Under the pieces are notes generated by a model. It was given only the letters and a program-made list of their open reading frames with translations, had not been told where the DNA came from and searched no databases. Positions 1-64,000 of a stretch of DNA of 64,000 nucleotides are shown here, piece after piece (the first letter of the stretch is position 1; each line of letters begins with the position of its first letter). The DNA comes from Candidatus Bathyarchaeota archaeon (GTDB lineage Archaea > Thermoproteota > Bathyarchaeia > TCS64), in NCBI GenBank assembly GCA_026014875.1, contig JAOZHO010000037.1, positions 62,001 through 126,000 on the forward strand, given 5' to 3'. A program made the position numbers and the translations under genes.

Positions 1-1448
1 CCAATGAATACTGAGAACAGGGCGAAGACGAGGAGGGGCAAAATCATTGTCAGCGGGGCTTCCTTCACGTCCTTCAGGTTCTCCGGGAGGGGCCCGAAGA
101 AGATGCGCCTTACTGTCCAGAGGGAGTATCCGACGGTGAGGACGGTCATGACTATGGACACGAAGGCGATTACGAGCTGTATGGGCGAGCCCGAGAGCGC
201 GCTGTTGAAGACGCCGCTGAAGATGAAGAACTTGGACATGAAGCCCATCGTCGGCGGCACTCCTGCGATGGTGAAGAAACCGAGCAGGCACAGGACCGTG
301 GTCCAAGGCATCCTGTCGGCCAGGCCCCCCATCTCCTTGATGCTCCGAGTCCCCACCTGGGCCATGAGTATGCCCGCGACACCGAACAAGATGCACTTAC
401 CGAAGCCGTGGGTTATGTAGTGGAAGATCGCGCCTGACACGCCGTACTCGGCTGCGCTGGCGAGCCCCAAGAAGATGTAGCCCATCTGGCTGACGCTGCT
501 GTAGGCGAGGAAGCGCTTAATGTCGTCCTGCGCCAGAGCCATGAGCCCACCGTAGACCAGCGTGAGCAGCGCCCAGAAGGAGAAGACGACGCTGAAGGTC
601 TGGAAAACCGGAAACATGGGAATTATGACGAGCCTCGTAGCCGCGTACGCCCCAATGCCGATCATCGCCGGGCTCAGCAGCGCCGAGATGGGCGTCGGTG
701 CCTCGCCGTGGGCGTAGGGTAGCCAGATGTGGATACCGAATACCGCCATCTTGGTGAAGAAACCGATGAGTATGGCGAAGGCGACCCAGCCGGCTATCGG
801 GCTTCCGACGACGCCGCTGAGGGCGGCGATCTCGAAGCTCCCTGTGATCCAGTAGCTGCTGAGGATGCCCGCCAGGAGTATCACTGCCCCGACGTGGGTC
901 CACATGAAGTACATCATGCCTATGCGCTCCCTCTCCCCGTAGCCGTAGTTGTTGATCAGAGCCCAGCTGGGCACGAGCATCAGCTCGTAGAACAGGTAGA
1001 ACTGGATGAGGTTTGTAGTTAAGACTGTGCCGAGCATTCCGACCGCGTACAAAAGGTAGAGAGCGTAGTAAGAGGCGTAGGCCGAGTTCGGTGTCGGGAC
1101 GCCTGTTTGGTGCTCCTCCTCTTCGAATCTGTGCTCCATATATGTGGTCGAGTAGACGCAGATCCCGAGGCAGAGGACGTTTATGGTGATCAGCATCCAG
1201 ATGCTCAGCCCGTCCGCAAGCAGGCCAAATGTCAGGCCAGCCTCGGGGGCCCAACCATAGCTCTCGCTATAGGACCCACCGCCGTTTACATCGGCGGCGA
1301 GGCTGAAAATCAATAATAGGGTTACGATTAACGGTAGGGTCGCAACCCATCCAACTTTCTTTCCCATCTGCTTACCAAGGTAGTAAACAACAGGTGCGGA
1401 TACTAGGGGTACTAGAAGTACCAGAGCCAGGGAGTAGGGTATTGCCAT
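1..1448 (-). CDS. nuoM: NuoM/FpoM-like proton-translocating subunit (3' end outside window)
   Basis: An uninterrupted reading frame runs leftward from an ATG two bases after the nuoL stop to the window edge, giving about 482 residues. It is very hydrophobic and has the antiporter-family signatures HGEAPTPISALL, LAQDDIKRFLAYSSVSQMGY and ITHGFGKCILF. The sequence places it in the NuoM/MrpD family of the membrane arm, where each member is thought to move one ion per turnover. It is the last visible gene of the leftward operon J-J-K-N-L-M. The true C-terminus, and any gene after it, lie outside the window. No frameshift was found on translating the whole stretch. Confidence 0.93.
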   Translation of the reverse strand, partial: MAIPYSLALVLLVPLVSAPVVYYLGKQMGKKVGWVATLPLIVTLLLIFSLAADVNGGGSYSESYGWAPEAGLTFGLLADGLSIWMLITINVLCLGICVYSTTYMEHRFEEEEHQTGVPTPNSAYASYYALYLLYAVGMLGTVLTTNLIQFYLFYELMLVPSWALINNYGYGERERIGMMYFMWTHVGAVILLAGILSSYWITGSFEIAALSGVVGSPIAGWVAFAILIGFFTKMAVFGIHIWLPYAHGEAPTPISALLSPAMIGIGAYAATRLVIIPMFPVFQTFSVVFSFWALLTLVYGGLMALAQDDIKRFLAYSSVSQMGYIFLGLASAAEYGVSGAIFHYITHGFGKCILFGVAGILMAQVGTRSIKEMGGLADRMPWTTVLCLLGFFTIAGVPPTMGFMSKFFIFSGVFNSALSGSPIQLVIAFVSIVMTVLTVGYSLWTVRRIFFGPLPENLKDVKEAPLTMILPLLVFALFSVFI

Positions 1449-1449
1449 T

Positions 1450-3726
1450 TCATATGCCTCCATACATCTGCGTTAAACCGAATCCTAGGATCAGAACTAG
1501 GAATACTATGACCACGTATATAATGTTGTAAGATAAAACGCCGGACTGGAGCTTCTTAACCTGGTTGTGGAGCCCCGTCATGGTCGCCGGGACGCCTCTG
1601 TTCAAGCTCAAGTCCAAAAGAAACTCAAAGTCATTGTAGAGCATCTTGCCGCCCTCCACGAAGAAGTTGACCAAACCCACGTTAATTGCGGGGTCGTAGA
1701 CCTTGGTCTCGAAGACGTGGATCACCTTCCCGAAAGCGATTGTCGAATCGCTGACGAAGGCGGTGATCTTGTCGAAGACCTTGCTCTCCAGGGTGGCGAA
1801 GACGGCCTTCGCGAAGTCGATGAGCCCGTAGACGAATACTTTGTAGTAGGTGGAGTTCATGTACCACCGGTTGAAGAGGAACGTGTGGACGGGCTTGAGT
1901 GTGGAATTGCCGGAGACGAACTCCCAGGAGTCCACCCTCCTAGAGAGATAGAAGAGCCAGCCCAGGATTCCGCCGATCAGGAGCATCGCCGCGGACGTCC
2001 CCCAAGCGGTCAGTATAGTCGGAAACTCTAGGTGGTGGGTGTGCAGGGGTATTCCCATGTGGTGGAGCATATCGTGGAGCAGGTGCTCGATGAAGAGCTC
2101 GGGGGATAAGCTGGGCACGAAGAACCCGGCCAGGCCTAATAGCCCGATGACGCAGACGAGGCCGACGAGGATGGCGATGGGCACCCACATGATCTGGGGG
2201 GCCTCGTGGGGGTGGTGGCCGTGCTGCTCCATCTCCTCGATGTGTTTGCTCTCGTGGCCGAGGAACGTGAGCTTGATGTACCTGATGCTGTAGAAGAAGG
2301 TCATCGCGGCGCTTACGGCCCCCACGGCCAGCAACGTCAACGACAGGGGCGTGTTGGCCACCAGGCAGGCGATGAATACGGCGTCCTTGCTCCAGAACCC
2401 GCTCAGAGGCGGAATCCCCGCGAGAGACGCGGTCGCGATGACCATGAGGATGAAAGTGATGGGCATATACTTCTTCAGGCCACCCATGTTGAACGTGTAA
2501 ATTGTGTGGATGGCGTGGATAACGGAGCCAGCCCCCAGGAAGAGAGCCGCCTTGAAGAGGGCGTGGCTCATCAGGTGGAAGACGCCCGCCGTGAGCCCGG
2601 CGACGTAGGCGCCCTCGCTCAAGCCGGAGACCCCGAGGGCCAGCATCATGTAGCCGATCTGGCTGACCGTCGAGTACGCCAGAATCTTCTTCAGCTCCAC
2701 GGAGACGAGGGCCTGCGAGGCGGCCATGAAGCAAGTGAACGCCCCCACGCACGCGATGACTATGAAGAAGACCTGGGCCTCGGGTAGGTGCATCTCCCAG
2801 GTGCCCAGGTAGAAGATGGGGGACATCCTCGCGACGAGGTAGACCCCGGCCTTCACCATCGTGGCGGCGTGGATTAGGGCGGACACCGATGTGGGACCGG
2901 CCATCGCCTCGGGCAGCCACTCGTGGAGGGGAAACTGGGCGGACTTGCCGATGGGGCCCCCGAGGAAGAAGATGGCCGTGACGGCCAGCAGACCGGGGAC
3001 CGCAGCGATCTGGGGCAGCCACTGGTGGGCGGTCGCGATGAGATCGACGTAGTTCAGCGTCCCGGCGTAGTTGAAGATGACGAAGATCGCCCCCAGGATG
3101 AAGACGTCGCCGATGCCCGTGACCACGAAGGCCTTCATGCCGGCGTGGGAAGGCGGGAACATCTTGTGGGGTGGCGGGCCGCCGAGCCATCGTTCCTTCG
3201 CGTCCCTGTAATAATAGCCGATGAGGCCGTAGCTGCAGATGCCGACGCCCTCCCAGCCGACCATGGTCTGGATGAGGTTGTCAGAGAGGACGAGAAGGAG
3301 CATGCTCCCGATGAAGAATAGGAAGAAGAACCAGAATCTGGTGAGGTGCTTGTCCCCGTGCATGTACTCGGTGGAGTAGACGAGGATGAGGAAAGAGATG
3401 AAGGCGACCACATTGCATACTATTATGCTCAGCGGGTCAACCAGGACGCCGACCTCGAGGGGACTCCCGCCCGGGAAGTTGATCCACGTCGTCAGCTTGA
3501 TGTCCCCGGGGTAGTTGCCCGAGAACAGCCAGGGGATCATGGATGCGGCCGATAAGACCGATGTTAAGCCCCAGGCGACGGCCGCGTAGTCCCTGATCTT
3601 GGTTCCCAGCCTCTCGAAGAGGGGCATAGAGAGGGCGCCGAGCATGGGGAGAATCCAGGCGAGCCAGGGACCCGGGTACTTCATGATGACCTCGAGGGGG
3701 GTCATCGCAGCCACGGGGTCCATCAC
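1450..3726 (-). CDS. nuoL: NuoL/FpoL-like antiporter subunit of the membrane hydrogenase complex
   Basis: The 758-residue membrane protein has the NuoL core: WEGVGICSYGLIGYYY near residue 155, FPLHEWLPEAMAGPTSVSAL near 265, and KKILAYSTVSQIGYMMLALG near 345. The C-terminal 150 residues fit the lateral helix that in complex I clamps the other antiporter subunits. The start is GTG with ATG directly behind it; GGGAGGT lies just upstream. A histidine-rich loop (EEMEQHGHHPHEAPQ) lies near residue 510. It is the distal ion-channel subunit and sits between nuoN and nuoM. Identity to the family is clear; whether H+ or Na+ is moved cannot be told from the sequence. Confidence 0.96.
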   Translation of the reverse strand: MMDPVAAMTPLEVIMKYPGPWLAWILPMLGALSMPLFERLGTKIRDYAAVAWGLTSVLSAASMIPWLFSGNYPGDIKLTTWINFPGGSPLEVGVLVDPLSIIVCNVVAFISFLILVYSTEYMHGDKHLTRFWFFFLFFIGSMLLLVLSDNLIQTMVGWEGVGICSYGLIGYYYRDAKERWLGGPPPHKMFPPSHAGMKAFVVTGIGDVFILGAIFVIFNYAGTLNYVDLIATAHQWLPQIAAVPGLLAVTAIFFLGGPIGKSAQFPLHEWLPEAMAGPTSVSALIHAATMVKAGVYLVARMSPIFYLGTWEMHLPEAQVFFIVIACVGAFTCFMAASQALVSVELKKILAYSTVSQIGYMMLALGVSGLSEGAYVAGLTAGVFHLMSHALFKAALFLGAGSVIHAIHTIYTFNMGGLKKYMPITFILMVIATASLAGIPPLSGFWSKDAVFIACLVANTPLSLTLLAVGAVSAAMTFFYSIRYIKLTFLGHESKHIEEMEQHGHHPHEAPQIMWVPIAILVGLVCVIGLLGLAGFFVPSLSPELFIEHLLHDMLHHMGIPLHTHHLEFPTILTAWGTSAAMLLIGGILGWLFYLSRRVDSWEFVSGNSTLKPVHTFLFNRWYMNSTYYKVFVYGLIDFAKAVFATLESKVFDKITAFVSDSTIAFGKVIHVFETKVYDPAINVGLVNFFVEGGKMLYNDFEFLLDLSLNRGVPATMTGLHNQVKKLQSGVLSYNIIYVVIVFLVLILGFGLTQMYGGI

Positions 3727-3790
3727 GCCAGACCTCCCATCATATCTCCCACCTCTTTTAGCATCCAGTTAATAGGGTTTGCGTAGACCA

Positions 3791-5275
3791 TCAGCCCAGC
3801 ACCGCCCCGATGAATGTTGAGAGCCCGTTCACCAGGGCTTCGGACGCAGCGGTCGCGAAGCCGATGATGGGGGCCGGCCAGACCCCGAGGAACACTATGA
3901 GGACCGCCATCACCAGGGTCACCGCGACCATCAGGACCGGGGCCTCTTTGGCCTTGAAGCCCTCATCCGGCGAGGCCAGGAGGACCTGCATGATCCTGAG
4001 GTAGTATGCCATGCTCAGGGCGCTGTTCAGTACCCCCATGATCCCCAGCCACCCGAGCCCCGAGCCGAAGGCGGCGCTGAAAAGATGGTATTTGCTTATG
4101 AAGCCATTGGTGCCGGGGACGCCCCCGAGACCTAGAAGGGCGATGAAGAGACAGAGGGACGTCAGGGGCATCATCTTACCGACGCCTCTGAGGCTCTTGA
4201 TGTCCCGGGTGCCCGTCTCGTGGGCGATGGAGCCCGAGGCGAGGAAGGCCATCCCCTTCATAATTGAGTGGTTGAACACGTGGAGGAAGAGCCCCATCAC
4301 GCCGTAGGCCGTCCCCGCCGCCAGCCCCACGAGCATGTACCCTATCTGGGCGATGCTGGAGTAGGCCAGCAGCCGCTTGATGTCGCTCTGGCGGAGGGCC
4401 ATGACGTTGCCCAGGGTCATGGTGAGGACCGCGAGAAACGCAATGGGCAGCTTGAACATCCCCGGATCGAACGTGAGGAATAAGACCCGCGTAAGGCCGT
4501 AGAGGCCCGTCGCGATGACTACGCCTGACAGCAGCGCGCTGATGGGGCTGGGCGCCTCTGGGTGTGCGTCCGGCAGCCACGTGTGCATGGGCACTATGGC
4601 GGATTTTATGCCGAAGCCGACCACCAGCATGCCGAACACCATGTACAGCCACATATTCAGTGGTTGACCGCGTAGGGCGTCCGACAGCTGCGCGAAGTTG
4701 ACTGTCCCGGCCATGCCGTACAGGAACGCCATGGCGAAGAAGATTACGGCCGCGCCTAGGGCGCTCATCACGAAGTACTTGAAGCCTGCCTCAATGGGCC
4801 CCCACAGATCCTTCCGGAACGCCACGAGCACGTAGCTGGCGATGCACATGAGCTCCCAGAAGACGAAGAGGGTGAAGAGGTCGCCGGCGAAGGCGACGCC
4901 CATCATGCCCACGGACATCGCCGCAAGCAGCGTATAGAACTCGGTCAGCCGAGTGTCGTGTTCCATATACTTGACCGAGTAGAGGGTGGCGAAGAAAGTG
5001 AGCAACGTAACCGAGAACGCCATCAATATGCCGAGCATGTCGATCTCGAAGCAGGCGCCCAGAGGCGGCGCGGCCTGCAGATGGAATAGAAGTATCCCAT
5101 CAGGCGTCGATTTGAGCATGAGGTATAGCATGTAGACGGCGGCGACGCTGACGGCGCTCATCACCACTGCGGCCCCCTCCCTCAGCTTCTCGATCTTCAT
5201 CTCCTCGCCGAGGAACCCGAGTAAGAAGACGACGATCGGGCTCAGCATCATCAGCAGAGGCGTGGGTATCACCAC
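3791..5275 (-). CDS. nuoN: NuoN/MrpD-like antiporter subunit
   Basis: A 494-residue polytopic protein of the third antiporter-like type. Family signatures are FVFWELMCIASYVLVAF, PMHTWLPDAHPEAPSPISAL, SDIKRLLAYSSIAQIGYMLVG and FNHSIMKGMAFLASG. With NuoL and NuoM this makes three ion-channel subunits, as in true complex I and Fpo, rather than the one or two of compact group 4 hydrogenases. Its GTG start overlaps the nuoK stop, so translation is probably coupled. NuoN and MrpD are hard to separate by eye; position beside NuoK favours the NuoN role. Confidence 0.94.
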   Translation of the reverse strand: MVIPTPLLMMLSPIVVFLLGFLGEEMKIEKLREGAAVVMSAVSVAAVYMLYLMLKSTPDGILLFHLQAAPPLGACFEIDMLGILMAFSVTLLTFFATLYSVKYMEHDTRLTEFYTLLAAMSVGMMGVAFAGDLFTLFVFWELMCIASYVLVAFRKDLWGPIEAGFKYFVMSALGAAVIFFAMAFLYGMAGTVNFAQLSDALRGQPLNMWLYMVFGMLVVGFGIKSAIVPMHTWLPDAHPEAPSPISALLSGVVIATGLYGLTRVLFLTFDPGMFKLPIAFLAVLTMTLGNVMALRQSDIKRLLAYSSIAQIGYMLVGLAAGTAYGVMGLFLHVFNHSIMKGMAFLASGSIAHETGTRDIKSLRGVGKMMPLTSLCLFIALLGLGGVPGTNGFISKYHLFSAAFGSGLGWLGIMGVLNSALSMAYYLRIMQVLLASPDEGFKAKEAPVLMVAVTLVMAVLIVFLGVWPAPIIGFATAASEALVNGLSTFIGAVLG

Positions 5276-5583
5276 TTCAACCTCCTGAGCTTGCGTACAT
5301 CCATCGTCTTGAAATGTTTGTATGCGTAGACGACGAGGGAAAGCCCCACGGCGATGACGCAGCCGCCTAGAATGATGGACATGATGACGATGGACTGGCC
5401 GAGGGGGTCGACGAAGCCCCCGCCAGAGTGGAGGGACGCGAAGTAGATGAAGGCGAGGTTGCCCGCGTTGAGTATGATCTCGATCCCGAGAAGTATGCGG
5501 ATCATGTTCCGCTTGACGGCGAGGCAGTAGAAACCTATGGAGAAGAGCGCGAAGATCGCTGTGAGGTAGACGGCGTCGTTCAT
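5269..5583 (-). CDS. nuoK: NuoK-like membrane subunit
   Basis: A 104-residue three-helix protein starting MNDAVYLTAIFALFSIGFY. Helix 2 has the buried acid (LLGIEIILNAGNLAFIYFA) and helix 3 is VIMSIILGGCVIAVGLSLVVY, as in NuoK/MnhC, where the membrane glutamates form part of the proton path. A longer reading from an upstream start would add twelve polar residues; the ATG chosen here fits the family N-terminus and overlaps the end of the preceding gene by four bases. It sits between the split nuoJ and nuoN. Confidence 0.94.
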   Translation of the reverse strand: MNDAVYLTAIFALFSIGFYCLAVKRNMIRILLGIEIILNAGNLAFIYFASLHSGGGFVDPLGQSIVIMSIILGGCVIAVGLSLVVYAYKHFKTMDVRKLRRLKW

Positions 5584-5846
5584 TTGTTTCTCTCCTCCCG
5601 TAGCATCGCGAGGCAGCACATTGCCGTGGTGAACATCAATAGTGCCTGAATCAGCAGATCGAACCCCCGATATTCCCAGAGGAAAACGCTTACGCCCATG
5701 CCGATTTCATGCAGCGGTCGGATCGGCACGAGTTCGCTATGTCTGAACGAATGAACGGGGAACGGCTCGTTGACCACTATCATTAAAAATGAGAAGAAGA
5801 GCAGGGCGCCTAGGGCGAAACCCGCCACAGTGTAGGTCCTACTCAT
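5580..5846 (-). CDS. nuoJ: NuoJ C-terminal-half subunit (FpoJ2/MnhB-like)
   Basis: An 88-residue protein with one N-terminal helix (VAGFALGALLFFSFLMIVV), a polar loop and a second helix beginning at GFDLLIQALLMFTTAMCCLAML. Size, order and the overlap with the preceding 82-residue gene match the two-piece NuoJ found in methanogen Fpo operons. Together the pieces would supply the five helices of NuoJ, including the helix next to the quinone/hydrogenase module. Assignment rests mostly on gene order, since sequence conservation in this half is low. Confidence 0.75.
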   Translation of the reverse strand: MSRTYTVAGFALGALLFFSFLMIVVNEPFPVHSFRHSELVPIRPLHEIGMGVSVFLWEYRGFDLLIQALLMFTTAMCCLAMLREERNK

Positions 5847-6087
5847 TCTCTACCCCTCTTGTGAGCATGATGACGGATATGAAGATCACGATAACGGCTC
5901 CACCGTATATGAGCATCTGGAAGAGCGCTGCATAGGGCGCGGATAGGGTCCAGTATAGCCCGCCGAGGCAGATGCACATGCCGCCGAAACAGAGAGAGGC
6001 GTAGAGGAGGTTCCGGAACTCGACGGTTAGAATCGATAGCCCGAGAGCAGCGACGATGAGCCCGATTTGAACGATTTCACTAGCCAA
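5839..6087 (-). CDS. nuoJ: NuoJ N-terminal-half subunit
   Basis: An 82-residue, three-helix protein with the typical NuoJ core: NLLYASLCFGGMCICLGGLY followed by FQMLIYGGAVIVIFISVIML. The glycine-rich ALFQMLIYGGA stretch is the pi-bulge helix region conserved in complex I. It is the first gene of the leftward operon and overlaps the next gene (the other NuoJ half) by eight bases. A TATA element centred near 6135 would give a leader of about 20 nt. Confidence 0.9.
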   Translation of the reverse strand: MASEIVQIGLIVAALGLSILTVEFRNLLYASLCFGGMCICLGGLYWTLSAPYAALFQMLIYGGAVIVIFISVIMLTRGVENE

Positions 6088-6219
6088 TGTACAGCACTCC
6101 GAATACTGAGTCTAAAGACAGCACCCCGGTATTATATAAATAAGTTTTCGGCTTTCAAGAATATTGGTAATCATAAATCTTTTTATTAGACAGATAGAGG
6201 AGGTGTAGAGGGAACACGT
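6088..6219. promoter_or_regulatory. Divergent promoter of the two hydrogenase/complex-I-like operons
   Basis: This 132-bp AT-rich gap separates two head-to-head operons. TTATATAAA at 6132-6140 is a good TATA box read rightward, and its complement (TTTATATAA) serves leftward. Expected start sites are about 6160 (right) and 6109 (left). A second T/A-rich element, CATAAATCTTTTTATTA at 6172-6188, could be an alternative rightward TATA or a binding site. GAGGAGGTG at about 6196-6205 is the nearest ribosome-binding site to the rightward gene. Confidence 0.6.
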
Positions 6220-6555
6220 TTGTGGCAGAGCTTGACGGGGTTCGTCCTAATTCTTGTGTTTTCACTTAGTATCGCACTCATCTTCCTCGCCGTAGGGGCA
6301 CTTATCGCCGCAAAGGGCAAGGACACACCCGGCAAATTCGCCCCTTACGCGTGCGGAGAGGACGTGCCTACTGAGAGGGTGATGGTCGATGTCGAGGAGT
6401 TCTTCATCTACGCCGTGTACTTCATGATCTTCGACATCCTCGCCTTCATCATCGCAACAACCATCGCCAGGCCGACGAACATCTTCATACCGATCCTGTT
6501 TACGTCGACCTCACTGCTCTCAATTGTCGTGCTCAACCTGAGGAGAATGAAGTAA
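6220..6555 (+). CDS. nuoA: NuoA-like membrane subunit
   Basis: The 111-residue protein has three helices and the NuoA signature: KFAPYACGEDVPTERVMVDV then FFIYAVYFMIFDILAFIIAT. The loop cysteine (YACGED) is the residue that in complex I marks the switch loop near the Q site. The start is TTG with GAGGAGGTG about 14 nt upstream; no better start is in frame. NuoA is absent from compact group 4 hydrogenases such as Ech, so its presence beside a true hydrogenase large subunit is notable. It is first in the rightward operon A-B-C-D-H-I. Confidence 0.93.
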   Translation: MWQSLTGFVLILVFSLSIALIFLAVGALIAAKGKDTPGKFAPYACGEDVPTERVMVDVEEFFIYAVYFMIFDILAFIIATTIARPTNIFIPILFTSTSLLSIVVLNLRRMK

Positions 6556-6556
6556 A

Positions 6557-6976
6557 ATGGATATAGTGACATGGGCAAGAACAAGGTCGCCGTGGCTCAT
6601 CCACTTCAACGCCGGAGCCTGCAACGCATGCGACATCGAAGTCGTCGCAGCGATCACGCCTCGGTTCGACCTTGAGCGATTCGGCGCGCTGCTGAAGGGG
6701 AGCCCTAGGCATGCGGATGTGATGGTGGTGACCGGATCGGTCTCCAGGCAGGTCAGGGAGCGGTTGAAGCGGATCTACGAGCAGATGCCGGAGCCCAAGT
6801 TCGTGGTCGCCGTCGGCGCCTGCGCCATAAGCGGCGGGGTGTTCCAGCAGTGCTACAACGTCATGGAGGGGGTCGACAAGGTGATCCCGGTCGACGCCTA
6901 CATCCCGGGCTGCTCGCCGAAGCCCGAGGCAATCCTGGACGGCGTCGTCAAACTGCTGAAGAGCGCGGGGTACTAG
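6557..6976 (+). CDS. nuoB: Hydrogenase small subunit, NuoB-like (proximal [4Fe-4S])
   Basis: A 139-residue protein homologous to NuoB and to the small subunit of group 4 [NiFe] hydrogenases. Four cysteines for the proximal cluster are at 22, 25, 89 and 119 (GACNACDIE, VGACAISGG, IPGCSPKPE). The first pair is spaced C-x2-C, the hydrogenase arrangement, not the adjacent C-C pair of quinone-reducing NuoB. It would pass electrons between the NiFe site in the large subunit and the ferredoxin-like subunit. It starts one base after nuoA ends and is followed after 11 bases by nuoC. Confidence 0.92.
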   Translation: MDIVTWARTRSPWLIHFNAGACNACDIEVVAAITPRFDLERFGALLKGSPRHADVMVVTGSVSRQVRERLKRIYEQMPEPKFVVAVGACAISGGVFQQCYNVMEGVDKVIPVDAYIPGCSPKPEAILDGVVKLLKSAGY

Positions 6977-6987
6977 GAGGCGTTGAG

Positions 6988-7476
6988 TTGTCATTGATGG
7001 AGGACCATAAGAGGCTTATCGGGGAGTTCACCGAGTTCCTCGGCGCCGAGAACGTGATGGAGTCGAAGGTGCCGAGAGAGAGAAGGGTTTTCGTCACGAT
7101 AAAGACCGATAAGTTGAGAGATGCTGTAAAGTACCTGAAGGATCATGAGGGGCTGACCCACATCACGACCATCACCGGCATCGACTCGGGCGACGAGATA
7201 GAGGTCCTGTATCACCTCGCAAAGAAGGATCTGAGCCTGGGTCTCAGGGTCATGGCACCGATGGAGGAGCCGGTCGTCGACTCGATCGTGGACATATTTA
7301 ACGGAGCGGGCCTCTACGAGCGTGAGGTCCACGACATTCTTGGGGTCGCGTTCGAGGGGCACCCCGACATGAAACGCCTGATCCTCCCGGACGAGTGGCC
7401 TGAGGGCGTCCATCCCCTCCTGAAGAAGTGGACCCTGAACAAGATCAGGGAGACGATCGACGGAAAGGAGTGGTAA
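6988..7476 (+). CDS. nuoC: NuoC-like 30-kDa subunit
   Basis: A 162-residue soluble protein. ITTITGIDSGDEIEVLYHLA and YEREVHDILGVAFEGHPDMK are NuoC/HycE-N signatures, and it ends near LPDEWPEGVHPLLK. In complex I this subunit braces the large subunit. The start chosen is TTG at 6988, seven bases after AGGAGG; an ATG nine bases later lies too far from that site. A longer upstream extension would overlap nuoB in another frame and is not needed. The large subunit follows after two bases. Confidence 0.92.
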   Translation: MSLMEDHKRLIGEFTEFLGAENVMESKVPRERRVFVTIKTDKLRDAVKYLKDHEGLTHITTITGIDSGDEIEVLYHLAKKDLSLGLRVMAPMEEPVVDSIVDIFNGAGLYEREVHDILGVAFEGHPDMKRLILPDEWPEGVHPLLKKWTLNKIRETIDGKEW

Positions 7477-7478
7477 AG

Positions 7479-8657
7479 TTGGGCAAGAGAGAATTCACCA
7501 TACATGTGGGGCCGCAGCACCCTGCGCTGAAGGAGCCTGAGAACTTCGTCTTCAAGGTCGACGGCGAGTACGTTGTCGACGTCGAGCCGAGGATCGGCTA
7601 CAACCACCGTGGCATCGAGAAGGCGATGGAGAACCGGACCTACATCCAGAACCTCTACATCGTGGAGAGGGTCTGCGGGATCTGCTCCAACAGCCACCAG
7701 ACCTGCTACACCCAGAACGTCGAGGAGCTCTTGGGCATGGAGATCCCCGAGAGGGCGAAGTACATCAGGGTCCTGCTCGCCGAGCTGGAGCGGATCCACA
7801 GCCACCTCCTCTGGCTGGGCGTCGCGGCGCATGAGATAGGGTTCGACACCCTGTTCTACTACATCTGGCGCGACCGCGAGGTGGTCATGGATATGCTAGA
7901 GGAGATAAGCGGGAACCGCGTCAACTATGCCATGCCAACCATCGGAGGCGTCAGGCGAGACATAGCAGCGGATAAGATCCCCAAATATCTGAAGATGCTG
8001 GATGTGCTTGAGGAGCGAACCAAGTTCTACAAGAACATATGCGCAACGGAGAAAACGGTGTTGGCGCGCGCAGACGGCGTTGGGTTCCTCTCAAAGGAGG
8101 ACGCCATCAGGCTCAACGCGGTTGGGCCAAACCTAAGGGCGAGCGGCGTCGCCAGCGACATCAGAGCCGACAGCCCCTACCTCGTCTACGACGAGATCCC
8201 GTGGAACGTGATCTCCTATGATAGCGGAGACGTGTTTGCCAACGTCCTTGTCAGGGTCGATGAGACTTTTGAGAGCGTGAACATCTGCAGATACTGTCTG
8301 GAGCACCTGCCGGACGGCCCCATCAGGACCATTTTCTCTCCGCTGGGTAAAGTGCCTGAGGGCGAAGCCGTCAGCCTCGTCGAGGCCCCGCGCGGCGAGC
8401 TCATCCATTATATCCAGTCGAGGGGCACGGACAAGCCGTATCGCTACAAGATAAGGGCGCCCACGCTCGGCAACATCCCGGCCCTCTGCGAGAAGCTGAG
8501 GGGAGGATACATCGCCGATATCCCCATAGTCCTCGCGGGAATCGACCCCTGCTTCAGCTGCACGGATAGGATGGTGTTCGTCGACGAGGATCGGGATAAA
8601 CGCTGGGAGATGAACGGGGAGCAACTGAGACGCTATGGCGTGGAGTGGTACAAGTGA
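7479..8657 (+). CDS. nuoD: Group 4 [NiFe]-hydrogenase large subunit (NuoD-like) with intact Ni site
   Basis: A 392-residue catalytic subunit. The N-terminal ligand motif is ERVCGICSNSH (C66, C69, H73) and the C-terminal one is GIDPCFSCTDR (C358, C361, R364). All four cysteines that hold the Ni-Fe centre are present; NuoD and FpoD of quinone or methanophenazine complexes lack them. A 28-residue tail follows R364, starting MVFVDEDR, similar in position and start to the tail that HycI removes from E. coli HycE. A protease gene of that family lies just downstream. The TTG start follows AAAGGAG by eight bases. Expected reaction: reversible H2/proton conversion with ferredoxin, coupled to ion pumping. 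Confidence 0.95.
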   Translation: MGKREFTIHVGPQHPALKEPENFVFKVDGEYVVDVEPRIGYNHRGIEKAMENRTYIQNLYIVERVCGICSNSHQTCYTQNVEELLGMEIPERAKYIRVLLAELERIHSHLLWLGVAAHEIGFDTLFYYIWRDREVVMDMLEEISGNRVNYAMPTIGGVRRDIAADKIPKYLKMLDVLEERTKFYKNICATEKTVLARADGVGFLSKEDAIRLNAVGPNLRASGVASDIRADSPYLVYDEIPWNVISYDSGDVFANVLVRVDETFESVNICRYCLEHLPDGPIRTIFSPLGKVPEGEAVSLVEAPRGELIHYIQSRGTDKPYRYKIRAPTLGNIPALCEKLRGGYIADIPIVLAGIDPCFSCTDRMVFVDEDRDKRWEMNGEQLRRYGVEWYK

Positions 8658-9673
8658 TCCCCCCGGTCCTGTCCAGCCTGATTCAGGTATTCATTTTCCC
8701 GGGCTTTATATTCATACTCAGCTATGCGATGTTCTGCGAGTGGGTGAGCCGCAAGTTCGTCGCCCGCCTCCAGAACCGCGTCGGGCCGCTATACACGGGG
8801 TGGGAGGGGATACTGCAGCCGCTGGCCGACTCCATCAAGCTGCTGGCGAAGGAGGACATCACGCCCAAGGCCGCCGACAAATTCGTCTTCGCCTTGATGC
8901 CGGTTGCCGTCTTCGCCTTGCCTTTAACCGCGATATTTCTGATACCGATCCAATCTCTGACTAATCTGTGGGGCTATTCCCCCATCGTCTCCTTCGAGGG
9001 CGACCTCATAATAGTCCTATTCCTGCTCTCGGTGATCATCCTCAGCATCTTCCTCGCGGGCTGGAGCTCCGCCAACAGGTTTGGCATCATCGGTGCGACC
9101 CGCGCAGCCCTCCAGATGCTAGCATACGAGATTCCGCTGGGAATAGCCATGATCGGACCGGCCATCTTCGCCCGCAGCCTCAGCATCGGAAAGATCGTCG
9201 AATGGCAGGCTCAGAGCATGCATAACTTCCTGAGCGCCCCCAACTTGATGGCGATCCCCGTTGCTCTGCTGCTCGCCGTCGGCTTCATAATCTGCACCGT
9301 CTGCCTGCTCGCGGAGCTAGAGCTGAGGCCCTTCGACTCACCCGAGGCCGAGACGGAGATCGTCCACGGCTGGCAGGTGGAATACAGCGGCAAAAAGCTG
9401 GGACTGCTGCGGTTGGGGCACGACGTGAAGCTCGTGCTGGCGTCCGCGCTCCTCACGTCCCTGTTCCTGGGGGGACCCATAGGCCCGTGGCCGATACCGC
9501 CTGTGGTCTGGTTCCTGTTGAAGACTGCGGTCTGCGTCCTAATCCTTTCAAACGCGAGCGCCCTCTTCGCCCGGCTCCGCATCGACCAGATGCTGGGCGG
9601 CTCATGGAGGTATCTGGCGCCTCTATCCATCCTCTACATAATGGCGGTTCAGATCATCGCGGGGTTGATGTAA
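8654..9673 (+). CDS. nuoH: NuoH/FpoH-like membrane anchor subunit
   Basis: A 339-residue, eight-helix protein. VARLQNRVGPLYTGWEGILQPLADSIKLLAKE near residue 35 and LAELELRPFDSPEAETEIVHGWQVEYSG near 225 (shown here only as landmarks: NRVGP, LADSIKLL, RPFDSPEAE) are NuoH hallmarks that shape the E-channel. The GTG start overlaps the large-subunit stop by four bases, with GGAG eight bases upstream; an alternative GTG lies nine bases earlier. It links the hydrogenase module to the ion-pumping arm. Confidence 0.94.
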   Translation: MIPPVLSSLIQVFIFPGFIFILSYAMFCEWVSRKFVARLQNRVGPLYTGWEGILQPLADSIKLLAKEDITPKAADKFVFALMPVAVFALPLTAIFLIPIQSLTNLWGYSPIVSFEGDLIIVLFLLSVIILSIFLAGWSSANRFGIIGATRAALQMLAYEIPLGIAMIGPAIFARSLSIGKIVEWQAQSMHNFLSAPNLMAIPVALLLAVGFIICTVCLLAELELRPFDSPEAETEIVHGWQVEYSGKKLGLLRLGHDVKLVLASALLTSLFLGGPIGPWPIPPVVWFLLKTAVCVLILSNASALFARLRIDQMLGGSWRYLAPLSILYIMAVQIIAGLM

Positions 9674-9674
9674 T

Positions 9675-10052
9675 ATGGCGATGGCAAAAGAGCTGCTGAA
9701 GAACGCCAGAGAAAAGCCCTGCACCCTCCTCTACCCCTTCGAGAAGACAGCGCCGCCCGAAGGACTCCGCGGCAAGCACGTGTTCGTCGGCGAGAAGTGC
9801 ATCGGCTGCGGCCTCTGCGCCCGAGTCTGCCCCGCCTTCGCCATCGAACTCCTCGGCGGAAGGGGACCGAAAATGTCGGGCATGAAGGTCTACCTCGGGA
9901 GATGCCTCTTCTGCCAGCAGTGCGAGGAGGTCTGCCCCACCGGCGCCATCAAACTGACGACGGACTATGAACTCGCCGTGCTGAAGCAGGAGGACATGGT
10001 CCTCGTCTTCGAGCGGAAGCCGCCTGAGGCGAAGCAACCAAAGAAAGAATAG
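9675..10052 (+). CDS. nuoI: NuoI-like ferredoxin subunit with two [4Fe-4S] clusters
   Basis: A 125-residue iron-sulfur protein with two full CxxCxxCxxxCP motifs: CIGCGLCARVCP (42-53) and CLFCQQCEEVCP (77-88). It would be the electron entry point of the complex. No NuoE, NuoF, NuoG, FpoF or FpoO gene is nearby, so a soluble ferredoxin is the likely partner, as for Ech and Mbh. The basic, lysine-rich tail (KPPEAKQPKKE) could be a docking surface. It is the last gene of the rightward operon and overlaps nothing; the next gene is convergent. Confidence 0.94.
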   Translation: MAMAKELLKNAREKPCTLLYPFEKTAPPEGLRGKHVFVGEKCIGCGLCARVCPAFAIELLGGRGPKMSGMKVYLGRCLFCQQCEEVCPTGAIKLTTDYELAVLKQEDMVLVFERKPPEAKQPKKE

Positions 10053-10129
10053 CCTACACCGCTCACGCTATTCGACATCAACGGGGAATAAACTCGACGC
10101 TTCCTCCATTTTAGGCCCAGTGGGCTAGT

Positions 10130-10627
10130 TTAGTGTGTGCCCGCGCGAATTAGTGCTTCACGGATGGTTTCAGCAACCTTCTCCGCCGCCTCCTTCAAGG
10201 CAGGTGTCATCTCGGCCCCAAACGCGATGCTCCGCGGCTGAACGCCGAGCAGTGCGACATCGGCGCACATCGTCTCCTTGATGAAGTTCGACAGCACCGT
10301 CAACGGCAGCTTGTGGGTGGAGATCGATTCGCCTCCGATCTTCTGCGTGGGTATGATCCTGGCCTCCCCCGGCTCCTCGTTGAGACCCGCGGCATCCACC
10401 ATAAGCACGTGAGTCGGCCTGAACTTCCTTATGGTTCCAGTGAAACTCTCCGGCACCGTCTCAGTCTTAAGCAGCAGCACGTCCTCCATCCGCATCTTCT
10501 CCAGATGCTCCACGATGGCCAGCCCGACGGCATCGTCGCCCCGGATGCGGCTTCCGATGCCGAGGACTGCGACGCGCCGCCCCTCATCCTTGCCGAAGAA
10601 CTCTCTGAGCTGATCCTTGAGAGACAT
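10130..10627 (-). CDS. hycI: [NiFe]-hydrogenase maturation endopeptidase, HycI family
   Basis: A 165-residue protein of the nickel-dependent C-terminal protease family. The three metal ligands fit D31 or D32 in GIGSRIRGDDAVG, D78 in MVDAAGL and H105 in STHKLPL. Members clip the tail of the large subunit after nickel insertion. Placement 77 bp from the end of the hydrogenase operon, convergent with it, supports the view that the large subunit is a true, processed hydrogenase. The N-terminal stretch before VAVLGIG is slightly longer than usual. Confidence 0.93.
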   Translation of the reverse strand: MSLKDQLREFFGKDEGRRVAVLGIGSRIRGDDAVGLAIVEHLEKMRMEDVLLLKTETVPESFTGTIRKFRPTHVLMVDAAGLNEEPGEARIIPTQKIGGESISTHKLPLTVLSNFIKETMCADVALLGVQPRSIAFGAEMTPALKEAAEKVAETIREALIRAGTH

Positions 10628-10897
10628 ATCACTCTATGATACTTACGAGGATATAGAAAAACTTCGTTCACCACTGCCTAACGACATATGTTTGCTGCAT
10701 AACTTCGTGAACCAGAGCAGAATGCTCCCCTTCTCCTCGGTGAAGGATTTCTACAGCATGGTGGCCTTCGGGCTCCGGGGCTCCGAGCGTCGGAGAGGTT
10801 TCTGACCCGGGAAAGGAGAGAGGAAGCCGATACGCCTCTATCCTAGGCTCATCTATGAGCCAGCTAAATTGTTTTAACATCCACTGAACATCTAAAT
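10628..10897. other. Intergenic region between hydrogenase protease and corrinoid protein
   Basis: No convincing gene is seen in these 270 bases. Both strands hold short open frames (up to 70 codons) without recognisable domains. The GC-rich middle (10770-10820) contains nested CTCCG/CGGAG repeats that could fold as RNA. The T/A-rich stretch near 10868-10876 (GTTTTAACA) is about 25 nt before the ATG at 10898 and is the likely TATA element of the corrinoid-protein gene, making it leaderless. Confidence 0.4.
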
Positions 10898-11557
10898 ATG
10901 ATTGTCATGAGCGAGAGGATACTAGGAAAGCTCAGGGAGGCAGTCCTGGACTTCGACGATGACGGGGCGAGGAAGCTCGCGGCGGAGGCGGTCGCCGAGG
11001 GGATGGACCCCGTCATGGTCCTGGAGGAGGGGCTCGCGAAAGCACTCAGGGAGGTGGGGGAAAGCTTCGGGCGGGGAGAGGCCTTCGTCACGGAGCTCAT
11101 CGCCGCGGCCCAGACCATGGAGGCCGGAGCCGGGGTCCTCAACAAGGAGATCGCGAGGCGGGGGGCGAGCAGGAAGGCTGTGGGCCGATTCATGATCGGG
11201 ACAGTGGAGGGGGACATCCACAGCATCGGTAAGAACATCGTCAAGACCATGCTCACCGCTGCGGGGTTCGAGGTGATAGACCTCGGCGTCGATGTCAAGG
11301 CCGAGACATTTGTCGAGAAGGCCCGGGAGCATGAGCCCGACATCATAGGGCTCAGCGCCCTCATGACCACCACGATGACGATGCAGAGGGAGGTCATCAA
11401 GGCCCTTATTGGCGCGGAGCTCAGGACGAGGGTCAAGATCATCGTGGGGGGCGCCCCGGTCACCCAGGCCTGGGTCGATGAGATCGGGGCCGACGCCTGC
11501 GGCTTCGACGCCGGGAGCGCCGTCCAGGTGGCCCTGGGGCTCATGAGGGGGGGCTAG
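10898..11557 (+). CDS. Methyltransferase cognate corrinoid protein (MttC/MtbC family)
   Basis: A 219-residue protein with the two usual parts: an N-terminal helical cap (1-90) and a B12-binding Rossmann domain. GDIHSIGKNIV supplies the DxHxxG motif (D106, H108, G111) whose histidine binds cobalt. Later landmarks are DLGVDV, GLSALMTTT and IVGGAPV. It carries a methyl group between a substrate-specific methyltransferase and a carrier such as tetrahydromethanopterin or folate. The downstream MttB-type gene follows after three bases, so they form a pair. No Shine-Dalgarno site precedes the ATG. Confidence 0.93.
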   Translation: MIVMSERILGKLREAVLDFDDDGARKLAAEAVAEGMDPVMVLEEGLAKALREVGESFGRGEAFVTELIAAAQTMEAGAGVLNKEIARRGASRKAVGRFMIGTVEGDIHSIGKNIVKTMLTAAGFEVIDLGVDVKAETFVEKAREHEPDIIGLSALMTTTMTMQREVIKALIGAELRTRVKIIVGGAPVTQAWVDEIGADACGFDAGSAVQVALGLMRGG

Positions 11558-11560
11558 GCT

Positions 11561-13012
11561 GTGGTGGAGTTCAGGCTTCTCTCCAAGGGGGACACGGAGG
11601 AGATCCACGGGGCATCCCTGGAGGTCCTCATGAACACGGGGGTGATGGTGAAGAACGACCGCGCCCTCAAACTTCTGAAAGACAACGGGTGCGCCGTCGA
11701 GGAGAACATCGTCCGGATGCCCTCATCCCTCGTCGAGGAGTCCATCAAGAAGACCCCCTCAACCTTCCCGCTGAGCACCAGGGAGGGGGACAAGACCTAC
11801 ACGGTGGGGGGATCCAATGTCATCTACAACCCGGGCTCCGCGGCGATCTTCTTCATCGACAGGGAGTCGGGGGAGATGAGAAGGGCCGACGCCAAGGATT
11901 TCAGGGAGCTGGTGAGGCTCACAGACGCCCTGGAGCACATCCACGCCCAGAGCACCGCGATGGTCCCCGCCGACGTCCCCGAGGTCATCTCCGACCTCTA
12001 CAGGCTCTACGTCATCCTGGAGAACTCCACCAAGCCCATCATCACGGGGGCCTTCACCAAGGAGGGGCTCCTGGACATGAAGGGAATGCTCGAGGCGGTG
12101 GTGGGGGGCCCCGAGGAGCTCCGCAAGTCCCCCAGGGCCATATTCGACTGCTGCCCCAGCTCCCCCCTGATGTGGAGCGACGTCACCTGCCAGAACCTCA
12201 TCGAATGCGCGGAGCACGGCATCCCCGCGGAGATCATACCCGCCCCCCAGATGGGTGCCACGAGCCCCGTGAGCATCGCGGGGACCCTCGTGGAGGCCAA
12301 CGCCGAGTTCCTGAGCGGGGTGGTGATCTCCCAGCTCGTGGCTCCCGGGGCGCCCGTGGTCTATGGGGGTTCCCCGTCGGCCTTCGACATGAGGTACCTC
12401 ACGGCGAGGCTGGGGGCGGTGGAGGCTGTGATGGCTGCGTGTGCCTCGGCTGAGATGGGGAAGCTCTACGGGGTCCCCACCCACGGCTACCTGGGGCTCA
12501 GCGACTCCAAGGCGGTGGACGGGCAGAGCAGCTTCGAGTCGGGGATGGGCATCCTCCTCGCGGCGCTCACAGGGGTGAACATCGTCTCGGGCCCCGGGAT
12601 GCAGGCCAGCGAGAACTGCCAGAGCCTCGAGAAGCTGGTTTTGGACAACGAGTACTGCGGGGCCGCCTACAGGCTGGCCCAAGGGATAGCGGTGGACGAG
12701 GTCTCCCTCGCCGTGGATATCATCGGCAAGGTGGGGCCCGGGGGCCATTTCCTCGCGGAGAGGCATACCAGGGAGAACCTGAGGAAGGAGAGGTTCATGC
12801 CCTCCGATGTTCTGGACAGGCTCAGCCCAGACGCCTGGGTCAAGGTGGGCTCCAGGGACACCACTTCGAGGGCCCGGGAGACCGCGAACAGGATACTGGA
12901 TGAGCACGAGCCCGTCCCATTAACGAAGGAGGCGGCTCAGGGGCTGAGGGAGGCCCTCGGGGGTATACTGGAGAGATACGGGATCTCCCTCTCTAGCCTC
13001 CCGGCCATCTAG
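11561..13012 (+). CDS. MttB-superfamily methyltransferase without pyrrolysine
   Basis: A 483-residue protein of the trimethylamine methyltransferase (MttB) superfamily. Landmarks are RMPSSLVEESIKKTP near 48, GGSNVIYNPGSAAIFFID near 83, and GVPTHGYLGLSDSKAVDGQS in the TIM-barrel C-terminal half. No in-frame TAG interrupts it, so it belongs to the non-pyrrolysine branch, whose tested bacterial members demethylate quaternary amines such as glycine betaine, proline betaine or carnitine. The substrate here is unknown. GTG start, three bases after the corrinoid gene. Its TAG stop is followed in the same frame by an acyl-CoA dehydrogenase relic. Confidence 0.92.
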   Translation: MVEFRLLSKGDTEEIHGASLEVLMNTGVMVKNDRALKLLKDNGCAVEENIVRMPSSLVEESIKKTPSTFPLSTREGDKTYTVGGSNVIYNPGSAAIFFIDRESGEMRRADAKDFRELVRLTDALEHIHAQSTAMVPADVPEVISDLYRLYVILENSTKPIITGAFTKEGLLDMKGMLEAVVGGPEELRKSPRAIFDCCPSSPLMWSDVTCQNLIECAEHGIPAEIIPAPQMGATSPVSIAGTLVEANAEFLSGVVISQLVAPGAPVVYGGSPSAFDMRYLTARLGAVEAVMAACASAEMGKLYGVPTHGYLGLSDSKAVDGQSSFESGMGILLAALTGVNIVSGPGMQASENCQSLEKLVLDNEYCGAAYRLAQGIAVDEVSLAVDIIGKVGPGGHFLAERHTRENLRKERFMPSDVLDRLSPDAWVKVGSRDTTSRARETANRILDEHEPVPLTKEAAQGLREALGGILERYGISLSSLPAI

Positions 13013-13108
13013 CCTCTCTACAGGGACATCAGGGTCACCGAGCTCTACGCGGGGATCACAGAGATCCAGAGGAACACGGTGGCCCGCTTCCTCCGGAGGG
13101 GAGAATAA
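13013..13108 (+). pseudogene. C-terminal relic of an acyl-CoA dehydrogenase
   Basis: The 31 codons after the MttB-family TAG, in the same frame, read PLYRDIRVTELYAGITEI and QRNTVARFLRRGE before a TAA. RD-x-R-V-T-x-(I/L)-Y-x-G-x-x-E-I-Q-R is the highly conserved C-terminal motif of acyl-CoA dehydrogenases. The rest of that 380-residue enzyme is absent here. An enoyl-CoA hydratase and an acyl-CoA ligase follow within 1.2 kb, which suits a former beta-oxidation cluster. Translation by read-through of TAG is unlikely, because TAG ends many normal genes in this window. Confidence 0.8.
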
Positions 13109-13146
13109 AACCCCCTCTTTATTGAAAGAAAAACGGGGAAGTAGCC
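13109..13146. terminator. Convergent terminator-like hairpin
   Basis: Between two convergent genes, CCCC at about 13112 and GGGG at about 13134 flank an A/T-rich loop with a T run. It could end transcripts from both sides. Only the short inverted repeat and the position support this. Confidence 0.35.
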
Positions 13147-13938
13147 CTATTTCCCCTTGAACTCGGGCTTGCGCCTCTCGAAGAACGCCGAGATCCCCTC
13201 GACGAGGTCCTCGGTCTCCGCGAGGGCCCCGAAGGCCTCCGCCTCCATCCTGAGCCCCTCCATCAGGGGCAGCTGACTCCCCTCGTTCATCGACCTCTTC
13301 GCGACCCGCAACGCCACCGGGGGGCCCGCCGCCAATCTCTGAGCCAGGGCCTCGGCCTCCTCGTAGAGACGGTCAAGGGGCACCACTTTGTGGACCAGCC
13401 CGATCCTGAGGGCTTCATCCGCTTTGATGCGGTCACCTAAGAGGACCAGCTCCTTCGCCCGGGCCAGCCCCAGCAGCCTGCTGAGCCTCTGGGTCGCCCC
13501 CCAGCCGGGGATGAGCCCCAGGTTGATCTCCGGGCTCCCGAAGGATGCGGACTCGGCGGCGACCCTGAAGTCGCATGCCAGCGCGAACTCGAGGCCGCCC
13601 CCGAGGCAGAAGCCGTGGATAGCGGCGACGAAGGGCTTCGGGGAGGCCTCGATCCTGTCCATGAGCCTCTGCCCCCGCTCCGAGGCGGCGATGGCGGACT
13701 CGGTGTCGAGCCCCTTGAACATGGCGAGGTCGGCCCCTGCGCTGAAGGCCTTTTCCCCCTCGCCCTTGACCAGGACGCACCTGACACCCTCGTCGGCGTC
13801 GGCCTCATCGATGGCCGTAGTGACCTCGTCGATCATCTCCATGTTGAATGCGTTCATCCTGCCCGGGCGGTTGAGGGAGAGCCAGAGGACTCGCCCCCGC
13901 TTCTCGGCGAGGATGTGGTCGAACCGGGACTCAGTCAT
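13147..13938 (-). CDS. Enoyl-CoA hydratase/isomerase (crotonase family)
   Basis: A 263-residue crotonase. Oxyanion-hole signatures are KAFSAGADLAMFKG near 70 and IHGFCLGGGLEFALACDFRVA (given here as HGFCLGGGLEFALACDF) near 110. The following motif FGSPEINLGLIPGWGATQRL carries the position of one catalytic glutamate. It would hydrate trans-2-enoyl-CoA or act on a related CoA ester. Its start lies one base after the stop of a thiolase N-terminal relic on the same strand, so the two were probably once one operon. Exact substrate class cannot be read from the sequence. Confidence 0.92.
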   Translation of the reverse strand: MTESRFDHILAEKRGRVLWLSLNRPGRMNAFNMEMIDEVTTAIDEADADEGVRCVLVKGEGEKAFSAGADLAMFKGLDTESAIAASERGQRLMDRIEASPKPFVAAIHGFCLGGGLEFALACDFRVAAESASFGSPEINLGLIPGWGATQRLSRLLGLARAKELVLLGDRIKADEALRIGLVHKVVPLDRLYEEAEALAQRLAAGPPVALRVAKRSMNEGSQLPLMEGLRMEAEAFGALAETEDLVEGISAFFERRKPEFKGK

Positions 13939-13939
13939 A

Positions 13940-14098
13940 CTAGTAAAACCTCCGTGCCGGGGTCTTTCCCGTCCGGCCGTTGCCCACGTACTCCCCGAGG
14001 GCGGGCTTTACGGCCTCGAAGGTGAGCTCCGATTGGTTGACGTCCTTCCTGACCCTGAACTTAGAGGGGCTGACTCCGATGACTGCGACATTCCTCAA
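13940..14098 (-). pseudogene. N-terminal relic of an archaeal thiolase
   Basis: From a TTG at 14098 the frame reads LRNVAVIGVSPSKFRVRKDV then NQSELTFEAVKPALGEYV before diverging into NGRTGKTPARRFY and a stop. The first 40 residues match the start of SCP2/acetyl-CoA C-acyltransferase-type thiolases (RDVAVIGVGxTKFG...LAxEAVxxAL). A full enzyme has about 390 residues, so more than 85% is missing and the active-site cysteine region is gone. It sits one base upstream of the enoyl-CoA hydratase. It may still be translated as a leader peptide, but function is doubtful. Confidence 0.75.
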
Positions 14099-14241
14099 GA
14101 ATAATGCCTCGTGGAGAGGCTGCGAGGCACTCGATTTAACTTTTCCGTCGCTCCCGATTGAGTCCAAGATTTTCGTCAGCCGTGAAAAATCGATGAGCCT
14201 TTATATTAAAAATTCGAGATTCTACGTTGGAAGGGGTTTTT

Positions 14242-15882
14242 ATGGATAAGCCCGAGAAATGGCCCGAGGGGGTCCCGTTCACCCTGGATTACCCGGAGAT
14301 CCCGTTATACGCTCTCCTGGATCAGTCGGCGGAGAAGCACCCCGACGCCACCGCATTGATCCACCAGGACAAGAGGATCACCTATCGGGAGCTCAAGGAG
14401 GATGTGGACAGGTTCGCGACTGCCCTCCAGAAGATGGGGGTGGCCCGGAGGGACAGGGTCGCCCTGTTTCTCCCCAACATTCCCCAGTTCGTCATAGGCT
14501 ACTATGGGGCGTTGAAGGCGGGGGCCATAGTCACGGCGATCAGCCCCCAGTACAAGGAGCGGGAGGTGGCCCACCAGATCCAGGACTCCGGGGCGGAGAC
14601 CCTGGTGGTCCTGGACAGGCTCTATCCCGTTGTGGAGAAAGTGAGGGGGGAGCTGGGACTTGAGAGGATCATCGTGACGGGGATCAAGGACTATCTGCCT
14701 ACCGTGAAGAGGGTCTTGGGGTCCCTGTTGGGGAGTGTGCCCAGCTATGATGTGGAGATGGGGGAGGGCATGCACCTGTTCCTCGAGCTGATCAAGGGAT
14801 ATCCCCCGAGCCCTGAGCCGGTGGAGGTGGATGCCAAGGAGGATCTGGCTCTGCTCCAGTACACGGGGGGCACCACGGGGATCCCCAAGGGGGCGATGCT
14901 GACTCACTTTAATCTGGTCTCCAACGCGTTGATGTGCAACGCCTGGCTGGGGGCCCGGGAGGGGGAGGAGATCCAGATCAATGTGCTTCCCCTGTATCAT
15001 ATCTACGGGATGACGATGACCATGAACAACGCCGTCGCCTCCGCGGGGAGCATGGTGCTGTTCCCCCGGTTCGACGCGAAGGAGGTGCTCGCCTCCATCC
15101 AGAAGTATAAGGCGACCCTCTTCAGCGGTGTCCCCACGTTGTACACGGCCCTCATCAACACACCGGATATCACCGAGTACGATCTCTCGTCCATCAAGTT
15201 CTGCATCTCGGGGGCCTCGCCTCTGCCTCCGGAGGTTCAGAAGAGGTTCATGGAGCTCACCGGGGGCGTCTTGGTGGAGGGGTATGGGCTCACGGAGGCT
15301 TCTCCGGTGACCCATGCGAATCCCATGGATTCCACCCTGGAGACGGTGAAGATCGGTTCCATCGGGCTCGCGTGGCCGGATACCGTGGCGGGGATCATGG
15401 ACAGGGAGACGGGGGAGCTGCTGCTCTATGGGGATATCGGGGAGCTGGTGATCAGGGGGCCTCAGGTGATGAAGGGGTACTGGAACATGCCTGAGGAGGC
15501 GGCCGAGGTGCTGAAGGACGGGTGGCTCCACACGGGGGACATCGCCCGGGTGGACGAGGAGGGCTACTATTACATCGTGGACCGGGAGAAGGACCTCATC
15601 AAGTTCAGGGGCTACAGCGTCTACCCCAGGGAGATCGAGGACGTGCTCTACGAGCATCCTGCGGTGAAGGTCGCCGCGGTGGTGGGTAGGCCCGACGATG
15701 TGAGCGGGGAGATTCCCAAGGCGTTCCTGGTGCTCAAGGAGGGGGCCGAGGCGACGGAGGAGGAGATGATCGAGTTCGTCCGGGAGAGGATCGCCCCCTA
15801 CAAGAGGATCAGGGAGGTGGAGTTCCGGGACGAGCTGCCCATGACCCCGGTGGGGAAGGTCCTCAAGAAGGACCTCAGGTAG
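14242..15882 (+). CDS. AMP-forming long-chain acyl-CoA synthetase
   Basis: A 546-residue ANL-superfamily ligase. Motifs in order: YTGGTTGIPKGAML (ATP loop, near 212), LPLYHIYGM, EGYGLTEASPV, LHTGDIARVDEEGYYYIVDR, KFRGYSVYPREIE, and the C-terminal catalytic lysine in MTPVGKVLKKDL. It activates a fatty or aryl acid to its CoA thioester. ATG at 14242 is eight bases after GGAAGGGG. TTTATATTAAAA at 14199-14210 is a good TATA box placing the start site near 14228. It points away from the enoyl-CoA hydratase, sharing an upstream gap with the thiolase relic. Confidence 0.94.
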   Translation: MDKPEKWPEGVPFTLDYPEIPLYALLDQSAEKHPDATALIHQDKRITYRELKEDVDRFATALQKMGVARRDRVALFLPNIPQFVIGYYGALKAGAIVTAISPQYKEREVAHQIQDSGAETLVVLDRLYPVVEKVRGELGLERIIVTGIKDYLPTVKRVLGSLLGSVPSYDVEMGEGMHLFLELIKGYPPSPEPVEVDAKEDLALLQYTGGTTGIPKGAMLTHFNLVSNALMCNAWLGAREGEEIQINVLPLYHIYGMTMTMNNAVASAGSMVLFPRFDAKEVLASIQKYKATLFSGVPTLYTALINTPDITEYDLSSIKFCISGASPLPPEVQKRFMELTGGVLVEGYGLTEASPVTHANPMDSTLETVKIGSIGLAWPDTVAGIMDRETGELLLYGDIGELVIRGPQVMKGYWNMPEEAAEVLKDGWLHTGDIARVDEEGYYYIVDREKDLIKFRGYSVYPREIEDVLYEHPAVKVAAVVGRPDDVSGEIPKAFLVLKEGAEATEEEMIEFVRERIAPYKRIREVEFRDELPMTPVGKVLKKDLR

Positions 15883-15912
15883 AGGAGCCTTAAACCGCGG
15901 CTCGGGTTGGTC

Positions 15913-16722
15913 TCACCCAATCGGCGTGAGCTCGATCTCGAACAAGAGGGGCCAGAGCTTCCCGGTGACGAACAGGTGCCCCGTCTCGTCGTCGTAGGCG
16001 ATCCCGTTGAGGACGTCGATGACGGCATCGTCTTCGATGTGGTCCCGGAGCCCACCGAGTTCGAGCCATCCCAGGACGGAGCCGCTGAAGGGATCTATCC
16101 TAGCGATGAGATCCATATTCCAGATGTTCGCGTAGACCACCCCGTCGATGTACTCCAGCTCATTGATCAGACTGACGGGTTCGTCGTCGTCTCGGACCTC
16201 CACAGTCCGGGTCTCCTGGAATGTCTCGGGGTCGAGGAAGCGGAGGGTCGATGTCCCGTCGCTCAGTATGAGGCTGGCGCCGTCGCTGGTGAGGCCCCAC
16301 CCCTCGGTGGATATGCTGAAGTTGTCCAGGACTTCGAGGCTATCCATGTCGTAGACGAAGCCCACCCGGGACTGCCAGGTGACCTGGATGGTCCTGTCTC
16401 CGTGGATGGTTATCCCCTCCCCATGGTATTCGGGGGGAAGGCGGCGAATCTTGGTTATCTCCCCGGTCTCCAGCTCCACGATGCGGACCGAGGACTGGCC
16501 TCGGAGCCCCGTCCCCTCGTAGAGGCGACCGTCGTGGAACACGAGGCCCTGTGTGAACGCTTCCGGGTCATGGGGGAACGTGTTGATGACTGTGTAGGGG
16601 TTCCCGGGGTCTGGGTCGGGGAGCTGGCGTAGCAGGGAATATGCTATGGAGATGGCGACGACCCCGAGGAGGAGGAAGAGGACACGCTTCGATGTCATTC
16701 TCCTCGTGATTGCTCCGACCAA
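15913..16722 (-). CDS. Glutaminyl-peptide cyclotransferase-like protein (membrane-anchored)
   Basis: A 269-residue protein with an N-terminal signal anchor (VLFLLLGVVAISIAYSLL) and a beta-propeller of the plant/bacterial glutamine cyclotransferase type. Signatures are FPHDPEAFTQGLVF, GRLYEGTGLRGQSSV, NELEYIDGVVYANIW and NGIAYDDETGHLFVTGK. The enzyme turns N-terminal glutamine of secreted peptides into pyroglutamate. TTG at 16722 has AAAGG eight bases upstream; an internal ATG at 16698 has poor spacing to its site. It is a single-gene unit convergent with the acyl-CoA synthetase. Family assignment is firm; activity in archaea is inferred. Confidence 0.88.
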   Translation of the reverse strand: MVGAITRRMTSKRVLFLLLGVVAISIAYSLLRQLPDPDPGNPYTVINTFPHDPEAFTQGLVFHDGRLYEGTGLRGQSSVRIVELETGEITKIRRLPPEYHGEGITIHGDRTIQVTWQSRVGFVYDMDSLEVLDNFSISTEGWGLTSDGASLILSDGTSTLRFLDPETFQETRTVEVRDDDEPVSLINELEYIDGVVYANIWNMDLIARIDPFSGSVLGWLELGGLRDHIEDDAVIDVLNGIAYDDETGHLFVTGKLWPLLFEIELTPIG

Positions 16723-16903
16723 ATAATCATCCTTTGGTTAGAGGTACTGGACTCCCGGATATTAAATTAAAAGTCTCGATGAAAGAAGAGGGGAACCCCG
16801 GGACACACCTCCTTCGTCCTCTTCGGCTCGTGCGCGCAAAGTAGATTATGCAAGTCCAAGCTCTAATTCGTTTATTAGTCGGTTAGATTACTTCGTGCTC
16901 ATC

Positions 16904-18295
16904 ATGAGCGATGACAATTCATATGATGCCATAGTAATTGGAGCCGGAATCAGCGGACTATTGTCAGCGTTGGTACTTTCAAAGAAAGGAAAAAGAGTGC
17001 TGATCGTCGATAAAGAGAGTTTTATCGGCGGTATGTGCAGGTCATATGATGTCGAAGGCTATATGGTTGACACCGGGCCGCATGTTATTACGCGCTTGGA
17101 CTCGGGCCCACTGAAAGAGCTGATGGATAAGTATTTTGATGTCGTACCAAGTTTCGTGCCTCACGGAACATATCATGTGCGGATAAATGAGAGCGTCAAG
17201 CCCTTTCCGTGGAGCGTCAGAGATTGGATGTTGTTTGACCTGCTCCCGCTAGAGGACAGATCGCTCATGATGAAAACGGCTTTCGACATCGTGTACATGC
17301 TGAGCGTCGGCAAAGATTTGTCGAGGGTCTCCATCGCCGATGTTGTGCCAAGGAATCTTTCCCGCGTGACCACCTCGTTCTTAGATTATCTGTCCCACTT
17401 CATGCTCGGCACATCAGTCAACGATGCTCCGATATCCAGGTTTGTGGATCGGAAAGAGTACAATCGGGACAAACTCAACGAGAACAATTCCCTGAACATT
17501 CCATATGTTGGGAGGTTGTATAACCTACTCATCGGGGGCAAACCCTCTGATCAAATGTATCCCAAAGGGGGCATTCAGAAAATAGTTGATTCAATCAAGA
17601 TATCGCTCCCGAAGAACGCACACATAAATTTGAACGAGAACCTGATTTCGATCGACGTTGAGAGCAGTCAAAAGAAGGGACAGGCAGTCCAGAAGGTATG
17701 CGGGATTAAAACAGATAAAAACGAATATAAATGCGATACCGTGATTTATTCCGGTTTTCCGAACGAGCTCCCAGAGATCATAAAACACGATTTACCGGTC
17801 GAATACGTTCAGAACATGAGAAACATAGAGCAAGTCAAGTCACTGACGGTATGGCTGGGACTCGAAAAAGAGGTTTTCACAGAACAAGGCTCAGAGATGT
17901 GGGTTTCACCGGATCCTTCAGGACTCCATACATGGGTGGTTCCAACATCAAACTTCGACCCGTATCTGGCGCCAAAAGGCAGTCAGCTGGTAGGCTTTGC
18001 GTTCATAGTGCCCGAAAACATCCCTCAAAGAGAGCTGAGAGACAGGGCTCTCGATACAATATTCACCACGATGCCAGAGTTAGAAAACTGTGTTGACATG
18101 ATCCATCATCAGGAACTCGTGCCAGAGAAGGCCTGCTGGAGCATAAACTCCGGTTTCAGCGATGTCGTGACCCCCGTCAAGAACCTGTACTGCGTTGGAA
18201 GCAGCACGGTGAAGAGGAGCATGGGGTTGACGAGGTCCGCATATTCCGTGTTGAGAATGATGAACCAGATGGCTATCGACAGAAATGGCATCTAA
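16904..18295 (+). CDS. FAD-dependent amine oxidase/phytoene-desaturase-like oxidoreductase
   Basis: A 463-residue flavoprotein. The N-terminus has the dinucleotide fold AIVIGAGISGLLSALVLSKK, then IVDKESFIGGMCRS and DTGPHVIT; the C-terminal FAD site is NLYCVGSSTVKRSMGLTRSA. This layout fits CrtI/protoporphyrinogen-oxidase-type enzymes. The substrate may be an isoprenoid or other lipid, but this is not shown. The gene is visibly less GC-rich than its neighbours and is flanked by gaps, suggesting acquisition. The ATG at 16904 probably follows a TATA-like TTTATTAG near 16870, making the message almost leaderless; a GTG nine bases earlier is the alternative. Confidence 0.8.
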   Translation: MSDDNSYDAIVIGAGISGLLSALVLSKKGKRVLIVDKESFIGGMCRSYDVEGYMVDTGPHVITRLDSGPLKELMDKYFDVVPSFVPHGTYHVRINESVKPFPWSVRDWMLFDLLPLEDRSLMMKTAFDIVYMLSVGKDLSRVSIADVVPRNLSRVTTSFLDYLSHFMLGTSVNDAPISRFVDRKEYNRDKLNENNSLNIPYVGRLYNLLIGGKPSDQMYPKGGIQKIVDSIKISLPKNAHINLNENLISIDVESSQKKGQAVQKVCGIKTDKNEYKCDTVIYSGFPNELPEIIKHDLPVEYVQNMRNIEQVKSLTVWLGLEKEVFTEQGSEMWVSPDPSGLHTWVVPTSNFDPYLAPKGSQLVGFAFIVPENIPQRELRDRALDTIFTTMPELENCVDMIHHQELVPEKACWSINSGFSDVVTPVKNLYCVGSSTVKRSMGLTRSAYSVLRMMNQMAIDRNGI

Positions 18296-18536
18296 TTCGT
18301 CTTGCGGATACATACACGCGCGCGATAAACATGGAATCCGGAGACCCGAGCCTCAGGGTCAGTTTCCTGCGAGTGCTCGATAACAAGATATGCAGGATTA
18401 TCGCCCCCCACCTCGTCTAGGCACAGTGATGGGATGGCTCACCCACCACCTCCTGTCAACCCGATGAAGCCAGACATGAAAACACCGCCAAACAACAGAA
18501 TGACCCCTGAAAACACCCGGAAACCACTCTTCGAGC

Positions 18537-18569
18537 AATTCAGTAGCTGTTCAGGTGCTATTCAGGTGC
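18537..18569 (-). repeat. Three tandem 11-bp repeats in copy A
   Basis: Leftward units are GCACCTGAATA, GCACCTGAACA and GCTACTGAATT, exactly adjacent, so the period equals about one DNA helical turn. Copy B has the same arrangement with units GCTACTGTTTA, GCTACTGAATA and GCTACTGTTTT. Shared core: GC(A/T)(A/C)CTG. Confidence 0.8.
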
Positions 18570-18636
18570 AAAACAACACCCAAAAAACCCGGAAGAACCC
18601 GCCAAACAACAAAACAAACCCAAATCGACATTCTCC

Positions 18637-18656
18637 AAAAAAAAATAAAAAAACCA
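18637..18656 (-). terminator. Poly-T terminator downstream of the ThiF-like gene
   Basis: The leftward strand has two T tracts of seven to nine residues separated by one A, flanked by GG on each side. Archaeal transcription ends at such U-rich tracts. It lies about 200 bases after the ThiF-like stop codon. Confidence 0.5.
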
Positions 18657-18861
18657 CCGCCTCCCACGCCGGAAACCAAGAAGACCCCCTCTGCCCCGGA
18701 AACGCTTATCATACCCTACCACTCATAAGCCCGCCCCCCACGCCACCATCAAAATACCCCCAACAAGGACCTGCAACACCTCATCGAGACAGAGATAGGC
18801 CCAGCGGAGACCAGCGAGCGGGCTCTGGGACGCCTAATAGTCGCGTCAGCAGACAAAGGGG

Positions 18862-19929
18862 CTAGAGGCCCAGGAGCTCCGCCCTGATCCCCCTCGCAAC
18901 CTCGGGCCCATCGACGCCCTCGATCACCGTCACCCCGCTGCTCAACACGCTCCCCTTCACCGCCCCCCTGACGAAACTCGTGCCGAGCCTAGCCCTCACC
19001 GTGAGAAGATAACCCAGCCCCTCCAACCTGCCATTCAAAGCCTCCAGATCAACCCCCAGATCCTCATCAGGAGAGAAAACGAAAACCCGCCTACCCTCCC
19101 GACCACAGATCTCCTCGAACGAGCCGTGCTTAAGGGGAAACGGCTCAGACACCGGATCAGACCCGCAGACAGGGCACGAATCGACCCTGGCGAGCTCAAT
19201 CCTCTCGAACGATAAATCCTCCAGATCGCAGTACATCAGAGCGCCCGCCAAATTCGGCTTCCTCCCCATGATCAACCTCACAGCCTCAGAGACCTGGATG
19301 CTCGCAATGATACTGATAATAGACGGATGCACCCCCGCAACGGCACAAGTGGGCAGCTCATCATCGGCGATCCCCCCCTGGAAACACTCGACACACGGAG
19401 TCTCCCCGGGCACAATGGTGGAGACACTCCCCACATTCGTGATAACAGCACCAAACACATATGGGATACCCAGCTTCACGCACGCCCGGTTCAGGGCATA
19501 ACGGGGAGTCATCGCGTCGAGCCCGTCCACCACGACATCCATACCCTCCACAATCGCCTCAGCATTCCCGGGAGTCACGCTCATGGGAACCGGATCAACC
19601 TCGATGAACGGATTAAGCCCCCTAACCCTCTCCGCAGCCGCCTCCACCTTAGGATAACCCACCATATCCACGCCGTAGAGATGCTGCCTCTGGAGATTAG
19701 AAGCCTCAACCACATCCCGGTCCACAATCCTGAGGTAGCCCACACCCATAGACGCCAACTGGATCACAATGGAGCTACCCAGCCCACCCACGCCCACCAC
19801 GCAGACCCTCGCATCCTTCAACTTCCTCTGCCCCGAAAGCCCGATGCTGTCGAGAACGATCTGCCTCGAGTAATAGTCGATCTCCGCATCCGAGAACCCC
19901 GGGATACTGAACCTAGCCAATTGCCTCAC
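18862..19929 (-). CDS. ThiF/MoeB/HesA-family adenylyltransferase (E1-like)
   Basis: A 355-residue protein. FSDAEIDYYSRQIVL opens the E1-like fold; GVGGLGSSIVIQLASMGVG binds ATP and VVDGLDAMTPRYALN carries the conserved aspartate. Zinc ligands are CVEC (near 178) and CPVC (near 248). About 90 residues beyond the core form an extra C-terminal domain without a recognised family. E1-like proteins adenylate the C-terminal Gly-Gly of MoaD or ThiS so that sulfur can be loaded. A MoaD-like gene lies 62 bases upstream on the same strand, so molybdopterin or a related sulfur-transfer role is likely. GTG start. Confidence 0.9.
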   Translation of the reverse strand: MRQLARFSIPGFSDAEIDYYSRQIVLDSIGLSGQRKLKDARVCVVGVGGLGSSIVIQLASMGVGYLRIVDRDVVEASNLQRQHLYGVDMVGYPKVEAAAERVRGLNPFIEVDPVPMSVTPGNAEAIVEGMDVVVDGLDAMTPRYALNRACVKLGIPYVFGAVITNVGSVSTIVPGETPCVECFQGGIADDELPTCAVAGVHPSIISIIASIQVSEAVRLIMGRKPNLAGALMYCDLEDLSFERIELARVDSCPVCGSDPVSEPFPLKHGSFEEICGREGRRVFVFSPDEDLGVDLEALNGRLEGLGYLLTVRARLGTSFVRGAVKGSVLSSGVTVIEGVDGPEVARGIRAELLGL

Positions 19930-19991
19930 CCAGTACAGTCGCTGAATGCCTCATTAACATTTACGAATACAACAAAAAGAAAAACCCGGGG

Positions 19992-20270
19992 CTACCCCCC
20001 GCTCACCGCCGGGAGAAGAGCGATAACATCCCAATCCTGGAGCACAGCCTCCAGCTTATCCAAGAAACGATAGTCACGCCCACTCACGTAGATATTTATG
20101 AACCGCCTGGGCCGTCCCCCGTCATCGAAAAGGCGGTCCCTGAACTCCTCGCCATGACTGGACGCCAGTGAATCCAGCACCTCACCCAGGGGGTCAGCCT
20201 CCACGGTTACCCGCTTCTCCCCGGCGATACGGGCCAACACCCCGGCGAGCCCCACGGACACACCCGCCAC
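19992..20270 (-). CDS. MoaD/ThiS-like sulfur-carrier protein
   Basis: A 92-residue beta-grasp protein ending LLPAVSGG. The terminal Gly-Gly is the site of adenylation and thiocarboxylation. The preceding NIYVSGRDYRFL and LQDWDVIALLPA fit the MoaD pattern (N-x-x-x-V-N/G...L-x-D-x-D-x-V-x-x-x-P). It is the natural partner of the E1-like enzyme encoded 62 bases downstream. The GTG start gives an N-terminus (VSVGLAGVLARIAG) slightly unlike classical MoaD, so a start a few codons later is possible. Confidence 0.88.
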   Translation of the reverse strand: MAGVSVGLAGVLARIAGEKRVTVEADPLGEVLDSLASSHGEEFRDRLFDDGGRPRRFINIYVSGRDYRFLDKLEAVLQDWDVIALLPAVSGG

Positions 20271-20369
20271 TAGTCATCCCATCCTAGAAAGCATCCTGAA
20301 GGGAGTTCAACGATCAAGACTGAGAACGATCGATTCTCAATAAACCCTTAATTTAAAATTGATACAATA

Positions 20370-20789
20370 ATGGTTATTCACGAATTCGGGAAAGGTCAAG
20401 GACAGGGAAATACGCTGTTTGACTTCGAAGAAGCTCTGAGAGACATGCTGGAGTTCGCCAACCAATCTATTCTGGACCTCGACCTGTCGGACGTTCATCC
20501 AACTCTCGCAGACCCCCCCAGATATGCCATTACTGGAGGAGGCAAACGGCTGCGACCCATGATGTGTATGCTGTGCGCTGAGGTCGTGGGAGACGATTAC
20601 AGGGATACTAGGGAAGCCTTCCTCGCTCTGGAGTTGATTCATGAGGGCACCCTCGTTCATGACGATATTGTCGATGAGGGGCTCTTCAGGCGTGGCACTC
20701 CTTCGGTTCAGGCAGAGTACGACGCCAAGAGGGGTTGGCTCACCGAGGAGATGATGGGGAAGTCCCTCGGTGTAATCGGGATAGGGTGA
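20370..20789 (+). pseudogene. Truncated polyprenyl diphosphate synthase (N-terminal part)
   Basis: The 139-residue frame has clear prenyl-synthase motifs: GGGKRLRPMMCMLCAEVVG near 58 and LIHEGTLVHDDIVDEGLFRR near 90, including the first Asp-rich motif (DDIVD, 98-102). It keeps homology to about residue 120 (PSVQAEYDAKRG) and then runs into WLTEEMMGKSLGVIGIG and a stop. A full enzyme has about 300 residues and a second Asp-rich motif, both missing. It is therefore probably inactive. It lies between MoaD and FdhD genes, with an AT-rich promoter (TTAATTTAAAATTG at about 20347-20360). Confidence 0.85.
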
Positions 20790-20849
20790 CGGCTCGTTTA
20801 GCGCCTCTCTTTTAGGGGGATCATCCCAGTATAGTGGGGTTGAGGGGTT

Positions 20850-21632
20850 ATGTCGTCTATCGAGGTCAGGGTTCGCCGTTTCGAGTTGGATTCTGGGGGG
20901 TTCCAGGAGAGAGATGACAGGATTGCCGCGGATGCGGCGATCTGTGTCTTTATCAATGGTGAGCTTTTCAGGACGTTGCTTGCGAGCCCTGTGATGATCG
21001 AGGAGTTGGTGGTGGGGCATCTTCGGGGGGAGGGGGTCATCGAGTCGAGGGATGAGTTGGTGAGCGTGGAGGTGACTCCCTTGAAGGTTCACGTGGAGTT
21101 GAAGGGGGAGGTGGACCTGAAGCGTTTGACGATGGGGAAGGTGGATCTCATCACGACTGCTTGCGGGGCTGCGGCTTCTCCGAGTGAGTTGAGGGGGTTG
21201 GGCTTGTCGGTGGCCTCGATGGAGGGGTCGATCGAGGCGGAGAGTGTCTGGTTGATGGCTCGGGAGCTTAACTTGAGGAGTGGCACGTACAGGGAGACGG
21301 GGGGGACCCATGCGGCGATGCTGTTCTCGTTGGGGGGTGATCCGTTGTTCTTCGGTGAGGACGTGGGGAGACATAATGCGGTGGATAAGGTGGTGGGTGC
21401 CGGGGTTCTCGGGGGGGTGGAGTTCGGGGGTTGTGTGTTGGTGTCGTCGGGTAGGCTGTCGGGGGAGATCGTGTTGAAGGCGGCTAGGGTTGGTGTGCCG
21501 GTGGTTGTCTCTGTGGCGGGACCGTTGGAGTCGGGTATCAGGATTGCGGAGTCTGCGGGGATCACGTTGGTGGGGTTCGTGCGGGGGCGGAGGTTGAATG
21601 TGTATACGCATGAGGAGAGGGTTGTGGGGTGA
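20850..21632 (+). CDS. fdhD: FdhD-family sulfurtransferase for formate dehydrogenase-type enzymes
   Basis: A 260-residue FdhD homologue: MIEELVVGHLRGEGVI near 49, TGGTHAAMLFSLGG near 165, GEDVGRHNAVDKVVGAGVL near 185, and VSSGRLSGEIVLKAARVGVPVVVS near 205 (landmarks VGRHNAVDK and SSGRLSGEI). FdhD passes sulfur from a cysteine desulfurase to the molybdenum or tungsten bis-MGD cofactor. The loop that in E. coli reads CGVC here reads ACGAAA, keeping only C105 and losing the second cysteine. No formate dehydrogenase gene lies in the window. Its neighbours are MoaD- and ThiF-like genes on the opposite strand. The coding strand is strikingly G/T-rich. Confidence 0.92.
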   Translation: MSSIEVRVRRFELDSGGFQERDDRIAADAAICVFINGELFRTLLASPVMIEELVVGHLRGEGVIESRDELVSVEVTPLKVHVELKGEVDLKRLTMGKVDLITTACGAAASPSELRGLGLSVASMEGSIEAESVWLMARELNLRSGTYRETGGTHAAMLFSLGGDPLFFGEDVGRHNAVDKVVGAGVLGGVEFGGCVLVSSGRLSGEIVLKAARVGVPVVVSVAGPLESGIRIAESAGITLVGFVRGRRLNVYTHEERVVG

Positions 21633-21689
21633 CTCGGGGGTTGCCGGTTCTCCTGTCGTGAGCGGGGGGGCTGGCGTGGGAAGGGTTGG

Positions 21690-21707
21690 TTTTTTTTATT
21701 TTTTTTG
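21690..21707 (+). terminator. Poly-T terminator downstream of fdhD
   Basis: T8-A-T8 flanked by GG on each side, about 60 bases after the fdhD stop codon. It corresponds to the T tract of copy A and may end the fdhD transcript. Confidence 0.5.
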
Positions 21708-21784
21708 GAGGTGTCGGTTTGGGGTTGTTTTGCGGGTTGTTTTGTTGTTTGGCGGGTTTTTCCTGTTTGTTTCGGTGTTGTTTT

Positions 21785-21817
21785 GCTACTGTTTAGCTAC
21801 TGAATAGCTACTGTTTT
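21785..21817 (+). repeat. Three tandem 11-bp repeats in copy B
   Basis: Units GCTACTGTTTA, GCTACTGAATA and GCTACTGTTTT are directly adjacent and followed by another GC. The 11-bp period and the conserved GC(A/T)(A/C)CTG core match copy A. Confidence 0.85.
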
Positions 21818-22293
21818 GCTTGTACGGCGGGTGGGGGTGGTTTCCGGGTGTTTTTCGGGTTCCTTTTCGTTGAAGGGGTTACGGAAGGGTTTAACCGGCG
21901 TATTTTTTCTTGGCTTCATGCTCTTTTTTTCACTCCGATACGTGCCCGAATTGAACAAATGTTTTGATTCGCGACTGTTCGATGGTGGCTTCGATGGGGG
22001 TTGCTTATTAATGGGTGGAGGGTCGATTTGGGGGTCTGGGGTTTATCTTTGATTATTTCGATTTGGCCTTTTTTGTTTGTTGGCTTTAAAGTGTGTCGTT
22101 TGTTTCGATGGTTTTTGTATTTTTTAGGGGTTGTTTTGTGGGGGGTGCTGGTTTTTTTAAAGGGTTATGTTAATAGTTGCTTTCGTTGTGTGCTTGTTTT
22201 GGGATGTTTGTGTTAAAATCTTTGATATAACTAATAAATGAATCGACGGGGTATTTTCTCTATAGCTAGCATTATTTGAATGGAGGGTATTGT

Positions 22294-23469
22294 TTGCAAA
22301 CAGGTCTACAGGCAGAGGCCCTTCTCTGTCCCAACTGCAAGGAAGAGGTTCCCAAGACGCTCTACTGCTTGAACTGCGGCTATCCATTGTACAAGATCGA
22401 GGTGGAGAGTGCGCCGATGGTGGAGGAGGACGCTCCCGAGCCCGTGGCCATCGTTGAAGCCGAGGCTGTCGAGGAAGAGGCTGTGGAGGTCGCGCCCGAG
22501 CCTCAGGTCATCATTGAACCTGAGGTGGTCCAGGAAGAGATCGTTGAGATTGCGCCCGAGCTTCCGGCTCCCATAGTGGTCGAGGAGGAGGTCGTGGAGA
22601 CTGTTCTAGAGTCCATCGCTGTCGTCGAAGCCGAGCCGGTCGAGGAGGACGTCGTCGTCCTGGTTGACTCGGTGGAGGAGATCGAGGCTCCCGTCGAGGA
22701 GGTAGTGGCCGAACCGGAGATCGTTGAACCGGTGGTCGAGGAGATCATCGATTTCGAGCCCGTGATCGAGCCGGTTGCCAATGTGAACGCAGAGGCCGAG
22801 GAGGAGATCGAGGCTCCCGTCGAGGAGGTCATAGTGGTCGCTGAGGAGCCTGAGCCCGTCGAGGTCGAGGAGGTATTGGAGCCCTTGGTTGAGGTTGAGC
22901 CCGAGGTGGTGGCCGTGCCCGAGTACGAGCCGGACCCAGTGATCAATGAGGTCATGGGGAACCTGGCGAAGAACATATCGATGAAGATCAAGCTGGTGGA
23001 TCTCCTGAGGACGGGCGGCGTCAAATCCGAGATTTTCAGGAAGCTCTTTGACAGCTACCTGACCCGGGGGGAGCTCCTGATGAACAGCCGGAGCGATATG
23101 CTCGAGAGGGTGAGGTACGATCTCGGCTCGATGGAGGGGGCGCTGCACGAGGCGAGGGAGGGACTGGAGGAGCTGGATATCAGGAGGGCCATCGAAGATG
23201 TCTCGGAGGAAGAGTACGCGGCGAAGGCGCCCGGGTTCCAGTGGGACATCGGTCAGTACAAGGACGAGGTAGGGAAGAAGCAGGCGGACATTTATTACCT
23301 CGAGGATATCACGAGGGTGATGTCGTCGGAGGAGATCGGTGAGCTCGTCGGGATCGGCGAGGGCTGCTTCGAGGTTCTGGATGAACTGACAGAGTCCGAG
23401 GGGATCGATGGTGACACCGCGGCCAAGATCAGGGTTTCTCTCGAAGAGGCTCTAGCCTGCATAAGGTAG
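22294..23469 (+). CDS. Zinc-ribbon protein with long acidic repeat region and helical C-terminus
   Basis: A 391-residue protein in three parts. Residues 12-28 form a zinc ribbon (CPNC...CLNC). Residues 33 to about 215 are a low-complexity tract of E, V, P, A with repeated (V/E)EE(V/I)(V/E) blocks, strongly acidic and probably extended. The C-terminal 175 residues (from NEVMGNLAKN) are predicted helical, with REGLEELDIRRAIEDVSEEE and many charged heptads. TTG at 22294 follows GGAGGGT by six bases. I do not recognise a family. The layout suggests a scaffold or spacer protein whose ends bind partners. A T-rich terminator follows. Confidence 0.7.
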   Translation: MQTGLQAEALLCPNCKEEVPKTLYCLNCGYPLYKIEVESAPMVEEDAPEPVAIVEAEAVEEEAVEVAPEPQVIIEPEVVQEEIVEIAPELPAPIVVEEEVVETVLESIAVVEAEPVEEDVVVLVDSVEEIEAPVEEVVAEPEIVEPVVEEIIDFEPVIEPVANVNAEAEEEIEAPVEEVIVVAEEPEPVEVEEVLEPLVEVEPEVVAVPEYEPDPVINEVMGNLAKNISMKIKLVDLLRTGGVKSEIFRKLFDSYLTRGELLMNSRSDMLERVRYDLGSMEGALHEAREGLEELDIRRAIEDVSEEEYAAKAPGFQWDIGQYKDEVGKKQADIYYLEDITRVMSSEEIGELVGIGEGCFEVLDELTESEGIDGDTAAKIRVSLEEALACIR

Positions 23470-23512
23470 AATTTTTCCTAACTTTTTTTCTTTTTATCAT
23501 TATTAGTGATTC
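23470..23512 (+). terminator. T-rich terminator after the acidic zinc-ribbon gene
   Basis: Three T tracts (T6, T7, T5) lie within 40 bases of the stop codon and no stem precedes them, the usual archaeal form. Confidence 0.55.
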
Positions 23513-23563
23513 TGCTGATTTTTTCAGGCGATGCGTGCTTTTCGTGTGCAGCCAGTGCGCGCG

Positions 23564-24175
23564 TCAGCTCTCCAGCAGCATCAACGCAGCAGACTTTGCC
23601 CCTATCTCAGCTAAGAAGGGGTCGTCCGAGGAGCCGATTATTAGGACATCCCCCTCAATAAGCTCCATTCTCTGGTGTATGATTCTCTCGATCTCGGCAT
23701 CGATAGTTTCATCCATCCCAGGCATCCTGAGCCTCCCATCCTGCATGATGAGGGAAGTCGCCCCCTGGGCGCCGACCATGATAGCCGCGTCCCTCTGTTC
23801 TATCCCCCGCTTCACCTTCGATGCTGCTCCCTTGACGAGCACTGCGAAGTTGGCGACGCCCACCGTGATCGGCGTGGGTGGAAAATTGGCTGCCTTGATT
23901 ACCCCATTCAACTCGTTCAGCAGGGATTCTCCGGCAGGAGTCAGGCTCATCCCTCCTCTCGATGTCTCGATGAGGTCTAGGGCTTTTAATCTCCGGACTA
24001 GGGTTCGCATCATCCCTTCACCCAGTCTGAGTCGCCTAGAGAGCTTCTGTCTGCCGATGCCTTTTCCTGAGTCTATGCCCTCCAATGCGATGAGGACGTG
24101 GGCCGGGGTGAAGGATGGCGTCCCCCCTGTGCTCGATTTTCCCGATGCGTTCTTCAGGGTTTCGATGGGTCTCAA
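23564..24175 (-). CDS. Winged-helix regulator with C-terminal sensing domain (DUF4443-like)
   Basis: A 203-residue protein. Residues 20-90 form a winged helix (LIALEGIDSGKGIGRQKLSR, then MMRTLVRRLKALDLIETSRGG). Residues 95-203 form a second domain with VANFAVLVKGAASKVKRGIEQRDAA and VLIIGSSDDPFLAEIGAKSAAL, resembling the small-molecule-binding domain of archaeal DUF4443 proteins. TTG start. It is divergent from a membrane transporter gene whose promoter carries an operator-like palindrome, so control of that transporter is the most economical guess. The family name is from memory of its layout and should be checked by profile search. Confidence 0.65.
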   Translation of the reverse strand: MRPIETLKNASGKSSTGGTPSFTPAHVLIALEGIDSGKGIGRQKLSRRLRLGEGMMRTLVRRLKALDLIETSRGGMSLTPAGESLLNELNGVIKAANFPPTPITVGVANFAVLVKGAASKVKRGIEQRDAAIMVGAQGATSLIMQDGRLRMPGMDETIDAEIERIIHQRMELIEGDVLIIGSSDDPFLAEIGAKSAALMLLES

Positions 24176-24225
24176 TCTGGTCCATTCCTACTCGGGGCGT
24201 ATCAATCTTAAGAGTTAAGAAAGCA

Positions 24226-24255
24226 TTATATGTATGGTTGGATTACCCATCCAAC
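24226..24255 (+). promoter_or_regulatory. TATA box and operator-like palindrome before the ECF-type transporter gene
   Basis: TTATATGTAT at 24226-24235 lies about 26 bases before the ATG at 24256, so the message is probably leaderless. Between them sits GTTGGAT-TACCC-ATCCAAC (24237-24255), a perfect 7-bp inverted repeat abutting the start codon. A protein bound there would cover the transcription start. Confidence 0.65.
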
Positions 24256-24867
24256 ATGCCTAGGCTCACGACACGCCAGATCACCCTCATCGCCGCCATG
24301 TCCGCGGTCTCCATAGTGGTCGCCTACTCCAAGGGGCTGGCCCTCTCATCGCTACCAGGCGTCTTCGAGTTCATGACGGTCCTGATCTTCGTCACCGGAT
24401 TCTGTTTCGGAACGACGGTGGGCGGGGCCGTGGGGGTCATATCGCTCACGATCTACATGCTGATACCCAGCCCATTCGCTCACCCGGCCGCCTGGCTCTT
24501 CAGCACCTCCCCGATTCTCCTCGCCGTGATGGGCCTCCTCGGCGGCATGTTCGGCGTCGCCGGAGCCTTTCTCTCGAAGAGGATAGAGTCGGAGAGAACG
24601 TCCAGGTTCACACTGACCCTGGGGATAGTGGGGCTGGTGCTGACATTCGTGTACGACATCATGTCGAGCGTCGGTTTCGCCATAGCGTACCCCGGCTGGA
24701 CGACCATAAGGCAGGCGCTGTGGCTGACATTCGTGCCGCTGTATTATCCTTGGCCGCCCATCGTCCACACCGCATCCAACGCTCTGATCTTCGCCCTGGT
24801 CGCGCCCGCGCTGATAATCGCCATAAAAAAATTGCCGGAGCCGATCTCATCCTCCACCGATCGATGA
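24256..24867 (+). CDS. ECF-type transporter substrate-binding (S) membrane protein
   Basis: A 203-residue protein with about six helices, starting MPRLTTRQITLIAAMSAV. The GFCFGTTVGGAVGVISLTIY segment and the AMGLLGGMFGVAGAFL-like helix fit S components of energy-coupling-factor vitamin transporters. No A or T component is next to it, so it would share a module encoded elsewhere. The substrate is unknown. The ATG is preferred over upstream in-frame starts because of the TATA box and palindrome directly before it. A regulator-like gene is divergent from it. Confidence 0.7.
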   Translation: MPRLTTRQITLIAAMSAVSIVVAYSKGLALSSLPGVFEFMTVLIFVTGFCFGTTVGGAVGVISLTIYMLIPSPFAHPAAWLFSTSPILLAVMGLLGGMFGVAGAFLSKRIESERTSRFTLTLGIVGLVLTFVYDIMSSVGFAIAYPGWTTIRQALWLTFVPLYYPWPPIVHTASNALIFALVAPALIIAIKKLPEPISSSTDR

Positions 24868-24968
24868 CGCCTTGGTCGCTGGCTTCTAAATAAAATACAA
24901 GCGCGCAGCACCTGTCTGCGTGATCCATCCAATAAACCCAGACAAACATCAGCCAAGTCGCTCTTCTC

Positions 24969-25715
24969 CTAACCGGCGATTATCATCACAATTCTCGTGA
25001 TGACGAGACCCATGAAGATGAGAAGCAGATTAGCCGTGAGCAGACTGTATCTGTCCCTCAGCCCCGACAGCCTCCTCCCCAAAGTGCCGAACCGCGGATT
25101 CGTCAACTCGATGAAAGTGAGGAGCACCAAGAGGATGATTGAGACCGCCAACCCCACGTTGATCCCCCACTTAACCGGGGCGCGGGCGAGGCCGATGGTG
25201 GACTGGTAGTACGAGATGGTGAAGCTGGAGGACATCGACGAAGAAGAAGAGGACGAGGACATCAAAGACGAGGACGATGAGGAGGAGAGGAGCATCGTGG
25301 TCAGGCTGGAGAACGACGCGAAGCTCATCCAGGCCTCCGGGGGGCTCTGAGGCACCATGATAGCCTCCGTGAACCTCGCCCCCGTCTCCAAGTCCAAGGC
25401 CTCGGCGTAGAACCTCATCGCAGTGCCCAGCCGGGGCGAGGGAAGGGTTAGGGTCGAGGCCTGGGTCGCGAGGGGCTCGAAAAACGACTCGGAGACAAAC
25501 GCCTCTAACCCGTCCACGAACAGGGTCACCCGTATCCTCCGAGGCTCATCGGCCACGTTCCGCACCAGAGCCCGTACCACGAAGGGCTCATTCTCCCGGG
25601 TTACGCTGGGGAAATGGGTCAGAGTCAACGTTTGGTCGATCTGGATCCACGAGTTTAGGAAGAGAATGGACAGAAATAGGGCTACGAATAATGGCGCAAT
25701 CGTTTTCCCGCCCAA
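24969..25715 (-). CDS. Membrane protein with extracellular CARDB-like domain and poly-serine linker
   Basis: A 248-residue protein with an N-terminal signal anchor (IAPLFVALFLSILFLNSW), a CARDB/COG1361-like beta domain (residues 30-125: RENEPFVVRALVRNVADEPR), a serine tract (about residues 143-170, SSSSSSS repeats) and two C-terminal helices (INVGLAVSIILLVLLTF and LLLIFMGLVITRIVMII). The serine tract probably forms a flexible, glycosylated wall linker. No specific function is recognised. TTG start. It converges with the ECF-type gene. Confidence 0.65.
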   Translation of the reverse strand: MGGKTIAPLFVALFLSILFLNSWIQIDQTLTLTHFPSVTRENEPFVVRALVRNVADEPRRIRVTLFVDGLEAFVSESFFEPLATQASTLTLPSPRLGTAMRFYAEALDLETGARFTEAIMVPQSPPEAWMSFASFSSLTTMLLSSSSSSSLMSSSSSSSSMSSSFTISYYQSTIGLARAPVKWGINVGLAVSIILLVLLTFIELTNPRFGTLGRRLSGLRDRYSLLTANLLLIFMGLVITRIVMIIAG

Positions 25716-26523
25716 GTCACTCTACCCCTTTCAGGACAGTCATGGACCGGTCAAACGAAGCTGGCTCACGCACATGCGCGAGGCACGTTCAACCGGGAAC
25801 CCATATTCCATCCTGCCGCCACGCTTCACTTCCTCGGAACTAGGCGCGATAGGTCTCCTTCACGATCATATCTCAGATACGCATCTCGAAGCCTCTCCGA
25901 CCCGGAACCCTCCAGCCCCCCTCATTACGGGCTCCATGGTTTGAGAGGGCATATGAGATACAATGGCGAAGCAATCTTGCATAGTCCTACGAAGTTTTTC
26001 GCAATTAAACTGAGTTCCCTGTGATTAAAATCAGTTTTGTGGAAAAACAAGCTTAAAATGGAGTTATTAGAGGGATAAAGGGAAAAGGTCACCCCTAAAT
26101 TGCCAAAAAAGGATAATGCAGCAGCCATTCACGGGCTCTTTTTTATTGAAAAAGAAGTAATAAATGCTCATCATTTCACTCATTTCTGTTAAAAAAGCAT
26201 ACTTAGACTATATATTTAGAACCGGAAATATACGCTGCCGGCGCCCCGTTCTAAGCTCGCGAGCGGCCATTAATTGCTTAAATGAGAAGATGATCAATAC
26301 TCTTAATGTTTTATATTTTATTAAAATTCTTAGATCATTATGAAGTGTTTTTAGATGTTTAATTAAAGATAAACGGAAAAACATTTCAACGTATATAAAT
26401 TTTATGAAGTTATAATACTACTCGTTTTATTAATATTTCAATTATGAGTTGGTAATGAGTAACAAATGACGAGAGTGGAATCTCGCATAGAAAAATAAGG
26501 TGTTTTCATGTGGGGGAAATGTA
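25716..26523. other. 808-bp gap: GC-moderate part followed by AT-rich sequence
   Basis: 25716-25945 has mixed composition and only short frames. From 25945 to 26520 the sequence is AT-rich with several TATA-like tracts and no gene. One GC-rich hairpin (26236-26267) directly after a TATA box stands out. The start of the first winged-helix gene is preceded by GTGGGGGAAATGTA rather than a clear ribosome site. Confidence 0.5.
26209..26267 (+). ncRNA. Candidate small RNA: TATA box followed by GC-rich hairpin
   Basis: TATATATTTA at 26209-26218 is a strong TATA box. The expected start site, near 26239, coincides with a GC-rich island in AT-rich DNA that can fold as GCCGGCG (26237-26243) with CGC-GAG-CGGC (26258-26267), leaving a three-base bulge. 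No reading frame follows. Support is only composition and spacing. Confidence 0.3.
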
Positions 26524-26793
26524 ATGCAAGCGCGTAGAACCAGATTGGAGATCATGCTGAATGTCCTGACTGCCGTGAATGATGGCGTGAATAAACCCAC
26601 GAGGATCATGTATGCGGCGAACATGTCATGGAATCCTACCAAGAAAATCTTGGAGAAGCTCGTGGGTAAGGGTTTCCTCGAGGTGACTGAGGAGCCCTTG
26701 GGCAGGCGATCTAAGAAGAGGTATGAGATCACTGAGAAAGGTATAAAAGTCTTGAAGTACTTCTATGGTGCTCAGGAACTGATTAGTTTATAG
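26524..26793 (+). CDS. Winged-helix DNA-binding protein, HTH_45 type
   Basis: An 89-residue protein: RLEIMLNVLTAVNDGVNKPT, RIMYAANMSWNPTKKILEKL, then GKGFLEV and a wing with RRSKKRYEITEKGIKVLKYF. This pattern (RxxLEIxxxVL...xPTRIMYxANLSW...YxxTxKGxxVLxYF) is the archaeal HTH_45 family. Such small proteins are thought to be transcription regulators. The start ATGCAAGCG is preferred to an upstream in-frame ATG because it begins the conserved block. A paralogue follows after 27 bases and a third copy lies at 54182-54481. Confidence 0.85.
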   Translation: MQARRTRLEIMLNVLTAVNDGVNKPTRIMYAANMSWNPTKKILEKLVGKGFLEVTEEPLGRRSKKRYEITEKGIKVLKYFYGAQELISL

Positions 26794-26820
26794 TCGTCCT
26801 ATTTCGTAGTTGAATTCGGT

Positions 26821-27120
26821 ATGAAAAAGAGATCGCGGCTGGAGATTACGCTTCAGGTTCTCTACATCATATATTCCGGAACATGCAAAACCACGCACAT
26901 CATGAACGAGGCCGGCATTTCATGGGTGCATTTTAAAGAGGTCCTGTCGGCACTCGAGCTCCAAGGGCTTGTCAGGGTCGGTGAGCCAGAGGCGAAAGGC
27001 AGGAGACGGGACAACAGGATAAACAAGGTCTTCAAGGTCACCGAGAAGGGAGTCAACGTTCTACGGTATTTCCGGAACGCCAAGGAGTTCGAACTGGTCG
27101 ATCTCTCGATCCCATACTGA
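26821..27120 (+). CDS. Winged-helix DNA-binding protein, HTH_45 type (second copy)
   Basis: A 99-residue paralogue of the preceding gene: RSRLEITLQVLYIIYSGTCK, THIMNEAGISWVHFKEVLSA, and KVFKVTEKGVNVLRYFRNAK. The two share layout but only part of their sequence (IMYAANMSW against IMNEAGISW), so this copy has probably diverged in DNA target. It may be cotranscribed with the first. The large surface-protein gene starts 365 bases downstream; a regulatory link is possible but not shown. Confidence 0.85.
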   Translation: MKKRSRLEITLQVLYIIYSGTCKTTHIMNEAGISWVHFKEVLSALELQGLVRVGEPEAKGRRRDNRINKVFKVTEKGVNVLRYFRNAKEFELVDLSIPY

Positions 27121-27484
27121 TAACACAATTATCTGTCGTCACCTAGCCTAGCCCGATAGACTTGTGATCATGTAGAGGAATCCGAATAGGGCGTATTGAC
27201 CGTCGATTAAATATTTTTAAAGGCGGATCCGGCCCACTCTGTAATAGGGTATGTAGTGACTACCCTTCACAGTAGAAGGCGATATTCTCAAACAGGTTGC
27301 GTTCTCTCCTCCCTAATCTCTTCTCCGCTGTATCCTATTTCGCGTGCGCGCGAGGTAAACAAAGAACATTGAGAGTAGTTTGATTCTTTTCTGAAGATTT
27401 TTTATTTTTATATACATCATGATTAATATCAGAAGTACGAAGATTGCTTTCTGGGAGACAGTAGGATCATTTAGGCGGAATAAT
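27121..27484. other. Leader region of the surface-protein gene
   Basis: No gene is seen in these 364 bases. There are two TATA-like tracts: TAAATATTTTTAAAG at about 27207-27221 and TTTTTATATAC near 27405-27415. A hairpin GGGTA-N9-TACCC lies at 27247-27265. The second TATA would give a 50-base leader to the ATG at 27485. Confidence 0.4.
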
Positions 27485-30079
27485 ATGCGTGATCTCAAGT
27501 TTTTTTTATTCATAGGATTTATAGTGATTTTAAACTCTCTATTCGGGTTTCCTTTTGCCTTTTCAGATATTGAATTAGGAGTAAATGGAAACAAAGCCAT
27601 TTATTCAGAGGACGGGGCAACGATAGTAACGTCCGGAAGAGCGTTTGACATAGTATTAATTCAAGGCACGGGTGTAACCGCTGGAGGCAAGGTTGACATC
27701 TACTGGGATAGTGTAACGGCGGAGGATTATGCAACCGGATCAGGTTACAAAGCTACAGCGACAGGGACAACGTCAGGGACCTTCAGCCTCAAATTGACGA
27801 TACCGTCTACATCCGTTGGTCCCCATTACGTGTGGATTCAGGATGTTAATTCAAGGGAAACGATAGGCAGCAACGTGTTCAATGTTTTACCAAAGATTAC
27901 GTTGAGTAGTAACAGGGGTTACATTGGAGATAACATTGAGGTAAAGGGTTATGGATTCGAGCAGAATTCGAATATTGACATTAAAAGCGCCAATAATACG
28001 GATATTCAAATCATAGGAAGCGATTCAAGCGTAAAAACAGATCTTGCAGGATATTTTATCTGCAACATACGGGTGCCTGACTTCGATTATGGTTCATATA
28101 ACCTGACGATATTCGATGAAGACAACAACCGGGTTAACACCAGTTTTACGGTTAATGCAATAATAGATTTAACCCCGGTAGAGGGCCCCTCGGGCTCCAT
28201 TATCCATATTACGGGTAGGGGGTTCAATCCAGGAGACACCATTAACCCTAGCGATGTGCTGTTTGACAACGCCGCGGCAATAATTCTAACGGAGGGCTCA
28301 ATCGATGTCTCGAACGACGGGGAGTTAAGCGTTGAAATATTAGCTCCGTCAATCGCTGCCGAGTCATATCCAATAAAGATTATTGATGGAGCAATCAGCA
28401 CGAGCACCGATTTTAAGGTTACATATAATTCTGAGATTTCTATCAGTCCAGTTTTTGGACTCCCGGGGGAGGAGATTACATTGGAGGGCTCGTATTTCTC
28501 CAATCGAATGGGGAATACAGTCAACGTTTTTCTTGATGGCGTAAGGATGGATCAGAATGTTAGCGTAGATCAATATGGATTGGTCTCTGGAAACTTGATT
28601 TTACCAGCGTATTCGTTGGGAGCGAGTTATGATATTCGCGTGGTTGATGATTATGGGTTGGAGGCTACGACTCCGATCGTCTTGGATTATGTGGCATTCA
28701 CTCTTTCAGAATACTCGGGAGCGACGGGGTCTGCAGTAGAGATCAATATTATGGGTTTATCGTTATTGAATGTGGATGAATACGCCGTTTATCTTGGTGA
28801 AGACACCGTAATTCCTCGCACAGATATAGATAATGGACCGTCTACCTCGGCAAGTTTCTATGTTCCGCATAACTCATTGGGAATTTACGAGGTCAGACTA
28901 GTCACCTATCCGGATGACGTAATTACAACAACGAAACGATTTACTTTATCAGGTCAATCGGTTTTAACCCTGTCCGCAGAAACGGTAACCAGGGGCGGCA
29001 ACATTACGTTATCGGGCGATAACTTTCCCGAGTCCGCCGTATTAACGCCGGTATGGTTCATACGTAACGGGACTTGGTCCGAGGATATATCGGAATACGT
29101 CACCGATCAAGGTCAGCCCGTTCAAACCTACTTAAATGGGACCGTAAAAGGTTTTTTTGATATTCCATTTGATATTAATAGAGGAAAATACTGGATAAAT
29201 TGTTCTACTTATTCAGATGAGGATTTATTACTGCAATTTGTAGAACTTGAAATTAAAATTACATATGATGTGCTTAATGTATCAACTAGAATGCATATTT
29301 ATCATTTAGGCGACACAATAACATTCGATATTAACGCACTTAATAAAAATACATCATTCACGCTACATATTAATGATCCTAACAATGAGCTTTATTGGAT
29401 ATGTGCAATAACTCCAGACGGATGGATTAAAAGAGAACCCAGATGGATTTTACCAATTTATAATCAATTAGATGATATGTACAACAACAGTTTTACGTTA
29501 CCAAATGATGGCGTTACGGGTAATTGGACGTGGATTATTCAAACCGATATGAATGTTTATCAAAAATCTGGAATATTTATAGTTGATGAAAACAGGGATA
29601 AGCTGATACTCAATAAACTGGATACCATTGTCGATAAACTATCTAATATGTCTACATCTAACTCAAACTTTGAAGGTGTAACATCGGCAGCATTCAATAA
29701 TATTACTTTATTACAACAAGATTTAATTGAACTAGCCGATGTTCTAAATTCATATAACATGGATGAGCTGGATAATGCTCTAAATGAGATAATTGTAGAC
29801 CTGGAGAACCATAATCAAACTTTTAATGACATGACCATTAATATCCCTAGAATAAATAAAACATATAATGAGACAATTAATAATCTGAATGAGATCAACA
29901 ATAAATATTCTGATGTTGAATCAACATATGATGACCTGTCATCTATGTATAAAGATAAATTCATTAGAAACACACTCGTTAGAAGTTTAATCCTATCCGT
30001 TGTATCCGCTTTATTCCTAGTATTATCAGTATTGCGACGAGCAGGAAAATTAATTATTACGTTTGAAACCACTGAATGA
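27485..30079 (+). CDS. Large secreted surface protein: Ig-like repeats, coiled-coil stalk, C-terminal anchor
   Basis: An 864-residue protein. It starts with a signal peptide (LKFFLFIGFIVILNSLFGF), then about six beta-sandwich repeats of the TIG/IPT type, each opening like PxxGxxGxxIxIxGxGF (for example VEGPSGSIIHITGRGF, GYIGDNIEVKGYGF, TVTRGGNITLSGDNF). From about residue 690 it becomes a helical, asparagine-rich stalk, and it ends in a helix LILSVVSALFLVLSVL with a basic stop. Many N-x-S/T sites are present, most dense in the last third. ATG at 27485 follows AGGCGG; an upstream in-frame ATG lies too close to the TATA. The gene is far more AT-rich than the rest of the window. Confidence 0.8.
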   Translation: MRDLKFFLFIGFIVILNSLFGFPFAFSDIELGVNGNKAIYSEDGATIVTSGRAFDIVLIQGTGVTAGGKVDIYWDSVTAEDYATGSGYKATATGTTSGTFSLKLTIPSTSVGPHYVWIQDVNSRETIGSNVFNVLPKITLSSNRGYIGDNIEVKGYGFEQNSNIDIKSANNTDIQIIGSDSSVKTDLAGYFICNIRVPDFDYGSYNLTIFDEDNNRVNTSFTVNAIIDLTPVEGPSGSIIHITGRGFNPGDTINPSDVLFDNAAAIILTEGSIDVSNDGELSVEILAPSIAAESYPIKIIDGAISTSTDFKVTYNSEISISPVFGLPGEEITLEGSYFSNRMGNTVNVFLDGVRMDQNVSVDQYGLVSGNLILPAYSLGASYDIRVVDDYGLEATTPIVLDYVAFTLSEYSGATGSAVEINIMGLSLLNVDEYAVYLGEDTVIPRTDIDNGPSTSASFYVPHNSLGIYEVRLVTYPDDVITTTKRFTLSGQSVLTLSAETVTRGGNITLSGDNFPESAVLTPVWFIRNGTWSEDISEYVTDQGQPVQTYLNGTVKGFFDIPFDINRGKYWINCSTYSDEDLLLQFVELEIKITYDVLNVSTRMHIYHLGDTITFDINALNKNTSFTLHINDPNNELYWICAITPDGWIKREPRWILPIYNQLDDMYNNSFTLPNDGVTGNWTWIIQTDMNVYQKSGIFIVDENRDKLILNKLDTIVDKLSNMSTSNSNFEGVTSAAFNNITLLQQDLIELADVLNSYNMDELDNALNEIIVDLENHNQTFNDMTINIPRINKTYNETINNLNEINNKYSDVESTYDDLSSMYKDKFIRNTLVRSLILSVVSALFLVLSVLRRAGKLIITFETTE

Positions 30080-30138
30080 ATGGGAGCGTTGGCCTCACCG
30101 ATGTCTGCATCTTCACGGTGGCGCGCGGTGATGTAATT

Positions 30139-30246
30139 TTACTTGTATACGCGGAAGAGGGCGCGGTTTCCAATTGTCGAAATTAGCTCTGTTTTTTTAA
30201 AGCCGCAGAGGTTACACCTTTCCTGGATTTCCGCGATACTGAACAA
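30139..30246 (-). CDS. Possible 35-residue CxxC mini-protein or gene relic
   Basis: Leftward from a TTG the frame reads MFSIAEIQERCNLCGFKKTE then LISTIGNRALFRVYK and stops. CNLCGF plus RALFRVYK looks like half of a zinc ribbon. There is no clear ribosome site, and the open frame extends ten codons further upstream without a standard start. It could be a small protein or the tail of a lost gene. Confidence 0.3.
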   Translation of the reverse strand: MFSIAEIQERCNLCGFKKTELISTIGNRALFRVYK

Positions 30247-30320
30247 GGGTTCAGCAAATAGGGCTCCCGTTCATTCATCCTAATCCATTAAATAGTAGGC
30301 TGTAATAGAATATTTTCAAG

Positions 30321-30638
30321 ATGATTTCGATATCTGATCTCTGGACTCCCTTGATAGGGGAGCTCGGCATAGGTGGGGTGGGCGGTTTCCTTGTGGGCTT
30401 CGCGGTGAAGAAGGCTGCGAAGCTCATCGCCGTCGTCATAGGGCTATTCTTCCTCAGTCTGCAGTATCTTGCTTACGAGGACATCATAACCATCGACTAC
30501 GGGGCGCTCCAGGTCTTCGCCAATGAACTGTTGGGCCAAACAGCGGGAGCCCAGACCTGGTTGACCGACTTTATCGTCCATGCCCCATTCGGCGCGGCGT
30601 TCGTCGGGGGATTATACCTCGGCCTCAAGAAGGGCTGA
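30321..30638 (+). CDS. FUN14-family membrane protein
   Basis: A 105-residue protein with GIGGVGGFLVGFAVKKAAKLIAVVIGLFFLSLQYLAYED (landmarks GGVGGFLVGFAVKKAAK and FFLSLQYLAY), which is the FUN14 core, followed by a linker and a glycine-rich C-terminal helix GAAFVGGLYLGLKKG. FUN14 proteins are small archaeal and mitochondrial membrane proteins of uncertain role. Its 3' end overlaps the convergent methyltransferase gene by 27 bases. Confidence 0.88.
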   Translation: MISISDLWTPLIGELGIGGVGGFLVGFAVKKAAKLIAVVIGLFFLSLQYLAYEDIITIDYGALQVFANELLGQTAGAQTWLTDFIVHAPFGAAFVGGLYLGLKKG

Positions 30639-31187
30639 CTGGGCAAACACCACGCACGACAAGGTTTCGAAGAAAAGGGAAACCTCTTCCAGGACCTCTA
30701 TTTTATACTGCCGTTCAGCTTTCTCGAAGTCGAAATTCGTATGGGAGGAGACAACGGCGAGGATGCCCCCCCCGGGTGAGAGGTGTGGTGGAGCCTCGCT
30801 CAGAAACCTCGTGAGCAGCTCCCCACCTGTTCCACCCCCGGCCCAAGAGAGCTCGTCTATGGCGCCCTCGCTGGGCAGATAAGGCGGGTTGAACAGGACC
30901 CAATCGAACCTGGAATCCCCGAGATTCTGGAAAAGGTCGCTCTCCAAGAAACTGACCTCGTCCGAGACCCCCGCCTCGAGGGCGTTATTCCGGGCCATCC
31001 CGACGGCCTTGGGATCGATGTCCACCCCCACAACCCGCCTCACCCGGGGCATGCGGGAGAGCTCGATGACGATGTATCCGCTCCCCGTGCCCATCTCCAG
31101 GACATCGCCCTCAACCAATCTCTCGGCGTGCCTCAGCAGTAGAAGGGTGTCCTCGGCCGGCTTGTAGACCTCCGCCATCGAGCCCAT
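30612..31187 (-). CDS. HemK-like N5-glutamine methyltransferase (Mtq2 type)
   Basis: A 191-residue SAM-dependent methyltransferase. It begins VYKPAEDTLLLLRHAE, has motif I LEMGTGSGYIVIEL, VVGVDIDPKAVGMARNNA, and the catalytic tetrapeptide NPPY (VLFNPPYLPS). YxPxEDT plus NPPY marks the archaeal/eukaryotic Mtq2 branch, which methylates the GGQ glutamine of release factor aRF1. The ATG at 31187 is eight bases after GGAGG; a second ATG nine bases on is also possible. It is a single gene. Confidence 0.88.
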   Translation of the reverse strand: MGSMAEVYKPAEDTLLLLRHAERLVEGDVLEMGTGSGYIVIELSRMPRVRRVVGVDIDPKAVGMARNNALEAGVSDEVSFLESDLFQNLGDSRFDWVLFNPPYLPSEGAIDELSWAGGGTGGELLTRFLSEAPPHLSPGGGILAVVSSHTNFDFEKAERQYKIEVLEEVSLFFETLSCVVFAQSALLEAEV

Positions 31188-31263
31188 ATAACCCGCCTCC
31201 CCGTAAAAGGGTAGCCCGGCCCGCCCGCTCAGCTTTTAAGAACCCGCAAGACCTGAACCCTGT

Positions 31264-32166
31264 ATGATCGTCACGGTTCTCGGCTCGGGCTCCAACGGGG
31301 GCGTCCCCCAGTGGGACTGCTGCTGCGACAACTGCACCCGGGCGCGCACGACCCCGGGGCTACGTAGGACGCGTTCATCGGTCGCTGTTTCCGTTGATGG
31401 TGGACAGCAGGTTCTCTTCGACGCCACCCCCGACCTCAAGTTCCAGCTCGAGAGGACCGGACTCACCCCCAGGCCGGAGGAGGCCGAGCACGGACGCCAG
31501 TGCAGGATAGAAGCCATCTTCCTGACCCACGGGCACGGGGACCACATCGTCGGCGTCGCGGAGTTCTCGACGGGAAAGAGCTTCGACATCCCCGTCTATG
31601 CTCCTCCGGACCTCATCGGGTTCATGTTCGGGTCCCAGGGAAGGAGCAGCTTCTTCGGAGACATAGGGAGGCTGGCTAGGAACTATGTTAAGCCCATCGG
31701 GCTCGAGGAGGAGAAGACCGTGGAGCCGCTACCAGGCCTGAAGGTCTCGGGGTTCCAGATCGAGCACACCGACAGGCTCGACGACGGATCACACTTCCCC
31801 AGCAGCACCTACGGCTACGAGATCGAGGCCGACGGGGCGAGGTTCGTCTACACCCCCGACATCGGGCGGCTCTCGGACGAGGTCCTGACGCGGGTGGAGG
31901 GAGCCGACCTCTTCATGCTCGACGCGACCTTCTGGTGGGACGACGAGCTGGCCAGGGTCAGCGGATTGGCGAAGACCTCGTACGATCTGGGCCACGTCCC
32001 CGTGGAGGAGAGCGTCGAGATACTCCAGGGGAGGGGCATCGGGAGGGTCGTCTACACCCATCTCAACCACACGAACCCGCTGCTGGACCCCGGGCACCCG
32101 GCTGCATCAATCCTCGAAGAAAAGGGGTTCGAGGCGGCCTTCGACGGGATGCGGATCGAGCTCTAG
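31264..32166 (+). CDS. Metallo-beta-lactamase-fold hydrolase, PqqB-like
   Basis: A 300-residue protein. GSGSNGGVPQWDCCCDNCTRAR at the N-terminus (landmarks GGVPQWDC and CDNCTRAR) is the PqqB-type signature with extra zinc-binding cysteines. The metal motif is THGHGDH (H89, H91, D93, H94); a later histidine is in IEHTDRLDDG, and TPDIGRLS and HLNHTNP fit the rest of the site. PQQ genes are not seen nearby, so it is probably one of the archaeal relatives with an unknown phosphodiester or related substrate. The ATG has no clear ribosome site, suggesting a leaderless message. Confidence 0.85.
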   Translation: MIVTVLGSGSNGGVPQWDCCCDNCTRARTTPGLRRTRSSVAVSVDGGQQVLFDATPDLKFQLERTGLTPRPEEAEHGRQCRIEAIFLTHGHGDHIVGVAEFSTGKSFDIPVYAPPDLIGFMFGSQGRSSFFGDIGRLARNYVKPIGLEEEKTVEPLPGLKVSGFQIEHTDRLDDGSHFPSSTYGYEIEADGARFVYTPDIGRLSDEVLTRVEGADLFMLDATFWWDDELARVSGLAKTSYDLGHVPVEESVEILQGRGIGRVVYTHLNHTNPLLDPGHPAASILEEKGFEAAFDGMRIEL

Positions 32167-32217
32167 CGGCGTCAAGCCACTCAACTTTTTAGTCGTTCGA
32201 CTCATAGTCCCGTCGAG

Positions 32218-32658
32218 ATGGCCCTCGACGATAACATCAGAAGGCTCCTAGGGGGGACGGAGATAACCCTCCATCCTGATTCCTTCACGATCGTGAGCAT
32301 CGACAGGAGCGAGGAGGACAAAGCGAGGGGCATCATCGCCGATCTCGATCCCTTCTCCTCCCTGACGTTCGACGTCGCCGAGGTCTCCATGGTTGTCAAG
32401 GCGGAGGATTGGTTGGGGCTCAGGGAAAGGTTCGAGGAGTACCGGGAGGAGGGGCCCTACCGCCTCATAACGTTCGATATCGTCCTGGATCTGTCCATCG
32501 TCGGTTTCATGGCGGTGGTCTCCCGGAGGCTGGCGGACGCGGGAGTCAGCATATACGCTCTCTCGACGTATCTCAGGGACCACATTCTGGTCAAGGAGGG
32601 CGACTGTGCGAGGGCGGTGGAAGCCCTCCGGAGCCTCATTGCGGAATGCCGGCGATGA
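32218..32658 (+). CDS. ACT-domain protein
   Basis: A 146-residue protein with two ACT-like halves. The second (LITFDIVLDLSIVGFMAVVSRRLADAGVSI, landmark VGFMAVVSRRLADAGVSIYA) resembles the CASTOR/aspartokinase-like ACT fold, ending DHILVKEGDCARAVEALRSL. Such stand-alone proteins bind amino acids or similar ligands. It follows the PqqB-like gene by 51 bases. The ligand is unknown. Confidence 0.82.
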   Translation: MALDDNIRRLLGGTEITLHPDSFTIVSIDRSEEDKARGIIADLDPFSSLTFDVAEVSMVVKAEDWLGLRERFEEYREEGPYRLITFDIVLDLSIVGFMAVVSRRLADAGVSIYALSTYLRDHILVKEGDCARAVEALRSLIAECRR

Positions 32659-32672
32659 ACCCTGGTTGACTC

Positions 32673-33389
32673 TCAGAGTATGGGCAGATAGACGCGGAGG
32701 ATCATATACGCGATGTATGCCGAGACTGTGACGAAGGCGGCTTTCCGGGGAGTGGCTTCGTAGTTGACCGAGACTGCGACCGCTGTCAGTATCAGTGTGA
32801 GGACCCCGAACAGGTTGAATAGTGTGAACGCCTGGTTCACGAGTCTACCGAGCAGGCCCGAGGCGGCCGCCCGGGTAGCCGTCAGGGACGCAAGGTCGGC
32901 TGCGCTGATCGTGTAGGCGTCGACGACCCTTAGGAGTTGCTGGCCGACCATGGGGGTGAATGCGAAACCCGTCATGGCGAGCATCCTCCTCGAGTTGCCC
33001 TTCCCGACGAGGACCTTTGCGGTCAGAAGGACCAAAATGGAGGGCACGAGCCACCTGATGAAAGTGCTCACGATGCCCCCTATGGCTATGAAGGGCGCCA
33101 ATCTGCTTGCCTCAAAGTTGGTCCCACTCAGCCCTGCGGCTAGCAAGTTCAGCTCTGTCTTCGAGAAGTATATCATCCCGGCCCAGGCAGATAGAATTGC
33201 CGCCAGAAACACTATGAAGAGCCCTGTTCGGAGGTCTCTCTCCTCTATGTCATGGAACCCTCTCCCTGGAGAGGTTATCACTCCGAATATCTTGCTTACG
33301 AAGCCCTTGTTGTCCTCACTCAGAACGTAACGCCTCCACTGGGTGCAGATTTGAAGCTCTCCAGGCAGGATATAACCCGGACACCACAC
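32673..33389 (-). CDS. Yip1-domain membrane protein
   Basis: Up to 238 residues, with five predicted helices after KIFGVITSPGRGFHDIEERD. The SPxxxFxxI opening and helix layout fit the Yip1 family. The only standard start in frame (ATG at 33389) would overlap the permease gene by 74 bases; the conserved part begins near 33320, overlapping the permease stop, so a non-standard start such as CTG there is possible. It is the last gene of the PadR-ABC unit. Confidence 0.75.
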   Translation of the reverse strand: MWCPGYILPGELQICTQWRRYVLSEDNKGFVSKIFGVITSPGRGFHDIEERDLRTGLFIVFLAAILSAWAGMIYFSKTELNLLAAGLSGTNFEASRLAPFIAIGGIVSTFIRWLVPSILVLLTAKVLVGKGNSRRMLAMTGFAFTPMVGQQLLRVVDAYTISAADLASLTATRAAASGLLGRLVNQAFTLFNLFGVLTLILTAVAVSVNYEATPRKAAFVTVSAYIAYMILRVYLPIL

Positions 33390-34563
33390 AGGTTATGACT
33401 GCGAAGAACAATGCGATCACGCCTAGATTTAGGGACACTTCAGAGGTGACGCCTACATAATTGCCTACAACTTTACTTAATATGAAACCGAAGACGGCAC
33501 CTATGGTTCCACCAGTTATTCCGGTCAGCACTGCTTCGGTCAGGAACATCATGAGGACATCGGAGCTCCTGGCTCCTATGGCCTTTAATACTCCTATCTC
33601 CCGGGTTCGCTCCATCACGGAGACAGTCATTGTGTTAATTATCCCTACCCCAGCAACCATAAGGGATATCCCGGCTATCCCACCAAGAACTGCTTCTATA
33701 GTGCCTATAATGGAATTCACCATTTCCATTGCTACTTCACTGGTGATGACGGATACATCCTCAAGGGCGTCTTCTATTTCAGCTGATAATTGATTAATAG
33801 TGTCTGGGTCTTCAGCCTTTACCTGTATCGTTGTGTATTCACCGCCAGTCTCGAAGAACTGCTCATAAGTACGTAGGGGTATCAGGAAGCCTTCATCTCC
33901 TCCTCCGGGACCAATACTGCTTCCAACCTCTTCCAGTATTCCGAGAACCCTTAAGCTGAGAGTTTTTTCATTCTTATCCACCATCGTAGTTAGTTTGATT
34001 CTGTCACCTACGCCGAAGTACTTCTCCTCTCCATCAAAGGGGTAAGCCAGTTTATATCCGAGTATAACTACGGCCTTGTCAGATCGCATTAATTCTCGGC
34101 CTTCAAGGAGTTCGTCGGCTTCGTTAATTTGGAAGTATGCGTCTGTTATCCCTTCAACAGAGACGCTGAATGTGTCCCCTTTTCTAACATATACGCCTTG
34201 ACCTCCAGAGACTCCGGGTACAATTAGATCTATGCCCGGCATCTTTTCAAGTATATCTACGTCTCTCCAATCCAACTCGCTTGTAGAAAGAAACATGCTT
34301 GATCCCCCTGAGGGACCCATAAATCCACCTTCTTGAGAGGATTCCATCATACTGGCGACCTGGGTTCCAGGTATGATGGTGATCGTAGAAGTTCCGAGGA
34401 TGCCCATCTGGGAGGTTATCTCATTGTTCATCCCTTGAGTTAGAGAGATTAAGCCGGTAACAGCGGCTATGCCTATCATGATCCCGAGAAGGTTGAGCGC
34501 GAACCTGAATTTTCGCTCGCTTAGGCTCTCGATTGACATGCCTATTACGTCTAACAGATTCAA
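33316..34563 (-). CDS. MacB/FtsX-type ABC transporter permease
   Basis: A 415-residue permease. Helix 1 is FALNLLGIMIGIAAVTGLISL, the large outside domain spans about 45-270, and the C-terminal three-helix core is MVAGVGIINTMTVSVMERTREIGVLKAIGARSSDV then FSKVVGNY-like and SGLYPAWRASNLHPVEALR (landmarks NTMTVSVMERTREIGV and SGLYPAWRASNLHPVEAL). The last motif is typical of MacB. It pairs with the ATPase two genes upstream. This gene looks less GC-rich than its operon neighbours, which hints at separate origin. It likely extracts or moves a lipid or peptide by mechanotransmission. Confidence 0.92.
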   Translation of the reverse strand: MNLLDVIGMSIESLSERKFRFALNLLGIMIGIAAVTGLISLTQGMNNEITSQMGILGTSTITIIPGTQVASMMESSQEGGFMGPSGGSSMFLSTSELDWRDVDILEKMPGIDLIVPGVSGGQGVYVRKGDTFSVSVEGITDAYFQINEADELLEGRELMRSDKAVVILGYKLAYPFDGEEKYFGVGDRIKLTTMVDKNEKTLSLRVLGILEEVGSSIGPGGGDEGFLIPLRTYEQFFETGGEYTTIQVKAEDPDTINQLSAEIEDALEDVSVITSEVAMEMVNSIIGTIEAVLGGIAGISLMVAGVGIINTMTVSVMERTREIGVLKAIGARSSDVLMMFLTEAVLTGITGGTIGAVFGFILSKVVGNYVGVTSEVSLNLGVIALFFAVITCVVSGLYPAWRASNLHPVEALRSE

Positions 34564-34581
34564 TCATTCACACCTAATGAC

Positions 34582-36492
34582 CTAACCAAGTCCTAGTAGG
34601 CGCCTCAGCCATACCCAGAATCCCCCGGTGGAGCTGGCCTGCGTGTCGGACAGCGATGAGGCCTCCTCGACGTCCACTGTGAGCCTCAACGTCTCGACGT
34701 GCTCCTGGTTAAGGTCGTCCTGATAGGTGATCTTCAGGGTCAGGGTGTGCTCCCCCACGTCGGTACCTTCCGCCACCCTGAACCAGACCTCGAATGGGAT
34801 GGGGCTGTCGGGGTCCACCGCCCCGATGTACTCCTCGCTCTCAGCGGTGCGCTCGAAGACAGAGTCCTCGACGACCTCGATGTTCACGAACTGGACGCTC
34901 TCGGTGCCCACCAGGAGCATGTCCGCCTCGAGCTCCTTGGACTCCCCGATGCCGGCCGACACGGGGCCGGCGTTTATGAGCGTGAATTCCACTATCCCCC
35001 GGACGCTCAGCGTCACTGTCTCCCTGAGGCTCCTGGGCACCCCATCGGCGTCCAAGTAGGTGATTGTGGCGATACCGGGGTACTGCCCCGCCCTTACGTT
35101 GCCGCTCACCAGCAGATCGAACTGGGCCTCGGACCGCTCCCCGGCGTCCATCTCGCCCAATGATACAAGTGTGGGGCTCATCGTCGATATCCCCGTGAGG
35201 GGGTCGAGGGAGAGGGCCGCCTTCACGTCGTGAGCGTCGGAGCCCAGGCACTCCAGCTCCAGGACCAGCTCGAACTCGTCCCCGGGCCTCACCGGATCGA
35301 TCGATGTGCCGTAGCCGCTCATCACCACAGAGGTCTGGACGGGGACCTCCACCGACTCCACGCTGACACCGAGGGTCGAGGCCTCCATGTAGACCTGGCC
35401 GTCGGACCCCTGGTAGGTGGAGGAGGTGGAGAGAGTGTAGACTCCCACGGGGGCGCTCCTGGAGACGGCGATGACGACGTCCATGGCAACGCTCTCGTCA
35501 GGGTCCAGCTCGTCGATGTTGATTCGGCCGCCATCCAAGATTGCGATATAAGGCGATGCGGAGACCAGAGAGACCTCAATGTCGGTGAGTCCCTCGTCGC
35601 CGATGTTGACGAGGTTGACGGTGACCGGATTCTCGGCTCCCGCGATCAATCGGGGGTCCTCGATGTTGACGCTAAGCATCGGGTTGGGGACCGTGGAGCT
35701 GTTGACGGTGATCCCTACGATGAAACTCTCGAAATAGGTCTGCCCCGCCTCGTCCTCGTAGGCAACGGTCTCCGATAACGTGTAGACTCCTAGGGGGGTG
35801 TTCCTGGAGACTCTCACGGTCGCGGGGTGCAACACGCTCAGGTTCGCGTCTAGGTTGCCGTGGGTGAACCTTGAGCCTTCAAGCACCACGATGTATGGGG
35901 AGGTTGACGTGACGGTTGCGTCGATCTCGTATACTGTGGCATCCCCAAGATTCCCGAGCACGACGTTCAGATGGTTGTCGGCACCGGCGGTGAACACGGG
36001 GTTGTCGGCCTCTGCACTCATCCTGTAGCTGAGCTTGGAGACGCTGTCGACCACGATCCCTATCTGGAGTGTGGTGGACTCCAGCATCTCGACCCCATAC
36101 TGAACCTTCTGCATGTACGTGGCCTGGAGGGTGAGGCTGTACGCGCCAAGCGGCGTATCCTCGTCGACGTATACTCGGGTGTAGAAGCTCGTTGAGGCGC
36201 CGTCGCTTATCCGGTTGTAGACCTTGTGGTAGCCATCCAGCAACGAGATCCCGGGCGTGGTCGCCGGGACGGAGAGGGATATCTTGGCCTCGTAGATGCT
36301 CCACGAGCCCACGTTGGTCAGTGTGAACTTGATCAGGCTCTCCTCTCCCGCGGTGACGTAAACGTCGTCGGTGGATATCCGGAGGACCGGGAGGTAGTCC
36401 GGTGCCTCAACCATCAGGATCTGGGAGGCCATCGCTATTGCGATGACCAGTATCAACATCGATGCTCTTTCACGTTTCAAGGTTTTCACCAT
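34582..36492 (-). CDS. COG1361/CARDB-type surface protein in an ABC operon
   Basis: A 636-residue protein with an N-terminal signal segment (SMLILVIAIAMASQILMVEA), then at least four beta-sandwich repeats of about 115 residues each. Each repeat carries LVNIGDEGLTDIEVSL-like and SxxxPxGVYTLS-like motifs (TPLGAYSLTLQATY, TPLGVYTLSETVAYED, APVGVYTLSTSSTYQG). It ends in a short hydrophobic tail WVWLRRLLGLG. It overlaps the ATPase gene by seven bases and is followed by the permease, so it is an integral part of the unit, perhaps the outside adaptor of a MacAB-like system. Confidence 0.82.
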   Translation of the reverse strand: MVKTLKRERASMLILVIAIAMASQILMVEAPDYLPVLRISTDDVYVTAGEESLIKFTLTNVGSWSIYEAKISLSVPATTPGISLLDGYHKVYNRISDGASTSFYTRVYVDEDTPLGAYSLTLQATYMQKVQYGVEMLESTTLQIGIVVDSVSKLSYRMSAEADNPVFTAGADNHLNVVLGNLGDATVYEIDATVTSTSPYIVVLEGSRFTHGNLDANLSVLHPATVRVSRNTPLGVYTLSETVAYEDEAGQTYFESFIVGITVNSSTVPNPMLSVNIEDPRLIAGAENPVTVNLVNIGDEGLTDIEVSLVSASPYIAILDGGRINIDELDPDESVAMDVVIAVSRSAPVGVYTLSTSSTYQGSDGQVYMEASTLGVSVESVEVPVQTSVVMSGYGTSIDPVRPGDEFELVLELECLGSDAHDVKAALSLDPLTGISTMSPTLVSLGEMDAGERSEAQFDLLVSGNVRAGQYPGIATITYLDADGVPRSLRETVTLSVRGIVEFTLINAGPVSAGIGESKELEADMLLVGTESVQFVNIEVVEDSVFERTAESEEYIGAVDPDSPIPFEVWFRVAEGTDVGEHTLTLKITYQDDLNQEHVETLRLTVDVEEASSLSDTQASSTGGFWVWLRRLLGLG

Positions 36493-37175
36493 AGCTTTTT
36501 CTCTCCAATGATTATTCCGTCCTGGAGCTGGACCAGGCGCTGCGCCATCTGGGCGACGTTGGGGTCGTGGGTGATGAGGATGAAGGTCTTCCCCTGCTCC
36601 TTGTTGAAGGATAGGAGAAGCTCCATCACCTCGAAACCCGTCTTCGAGTCGAGGTTCCCCGTGACCTCGTCGCAGAGCAGGACCGAGGGCTCATTCACGA
36701 GGGCCCTCGCGATGGCGACCCTCTGCTGCTCCCCGCCGCTTAGCTCCGCGGGCCTGTGATCCATCCTCTCCCCGAGGCCCACGAGCTCGAGGAGCTTACT
36801 GGCCCGCTCCCGCCTCTCCCTGCGGGGGACCCCTGCAATGGCCATGGGGAGCTCGACGTTTTTCAGGGCGTTAGAGCGGGGGATCAGGTTGAAGAACTGG
36901 AACACGAAGCCTATCTCCTTGCTCCTGAGATCCGCGAGCTCGTTGTCATTCAGCGTGGAGAGGTCGGTGCCATGGACGATAATCTTTCCTGCCGAGGGCT
37001 TGTCGAGGGCCCCCAGCATGTTGAGGAGGGTCGACTTGCCGCTCCCGGATGGCCCCATTATGGCCATAAACTCCCCCTCGACGACCTTGAGGTCGATGCC
37101 CTTCAGCACCCTCAGGACGCTGTCACCCTGGGGGTACTCTTTCTCGAGACCCACGGTCTCCATGACCACGGACAT
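36486..37175 (-). CDS. ABC transporter ATPase, LolD/MacB type
   Basis: A 229-residue ATPase. Walker A GPSGSGKSTLLN (near 45), Q-loop FVFQFFNLIPRSNALKNVEL, signature LSGGEQQRVAIARAL, Walker B VLLCDEVTGNLDSKTG, and H-loop FILITHD. These are the LolD/MacB subgroup features. The ATG overlaps the PadR stop by one base, showing tight coupling; a longer frame reaching into PadR is not needed. It works with the MacB/FtsX-type permease. Confidence 0.95.
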   Translation of the reverse strand: MSVVMETVGLEKEYPQGDSVLRVLKGIDLKVVEGEFMAIMGPSGSGKSTLLNMLGALDKPSAGKIIVHGTDLSTLNDNELADLRSKEIGFVFQFFNLIPRSNALKNVELPMAIAGVPRRERRERASKLLELVGLGERMDHRPAELSGGEQQRVAIARALVNEPSVLLCDEVTGNLDSKTGFEVMELLLSFNKEQGKTFILITHDPNVAQMAQRLVQLQDGIIIGEKKLW

Positions 37176-37714
37176 CAGCGCCTCTCCTCGATCTTCTGCC
37201 TTACGCTCTCGATCATCTCGAGACGGGCCTCCATGATGGACTTGACCTCGTCGAGGCATTCTAGCATCGACTCCTTGTCCATGGACTCCTCGAGGAGGTC
37301 CATCTGTGCGGAGTAAAAGTCCATGTCGTCCTCGGAGAGCTTGCGGAATATCTCTAGGACCCCGCTCCGCATGTTTGGGGGCATAAGCTTGAACATGGCC
37401 CTGAAGAACCTGTTGGTGAACTTGCTACGGAGCTCGATCCTCTCGCTGAAGCTGTTGAGGAGGCCTTCCCCGCTGGGTGTCAGAGTATAGAACTCGGTCT
37501 CATCCCTCATGGCGGTCTCAACGAATTCCCTGGACTCGAGGCTCCTCAGGGCTGGGTACAAGCTCCCCGTTCTGACTTCCCAGACGCCCTCGAACTCGTC
37601 CCTCAGGAACTTGAGCATCTCATAGCCATACTTGGGGCCTTTATCCAACTGAAGCAATAAGAGGAACTGGAGGGGGCTCACCGCTCCCGAGGCAAAGGGA
37701 CCTACCCGCAACAT
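37175..37714 (-). CDS. PadR-family transcriptional regulator
   Basis: A 179-residue protein with the PadR winged helix at the N-terminus (FLLLLQLDKGPKYGYEMLKF, then VRTGSLYPALRSLESREFVE) and a long helical C-terminal part for dimerisation. PadR proteins usually repress neighbouring transporter genes until a drug or other ligand binds. It is first in the operon with the ABC genes. The ATG at 37714 is preferred; a TTG twelve bases upstream is in frame. Two direct repeats cover the probable transcription start, suggesting self-control. Confidence 0.92.
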   Translation of the reverse strand: MLRVGPFASGAVSPLQFLLLLQLDKGPKYGYEMLKFLRDEFEGVWEVRTGSLYPALRSLESREFVETAMRDETEFYTLTPSGEGLLNSFSERIELRSKFTNRFFRAMFKLMPPNMRSGVLEIFRKLSEDDMDFYSAQMDLLEESMDKESMLECLDEVKSIMEARLEMIESVRQKIEERR

Positions 37715-37766
37715 AGTAGACTTCAACCTAGTAGACTTCTACCTTGAAAGGGGCCCGAAATATAAG
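37715..37766 (-). promoter_or_regulatory. Promoter with two tandem operator-like sites for the PadR-ABC operon
   Basis: Leftward, CTTATATTTC at 37757-37766 is the TATA box. It is followed by AGGTAGAAGTCTACT (37730-37744) and AGGTTGAAGTCTACT (37715-37729), two adjacent 15-bp direct repeats. The first contains the palindrome GTAGA-AG-TCTAC. The expected start site (about 37736) lies inside the repeats. Confidence 0.65.
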
Positions 37767-37829
37767 GATTCTGGACTCAGCCAAACAGCCATCTCGACGC
37801 ATTTATCATTGACCCTCGAGAATCTGTGA

Positions 37830-38162
37830 ATGATAACAATGGTCTACTGCATGGAGTGCGGAAAGGAGCTCTCCGAGGACGCCAGGTACTGCTCCAAATG
37901 CGGAGCCTCCGTCAAGGCCTCCGAGTGGGAGGAGTTCCAGGTCTCCGCCGACGACCTCGTAGGAAGGGTGAAAGAGCTCATCTCCGAGGGGAACGTGAGC
38001 CGACTCATCGTCAGAAACGAGAGGGGGGATTCCCTCCTCGAGATCCCGGTCACTGTGGGGGTGATTGGAGCCCTGTTCGTCCCCTACCTCGCAGCCCTGG
38101 GGGCGATTGCGGCCTTAGCCACCCGCTGCACCATCGCCGTGGAGCGAAGGCTGCCAGTATAG
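37830..38162 (+). CDS. Zinc-ribbon DUF4342-like protein
   Basis: A 110-residue protein. Residues 7-25 form a zinc ribbon (CMECGKELSEDARYCSKCG). The rest (EEFQVSADDLVGRVKELISE then GNVSRLIVRNERGDSLLEIP and VTVGVIGALFVPYLAALGAIAAL) matches the DUF4342 pattern, with one hydrophobic segment. Function is unknown. TTTATC near 37804 would place the start at the first ATG, giving a leaderless message; the ATG at 37839 is the alternative. It converges with the HD-domain gene, one base apart. Confidence 0.8.
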   Translation: MITMVYCMECGKELSEDARYCSKCGASVKASEWEEFQVSADDLVGRVKELISEGNVSRLIVRNERGDSLLEIPVTVGVIGALFVPYLAALGAIAALATRCTIAVERRLPV

Positions 38163-38163
38163 A

Positions 38164-38940
38164 TCACAGGTCGAAGTTCACGACCCGGATCTCGTCTCCC
38201 TCTTTTATCCTCGCCTCTACGTGAACGTGCTGCTCTATGCCACTTCCCTCGATCTTGGCCCCGAGGAGGTTGTCCACCTGGAAGATGCCCGCGGGGTTGG
38301 TCATCTCGATGCTGATGGTGATGGGCTTGTCCTCCCCCTCCTCGATTGTGACATTCTCGATAGCAATGGCGGATGCGGAGTGGATGTCTATCCTCCCCTT
38401 CTCGTAGGGGATCCTGGCCCGCCCCTTCTCCATGTCGAGGGCGTCTGCGACCTTCACTATCCCCGCCTCCACCGTGAGGGGGCGATTTGGAGCGTGGTGG
38501 CTTATTATCGCGTGGAGGATCTCGGATGCCACGATGGTAACCTCCTCCGGCGAGTAGCACAGGGGGAGGCACCTATTGAGGACGCCGAGGGCGAGGGGCA
38601 CGCTGTAGATCTCGTGGGCCTTCCTCGCAAAGGCCATTCCCAGGTCGTGCAGTATGGATGCGAGGACCACGACCACCTCGGAGTCCTCGACCGTCATACC
38701 GTACTCCTGCACGATGCCGGGCTCCACGCCCCTCTCCACCAGGATCCTGAGCATCTTCAGGGCCCCGTTGGCCACGATCTTGACATGGACGGGGCCGTGA
38801 TCGTTGAGCCCCAGGCGGTCCACTGCGAGGACGTTGGAGCACCGCCAAAGCGTCTGGAGCTCCACGTCGCCGTCCACGAACTCTAGCAACTTCTCGAGCT
38901 TCTGGTTGCCCCTTGCGGGGATGCTGAGGATGTTAGACAC
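38164..38940 (-). CDS. HD-domain phosphohydrolase
   Basis: A 258-residue protein. H-HD-H-D style residues: NDHGPVHVKIVANGALKML near 47, SILHDLGMAFAR near 95 with the HD pair, ILHAIISHHAP near 141, and KVADALDMEKGRARIPYE near 163 with the final aspartate. The 70-residue C-terminal domain (from IENVTIEEGEDKPI) is beta-rich. Such enzymes cleave phosphate esters, often of nucleotides. The substrate is not evident. Confidence 0.85.
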   Translation of the reverse strand: MSNILSIPARGNQKLEKLLEFVDGDVELQTLWRCSNVLAVDRLGLNDHGPVHVKIVANGALKMLRILVERGVEPGIVQEYGMTVEDSEVVVVLASILHDLGMAFARKAHEIYSVPLALGVLNRCLPLCYSPEEVTIVASEILHAIISHHAPNRPLTVEAGIVKVADALDMEKGRARIPYEKGRIDIHSASAIAIENVTIEEGEDKPITISIEMTNPAGIFQVDNLLGAKIEGSGIEQHVHVEARIKEGDEIRVVNFDL

Positions 38941-39057
38941 GGTTCAACCCCCTTTGTGCAGAGGCTTTCCTTCATAAAAAGGGTCTCAGGCCCCTTCCCC
39001 GGTTTCAACCGTCTCCCTTTTAACCATTCAGAGTTTTGGTTGTCTCAGGAGATTTTC

Positions 39058-39813
39058 ATGAGGATCGAGATCATCGGGATCGAAGGTTTACCGATAATCG
39101 TGGAGGGGGACGATCTAGCCGCCCTCATCTTGGAGGCTTTGAAGTCCCAGGGGAATCCCCTCCGTGACGGGGATGTGGTGGTCCTGTCCCACGTCATCGT
39201 CTCACGGGCGGAGGGGAGGACAGTGGATCTCGGGTCCGTCGAGCCCTCAGAAATAGCGGTTCGCTACGCGGAGTTCACCGGGAAGGACCCCCGACTCGTG
39301 GAGGTTGTGTTAAGTGACTCGAGGGCGATAAGACGGATGGCCCCGGGAGTCCTCATAACCGAGACGTGGCAGGGGTTCGTCTGCGCCAACTCCGGCGTCG
39401 ACAAGTCCAACGTTCCAGGGGAGGAAGTGGTGGCGCTGCTCCCGGAGGACCCCGATGGATCAGCCCGAGCCTTCCGTGACAGAGTGAGGGAACTAGCCGG
39501 TATCGAGGTTGCTGCGATCGTCTGCGACACCCACGGGAGAGGGCACAGGGACGGCGAGGTGAACGTGGCCGTGGGAACCTCAGGTTTCAACGTCATCCGG
39601 GACAGGCGAGGAGAGCACGACCTCTTCGGGTACGAACTCAAAGTGAAGCGGACAGCGGTAGCGGATGAACTCGCAGCGGCCGCCGAATTGGTCATCGGAC
39701 AAGCGGATGAGGGCATCCCTGCGGCGATCATCAGGGGTTACGCGTACGAGCCCTCCGAGTCCTCGTCGGCTTTAGAACTTGTTCGACCCAGGGACATGGA
39801 TCTCTTCATCTGA
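39058..39813 (+). CDS. cofE: Coenzyme F420-0:L-glutamate ligase
   Basis: A 251-residue protein with CofE motifs: GDVVVLSHVIVSRAEGRTVDL near 38, CANSGVDKSNVPGEEVVALLP near 110 and CDTHGRGHRDGEVNVAVG near 158 (landmarks ANSGVDKSNV and DTHGRGHRDG). It adds glutamates to F420-0, so the organism makes coenzyme F420. ATG at 39058 is five bases after AGGAGA; an upstream in-frame extension lacks conservation. No other F420 synthesis gene is in the window. Confidence 0.94.
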   Translation: MRIEIIGIEGLPIIVEGDDLAALILEALKSQGNPLRDGDVVVLSHVIVSRAEGRTVDLGSVEPSEIAVRYAEFTGKDPRLVEVVLSDSRAIRRMAPGVLITETWQGFVCANSGVDKSNVPGEEVVALLPEDPDGSARAFRDRVRELAGIEVAAIVCDTHGRGHRDGEVNVAVGTSGFNVIRDRRGEHDLFGYELKVKRTAVADELAAAAELVIGQADEGIPAAIIRGYAYEPSESSSALELVRPRDMDLFI

Positions 39814-39873
39814 TGGCGGTTACCAGAACGTTCTTTTATCCGATGAAGTTTTACTCCTTTGTGAGTTGTTGAC

Positions 39874-40182
39874 TTGGTTTACTGCACTAAATGCGGGGCA
39901 GAGAACGAGGACGACGCCGTGAATTGCAAGAGCTGCGAGGCGCCCCTGAGAGAGGAGATCAGGCCCAGGCCCGTCCGGCGGAGGAGAAGAGACGACGACC
40001 TATGCTTCGGGTCCGGAGGGGGGAACTGGTTCGGGATCTTCATCGGGTTGATGATCATCCTCGCGGGAGCATCACAGCTCCTCCAAGGAACCTTCTGGTG
40101 GGCGTCATGGGACAGACTGTGGCCGATACCCGTCATCTTACTCGGGCTGTTCATTGTCTACAACGCGCTCTCAAAGCGCTAG
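39874..40182 (+). CDS. Small zinc-ribbon membrane protein
   Basis: A 102-residue protein: a zinc ribbon at the start (VYCTKCGAENEDDAVNCKSC), a basic linker (RPRPVRRRRRDDD) and two C-terminal helices (WFGIFIGLMIILAGASQLL and PIPVILLGLFIVYNAL). It resembles many archaeal proteins of the LiaF/DUF5668-like layout. TTG start; no function is known. It overlaps the convergent gene by four bases. Confidence 0.75.
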   Translation: MVYCTKCGAENEDDAVNCKSCEAPLREEIRPRPVRRRRRDDDLCFGSGGGNWFGIFIGLMIILAGASQLLQGTFWWASWDRLWPIPVILLGLFIVYNALSKR

Positions 40183-40874
40183 TTTCCACCCATTTTTTCA
40201 TTACAGGGCTCATCACAGCCACCGCAGAACCTCTCGTGGCTCCAGCGGGAGAGCCGTATCCTCGTGTACATCCAGAATAAGCTGAGGCTGATGCCCATCA
40301 GACCCAAGCCGCGCACGCTCGTGAGGACCAGATAGACGAGGGCGAAGCCCGTCACGAGAAAGACATTGAGGGCCGTCCGAAGGATGGGAGGGCTCCCAGG
40401 GATCAAAACGCTATAGGCTAGACCTGCTGCTACGAAAGCTAGTCCAAGGAGTCCGGACTGCGAGGGGACGGGTATACTATGAATTGCCTGAGTCGCTGTG
40501 AGTATTATTGCTATAAGGGAGCCGGCGAGGAGGCCGAGGCAGCCGGCACAGATCCGTTTCTCACCGAGGCGTATCTCGTGGTTGCTGAATCCACTGCAGT
40601 CGGAGTGGTGACCATGGATGACTCTGATGCCGAGAACGTCCGTGTATCTTGAGGGGTGGAGGTCGCCTGTTACTCGGATCTCGGGGGAACATCTGCGGGG
40701 GAAGAGTGTGGCGACTGCTCCCAAAGCGCATACTGCGACGAAGATGATGAGGTGGGCGGGATCTTGTTGTGTGACCGGTGACAGGCCGTTCTCTAGGGCA
40801 TGGAGGACTAGGATCATTCCAGCTGCTGATATGACGAGTTCAGGAAGGGGCAGACCATCGAATCTCTCCCTCAT
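40179..40874 (-). CDS. Polytopic membrane protein with Cys/His motif (DUF2085-like)
   Basis: A 231-residue protein with about five helices. A loop near residue 90 reads HGHHSDCSGFSNHEIRLGEK then RICAGCLGLLAGSL, and the C-terminus has RFCGGCDEPCNEK. This cysteine/histidine spacing recalls DUF2085 (CxxC next to a helix), but the match is partial. It overlaps the end of the B12-radical-SAM gene by four bases (ATGA), so the two are cotranscribed. It may bind a metal, and its function is unknown. Confidence 0.65.
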   Translation of the reverse strand: MRERFDGLPLPELVISAAGMILVLHALENGLSPVTQQDPAHLIIFVAVCALGAVATLFPRRCSPEIRVTGDLHPSRYTDVLGIRVIHGHHSDCSGFSNHEIRLGEKRICAGCLGLLAGSLIAIILTATQAIHSIPVPSQSGLLGLAFVAAGLAYSVLIPGSPPILRTALNVFLVTGFALVYLVLTSVRGLGLMGISLSLFWMYTRIRLSRWSHERFCGGCDEPCNEKMGGN

Positions 40875-42301
40875 ATGAGGTCCCTGAGCTGCCGGAGGAG
40901 CTGCTGGCTCGCCATGTAGCGGTAGGTCTTCCGCTTGAATCGGTTGGAGGATAGCACACCGCGTATCTGCCGGGGCAGTTTACCGAAGAAGCTCCTGTAG
41001 CACAGGAAGAGCTCCTCCTGAACCTCCCGAGTCGTCAACGTCTCGGTGGGCATCACGGCATGGATCATGTCGTAGTTGGCCCAGTTCCTGTCTTCTATCC
41101 AGCCCTTCGCATCGGCCTCCTCGTAGAGGGGGGTACCGGGGAAGGGCGTAAGGATCATGTGGATAGCGAGGTCGGGGTCGAGGTCCTCGACGTATCGCCG
41201 GAGGCCTGCGATCGACTCGTGGGTGTCCTTGCGGTTCCCGATTATCAGTGTGACCTGGGCGAAGATGTCGTTATCTTTAAGGACCTTGACGGCCTCATGA
41301 GCCTGCCCGGGATTGGTGCCCTTGCCGTAATCCGCGAGGGCCTCGGGGTCCCCGCTCTCGACCCCTAATAGGACCCACTGGTTGCCGGACTTTCTCATCT
41401 CAGGGATACTCTCGCTGTTTCTTGCGACGTCGTCGACCCTTGCCTGGACGAACCAGTAGAGCTGATCCCCCAGGTTGCGCTGGTTGAGCTCGTCGAACAT
41501 CTCCCTGGAGCGGGGGCCGAAGGCGAAGTTGTCATCGGTGAGCCATATGAACTCTGCACCGAACCGCTCCCTTACGTACTCCATCTCCTGGGCGATGCGT
41601 TTACCGGACTTTGCCCTCCATCTGCGCCCCCAGAAGCGGCACTGGCTGCAGAACCTGCAGTCGTGGGTACAACCCCTGCTCCCTTCTATGATGACGTAGC
41701 GCATGTCCCCGGCCATCATCTTGAAGTGATATCGGTCGAGGTTCTGCTCAACGAGGTGATAGCCGGGCATGGGCAAAGAGTCGAGGTCAGGGAGCAATGG
41801 CCTATCGGGGTTCGAGACAACTTTGTCCCCCTGCCTGAACGTGAGGCCCAGGATGTCCGTGAACTTTCTGCCTTCATCGAGAGCCTCAACGACTTCCACG
41901 AGAGTCACCTCCCCTTCGCCCCGGGCGATCGCGTCGATAGCAGTGTACTCATGTAGACTGGGCTCCGCGAGAGCGGTGAAGTGCTGACCCCCGGTTATCG
42001 TGAAAGTATCGGGAGCGACCTTCTTCGCGAGGTCGAGGGTCCTTATGACGGTGTATGCGTTACACGTGGATAAGCTGCTGACCGCGACGATGTGGGGGTC
42101 CTCCTTCTCGATGCGCTTCCCCACATCGCCCCAGTCGAGGCGTTCGGCTTGGCAGTCAAGGATAGTGATCTCGTCTTTAGGGCGTTTTGCCTCGAGATAT
42201 GCTGCGAGTTGGATGGCCGCGGTGGGGGGCGGGAGGTATTCGCCCATGACGAACCAGAAATCTTTGGGGGGCTCGATGAACAGGACTTTCAAGAGGACCA
42301 C
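40871..42301 (-). CDS. B12-binding-domain radical SAM enzyme
   Basis: A 476-residue protein. Residues 1-150 form a B12-binding-like fold (LFIEPPKDFWFVMGEYLPPP, ITGGQHFTALAEPSL), without the DxHxxG histidine motif. The radical SAM core follows, with GCTHDCRFC (C211, C215, C218) and the later landmarks LTDDNFAFG and GVESGDPEALADYGKGT. Class members act on lipids, tetrapyrroles or peptides. The N-terminus could also begin at a TTG nine bases on. A TATA-like AATATAAACG lies near 42366-42375 leftward. A cysteine-rich membrane protein is coexpressed, pointing to a membrane substrate. Confidence 0.87.
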   Translation of the reverse strand: MVLLKVLFIEPPKDFWFVMGEYLPPPTAAIQLAAYLEAKRPKDEITILDCQAERLDWGDVGKRIEKEDPHIVAVSSLSTCNAYTVIRTLDLAKKVAPDTFTITGGQHFTALAEPSLHEYTAIDAIARGEGEVTLVEVVEALDEGRKFTDILGLTFRQGDKVVSNPDRPLLPDLDSLPMPGYHLVEQNLDRYHFKMMAGDMRYVIIEGSRGCTHDCRFCSQCRFWGRRWRAKSGKRIAQEMEYVRERFGAEFIWLTDDNFAFGPRSREMFDELNQRNLGDQLYWFVQARVDDVARNSESIPEMRKSGNQWVLLGVESGDPEALADYGKGTNPGQAHEAVKVLKDNDIFAQVTLIIGNRKDTHESIAGLRRYVEDLDPDLAIHMILTPFPGTPLYEEADAKGWIEDRNWANYDMIHAVMPTETLTTREVQEELFLCYRSFFGKLPRQIRGVLSSNRFKRKTYRYMASQQLLRQLRDLI

Positions 42302-42498
42302 TTGAAGACTAGGTTCTATCGGTTCAAAAAGATTCTATTGGTTGAGGCCCTATCAACAGCTTCGTTTATATTTCGGGTAAATGTATGCGGAATTTCCGCC
42401 AGATTATCCTTCGATGTTTCAGTCGTTACTCCACTTCGCGCGGTAATTATTGCGCGCACATTCGTCATTAACCGTTCTTCCCCGATGAACAACGCGTA
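42302..42498. other. Gap between the radical SAM gene and uppP
   Basis: No gene is seen. It carries the leftward promoter of the radical SAM gene and a short inverted repeat GCGCG-N10-CGCGC at 42437-42456. Confidence 0.4.
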
Positions 42499-43278
42499 TT
42501 AAAAGAGGGATGGGAGGACAGCGAGGAGAGCAATTAAACCCAATACGACACAGAGCTTCCAAAACCGCGTTCTCTGAGCCAGCTTGATGAGGAGATCGAT
42601 CGACACTAGAGCCGATACGAAAGACGCCGATAAAGCCACAAGGATGCCACCATCAACAGGGGGAATCCCCTCGACAATCGCTAATCCCGCAGCGGCGGCG
42701 AACACGGCAGGGATGCTCATGAGGAAGGAGATCCGGAAGGCCTCCTTGCCCGGGAACCCTTTGATCAGGAGGGCGGTGGTCGTCACTCCGGAGCGAGATA
42801 GTCCGGGGATAACTGCCAGACCCTGAACGACGCCCAGGATGAGGCCGTCTTTGAATCCAAGGCCATCTGGGGGAGGCATATCGCGACTCTCCCCGCCTTT
42901 CTGCATCAGCCCGGTGGCAAGGAGCGCCACACCAGTCAGCGCCAGCAGCGCCTCCCCGTAAAGGCTGGCCAGCCCCACGAACGCGAAAAGAGGATAACCC
43001 ACAACACCCGTCACGAACGTCGCGGTAGCCAAGAACTGGAAGAGCCTCCGGTCATCCTCAGACGCCCGCATGATGATTCTAGCGACTTCCCTCCGGAAAT
43101 ATACCAGCGCAGCGAGCCCCGTGCCGACGTGAAGATAAACCGAGAAGCTTAAGGCGGAACTTGGCTCGAGCCCCAGCAGGGTGATCGCCAGGAGGACGAG
43201 GTTCCCCTGGCTCGAGATGGGCAGCCACTCCAAGACGCCCTGGAGAAGCCCCAGCACCAGAGCCTTGATAGGGTCCAC
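42499..43278 (-). CDS. uppP: Undecaprenyl/polyprenyl-diphosphatase
   Basis: A 259-residue, eight-helix protein of the UppP/BacA family: LLQGVLEWLPISSQGNLVLL near 12 and VIPGLSRSGVTTTALLI near 155. It removes a phosphate from polyprenyl diphosphate so the lipid carrier can be reused for glycan synthesis. The usual histidine of the first motif (ISSxGH) is asparagine here, a change also tolerated in some archaeal members as far as I recall. GTG start. Confidence 0.92.
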   Translation of the reverse strand: MDPIKALVLGLLQGVLEWLPISSQGNLVLLAITLLGLEPSSALSFSVYLHVGTGLAALVYFRREVARIIMRASEDDRRLFQFLATATFVTGVVGYPLFAFVGLASLYGEALLALTGVALLATGLMQKGGESRDMPPPDGLGFKDGLILGVVQGLAVIPGLSRSGVTTTALLIKGFPGKEAFRISFLMSIPAVFAAAAGLAIVEGIPPVDGGILVALSASFVSALVSIDLLIKLAQRTRFWKLCVVLGLIALLAVLPSLF

Positions 43279-43405
43279 GAGACATCTGTGGAGCCCCTCG
43301 GGTTAAAACTCCATCGGGGCCACTTTCACCCGCCTCTCCCCTCTACCGGAAGCTACGTTCCTCTTATATGAGGCGGAGCCGACTCAGCGTCCGAGGAGAG
43401 ACAGA

Positions 43406-44359
43406 TTGGCCGAGTTACTTGAGCCCGGAATATTGAAGGGCGTGGCCAGCACGACGGTGAAGAAGCTCCTGAAAGCGGGGTTCACCACCGTAAAGGCCGT
43501 CGCCCACACCCCGGCGAGGGAGATCGCGGATCTAGCGGGGATGGGAAGCGACACCGCCGTGAAGGTCTGCCGCCTCGCCCGGATGCACGTGGACCCGGGC
43601 TTCGTCCCGGCCCTCGAGGTCCTGGAGATGCGCCAGCACATGGTCAAGTGCACCACCGGCTCCCAGGAGCTCGACAGGATCCTGGGAGGGGGCGTCGAGA
43701 CCGGCGCCATCACCGAGCTCATCGGGGAGTTCGGATCCGGGAAGACCCAGATCTGCTTCACCCTCGCCGTCACCGCCCAGCAGTCCGTCGAGGAGGGAGG
43801 ATACGGGGGCAACGTCTGCGTCATCGACACCGAGGGCACATTCATGCCGGAGAGGATAATGCAGATCGCCGAGGAGAGGGGGCTCGACTACACCAAGGTC
43901 CTGGAGGGGATCCTCATCGCCAGGGCCTACAACAGCGAGCATCAGATCATCCTCATCAACAGCCTCCCGGAGCTCGTGGAGAAGAGCGGCATCAAGCTCG
44001 TCATCATGGACAGCATGATCGGCCACTTCCGGGGGGAGTACATCGGGAGGGGCACCCTCGCGGAGCGCCAGCAGAAGCTGGGCAGCTGCCTCAGCAAGCT
44101 CCTCAGGGTCGCCGAGGCCTTCAACGTCTCCGTGGTCCTCACCAACCAGGTTCTGTCCACCCCGGACACCATGTACGGGGACCCCAACAAGCCCACGGGG
44201 GGCCACGTCATGGCCCACGCCTGCACCCACAGGGTCTTCCTCAGGAAGGGGCGGCAGAACACCCGCCTCGCCAGGGTCATCGACTCCCCCAGCCTACCCG
44301 AGGAGAAGATCCGGTTCGCGATCACCGCGGCCGGGGTCGTGGACGCGGACGAGGATTAG
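43406..44359 (+). CDS. radA: DNA repair and recombination protein RadA
   Basis: A 317-residue recombinase. The N-terminal helix-hairpin-helix domain (LLKAGFTTVKAVAHTPAREI) is followed by Walker A GEFGSGKTQICF (near 107), GNVCVIDTEGTFMPERI, Walker B LVIMDSMIGHFR, and loop GRGTLAERQQKLGSCLSKL then LTNQVLSTPDTMYGDPNKPT. It is the archaeal Rad51/RecA orthologue for strand exchange. TTG start, eight bases after GAGGAGA. It is a single gene. Confidence 0.97.
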   Translation: MAELLEPGILKGVASTTVKKLLKAGFTTVKAVAHTPAREIADLAGMGSDTAVKVCRLARMHVDPGFVPALEVLEMRQHMVKCTTGSQELDRILGGGVETGAITELIGEFGSGKTQICFTLAVTAQQSVEEGGYGGNVCVIDTEGTFMPERIMQIAEERGLDYTKVLEGILIARAYNSEHQIILINSLPELVEKSGIKLVIMDSMIGHFRGEYIGRGTLAERQQKLGSCLSKLLRVAEAFNVSVVLTNQVLSTPDTMYGDPNKPTGGHVMAHACTHRVFLRKGRQNTRLARVIDSPSLPEEKIRFAITAAGVVDADED

Positions 44360-44448
44360 CGGGGGTCCCCCTCTTCAAGGTCTCCCTCAGGAGCCTTTTC
44401 TCTCTAGGTTATCTGAGAAAGAGAATCGAAGCAGTAGCTTGGAATGCT

Positions 44449-45150
44449 CTACATGTATTTGGAGACGACTTCCTCTGAGAGCCTCTTCAGGGTCTTGGTC
44501 TCCGCCGGAATGACGGCCACTTTGACGTTCGCCGCCTGAAGCTCGCCCCCGGAGGCCACGTTCACCGCCTCGATAGCGAGCTTTATGGCATCATCCAAGG
44601 AGAGCCCGTCCACGTACTTGTCGTCCAGAAGCTGGTTCGCCTCATCCGCGTTCCGTCCGAGAGCCCGAGCCTTGTAACCCCTGTAAGAGCCGCTGGGGTC
44701 TGTGGTGAGAAGGGCAGGACCGTTTACGTCAACGCCTGCGATGATCATGCTCACCCCGAAGGGCCTGATCCCCCCGTGCTGGGTGTAGGTCTGGATCCTC
44801 CCACTCAGGGTCCCCACGAGCCCCTCGACGTCGGGGGCCTCGTCGTAGATGAGCCTGTTGCTCTGGCAGTAGACACGGCCCTGGTCCAGGAGGACCCTGG
44901 CGTCGCTGCTGAGGCCGGCAATGGTCGCCCCGATGTGATCATCGAACTGGAATATCTTCCTGAAATAGGTGGCGTCCTCGAGGGGGCTGTCCGGGGTCTC
45001 GTTCGCTGCGAGGACCACGCCCTCCGGGGAGTAGACCCCGACGATGGGGGCGCCCCGCTTCACGAGTTCCAGGGCGTACTCAACCTGATAGAGGCGCCCC
45101 TCGGGAGAGAATATGGTGATGGCGGCGTCGTATTGGTTGGATCTCATCAT
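44449..45150 (-). CDS. psmA: 20S proteasome alpha subunit
   Basis: A 233-residue protein with the alpha-type N-terminus: YDAAITIFSPEGRLYQVEYA, then KRGAPIVGVYSPEGVVLAAN, GLSSDARVLLDQGRV, and GGIRPFGVSMIIAGVD. Alpha subunits gate the proteasome and bind PAN. The start is one of two adjacent ATGs; the open frame extends further upstream but the conserved alpha start and the TATA box exclude it. The substrate-gating N-terminal tail is short, MRSNQYD. Confidence 0.96.
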   Translation of the reverse strand: MMRSNQYDAAITIFSPEGRLYQVEYALELVKRGAPIVGVYSPEGVVLAANETPDSPLEDATYFRKIFQFDDHIGATIAGLSSDARVLLDQGRVYCQSNRLIYDEAPDVEGLVGTLSGRIQTYTQHGGIRPFGVSMIIAGVDVNGPALLTTDPSGSYRGYKARALGRNADEANQLLDDKYVDGLSLDDAIKLAIEAVNVASGGELQAANVKVAVIPAETKTLKRLSEEVVSKYM

Positions 45151-45194
45151 AGATGGTAATCTCCGATTGATAGCTTCGATATTGAAAGGGGCTG

Positions 45195-45206
45195 AAATAT
45201 ATAAAC
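45195..45206 (-). promoter_or_regulatory. TATA box of psmA
   Basis: Leftward TTTATATATTTC, centred about 50 bases before the psmA ATG, predicts a leader of about 25 bases. Confidence 0.6.
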
Positions 45207-45661
45207 GTCTTTGAAAACCGTCGGACAACAGTCGAATAAGGTCCGCGGACTAAATCAGGTGTTGAAATCAATTGGTGAAAATCAACGAAGCCTCCTCGAG
45301 ATAGCCCTTGTGGGGAAGATCACTCACCCCGCAGTCTAGAGATCCTACATGACGGGCCCCCCATATGGCCCTCGGCCGGGGAGGCGTTGTCTACATCGTC
45401 AAAGAGGGGGACCCCTGCTTCGGCTGGGCCCGGGGCATCCGCATAAGGAGTTGGCAACGACCAGGAGAAGGGCTCCTTCAGGAACCTCTCTCGCGCCTTT
45501 TCTGTCACGGGATCAGTCACCGAGGACCTTTCCTGAAGAATATTCGTTTCGTGCCTAACCCCGATTAGTCTCCCCTCTATCTTACTGGATGATGTTCTTG
45601 AGCTTCAGAATCGATTTAAGGTTCCTCGAGGCAGGTATCGATTAAGAGGAAGTCTTGAAAC
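45207..45661. other. Gap between psmA and a small acidic gene
   Basis: No recognised gene is seen. Open frames of 66-69 codons exist on both strands over 45320-45568, mutually overlapping; none shows a known motif. A leftward one (45320-45520, starting GTG; VTEKARERFLKEPFSW) is the least biased and could be a small protein, but support is weak. Confidence 0.35.
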
Positions 45662-45847
45662 ATGTCTGGACCCTTGAAACGCTTCGTCGATAGTCTCCGC
45701 GGCCTCTTCTCCGATCCGGAAAATGACGACCCCCTCGACAGGATGTCGGACATCGAGCCTGAGGGAGTCGAGGATCCCCCCGAGTCCGAGGAGTACACGC
45801 ATCCGCCGGTCGCGGGGTGGGAGATGGAGCGAGAGGTAGAGACCTGA
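45662..45847 (+). CDS. Small acidic protein of unknown function
   Basis: A 61-residue protein: a basic amphipathic start (MSGPLKRFVDSLRGLF) then a highly acidic stretch (DPENDDPLDRMSDIEPEGVE). AGAGGAAG lies about 10 bases before the ATG. Codon use is like that of the neighbours. The two-part charge pattern could suit an adaptor or disordered binding peptide. No family is recognised. Confidence 0.5.
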   Translation: MSGPLKRFVDSLRGLFSDPENDDPLDRMSDIEPEGVEDPPESEEYTHPPVAGWEMEREVET

Positions 45848-45923
45848 TTTCCCCTCTTTTTCTCAATTAAACAAATTCCCCGCGTCAGGGAAGCCCCGAA
45901 ATGCATGTTATTCCTATCCTGAA

Positions 45924-47819
45924 CTAGGCATCCCCGGACAACCCGAGGGACCGGTAGACGAAAGCCATGACATCGGACTCCTCCGCAATCTTGGTCTCAG
46001 GAGTCGCCCCCGCGTGACCGCTCTTGGTCTCCACACGGAGCAGATTCTTGTGGCCAGAATCCTCCAACAGGGCGGCGAACTTGAGGGCGTGGGCGGGGTG
46101 GACCCGGTCGTCGTGGAGCCCGGTGAACAGGAGCGTCGGAGGATACCCGACGCCTCTCTTGATGTTATGGTAGGGGGAGTAGCGAGAGAGGAACTCGGCG
46201 TCGTCCGGGTCCTCCGGGTCGCCGTACTCGGGGACCCAGGCTTTGCCGATCAGGAGCTTGTGGAACCTCTCCATGTCGAGCACGGGGTAGCCGATGACGG
46301 CGCCCTCAAGGATCTCGGGGCGCTGAGTCATCGTCGCCCCGACCAGGAGCCCCCCGTTGCTCCGGCCGGTGGCGACGACCCTGGAGCCCTCCTCCCGGAG
46401 CTTCTCGATGACGGAGATGAAATCGTCGAAGACGTTCTGCTTCCGCTCCCTCATGCCGGCCCGGTGCCACTCCTCCCCGTACTCTGTCCCACCCCGGAGG
46501 TTGGCCTGGACGAAGGCCCCGCCGTCCTCGAGGAGGGGGATGGCGCTGGGGAAGTAGATAGGAGTCAAGGGGATGGAGAAGCCTCCGTAACCATAGAGAA
46601 GGGTCTTCGAAGGCGTGACGCCCTTCTTCTTAACGAGGAACGAGTGGACCCGGGTCCCATCCCGGGAAGTAGACCAGAGATCCTCCACGACGAAGTCGCC
46701 GGGCACCTCCTCCGACATGAGTGGCTTAAGCCCCTCCTCTCCCAGGCGGTAGACCCTGTGGGGAGTGGTGAAGGACTGATATCTGAAGAAACACTCCGAG
46801 CCATCGGTCGTCAAGGATGTCACCGAGCCCGGGGTCTCGAAGTCGAACTCGTCGACGAGGCGGCCCCTGAGGTCGTGGCGCCTGACGACGGAGGAAGCGT
46901 CCACCATGAAAGTGGAGACGAGGCCATCTGCTGTGGCGACAACGCCCTGGAGAGCCTCTTTTCCCTCGCCGATGACCGTCTCGACTGACCCAGCCTCATC
47001 TAAGGAGAGGATCTGCCCCCATCCATTTCCCTCGAATGAGGCCACAAAATACCTTCCCCCAACATAATCGACGGGATAGGCTAGGAAGTCGTCGCCTCCG
47101 TAGATCGTCTCCCAGGAATCGGGGCTCTCGAGATCACCGGCGATGGCGGTGCTCCTGTGCCAGCCGTAGCTCTTCACCAGGAGGGCTTTGTCGCCTTCGA
47201 GGCTTTCGCCCAGGCTCAACCAGTGGGATGTGGGGACCCCCTCGCCGTATACCATCTCCTCCTGGTCTCCGTCCCTGAGGAAGACCCTGTTGGTGGGGGG
47301 CTCGACGCCATCCGGGGTGGCGGTCTCCCTGTAGGATCTCACGTAGTAGTACCGGTCATCCCCCAGCCACGTCACATCATTTATGACTCCCTCTAGCCGG
47401 TGAAGCGTCTCACCCGAATCGGCATCTATCAGATCTGTGTATCCCTTGTCGGAACCAGCATGGGAGTAGTTGAGGGCGTACCGGTCGCCGCTCGGGTCCG
47501 GGTGAACGTATTTGATGAGGATGTCCTCACCGAGTTCTCTCGAGTCCACGAGGTCCTGGAGGGATCCGTCTCGATGAATGAGCTTGACCTTGTATGCTCC
47601 CTCCTCCCTTAGGAGGGCGAAGACCCCTCTTCTCGAAGCCTCGATTGAGATGACCAGGGGTATGCCGTAGTAGGTTTCGATGCGGGACCTGAGACTATCT
47701 GAGATTGGGGCTAGGGCGCTCCTTGCTACGGCGTTCCGGACTGTTACCCACTCGATCACCTTGGGGTCTTCCAGATTCTCGAGCCAGAGATAGGGGTCGG
47801 CGTCCTCGTTGAATGGCAT
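45924..47819 (-). CDS. Prolyl oligopeptidase-family serine peptidase (S9A)
   Basis: A 631-residue enzyme. It opens DPYLWLENLEDPKVIEWVTVRN, the usual start of S9A peptidases. The N-terminal two thirds form a beta-propeller; the C-terminal third is the hydrolase, with RGGTEYGEEWHRAG, VVATGRSNGGLLVGA (Ser near 487), TGLHDDRVHPAHA (Asp near 570) and KSGHAG (His near 602). It cleaves after proline in short peptides, most likely in the cytoplasm since no signal peptide is present. Confidence 0.95.
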   Translation of the reverse strand: MPFNEDADPYLWLENLEDPKVIEWVTVRNAVARSALAPISDSLRSRIETYYGIPLVISIEASRRGVFALLREEGAYKVKLIHRDGSLQDLVDSRELGEDILIKYVHPDPSGDRYALNYSHAGSDKGYTDLIDADSGETLHRLEGVINDVTWLGDDRYYYVRSYRETATPDGVEPPTNRVFLRDGDQEEMVYGEGVPTSHWLSLGESLEGDKALLVKSYGWHRSTAIAGDLESPDSWETIYGGDDFLAYPVDYVGGRYFVASFEGNGWGQILSLDEAGSVETVIGEGKEALQGVVATADGLVSTFMVDASSVVRRHDLRGRLVDEFDFETPGSVTSLTTDGSECFFRYQSFTTPHRVYRLGEEGLKPLMSEEVPGDFVVEDLWSTSRDGTRVHSFLVKKKGVTPSKTLLYGYGGFSIPLTPIYFPSAIPLLEDGGAFVQANLRGGTEYGEEWHRAGMRERKQNVFDDFISVIEKLREEGSRVVATGRSNGGLLVGATMTQRPEILEGAVIGYPVLDMERFHKLLIGKAWVPEYGDPEDPDDAEFLSRYSPYHNIKRGVGYPPTLLFTGLHDDRVHPAHALKFAALLEDSGHKNLLRVETKSGHAGATPETKIAEESDVMAFVYRSLGLSGDA

Positions 47820-48106
47820 GGGCTAACACCTGCAAAAACTCCGCCACTCTACTTATAACAGGTTCTTGCTCCCCCTCGGTCTGGAAAGGAGGAAAAAGAC
47901 ACCCGAAGCAAGGAGCATGGTTCGGAGACTCGAGGCGCTTCTGGAAGTTTAGGAGTTAAAGGCTCTTGTCGTCGGTCACTGTGAAGCAGACATTGTTCTG
48001 CCATGCATATGAGACGATCATGAAGCCCTTCTCGCACGCGCACGTACGACCAAACCCGAGGATTAAGGCCGTACATTCCTAATACAGCCTGCACCATATC
48101 GCACTT

Positions 48107-49153
48107 ATGAGACTCAACACCCTACCCAGGGTCGATCTGGCGGTCACGCCCACTCCCCTACAGCCCCTCCCCCACCTCACTAAGCATCTTAATGGCCCCA
48201 AGATCCTAGTCAAGAGGGACGACCTCACAGGACTCGCCTTCGGAGGAAATAAGGCCCGAAAGCTTGAGTACCTCATGGGGGACGCCCTCCAGAAGAGAGC
48301 CGACATCATCGTCACGGGCGCCGGGTTCCACTCCAACTGGTGCACCCAGACCGCCGCCGCAGCCTGCAAGGTCGGCCTACCCGTAATTCTCATCAAGAGC
48401 GGCCCCCGGGATGGTTACGACCCCGAGAGCTGGGATGGGAACCATCTCCTCCATCGCCTCCTAGGTGCCGACATTACTATCCTCAGGGAGGGCTCAGCCC
48501 AGAGACGTCAGGAGATTATGGAGGAGCTGAAGGCTCAGGGCCGCAACCCCTACTATATCCCCGTTGGGGGCTCCAACGCCATCGGCTCCTCGGGATACAT
48601 CCGCTGCATACTCGAGCTCCTCACCCAGTCCGTTGAACAGAGTATCAGGATTACCCATCTCTACCATGCCACAGGCTCAGGCGGGACCCAGACAGGCTTG
48701 GCCCTCGGCGCGAAGGCCCTTAGCACAGGCATCAATGTTGTCGGCGTCTCCACGGGATACGGCGATGCCACCCGCATGTCCCAGCGCCTCCTCAGCCTCT
48801 CAGAAGAGACCGCGGAGTTCCTCGAGATCGACGCACGCCTCACACCCGACGATATCAACGTCCTTACCCAGTACGGGGAGGGTTACGGCTACGTGACCGA
48901 GGCAAAGATGGAGGCCATCAAGCTCTGCGCTGAGACGGAGGGCCTGATCATCGACCCCGTCTACACGGCCCCCGCTATGGCGGCTCTCATCGATAACGCC
49001 CGCAACGGCACCCTCACCGAGAAGGACACCGTCGTATTCCTCCACACGGGGGGCACGGCTGCCCTCTTCGCCTACAAGGAAGCACTCAAGACCTACATTA
49101 AGGGAGAACCCTTCCCCTGGAAGATCCCGGAGTGGAGCCCAGACAAGGAATAG
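48107..49153 (+). CDS. D-cysteine desulfhydrase / ACC-deaminase-like PLP enzyme
   Basis: A 348-residue fold-type II PLP enzyme. LAVTPTPLQPLPHLTKHLNG, ILVKRDDLTGLAFGGNKARK (PLP lysine in GGNKARK), VTGAGFHSNWCTQTAAAACK, HATGSGGTQTGLALGA and FLHTGGTAALFAY follow the D-cysteine desulfhydrase order. Products would be pyruvate, ammonia and sulfide. It may instead act on other D-amino acids or ACC. The ATG probably starts a leaderless message. Confidence 0.92.
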   Translation: MRLNTLPRVDLAVTPTPLQPLPHLTKHLNGPKILVKRDDLTGLAFGGNKARKLEYLMGDALQKRADIIVTGAGFHSNWCTQTAAAACKVGLPVILIKSGPRDGYDPESWDGNHLLHRLLGADITILREGSAQRRQEIMEELKAQGRNPYYIPVGGSNAIGSSGYIRCILELLTQSVEQSIRITHLYHATGSGGTQTGLALGAKALSTGINVVGVSTGYGDATRMSQRLLSLSEETAEFLEIDARLTPDDINVLTQYGEGYGYVTEAKMEAIKLCAETEGLIIDPVYTAPAMAALIDNARNGTLTEKDTVVFLHTGGTAALFAYKEALKTYIKGEPFPWKIPEWSPDKE

Positions 49154-49304
49154 AATTGAAGAGGTCATGACGCGCGAGCAGGGATGAGCCAAATCTACGA
49201 TGGTGTTGATGAGGAAATTAATATCCAGAGAAGCCCAGTTTGTAGCCTGCCATGGACCCTGATTACCCCCTCACAAGGGCGAGAGAAAAGGTCAGCGCAT
49301 CCCC

Positions 49305-49808
49305 CTATCCCGACTTGCCGCCGTACCGGCCCCAGCTCACGATCTCCTCGAGGCTCTTACGCTCCTTGGGCTCCTTGACCTCGTCAGGCTCCCCGAGAGG
49401 GGTCAGGGCTATCACATTGAGCTCGCCGGGGATCCCAAGTATCTCCTTTACTTCTGCGTCCCGCTTGGTCTGGCCCATCCAGCATGTCCCGAGCCCCAGG
49501 CTCGTGGCAGTTAGGACGATGTGCTCGAAGGCTATCCCCATGTCGTTGAGGCACCAGTTGGGGGACGCGACAGGGTCGGCAAGCCCCACGATCATCGCGG
49601 GGGCCTCCGAAGCCCACTTCGATCTCCCGGCGAGTTTCTCGATGGTCTCCTTATCTTCTACGACCACGAAGTGCCATGGCTGACGGTGGGCGGCGGAGGG
49701 GGCGATCCTCGCCGCCTCAAGTATCTTCATCAGAGATTCCCGGGGCACCGGGGTTCCCTTGTACTTGCGGATGCTCCGCCTCGTCTTGATTACTTTGTCG
49801 AACTCCAT
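49305..49808 (-). CDS. Nitroreductase-family flavoprotein
   Basis: A 167-residue FMN enzyme: VIKTRRSIRKYKGTPVPRES at the start, ARIAPSAAHRQPWHFVVVED near 34, and TSLGLGTCWMGQTKRDAEVK near 108. The shortened length fits the small archaeal nitroreductase-like group, which reduces nitro compounds, quinones or flavins. The substrate is unknown. It is a single gene. Confidence 0.93.
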   Translation of the reverse strand: MEFDKVIKTRRSIRKYKGTPVPRESLMKILEAARIAPSAAHRQPWHFVVVEDKETIEKLAGRSKWASEAPAMIVGLADPVASPNWCLNDMGIAFEHIVLTATSLGLGTCWMGQTKRDAEVKEILGIPGELNVIALTPLGEPDEVKEPKERKSLEEIVSWGRYGGKSG

Positions 49809-49887
49809 TCAATTCACCTATAGAAGCATACAAGCAACCTTCACGGTTTCATAATATTAGATTAACTGAGTGCTCGGAGAGATGTTT

Positions 49888-51213
49888 TCAGGGCCAGTGC
49901 CACAGAGCTTCCATCTTCAGACGGAGTGATCCACTCTTCTCCCTACCATACCGGACCTTCGGCTTCGAGAGGTGCCTCTGAGCCCTCGGGGGTGGCAGGA
50001 ACAGCCCAGTTCCTATCTGACGCTCCAGCTCCTCCGTCGCCTTCTCCATATTGGGGCCCCTGAAGCCGCATCTCCTGCACCTGAATCCCTTCCCCCGCCC
50101 CATCGACTCCATGCTTCCGCCGCACTCGGGGCACTTCGGATTCACCTCGCTGAGGTCCCGTGCGAGCCCCAGAACCTCAATCTTCTCCAAGTTGAACGTC
50201 GGTCTTTCAGAGGATGCTTCCCCTCTGACCCCCCCGTACGCGCGAACAAGGTCCCCCGGGATAAGCCTCCGCACGACCTCCCGAAAAGAGCCCGAGGGCT
50301 CGTAGGCGGCGCAGTCAACTCTCCCCGTCTCGTCCGTGAGGCCGAAGAACACATGTCCCCCCTTGATTGTCTTCGGGGGATCTGATACGAGACCCTCAAG
50401 AATTGCAGGGTTATACGGCCTCAACGATGAGACTGGGACATGAGAGCCGAGGTGGGCGTCCGTGCCCTGATTCGTCCTGAAGACCACCCATCGCTCCAAA
50501 GGCTCGGAATCCACCATGAGCCCCGCCACCCTCACCGCCGACGGATCCTCCCCGCGGATCCCAAAGAGAACGGGGTCCGGCCCCTTGGGCGCGATGAGGG
50601 CCCGCCCCGTCTCGGGGTCCACATTGTTGAACGTGGAGCCGCCGGTCTCCTCGTCCATGCGTACCACGGAGTCAGGGTCGACCCGCCGGGGTGTCCCCCA
50701 GTTCCCGGGCAGCCTGTAGGATAGGAACTCGTATGTGTGATCGCCTCTCTGGAGCCCTCCCACTGCGGCCAGTCCCCCGATGATCCCCCTCATGTTCTTG
50801 AAGCCTATCGCCGAAGCATCGTGCCCATCAGCCAGCTTTAGCGCCTCGTCGAGGGACACAACGGTTTTCACGACTCTCTCGGAGAACTCGATGAGGCCTG
50901 TCGGAACCGCCCCCTCCAGGAAGACGACACCAGGATTCGTGTTATCGCACTCAAAGTCTGCGTAGGATTCCACGAGCTCCAGGACACTCCTTAGCACACC
51001 CTCCTCGCGGGATTCATCGATCTCGACCCGGAGGCAGACTGCCCCGTTTCCCCTCGTCTTCCACGGGACGTTGGGATTCAGCCTCAGGAGGTTAGGGTAA
51101 TCGACGAACCGTGCACCGAGACCGCTGAGCGTATCGACGAGCCGTGCGGCGATGTAAGTTGTGCAACCTCCGCTGGGGGAGTCGGTGTCATCGAACCCGA
51201 TGTGGAGGAGCAC
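49888..51213 (-). CDS. tiaS: tRNA(Ile2) 2-agmatinylcytidine synthetase
   Basis: A 441-residue protein with IGFDDTDSPSGGCTTYIAAR at the N-terminus, the TiaS signature, VPWKTRGNGAVCL near 49, an OB-fold domain (about residues 290-360) and a zinc ribbon CPECGGSMESMGRGKGFRCR with CGF near 380. The enzyme attaches agmatine to C34 of tRNA-Ile so that AUA is read as isoleucine, an archaea-specific step. GTG start. Confidence 0.96.
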   Translation of the reverse strand: MLLHIGFDDTDSPSGGCTTYIAARLVDTLSGLGARFVDYPNLLRLNPNVPWKTRGNGAVCLRVEIDESREEGVLRSVLELVESYADFECDNTNPGVVFLEGAVPTGLIEFSERVVKTVVSLDEALKLADGHDASAIGFKNMRGIIGGLAAVGGLQRGDHTYEFLSYRLPGNWGTPRRVDPDSVVRMDEETGGSTFNNVDPETGRALIAPKGPDPVLFGIRGEDPSAVRVAGLMVDSEPLERWVVFRTNQGTDAHLGSHVPVSSLRPYNPAILEGLVSDPPKTIKGGHVFFGLTDETGRVDCAAYEPSGSFREVVRRLIPGDLVRAYGGVRGEASSERPTFNLEKIEVLGLARDLSEVNPKCPECGGSMESMGRGKGFRCRRCGFRGPNMEKATEELERQIGTGLFLPPPRAQRHLSKPKVRYGREKSGSLRLKMEALWHWP

Positions 51214-51383
51214 GGCGTGGAACCCTCTCGAATGGGTGAAACCCCTCCATTAAAAAGGGTGACTGAACCTTGGAAACCTCTATACTCATGCAGATGATCC
51301 TGTTGGGTCTATTCTCCGATGAATATCAGGTAATAGAAAAATTCCGAAAAGAATATATCATGCCTGAACCTAAAATCTAGCCC

Positions 51384-51938
51384 ATGCTCCCCGAAATCGA
51401 CACCATCACCCACAGGCGCAGGGCTCTGGGGCTCACCCAGACCAAGCTCGCCGAGAAGGCCGGAGTGAGCCAGTCCTACATCGCCAAGCTCGAGGCTAGG
51501 AAGATCGAGCCCTCCTACTCCAGGGTGAGGGCGATTCTGGAGGTCCTCGACGGCCTCGAGAGGGGGAAGGAGACGAAGGCGGAGGAGATCATGTCCACGG
51601 AGATCGTGAGCCTCCAGAGAGACGACCTCATCCGGAGGGCCGTGGACCTCATGTGGGAGACGGGATTCTCCCAGCTCCCGGTGATGGACGGCGAGAGACC
51701 CGTGGGGAGCATCACCGAGAGGACAATCATCGACACGATGAGAAACGGGGGCGCCGAGGGCCCCATGGGGGAGAAGCCCATCTCGACCATCATGGACGAC
51801 CCCTTTCCCCAGGTCGGGGAAGAGGCCCCGGTCTCCATCATCGCCGGGCTCCTGAGGATCTACCCGGCGATCCTCGTCCAGAGACGGGAGAAGGTCACGG
51901 GGATCATCACCAAGGCGGACCTCCTGAAAACACTGTGA
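51384..51938 (+). CDS. Xre-type HTH plus two CBS domains regulator
   Basis: A 184-residue protein. Residues 5-55 form a helix-turn-helix (LGLTQTKLAEKAGVSQSYIA, KLEARKIEPSYSRVRAILEV). Two CBS domains follow: AEEIMSTEIVSLQRDDLIRR...LPVMDGERPVGSITERTI and KPISTIMDDPFPQVG...VTGIITKADLLKTL. CBS pairs sense adenine nucleotides, so it may tune transcription to energy state. An AT-rich gap of 170 bp precedes it. The target is unknown. Confidence 0.92.
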   Translation: MLPEIDTITHRRRALGLTQTKLAEKAGVSQSYIAKLEARKIEPSYSRVRAILEVLDGLERGKETKAEEIMSTEIVSLQRDDLIRRAVDLMWETGFSQLPVMDGERPVGSITERTIIDTMRNGGAEGPMGEKPISTIMDDPFPQVGEEAPVSIIAGLLRIYPAILVQRREKVTGIITKADLLKTL

Positions 51939-52081
51939 ATGCGCCAGCTAACTCTGCATGCATCTGGATTCTATCTTTCAAATATTAATCGAGGTTGAGA
52001 ACAAGGCATAAGGCCTTCAAACATAGAAAAACATCCAGTCTAATCGTCAAGAAAATAAAAACGGTTAGATCGGATTAGAGA

Positions 52082-52309
52082 CTAGACGACGATCATCGTC
52101 AGAGTCGAGCGGACCTTGTCCAGGCGCCGGACCTTCCAGCTGATGGTGTCCTTGAGGTCCTGCATCGTCTCGGTCCCGATCCTAGCGATGATGTCGTAAA
52201 CACCGTAGACCATGTGGGCCTCTTTGACCTCGGGGATCGCCTTTAGATCCTTGAGCACCTCGGTCTCAGAGCCGATCTCGGCGTTTATAAGAACAAAAGC
52301 AGTCGCCAT
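52082..52309 (-). CDS. Stand-alone Lrp/AsnC ligand-binding (RAM) domain protein
   Basis: A 75-residue protein that is only the RAM effector domain (AFVLINAEIGSETEVLKDLK, VKEAHMVYGVYDIIARIGTE, LDKVRSTLTMIVV), without DNA-binding part. Such proteins form rings and may sense amino acids or modulate full-length Lrp proteins. It is a single gene. Confidence 0.92.
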   Translation of the reverse strand: MATAFVLINAEIGSETEVLKDLKAIPEVKEAHMVYGVYDIIARIGTETMQDLKDTISWKVRRLDKVRSTLTMIVV

Positions 52310-52515
52310 TAAGTTACCTCGAACATTTTAATCTGACAGGGATACTTAACGTTTGCTAGCATCGAAGTGAAGCGAAGCTCTCCGTCTTTTTCCGGGTAAA
52401 AACGCCGCTATCGTTCCTTTTATGGAGTCATTTCGAACACCGCGGTGATATCGACGGTCAGGGCCCTGCGCGACTCTTAAGAACCTACTAGGCTTTGTGA
52501 GAGGCGAGAAAGTCA

Positions 52516-54036
52516 ATGCTCCTCGACGAAACGCTTACCGCTCGAGAGATGCGGGCCGTGGAGAGGAACTCAGAGTACCTCGGGGTCTCCAAGCTCCAGC
52601 TCATGGAGAACGCAGGGAGGGCGGTCGCCGCCGCAGTCATGGAGCGCTTCGGGAGGAAATCTAGCGTCGTTATCGTCTGCGGCCCCGGGGGAAACGGAGG
52701 CGACGGGTTCGTTGCTGCACGGCATCTCGCAGGCGCGGGATACACACCCAGAGTCATCCTCCTCGGCCAACCCAAAAACATCGGCTCCCCGGAGGCTCGA
52801 GCCAACTGGCAGGCGCTCAAGGGGATGAGCGAAACCATCCTCATAACCCCGCTCAGAGACTCCGCGGAGATTGAGCCCCTCAACGGCGATGTCGTGGTCG
52901 ACGCACTGATCGGGACCGGAGTCATGGGAGCACTGACACCCCCTTACAGGGAAATGGTTGACTCCATCGAGGCATCACATGGTTATACGATCGCCGTGGA
53001 CATCCCCACGGGTATCGACGCAGACACGGGAGAAGCCGCAGGTAACGCAGTCAAAGCGGATCTGACCATCACATTCCACAAGGAGAAGAAGGGACTCAGG
53101 GGCGCCCAGAACCACACGGGAGAACTCGAGACGGCCCCCATCGGAATCCCCCCAGAGGCCGAACGCTATGCGGGGCCCGGAGATGTCTTCATCGCTTCGA
53201 AAAAACGTTCTCCTGACGCCCACAAAGGGGATCACGGCCGCCTCCTCGTGATCGGAGGGAGCGAGACCTACTCCGGAGCCCCAGCACTAGCAGCAATGGC
53301 TGCGTACGCGACCGGAGTCGACATCGTCTACGTCGCAGCCCCCGAGTCCGTTGCGTCTGTAATAGCCGGCTTCTCCCCGAGCCTCATCACCGTTAAGCTG
53401 AAGGGATCGAGACTCACCTCTAGAAACGCCGAGAAACTGAGTGCCCTTCACGGGAAAATCGACGCAGCGGTCATCGGCCCGGGCCTGGGGCTCCACCCAG
53501 AAACCCGGGAAGCCGTGATGGAGATAGTCGAGGAGTTCGAGAGACAGAAAACTCCCGTCCTCATCGATGCAGACGCTTTGAAGAGCTACCCAGCTAGGAG
53601 AGAGATAGCGACCGGCGCTGTCTTCACCCCCCACTCCCGGGAATTCGAGATCTTGACCGGGAAGCCCCCATCGGGGACACTCCAGGAGAGGGGAGAGACG
53701 GTCAAGAAGGAAGCGGCAAGGTTGGGAGCCACGATACTCCTCAAAGGGAACATCGACATCGTGAGCGATGGATCACGCACGCGATTCAATCGGACGGGCA
53801 ACCCCGGCATGACCGTCGGGGGAACGGGCGATGTCCTCTCCGGGATCACGGGTGCATTCCTAGCCCAGGGAATAATGCCTCTTCAATCAGCGGTCGCCGC
53901 TGCGTTCATCAATGGAGTGGCGGGGGACATGGTCGTCAGCGAAAAAGGTTACCACATAGAGCCCGGAGACCTGATAGGGAAAATTCCGTATGCCATCGAG
54001 GACGCGCTCCAGGGGCGTCTCAGAGCGTCCGAATGA
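52516..54036 (+). CDS. nnr: Bifunctional NAD(P)HX epimerase/dehydratase
   Basis: A 506-residue fusion. The N-terminal epimerase (residues 1-215) has AREMRAVERNSEYLGVSKLQLMENAG landmarks (LMENAGRAVA), VVIVCGPGGNGGDGFVAARH and GYTIAVDIPTGIDADTG. The C-terminal ADP/ATP-dependent dehydratase has KGDHGRLLVIGGSETYSGAP, VIGPGLGLHPETRE, FTPHSREFEILTG and RTGNPGMTVGGTGDVLSGIT. It repairs hydrated NADH and NADPH. Confidence 0.96.
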   Translation: MLLDETLTAREMRAVERNSEYLGVSKLQLMENAGRAVAAAVMERFGRKSSVVIVCGPGGNGGDGFVAARHLAGAGYTPRVILLGQPKNIGSPEARANWQALKGMSETILITPLRDSAEIEPLNGDVVVDALIGTGVMGALTPPYREMVDSIEASHGYTIAVDIPTGIDADTGEAAGNAVKADLTITFHKEKKGLRGAQNHTGELETAPIGIPPEAERYAGPGDVFIASKKRSPDAHKGDHGRLLVIGGSETYSGAPALAAMAAYATGVDIVYVAAPESVASVIAGFSPSLITVKLKGSRLTSRNAEKLSALHGKIDAAVIGPGLGLHPETREAVMEIVEEFERQKTPVLIDADALKSYPARREIATGAVFTPHSREFEILTGKPPSGTLQERGETVKKEAARLGATILLKGNIDIVSDGSRTRFNRTGNPGMTVGGTGDVLSGITGAFLAQGIMPLQSAVAAAFINGVAGDMVVSEKGYHIEPGDLIGKIPYAIEDALQGRLRASE

Positions 54037-54181
54037 TCTGGGAACGTTTGTGTTCGCGTGTTCTTGTTTTAAATCTAAATCGTCGTTGGTTACAGCGGAA
54101 CGGAACATCAGCGCTCATGACTGTTAAACGGGGATACCGTGTATCGATATAGATTCGAAGATAGCTGAATCCGTTTTAATT

Positions 54182-54481
54182 TCAGTAGGCGATCCTTGGA
54201 GCCACCTCTAATTCCAGAAGAGCACTTGCCTTGGCGAAGTAGCCGAGGACGTTCTCCCCTTTCTGGGTGAGATCGTAGCAGACGCTCGTTCTCTTATCTT
54301 TCGGATTCACTGGCTCGATTTCCATTACAAGGTTCTGATGGATCAGCGAGTGTAAGACTCTCTGTAGGGGCTTCCAGGATAGGTTTGCGCCGTACATGAT
54401 CCGAGTCGGCTTCTTGACCCCATTACGGATAGTGTACAGAACGTCCAGGTGGACTTCAAGCCTCGACCGCCTCTGCTTCAA
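54182..54481 (-). CDS. Winged-helix DNA-binding protein, HTH_45 type (third copy)
   Basis: A 99-residue paralogue of the two genes near 26.5-27.1 kb. RSRLEVHLDVLYTIRNGVKK, PTRIMYGANLSWKPLQRVLH and YDLTQKGENVLGYFAKASAL match the family layout; the recognition region PTRIMYGANLSW is closest to the first of the two. TTG start. It is flanked by gaps, so it is a single transcript. A role as regulator is inferred from the fold. Confidence 0.85.
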   Translation of the reverse strand: MKQRRSRLEVHLDVLYTIRNGVKKPTRIMYGANLSWKPLQRVLHSLIHQNLVMEIEPVNPKDKRTSVCYDLTQKGENVLGYFAKASALLELEVAPRIAY

Positions 54482-55638
54482 GGGGTGCCCCCCAAGTCTG
54501 ATTCATTCATCCATTTTTTTCTCCTGTTCTCCGCCTCTACAGCGAGCATTCAAGATTTGTGGGATCTCGAGAGGTGTGTTACTTTACAATAAATCTGTAA
54601 TTTAAGTATTTCTAGTAAGTAAAACAAATTCGTATTAGAGAACTGCCTAATATCCTTCGAAATCAATTTAATTTGCACCTGCCGAAGTTTGTTCCGGATT
54701 CAGCCGTTCGAACTTGTATATTGAGGATACTTCTGTTACACCATCTCGGAATGGCGGAGCCCTCGAGAAACCAAGCTTCATACCCCTGAAACAACCCTGC
54801 CAGCACAAACCTGTCCCATTCCCGAGGGGCACGATATCATTTATTTATAATTGTGGATTTCAGATACATGATCTCCTCCGAAATCTGGGGCGTGAGTTCA
54901 CGTCGATGCCGCCTGCACCCGGCTAATAGGAACCACCCGGGATGTTCTCCCACATGGAGCCCCCGGGGATCGATCACGTCCACTTCTCGTGATAGACCTT
55001 ATGAAAACTATTGAATTCTAATTGCCCTGAGGATGATTATCACCGAGAATGGACCACGGAGGAGAATCGGCCCAGATGGCGAGCGAGGACGGGGAACAGA
55101 TAGTGGACCTTCACCAAGCGCGAACTTGTGGACAGGGGATTAACAGCGGATAGGCCTGTCTATGTAGAGGCAATCAAGAGGAAGCTCGCCACAATCCGGG
55201 ATCCCAACGGAATTCTCGTTCAACCGGCGGAAATCAACGACTGACAGATGGATTATCGAAAAATAAACCGGGGGTTTATGTTGTCAATTAATCTAAGCGG
55301 CACAAAGAACAAGGTCAAGCGTAAACATACTTTAAACTACACCCATCAAGAACGCTCTCCTTTTCTCCGATTTTATACCTCCATTGAGTGAAAGGAGCCC
55401 AAAAAAAGTTGTTTAGAACCCCTACTATAGATTTGGAGGGAGCGTGAAGCCTAAAAAGACGATAAACACATATAAAGAAGCCTTCGCATAAACTTGGTGA
55501 TTCCGAAGGGGTTTTATGAAATCTGCCGAACTGCCTGAGATAACCATTGCCAAAGCTCCTTCGTAGAGTGTAACTAGAGTAGCGAAACGCGGGTTCCCAG
55601 ATGGAACCCCCAAGCTAGCAGAGGAAGGGAGCAACGGC
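54482..55638. other. 1.16-kb gap with a decayed VOC-family gene
   Basis: No intact gene is seen. Between 54942 and 55244 there are broken pieces of a VOC/glyoxalase gene, listed separately. 54500-54720 is AT-rich. 55260-55640 is moderately AT-rich and includes the promoter region of tfb. Confidence 0.55.
54942..55244 (+). pseudogene. Frameshifted VOC/glyoxalase-family pseudogene
   Basis: Three pieces in order, in different frames: MFSHMEPPGIDHVHFS then TGA (54942-54992); VIDLMKTIEF (from about 54989, shifted by one); and, after a TAG, WTFTKRELVDRGLTADRPVY with VEAIKRKLATIRDPNGILVQ and PAEIND (55104-55244). IDHVHFSV-x-DL-x-K-x-IEF is the usual VOC opening, and RKLATIRDPxGxLVxxAEIND the usual close. 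The middle is degraded. At least one frameshift and two stops break it, so it is dead. Confidence 0.75.
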
Positions 55639-56559
55639 TTGATCAAAAGTGAGAAAATCACGGGTTGCCCAGAGTGCGGCAGCAACGATCTGATCCGGGA
55701 CTACGAGGCGGGGGAGCTAGTCTGCGAGGGTTGTGGCATGGTCGTCTCATCCGAACTCTTCGACCACGGCCCAGAGTGGAGAGCCTTCAACCTCGAGCAA
55801 CGGGAGAAAAGGACCAGGGTGGGCGCACCCCTAACATGGACGATCCACGACAAGGGCCTCTCCACCATCATCGACTGGACCGGAAGGGACATCTACGGCC
55901 GGGGCCTCAGGCCCGAGCAGAGGGCTCAGGCGTACCGCCTCAGGAAGTGGAACCGCCGGTCCAAGGTATCGGGGGCCAGCGAGAGGAACCTCGCGTACGC
56001 CCTCTCAGAGCTAACCAAGATAGCGTACAAGCTCAATCTCCCCAAGAACGTCCTCGAGACCGCCTCGGTGATCTACCGCCAGGTCGTCAGGAAACGGCTC
56101 ATCAGAGGCCGCTCCATCCAGGGAGTGGCTGCCGCCTCGATCTACATGGCGTGTCGTCAATGCAATATCATCCGCACCCTTGAGGAGGTGGGAAAAGCCG
56201 CGAACATCACGAAGAAAGAGAGTGGCCGAAACTACAGATTCCTCCTCCGAAAGCTCGAGACCCGAGTTCCCCCGGTCGAGGCGAAGAGCTACGTCTCCAA
56301 ATTCGTGAACCAACTCACGCTCTCGGGGAACGTCGAGAACCTCGCGATGCAGATCTTGGAACAGGCTGTGGCGATGAGGCTCACGAGTGGTAGAGGGCCG
56401 GCGGGGATCGCAGCCGCCGCAACCTATATTGCCAGTCTACTTACAAACGAGCGCCGCACCCAGGGCGAGATCGCCAGGGGCGCCCAGGTCACAGAGGTCA
56501 CCATCAGGAACAGGTACAAGGAGCTCACCCAAAAGCTCTCAATCGAGATGGACCTCTAA
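55639..56559 (+). CDS. tfb: Transcription initiation factor TFB
   Basis: A 306-residue TFIIB homologue. The zinc ribbon is CPECGSNDL...CEGCG (C10, C13, C29, C32); the B-reader segment is WRAFNLEQREKRTRVGAPLT; two cyclin repeats follow (SELTKIAYKLNLPKNVLETA, VAAASIYMACRQCNIIRTLE; GNVENLAMQILEQAVAMRLT, GIAAAATYIASLLTNERRTQ). TTG start about nine bases after GGAAGGGA. It recruits RNA polymerase to TATA-TBP. Whether other TFBs exist cannot be told here. Confidence 0.97.
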   Translation: MIKSEKITGCPECGSNDLIRDYEAGELVCEGCGMVVSSELFDHGPEWRAFNLEQREKRTRVGAPLTWTIHDKGLSTIIDWTGRDIYGRGLRPEQRAQAYRLRKWNRRSKVSGASERNLAYALSELTKIAYKLNLPKNVLETASVIYRQVVRKRLIRGRSIQGVAAASIYMACRQCNIIRTLEEVGKAANITKKESGRNYRFLLRKLETRVPPVEAKSYVSKFVNQLTLSGNVENLAMQILEQAVAMRLTSGRGPAGIAAAATYIASLLTNERRTQGEIARGAQVTEVTIRNRYKELTQKLSIEMDL

Positions 56560-56581
56560 GAAACAGTTTAAAAAAAAGGGT
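56560..56581. terminator. A/T tract between convergent tfb and gdhA
   Basis: GTTTAAAAAAAAGGG lies in the 22-bp gap between two convergent genes; its complement is a T8 tract that could end the leftward side of transcription. Confidence 0.3.
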
Positions 56582-57928
56582 TTAGGCCAAATGGCCTTGA
56601 GCTACCATCGCGTCGGCGATTTTGAGGAAGCCTGCGATGTTCGCGCCCAGCACGTAGTTCCCAGGTTGACCGAAGAGCTTGGCCGTCTCGTACGCAGTGG
56701 AGTGGATGTTCACCATGATCTGGTGGAGCTTTTGATCGACCTCTTCTGCGCTCCAGAAGTACCGCTGGCTGTTCTGGGCCATCTCCAATCCCGAGGTTGA
56801 GACGCCGCCTGCGTTGGATGCCTTTCCCGGTGAGAAGAGAATCTTGTTCTCCACGAAGATGATGATGCCCTCCAGGGTCGTCGGCATATTGGCACCCTCG
56901 CCAACGGCTAGGACGCCATTGTCAACCAGAGTCTGAGCTTCTTCACCGTTCAGCTCGTTCTGTGTTGCGCAGGGCAATGCGACGTCACACTTGTAGACCC
57001 AGGGCTTGCCCCCCTTGGTGTATTCGACATTGAACCGTTCAGCGAACTCTTTGATGCGCCCCCTACGGACGTTCTTGAGCTCCATGATCCAGTCCCAATG
57101 CTCCTTGGTTAAACCGTCCGGGACATAGATGCATCCGTTGGAGTCGCTCATGGTGATCACCTTCGCCCCCAACTGGAGGCTCTTTTCGACGGCATACTGG
57201 GCTACGTTGCCCGAGCCGGAGACGGCGACGACCTTGCCTTTCAACTCCTCGCCCTTGGTCTTGAGCATCTCCTCACAGAAGTATACATTGCCGTATCCCG
57301 TAGCCTGAGGTCGGATGAGCGATCCACCGTATCTGGGGCCTTTCCCTGTGAGGACACCCGTCCCGTGAACATTTGTTATCTTCCTGAAAGCCCCGTACAT
57401 GTAGCCAATTTCACGTGCGCCAACGCCGATATCACCGGCGGGGACATCGACGAATTGGCCGATGTGGCGGTACATCTCCATCATGAAGCTAGTACAGAAA
57501 CTTTCGACCTCGGAGTCAGTCTTACCTTTCGGATCGAAGTCTGAACCGCCCTTCCCTCCGCCCATGGGGAGTCCGGTCAGGCTGTTCTTGAAGGTCTGCT
57601 CGAAACCCAAGAACTTTAGGAGACCTAGCACGACGGTGGGATGGAACCTGAAACCCCCCTTGTAGGGACCTATAGCGGAGTTGTACTGGATTCTGAAGCC
57701 CCGGTTGAGTTGGATCTCGCCGTCTCTGTCTTTCCAGGGGACACGAAACTGAACGATTCTCTCGGGCTCGACGATTCTCTCTAGAATCTTGTGCTCCTTG
57801 TATATTGGGAATTTCTCGACTGCGGGTGCGATGTTCTCGAGAACCTCGAAGACGGCCTGATGGAAGACCTTCTGCGCGGGGTCTTTCTCGACGACGCTGT
57901 TGTAAACACGCATTACATAGCTATCCAC
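56582..57928 (-). CDS. gdhA: NADP/NAD-specific glutamate dehydrogenase (GdhA type)
   Basis: A 448-residue enzyme. VPWKDRDGEIQLNRGFRIQY and KGGFRFHPTVVLGLLKFLGF contain the glutamate-site residues, GLPMGGGKGGSDFDPKGKTD has the catalytic lysine region, GDIGVGAREIGYMYG follows, and KVVAVSGSGNVAQYAVEKSL starts the dinucleotide fold. The overall length and motifs fit the 450-residue bacterial-type enzyme rather than the shorter archaeal form. It links ammonia assimilation to 2-oxoglutarate. GTG start. Confidence 0.96.
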   Translation of the reverse strand: MDSYVMRVYNSVVEKDPAQKVFHQAVFEVLENIAPAVEKFPIYKEHKILERIVEPERIVQFRVPWKDRDGEIQLNRGFRIQYNSAIGPYKGGFRFHPTVVLGLLKFLGFEQTFKNSLTGLPMGGGKGGSDFDPKGKTDSEVESFCTSFMMEMYRHIGQFVDVPAGDIGVGAREIGYMYGAFRKITNVHGTGVLTGKGPRYGGSLIRPQATGYGNVYFCEEMLKTKGEELKGKVVAVSGSGNVAQYAVEKSLQLGAKVITMSDSNGCIYVPDGLTKEHWDWIMELKNVRRGRIKEFAERFNVEYTKGGKPWVYKCDVALPCATQNELNGEEAQTLVDNGVLAVGEGANMPTTLEGIIIFVENKILFSPGKASNAGGVSTSGLEMAQNSQRYFWSAEEVDQKLHQIMVNIHSTAYETAKLFGQPGNYVLGANIAGFLKIADAMVAQGHLA

Positions 57929-58264
57929 ATTACTTCACCTTGTAGATCGGTTAGGAGTTCTTTGATCAATAATATATATTTTTTCCGATTTGGTAAAATT
58001 GAGTATATACTATATTTAGTAGTCATAAAACAATAACGCCAATAACATTAAAGAAAATAGATTATGTCCGGAAAAACACATTTTCTTAGACATAATGAGT
58101 TAGATCATTCAATGCCAAAGGTTACTCTTCTCTAGGTGTGCATCCCCTGTCGAGAGGGAGGATATTGAACATAATTTCCAGGGAAGCTCTAAAAAAACCT
58201 AGACTCTAACTGAAAACCTCATGGATAAATGGAAAGTGGTTTATTCTGGTTGAAAGGATGAGCA
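57929..58264. promoter_or_regulatory. gdhA upstream region with TATA box and inverted repeat
   Basis: No gene is seen. Leftward AATATATATT at 57971-57980 is a TATA box predicting a leader of about 20 bases for gdhA. ATTATGTC (58061-58068) and GACATAAT (58089-58096) form an 8-bp inverted repeat with a 20-base spacer, 130 bases upstream of the start codon. Confidence 0.55.
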
Positions 58265-58657
58265 TCAGAGTCGTTCAGATTTTCCGCAGAGAAATTCAAT
58301 GATCTTATCGATGTCCCCAGAGAGTTCGACCTGAATTGGGCCCGTAGGGGAAGCCCCCGACTGAAAAAAGGAGGCGCGACCCGCGTAAGCCGCCTCCTTG
58401 TTCAGACCAAATGATAGACGCTCATCGACCGCCGCTCCGGTCAACAGGGATAAGGCAGCGTCTCTTATCCTCATCCGGGTGAGGAGGTCTCTGAGGGGGA
58501 GGAGGTCATCCATCTTCTCGAGCCTCCCCTCAAGAACAGTGATGTGTCCCCGATCCGATTCGTGGAGCTCGATCTCACCCATCACAGTCTGAACGGCTTT
58601 CACCACCTTTTCGATGCTCTCGGTGGGATGCACTTCGACCCTGACTAGTCCTTCCAT
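58265..58657 (-). CDS. COG1325-type RNA-binding protein
   Basis: A 130-residue protein. VRVEVHPTESIEKVVKAVQT at the start, then GHITVLEGRLEKMDDLLPLR and LSFGLNKEAAYAGRASFFQS, match the archaeal exosome-associated-like COG1325 family. It is next to a dephospho-CoA-kinase-like gene with a four-base gap, as commonly seen in archaea. A role in RNA metabolism is inferred from the family. Confidence 0.85.
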   Translation of the reverse strand: MEGLVRVEVHPTESIEKVVKAVQTVMGEIELHESDRGHITVLEGRLEKMDDLLPLRDLLTRMRIRDAALSLLTGAAVDERLSFGLNKEAAYAGRASFFQSGASPTGPIQVELSGDIDKIIEFLCGKSERL

Positions 58658-58661
58658 TACG

Positions 58662-59210
58662 TTAAAACCAGCCTATAAGAGTCAGAAGATTCTCGAACTC
58701 ATTCTCAAAGTCCTCGTGACCCCCGTCGTTACGTACGATGTAATCGGCCAGAGCGATAGCGTGGCCGAGGCTGAAGCTGAGCTCCCGGTCATCCCTGGTC
58801 TTGAAGGTGACAAAATCCGTGGGGTCGTCGCTTCTCCCCCTCGCAGTGAGGCGGGCGTACCGTGTCTTCTGAGAGGCGAAGACGGCCACCGAGGCGACCT
58901 CGAACCTTTCACCGAATACATCCACTTCTCTGATGCTCCTGATCCCATCCACGAGAACTATCTCATCGGGCATGTCGTCGATCTTCTCGACGCACAGTTT
59001 GGCCACGGCATCGTCTCCTCCCTCTTTCCTGATCCCTGTGGCGAGGCGTCCCAGATTCTCCGGGGTAGGGGGAAGGCCCTTTTCCCGGGCGAGGCCCCGG
59101 ATAACGTCTCCCATGGTCACAGCGGCGACCCCTCGAACCCTGAATTTATTGGCGAGAGTCGTCTTCCCCGATCCCGACATGCCGGTGATTAAAATCAGCT
59201 TCTTAGCCAT
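58662..59210 (-). CDS. UPF0200/dephospho-CoA-kinase-like P-loop kinase
   Basis: A 182-residue protein with Walker A ITGMSGSGKTTLANKF (near 8-23) and VLVDGIRSIREVDVFGERF near 86, both typical of the archaeal UPF0200/AAA_18 nucleoside-kinase-like group. It may phosphorylate dephospho-CoA or a nucleotide. The arrangement with COG1325 is conserved in archaea as I recall. It follows the radical SAM gene by three bases on the same strand, so the three genes are one unit. Confidence 0.85.
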   Translation of the reverse strand: MAKKLILITGMSGSGKTTLANKFRVRGVAAVTMGDVIRGLAREKGLPPTPENLGRLATGIRKEGGDDAVAKLCVEKIDDMPDEIVLVDGIRSIREVDVFGERFEVASVAVFASQKTRYARLTARGRSDDPTDFVTFKTRDDRELSFSLGHAIALADYIVRNDGGHEDFENEFENLLTLIGWF

Positions 59211-59213
59211 CGT

Positions 59214-59957
59214 TCATCTAATCCTTTCAAGGCCCGATATCCGGGTCTTTATGTAGACATTCTTGATCCCTGCCTCGGACGCGACCCCGGCCAGTTCTAT
59301 CAGCTTTTCCTTGGTTGGAGGCGTCTTGGATTTCAAGTCCGGGCAGAGGACTTCGCCCATGTTGTCGAACTGCTGGAGGACATACAGATCGCACAAGTCT
59401 CTAATGTCTTCTGCGATAGCCTTTATGAGCCCGGGTTCGTCTGAGAGCCCCGGGGCTACGGTGGTCCTCGCTTCCAGCTCCACCCCCTGTTCCCTGCAGA
59501 TCTCCATAGTCCGTTTAACCATAGCAGGGATATTCCCGGCCTCCCCTCCCAGGAACGGCGCATAGAATTCAGGGGTTAAAGGGGCTTTAACGTCAAGGGC
59601 GACCCTGTCGATTAAGCCCTCATTCAGCAGTTCCTCGACCACATCGGGACGGCTTCCGTTTGTGTTGAGCATAACCTTGAGCCCCTTTTCTCTGGCGAGG
59701 CGACAGGCCATCCTTATTCCCTCGGGCTGGAGCAAGGGCTCCCCCCCTGAGACGACGATTGAGTCAAGGAGATTCTTTTCCGTCTCCAGGCGCTTTCTCA
59801 GGTATTCGGGACCCACCGTTTCTCCGGAGTCTAGGGGGATCAGGCCCGCGTTCTGGCAGTAGGGGCAACGGAAGTTGCACCCGGCGAAGAAGACCACGAG
59901 GGAGACGTTTCCGTACCAGTCGATAGTCGACATGTCGACGACTCCGCCCAGCCTCAT
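59214..59957 (-). CDS. Radical SAM activase, anaerobic NrdG-like type
   Basis: A 247-residue protein with GCNFRCPYCQNAGLIPLDSG (C27, C31, C34) and SGGEPLLQPEGI, the classical glycyl-radical-activase layout (TIGR02495 branch). It would activate the anaerobic ribonucleotide reductase or another glycyl-radical enzyme; no partner gene is in the window. It is first of three genes with UPF0200 and COG1325 following. Confidence 0.9.
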   Translation of the reverse strand: MRLGGVVDMSTIDWYGNVSLVVFFAGCNFRCPYCQNAGLIPLDSGETVGPEYLRKRLETEKNLLDSIVVSGGEPLLQPEGIRMACRLAREKGLKVMLNTNGSRPDVVEELLNEGLIDRVALDVKAPLTPEFYAPFLGGEAGNIPAMVKRTMEICREQGVELEARTTVAPGLSDEPGLIKAIAEDIRDLCDLYVLQQFDNMGEVLCPDLKSKTPPTKEKLIELAGVASEAGIKNVYIKTRISGLERIR

Positions 59958-60201
59958 CGCCCCGCCCCCGTTTCCATAGCGTATCCAATCAAAGACAGGG
60001 GGCTCTGATTTAAATCGCTTGATTTATCAGTCACGCAGGATGTTTTGGAGTTCTCTCGCCATCGTTCCACTTGACGGGGTTTGACCACGCTTTCCCGCTC
60101 AGCTCATCCGTGAACTCTACGCGAACCTAGTTTTCTGACTCCTGAGCTTGTAGGGCGCACTGGAAAATTGGATAAGAAAAAGTTGGAAGTTAAAAATGGT
60201 G
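59958..60201. other. Gap between ftsZ and the radical SAM activase gene
   Basis: No gene is seen in these 244 bases. The sequence is of mixed composition. It holds the leftward promoter of the activase gene and, at its right end, a short A/T tract after ftsZ. Confidence 0.35.
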
Positions 60202-61326
60202 TCAGGCCTTGGCCTTCTTGGGAGGAGAGCGGGAGACCTTGAGGGTCTTCTTGACCCCTTTCCCCGACTTCTTCGCAACTATCTTGGGCGTCTCCTGCTT
60301 GGGCTTAGGCTTCGCCTTAGGCTTCTCCTTCAGGAAAGGGCTCTCGACGCCGGCGAGGACGACGGTGGCCCGAACCATGTCCTTCAGGTCCCGATCCACC
60401 ATGGCGCCCCAGATGACTCTGGCGCTCGGCGATATCGTTTCCATGACCAGCTCGCCGGCCCTGTTCACGTCCTCGAGGGTCATGTCCTCGCCCCCCTCGA
60501 TGTGGATGAGGGCGCCCTTGGTCTTCCTGATGTCCCCGATGTCCAGGAGCTGAGAGTCGAGGGCCTGCTCCACCGCGTCCTCGACCTTGGAGTCGCCCGA
60601 GCCCTCGCCGAACCCGATGGCGCAAACGCCTCCGTCCTTCATGATGGCCCTCATATCTGCAAAGTCCAGGTTCATGTGACCGGGTAACGAGATGGCCTCG
60701 GATATCCCCTTGATGAAGGAGCCGATGTGATCGTTGGCGACGCCGAATGCATCCCGGAGCGGCAGGTTGCCCGCCACCTTCCTGAGTCGGTTGTTGTCCA
60801 CGACGATGACCGAGTCACACTCCTCAGCGAGCCGTTTAAGCCCCTCTTTGGCCTTATCGATCCTGGTCCCCTCGACGTTGAATGGGATAGTCACAATCCC
60901 CAGGGTGAGGGCTCCATACTCTTTAGCGATCTTTGCGACGAGGGGCGACGCTCCTGTCCCCGTTCCACCGCCGAGAGTGGTGGTGACGAAGACTAGGGCG
61001 GAGTCGCCTATGACCCTCTCGACCTCGGTGGCGCTCTCCTCCACGGCCCTTTGGCCCTGCTCCGGGAAGCCCCCGCAGCCCAGACCGCCGGTGGTCTTGT
61101 AGCCCAGGAGGACCTTGTCGTCGGCCTTGGTCACCGTGAGGTGCTGTGCGTCGCTGTTGAGGGCTATCGTCCTCGCCGGGACGGCGTCCTTCTTGAGCCA
61201 GGTTACGATGTTGGATCCTCCGCCCCCCACGCCCAGTATGGTGATCTTGGGAACCGCCTCTCGTGCGACCTCCTCGATGCTCTTCTCCGCCACCATGGTG
61301 GAGTCGTATTGAGTCTCTAACTGCAC
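60202..61326 (-). CDS. ftsZ: Cell division GTPase FtsZ
   Basis: A 374-residue protein. GVGGGGSNIV near 33, the tubulin signature LVFVTTTLGGGTGTGASPLV near 112, and VVDNNRL near 176 are typical. The C-terminus has a basic tail of K, P and S (KPKPKQE, KKSGKGVKK) with no obvious conserved binding peptide. GTG start. An archaeal FtsZ implies division by an FtsZ ring, unlike Cdv-only lineages. Confidence 0.96.
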   Translation of the reverse strand: MQLETQYDSTMVAEKSIEEVAREAVPKITILGVGGGGSNIVTWLKKDAVPARTIALNSDAQHLTVTKADDKVLLGYKTTGGLGCGGFPEQGQRAVEESATEVERVIGDSALVFVTTTLGGGTGTGASPLVAKIAKEYGALTLGIVTIPFNVEGTRIDKAKEGLKRLAEECDSVIVVDNNRLRKVAGNLPLRDAFGVANDHIGSFIKGISEAISLPGHMNLDFADMRAIMKDGGVCAIGFGEGSGDSKVEDAVEQALDSQLLDIGDIRKTKGALIHIEGGEDMTLEDVNRAGELVMETISPSARVIWGAMVDRDLKDMVRATVVLAGVESPFLKEKPKAKPKPKQETPKIVAKKSGKGVKKTLKVSRSPPKKAKA

Positions 61327-61736
61327 TTTTTATCCCCCGTGTTTTCGATCAGTATTAAAAATCCAGTTTCTTTTAGGACTGTGTAAGTAGCGCCCCCCAC
61401 ATACAGCGTCTTCGTTCACGGCGTTCATCACGATCTCGAGGTTGATTAGCGGATTCCCCAATCAGTTCCGCCTCCACGTTTTTATGATATTATCTTTACC
61501 TGTGGTCTTTTCTATCATCATTTTGATACACAAATGACTCATAACAGATTTATTTATAAAACAAGTAGAACATTAACTTCATAGAAATAATACATATCAA
61601 TTAAGCATATTATTTATTGTTTTTAAACTTAATATTGTAAAGTATATTATTACGGTATTGAAACAACTGAATAAATGACCACCATCCCCCGTGAGACGTG
61701 GATTTTATTAACTTTTAGCGGAGAGTACCATACGGA
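61327..61736. other. AT-rich gap between divergent ftsZ and DUF4145-like genes
   Basis: No gene is seen in 410 bases. The middle (61530-61680) is very AT-rich with several TATA-like tracts. The DUF4145-like gene's ATG at 61737 is preceded by TTTTATTAACTTTTAG, whose TATA-like part lies about 28-33 bases before it, suggesting a leaderless message. Confidence 0.4.
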
Positions 61737-62333
61737 ATGAGTTCCGAGCATACTCCGCCCAGCTTCAAGGAGGCGGGATTCCACTGCCCCCACTGCGGGG
61801 TCTACGCTCATCAGAACTGGTTCGACGTGGCACTCGAGGGGGGCTCAGACGACTCCGGGGAGACCCTCAGCCTCGGCACCTGCGAGAAGTGCAGCAGGTT
61901 TTCCCTGTGGATCGACGGGGAGATAATCTATCCCCCATCGGCGGATCTGCCGTTGCCAAGGATGGAGATGCCCGAGGAGGTCAGGGAGATCTATCTCGAG
62001 GCGAGGAGGACCCTGGACGCCTCCCCTCGAGCGGCATCCGCATTGTTGAGGCTCGCCATCCGGGGGCTCATCTCCCACCTGGGGGAGACCGACGACATCG
62101 CCGAGAACCTGGAGTATCTGAAGAAACAGGGTCTCGATGAGAAAATCCAGGTCGCGCTGCAGCGGGTGAGGATGGTGGGAGAGGAAGCCGTGGAGCCCGG
62201 GATGATCGACTCGGGAGACGGGGAGGAGACGGCGAGGGCGCTCTTCGAGATCCTGAATCTGATCGTGGATGCGTTGATGGTGCAGCCTCGGAGGGTCGAC
62301 GAGATGCTGGGGAAGCTGCCCGAGAGGGAATAG
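61737..62333 (+). CDS. DUF4145-like protein with zinc ribbon
   Basis: A 198-residue protein. The N-terminus has CPHCGVYAHQNW and CEKCSRFSLWIDG, a zinc ribbon with spacing like DUF4145. The helical part has EIYLEARRTLDASPRAASAL and RLAIRGLISHLGE, matching the DUF4145 core (AxxxxpraaaallRraiE). Such domains often occur in restriction or defence proteins, but this is a free-standing version. Function unknown. Confidence 0.8.
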   Translation: MSSEHTPPSFKEAGFHCPHCGVYAHQNWFDVALEGGSDDSGETLSLGTCEKCSRFSLWIDGEIIYPPSADLPLPRMEMPEEVREIYLEARRTLDASPRAASALLRLAIRGLISHLGETDDIAENLEYLKKQGLDEKIQVALQRVRMVGEEAVEPGMIDSGDGEETARALFEILNLIVDALMVQPRRVDEMLGKLPERE

Positions 62334-62379
62334 TTCATCGTTACGGTTCTGACTGGTTTTTCGGGCCGTTGAAGGATTA

Positions 62380-63252
62380 TCACGCTAGGACGGCGAGGAT
62401 GTAGACTCCCAGGAATATGATGGTGGAGCTCATGAGGCGTACCCTGCCATATTTCTCGCGTAGGAGGAGGACTCCCGCGGCGGCGCCGAGGACGACGCTG
62501 AGCTGGCGGAGGGCGAGGATGTAGCTGACCTGGACCCGGCTCATGGCGATGAGGACGAGGACGTAGCCGAATCTCATGAGGAAACCCCCGGCGGTGGCGT
62601 TGACCCGGGAGTTCCTCCATTCCCGGACAAGGGCGTCTTTTCCTCGCCTCCAGAGGATCGCGACGGTCATCATGGGGACTATGAATGCCTCGAGCCAGAG
62701 GGAGTATGCGACGGGGTCCACGGCGGTGACGCCCATCTTGTCGGTGAGTGAGTAGACGGTGGTCCAGAGGGCGGTGAGGAGGGCGAATTGGGAGGCTCGG
62801 CCCCTCAGGGAGCGGAGGGGGAGGGTGATGTCCTTGAGGGTGAAGCTCTCGAGGTGGATTGTGTAGACGCCGATGACCATGGTGGCGATGCCCACGACGC
62901 CCCAGGCCGAGATGCTCTCGTTGAGGAATAGCACAGCCAGGATGGTGAGGAAAAGGGGGGAGCTGCGGGCGAGGGGGTAGACGACGGAGAGGTCGCCGTG
63001 CTCGTAGGCTTTGCCCAGGGAGATGAAGTAGAGGGTCTCCGCGACGGCGCTCACGAGCATGTAGGGCAGAGCGGCGAGGGGGAAGCTCCAGTCGGGGAGG
63101 ATGATGAGGTAGACGGGGAGGAGGGTGACGAGGGAGGTGGTGACCATGATCCACATGTAGGCCTCCTTGTCTTCCCCTTTCTTCGCGAGGACGTTCCATG
63201 TGGCGTGGGAGAACGCGGAGGCGACCACGAGGAGGAATGGGCCGGGTTCCAT
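62380..63252 (-). CDS. EamA/DMT-superfamily transporter
   Basis: A 290-residue protein with ten helices in two EamA repeats (FLLVVASAFSHATWNVLAKK and LTALWTTVYSLTDKMGVTAV as the two starts; VYPLARSSPLFLTILAVLFL and SYILALRQLSVVLGAAAGVL as the two later motifs). It would export or import a small metabolite. The substrate is unknown. It converges with the preceding gene. Confidence 0.93.
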   Translation of the reverse strand: MEPGPFLLVVASAFSHATWNVLAKKGEDKEAYMWIMVTTSLVTLLPVYLIILPDWSFPLAALPYMLVSAVAETLYFISLGKAYEHGDLSVVYPLARSSPLFLTILAVLFLNESISAWGVVGIATMVIGVYTIHLESFTLKDITLPLRSLRGRASQFALLTALWTTVYSLTDKMGVTAVDPVAYSLWLEAFIVPMMTVAILWRRGKDALVREWRNSRVNATAGGFLMRFGYVLVLIAMSRVQVSYILALRQLSVVLGAAAGVLLLREKYGRVRLMSSTIIFLGVYILAVLA

Positions 63253-63386
63253 TGCACCTAGGGTAGGGGGATCGCTAATATGCTTGACGTATGAGGGGGA
63301 CGTCCGTCAGACATTTTTTCCCTCTGCTCGGGGTTAGGGTAACTACTTTATCCTGTGCGGTCGTTTGGTTGCAGGGGCGCGGGGCT

Positions 63387-63947
63387 ATGGGTGTCAGGTG
63401 TTTCGTTGCGGTTGAGGTGGATGATCCGGGCGTCTTGAACGCTCTGGGGAGTTTTCAGGCCGGGCTGGTTGGGTCAGGGGGGGATCTGAAGCCTGTGGAG
63501 CGGGAGAATATCCATCTCACGTTGAAGTTCCTAGGGGACGTGGACGATGGGCTCCTGGAGGAGGTGAAGCGGATAGTAAGCAGTTTGAGCTTCGAGCCTT
63601 TCAGGATGGCCCTCGCGGAGACGGGGGCGTTCCCTAATCTGAGGAGGCCCAGGGTGATCTGGGCGGGGGTCTCCGAGGGGGTCGACGAGTTGGCGGCGAT
63701 TTTTGGTGAGTTGGAGGCCGGGTTCGTGGGGCTGGGATTCAAGCGGGAGGGGCGGCGGTTCAGCCCTCACATCACGATAGGCCGGGTGAGGTCGGGGAGG
63801 AACCGGGACTGGCTCATGGAGGAGGTCCTCAGGCACAGGGATGCGGATTTCGGGGGTTTCGAGGTCGGGAGCGTTAAGCTGAAGCGGAGCGTCCTGACGC
63901 CGAGGGGTCCGGTCTATTCGACCCTAGCGGAATCGGGTCGGAGCTAG
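63387..63947 (+). CDS. thpR: RNA 2',3'-cyclic phosphodiesterase (2'-5' RNA ligase family)
   Basis: A 186-residue protein with the two HxTx motifs HLTLKFLGDV (near 44) and HITIGRVRSG (near 128), and the opening RCFVAVEVDDPGVLNAL. It hydrolyses 2',3'-cyclic phosphates at RNA ends. The ATG at 63387 fits the conserved N-terminus; an upstream in-frame extension (to about 63291) has no conservation. Confidence 0.94.
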   Translation: MGVRCFVAVEVDDPGVLNALGSFQAGLVGSGGDLKPVERENIHLTLKFLGDVDDGLLEEVKRIVSSLSFEPFRMALAETGAFPNLRRPRVIWAGVSEGVDELAAIFGELEAGFVGLGFKREGRRFSPHITIGRVRSGRNRDWLMEEVLRHRDADFGGFEVGSVKLKRSVLTPRGPVYSTLAESGRS

Positions 63948-64000
63948 TGCGATAGCGCCATCCGGCGAGTCTATATTATTCTTAATTTGCGAACGGATCA

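What the first reader, a model, noticed from the sequence alone, without database searches (positions are those of the whole stretch)
18513..21860. Sulfur/molybdenum cofactor genes bracketed by inverted G/T-rich elements with 11-bp triple repeats
The region 18513-18675 (leftward) and 21671-21860 (rightward) share a series of blocks in the same order: GGCGTGGGA, a T8-A-T8 tract, GGAG-GTCG, TTTGTTGTTTGGCGGGTT, GGTGTTGTTTTGC, three 11-bp tandem repeats and GTGGTTTCCGGGTGTTTT. Each copy sits just after a gene and in that gene's sense direction. They enclose ThiF-like, MoaD-like and FdhD genes. Candidates: paired 3' regulatory RNAs, the ends of a 3.3-kb mobile cassette, or chromatin/protein-binding arrays in phase with the helix. 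I know no named element like this.
Basis: seen in the sequence. Interest (0 to 1): 0.72.

Follow-up and report, generated by a model that had tools for sequence, protein, structure and literature searches.

The report
Curved-DNA repeats at archaeal gene edges
The two matching G/T-rich blocks are two of about 45 copies of an undescribed repeat in a Bathyarchaeia genome; each pairs a transcription-stop-like tract with helically phased, probably bent DNA beside tRNA and housekeeping genes, and may act as a gene-boundary element.

Summary
In detail: the two blocks align far above shuffled controls. The 'bracketed cassette' reading is wrong. ThiF and FdhD keep this divergent order in three relatives checked, without flanking elements. 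The blocks belong to a dispersed family: about 45 copies here, about 30 in the Bathyarchaeota MAG BS750m-G27, few or none in most other relatives. A typical copy has a poly-T or C/G-hairpin terminator-like start, a G/T-rich block, one to nine or more (usually three) 11-bp units GCTACTGWWTD, and often a tail. Eleven copies lie immediately 3' of tRNA genes, always on the same strand; one follows RNase P RNA; others follow CDSs or stand upstream of divergent housekeeping genes. No RNA structure, terminal inverted repeats or reverse transcriptase was found. G/T alternation has a 10.25-10.5 bp period, and predicted bend is about twice that of other intergenic DNA. Divergent homologs in two other genera keep this bend; a decayed copy lost it. 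The genome encodes two archaeal histones. Best reading: a repeat family combining termination with phased curved DNA that positions a nucleosome or architectural protein at gene edges. Spread by an unknown mechanism; function untested.

The parts
18463..18731 (-). Left copy of the repeat, full profile extent
   Evidence: nhmmer profile hit, 174.7 bits, E 3.4e-52; BLAST 73% identity to the right copy
18637..18653 (-). Left T7-A-T9 tract (terminator-like 5' end)
   Evidence: sequence; a terminator-like stem ends just before it at 18659-18676, though the scan as a whole is near shuffle expectation
18570..18636 (-). Left G/T-rich helically phased block
   Evidence: period 10.5, p 0.012 for T-G signal
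18537..18569 (-). Left array of three 11-bp units
   Evidence: sequence; tandem repeat 18538-18569 period 11
18513..18530 (-). Left tail block GTGGTTTCCGGGTGTTTT
   Evidence: sequence and alignment
21622..21880 (+). Right copy of the repeat, full profile extent (overlaps the last bases of FdhD; homology proper from about 21672)
   Evidence: nhmmer profile hit, 188.2 bits, E 2.6e-56
21690..21706 (+). Right T8-A-T8 tract (terminator-like 5' end)
   Evidence: sequence; 48 of 63 copies have a T-tract or C/G hairpin here versus 8% of controls
21707..21784 (+). Right G/T-rich block with 10.25-10.5 bp periodic T/G alternation
21785..21817 (+). Right array of three 11-bp units GCTACTGTTTA GCTACTGAATA GCTACTGTTTT
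   Evidence: sequence; tandem repeat 21779-21820 period 11
21837..21870 (+). Right tail block, also about 10.75-bp periodic in the consensus
18862..19929 (-). ThiF/MoeB-family adenylyltransferase gene upstream of the left copy
   Evidence: Pfam PF00899, 6.1e-69
19992..20270 (-). MoaD/ThiS-like gene
   Evidence: Pfam PF02597, 7e-10
20850..21632 (+). FdhD gene upstream of the right copy
   Evidence: Pfam PF02634, 2.6e-63

Best explanation
The two blocks are copies of a dispersed intergenic repeat family of Bathyarchaeia that marks the edges of genes. The 5' end is a terminator-like poly-T tract or C/G hairpin and faces the neighbouring gene. It is followed by 100-170 bp in which G-runs and T-runs alternate once per helical turn, with one to nine or more (usually three) 11-bp units GCTACTGWWTD. 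Proposed mechanism: the first part stops RNA polymerase coming out of a tRNA, an RNase P RNA, a CDS end or a divergent promoter. The phased, intrinsically curved part then anchors an archaeal nucleosome or another architectural protein, making a boundary between transcription units. Shown here: the repeat family, its anatomy, its position 3' of stable RNA genes, the periodicity, and predicted curvature kept in diverged homologs. Inferred: termination, histone or protein binding, boundary function. The copying mechanism is unknown.
For: About 45 copies in the genome. 11 tRNA-adjacent copies, all on the 3' side and same strand, Poisson P about 4e-9 by a conservative count that assumes roughly 2400 intergenic gaps. 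A copy directly after RNase P RNA in G002 (L074). 48 of 63 copies have a T-tract or C/G hairpin at the 5' end versus 8% of control intergenic DNA; only 1 of 63 has such a T-tract on the other strand. Periodicity: T-G power 4.7 at 10.25 bp versus 1.3-1.6 in control intergenic, G/T-rich and coding sets; 28 of 31 copies have p<0.05 in the part before the array; the tail shows it separately, p 0.0005. Predicted bend 88 deg per 100 bp versus 47 in controls. Diverged homologs in G007 (with a different 11-bp unit) and G016 keep 86-89 deg versus 41-44 in shuffles, while a decayed G001 copy after the orthologous tRNA-Val does not, 49 versus 47. Two archaeal histone genes are present. Archaeal nucleosomes are published to prefer 10-bp periodic WW dinucleotides offset 5 bp from SS, and nucleosome-free A/T-rich gene edges are flanked by high occupancy (PMC3691661).
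Against: Function is untested: no RNA-seq, MNase or binding data. Periodicity and curvature are shared by descent within the genome, so copies are not independent; only the cross-genus homologs and the tail are partly independent tests. G020 (p 0.08) and the left window copy (p 0.25) do not reach significance for bend, and G007_L128 and G016 do not for periodicity. WW/SS antiphase is partly automatic. The wedge-model values were recalled from memory. Boundary function should be general, yet G001 and G003, which share the genus, have lost or lack the family. Many copies lie upstream of divergent genes rather than after a 3' end. The 5'-versus-3' distance asymmetry is not significant without the tRNA copies (p 0.08). 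Nucleosome positioning does not explain the strict G/T strand asymmetry.
Confidence: 0.4

Rival explanations
1. A non-autonomous, parasitic small interspersed repeat (BOX- or RUP-like) that expanded in the ancestor of this genome and BS750m-G27, lands preferentially next to terminators and gene edges, and has no host function; the T-tract and hairpin are its target or its end.
For: Copy number is lineage-specific: about 45 and about 30 versus 3 decayed in G001 and 0 in G003. The FdhD site is empty in G001. Orthologous copies (mean 0.81 identity, 9 pairs) are hardly more alike than paralogs (0.79), as after a burst shortly before the species split. Pneumococcal BOX elements show the same kind of burst, modularity and nesting (PMC3049150). 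Another repeat family nests with it in G002.
Against: No terminal inverted repeats, no shared sharp ends, no target duplication seen, no reverse transcriptase in the genome. Sites and neighbours are kept between species while the sequence turns over. Curvature is kept in other genera with diverged sequence.
Confidence: 0.33
2. A binding-site array for a sequence-specific protein: the 11-bp units are direct repeats (iteron- or parC-like) read by a dedicated DNA-binding protein that organises or segregates the chromosome; the G/T block is its spacer.
For: CTACTG core and 11-bp register are nearly invariant across 31 copies, aligned almost without gaps. Three units is the commonest number (41 of 65), range 1 to 9 or more. 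A long 22-bp array breaks the assembly at the C26/C39 contig ends.
Against: Unit sequence differs in G007 while the layout is kept. Seven copies show a single unit. No candidate binding protein was sought. Strand-specific placement 3' of tRNA genes is not expected for a segregation site.
Confidence: 0.17
3. A 3' regulatory or stable RNA transcribed with the upstream gene.
For: Both window copies lie in the sense direction of the upstream gene; the antisense strand of the right copy is mildly structured (z -2.1).
Against: Consensus fold -0.58 kcal/mol with 3 pairs, no Rfam match in the window; sense-strand folds no better than shuffles; many copies have no sense gene upstream.
Confidence: 0.05
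4. The two copies are the ends of a mobile cassette carrying ThiF, MoaD and FdhD.
For: Inverted arrangement around the three genes.
Against: The divergent ThiF-FdhD pair is ancestral in the genus and family without the elements; single copies occur all over the genome.
Confidence: 0.01

Closest known systems
BOX elements of Streptococcus pneumoniae (small interspersed repeats)
   Same: Intergenic, many copies, modular with a variable number of a middle tandem unit (boxB), nesting with other repeat families, spread in a past burst (PMC3049150)
   Different: BOX is predicted to fold as RNA and has terminal inverted repeats linked to an IS; here no RNA fold, no inverted repeats, an 11-bp unit instead of about 45 bp (boxB length from general knowledge), helical phasing, and preference for tRNA 3' ends
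STAR elements of Staphylococcus aureus
   Same: Short GC-rich direct repeats (consensus TNTGTTGNGGCCC) in intergenic DNA, variable number, lineage-specific abundance, function and spread unknown (PMC3532100)
   Different: 14-bp unit with spacers of at least 40 bp, no helical phasing or curvature and no link to stable RNA genes in the passages read, different domain of life
Archaeal nucleosome positioning code (Thermococcus kodakarensis, Methanothermobacter)
   Same: 10-bp WW periodicity offset from SS, next to A/T-rich nucleosome-free gene edges (PMC3691661)
   Different: There it is a diffuse genome-wide preference; here it is concentrated in a discrete, multi-copy, sequence-conserved repeat; occupancy not measured
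Plasmid iterons and parC-type 11-bp direct-repeat arrays
   Same: 11-bp direct repeats in helical register (from general knowledge)
   Different: Dispersed through a chromosome beside many genes, and embedded in a longer phased G/T block; no binding protein known

Membership tests
MITE or BOX/RUP-type non-autonomous transposable repeat | Terminal inverted repeats | tested here: not met
   No inverted repeats of 10 bp or more in either window copy with flanks
MITE or BOX/RUP-type non-autonomous transposable repeat | Target site duplication at a precise empty site | tested here: inconclusive
   FdhD site is empty in G001, about 320 bp extra here, but flank divergence of about 20% hides exact ends
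MITE or BOX/RUP-type non-autonomous transposable repeat | Many dispersed copies with lineage-specific amplification | tested here: met
   About 45 here, about 30 in G002, 3 decayed in G001, 0 in G003
MITE or BOX/RUP-type non-autonomous transposable repeat | Base-paired secondary structure | tested here: not met
Retroelement (group II intron or other RT-driven repeat) | Reverse transcriptase in the genome | tested here: not met
   PF00078 search of the 96% complete genome: none
Archaeal nucleosome positioning sequence | 10-10.5 bp periodic WW/SS alternation above background | tested here: met
Archaeal nucleosome positioning sequence | Histone genes in the genome | tested here: met
   Two PF00808 matches over cut-off
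Archaeal nucleosome positioning sequence | Histone occupancy in vivo or in vitro | not testable with these tools
   No MNase or reconstitution data
Transcription terminator | T-tract or hairpin directly 3' of genes, strand-specific | tested here: met
   48 of 63 copies versus 8% of controls, T-tract on the other strand in 1 of 63; 11 copies directly after tRNAs, same strand. Not all copies follow a 3' end
Transcription terminator | RNA 3' ends at the tract | not testable with these tools
   No transcriptome available
Composite mobile cassette around ThiF-MoaD-FdhD | Bracketed segment absent or displaced in relatives without the ends | tested here: not met
   Divergent ThiF-FdhD pair kept in G001, G003, G006 without the elements

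The most novel reading that the evidence does not exclude
A sequence-conserved archaeal boundary element: a multi-copy unit that fuses a transcription terminator to an intrinsically curved, helically phased array which anchors chromatin, and so insulates tRNA, RNase P and ribosomal protein genes from their neighbours. It would be a discrete insulator-like DNA part, propagated as a repeat family.
Probability: 0.25. Interest if true: 0.8.

Novelty: new variant of a known kind. Interest (0 to 1): 0.55.

Why it matters
Small interspersed repeats of bacteria are usually read as parasitic or as RNA-level signals. Here the property kept across genera, while the sequence itself changes, appears to be a physical one: helical phasing and curvature. 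It is placed at the 3' ends of tRNA and RNase P genes and next to housekeeping promoters. If the element positions nucleosomes or stops polymerase, it gives an uncultured archaeal class a discrete, testable chromatin boundary, and an example of repeats domesticated as genome architecture. If it is parasitic, it is a structurally unusual repeat family that targets gene edges without inverted repeats or RNA structure.

Tried and rejected
Structured RNA: RNAalifold, single folds and Rfam gave nothing. Retroelement primed on T-runs (suggested by the poly-A-like end on the other strand): no reverse transcriptase. Terminal inverted repeats: none. Viral origin: array pattern 0 hits in viral contigs; a second core pattern gave one hit that is an A/T-rich chance match. 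Spread outside Bathyarchaeia: genome-wide pattern hits in Bacteroidetes, Polaromonas and Colwellia share only the 11-bp motif, not the element, and look like chance or unrelated arrays. Replication-strand orientation: both orientations are mixed along contig C50, so dropped. Phase-keeping indels: only a modest excess of 11-bp gaps (263 versus 189 and 136 for 10 and 12), explained by unit number.
Full report
OBSERVATION. Their local alignment score is 146 against a maximum of 47 in 1000 dinucleotide-shuffled pairs. Composition therefore does not explain them.

NOT A PAIR BUT A FAMILY. A search of the window's own genome (2.50 Mb, 51 contigs, 96% complete) with the right copy gave 49 BLAST matches; several of them are neighbouring units of one array. 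A sequence-only model of 31 copies gave 49 matches here, 31 in G002, 3 weak ones in G001, 9 diverged ones in G007, and one each in G016, G020, G015 and G023. It gave none in the other 63 of the 71 genomes searched. Merging split hits leaves about 45 copies. G002 is the Black Sea MAG Candidatus Bathyarchaeota BS750m-G27: its contig C111 and JADHWM010000060.1 have the same length, and the overlapping stretches read the same.

ANATOMY. From 5' to 3' a copy has: (i) in some copies, a short hairpin-like motif such as GTAGCATATTATAAGGGTTTT; (ii) a poly-T tract or a C-run/T-rich loop/G-run hairpin; (iii) about 70-80 bp of G and T; (iv) 11-bp units GCTACTGWWTD, three in 41 of 65 copies, two in 16, one in 7, nine or more in one; (v) often a tail GGTTTCCGGGTGTTTTTCGGGTTCCTTTCGGTGTTTGGCGGTGTTTTC, which resembles block iii. 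One array of at least nine units runs into contig ends C26:1 and C39:123444, which probably join there. T-tract or C/G hairpin at the 5' end: 48 of 63 copies, against 8% of control intergenic stretches; a T-tract on the opposite strand is seen in 1 of 63.

POSITION. Eleven of 46 listed copies lie within 212 bp 3' of a tRNA gene, on the tRNA's strand; none lies on the 3' side in opposite orientation. The conservative expectation is 0.9 (P about 4e-9; it assumes about 2400 intergenic gaps). Further copies follow tRNA 3' fragments. In G002 a copy follows RNase P RNA (RF00373). The remaining copies follow CDS ends (for example FdhD and ThiF) or stand upstream of divergent genes; reading the translated sequence, these include S15, L10e, a YhbY-like and a TusA-like gene (my assignment from sequence). 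The 5' end is nearer a gene than the 3' end overall (medians 74 and 313 bp, p 0.01), but not significantly so without the tRNA copies (p 0.08).

HELICAL PHASING AND CURVATURE. In the 31-copy alignment the T-minus-G profile before the array peaks at 10.5 bp, and 28 of 31 copies exceed their shuffles at p<0.05; the tail consensus peaks separately at 10.75 bp, p 0.0005. Mean power near 10.25 bp is 4.7 in copies versus 1.3-1.6 in intergenic, G/T-rich and coding controls. WW and SS dinucleotides are offset by about 6 bp, which is partly automatic. A wedge model with parameters recalled from memory predicts 88 degrees of bend per 100 bp, against 47 in controls. Copies within the genome are homologous, so these tests are not independent. 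The better test is across genera: G007 homologs, whose 11-bp unit differs, and the G016 homolog keep 86-89 degrees against 41-44 in shuffles. The decayed copy after the orthologous tRNA-Val of G001 does not (49 versus 47). The G020 homolog is borderline (69 versus 41, p 0.08), and the left window copy is not significant (71 versus 57, p 0.25).

EVOLUTION. ThiF and FdhD are divergent neighbours in G001, G003 and G006, without elements, so the copies do not bound a cassette. G001 lacks the FdhD copy. Nine sites are shared by this genome and G002, with upstream flanks mostly 83-92% identical, yet the orthologous cores are only 0.81 identical, about the same as paralogs at 0.79. Either the family burst shortly before the split, or copies are exchanged or rebuilt at fixed sites. 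In G002 and G016 a second repeat (GGTATGAATAAGTGCTCC...CCCCCCCCTCCCCCC) nests in or beside copies.

MECHANISM. Steps shown: repeat family; strand-specific placement after stable RNA genes; terminator-like 5' end; periodicity; predicted curvature kept across genera; two histone genes present. Steps inferred: the 5' end terminates outgoing transcription, and the phased part anchors a nucleosome or architectural protein. Published archaeal data fit: nucleosomes follow a 10-bp WW/SS code and flank A/T-rich nucleosome-free gene edges (PMC3691661). The main rival is a parasitic repeat with a preference for gene edges, of the BOX kind (PMC3049150). The two can both be true if parasites were co-opted.

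COMPARISON. The kind of thing is known: small modular interspersed repeats such as BOX and STAR. Membership in the MITE class fails on inverted repeats and secondary structure. The combination of helically phased curved DNA, 11-bp units and tRNA 3' placement in archaea matches no named element known to me or found in the held literature; those searches were few and cover open-licence papers only.

Noticed in passing
window 20370-20789: Chimeric gene remnant: the N-terminal part of a polyprenyl synthase runs into a C-terminus matching the neighbouring geranylgeranyl-reductase-like protein of G001 (L088:3866-5062), so a deletion of about 2 kb fused the two; a threonine-synthase-like gene present in G001 between the pair (L088:6495-7589) is also missing here.
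   Followed up: partly
L060, L061, L063, L072, L076, L145, L150, L153 (G002) and L048 (G016): A second dispersed repeat family, GGTATGAATAAGTGCTCCTTTTGACATGAT...GATGCATGACCCCCCCCTCCCCCC, nests in or beside copies of the described repeat; a G001 relic sits upstream of L10e (L158).
   Followed up: partly
L105 (G000:C50:337900-342140): tRNA 3' fragments and intact tRNAs a few kb apart, each fragment followed by a copy of the repeat: looks like nested integrations at tRNA genes.
   Followed up: no
L012, L015, L016, L034, L063, L073: A further short repeat, CCCATACTCTTTTCTTCACTTC, lies beside several copies.
   Followed up: no
L032:1-80 and L031:3317-3445: 22-bp tandem array TACTGTTTTGCTACTGAATGGC runs off both contig ends; C26 start and C39 end probably join and the true array length is unknown.
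   Followed up: partly
L118, L124, L128, L132 (G007): Homologous elements in another genus with a C/G hairpin start and a different 11-bp unit (about ACCGCACGGCA).
   Followed up: partly
window 18300-18860: The methyltransferase-like gene that follows ThiF convergently in relatives (seen in G001, G003, G016) is absent here: a synteny break next to the left copy.
   Followed up: partly
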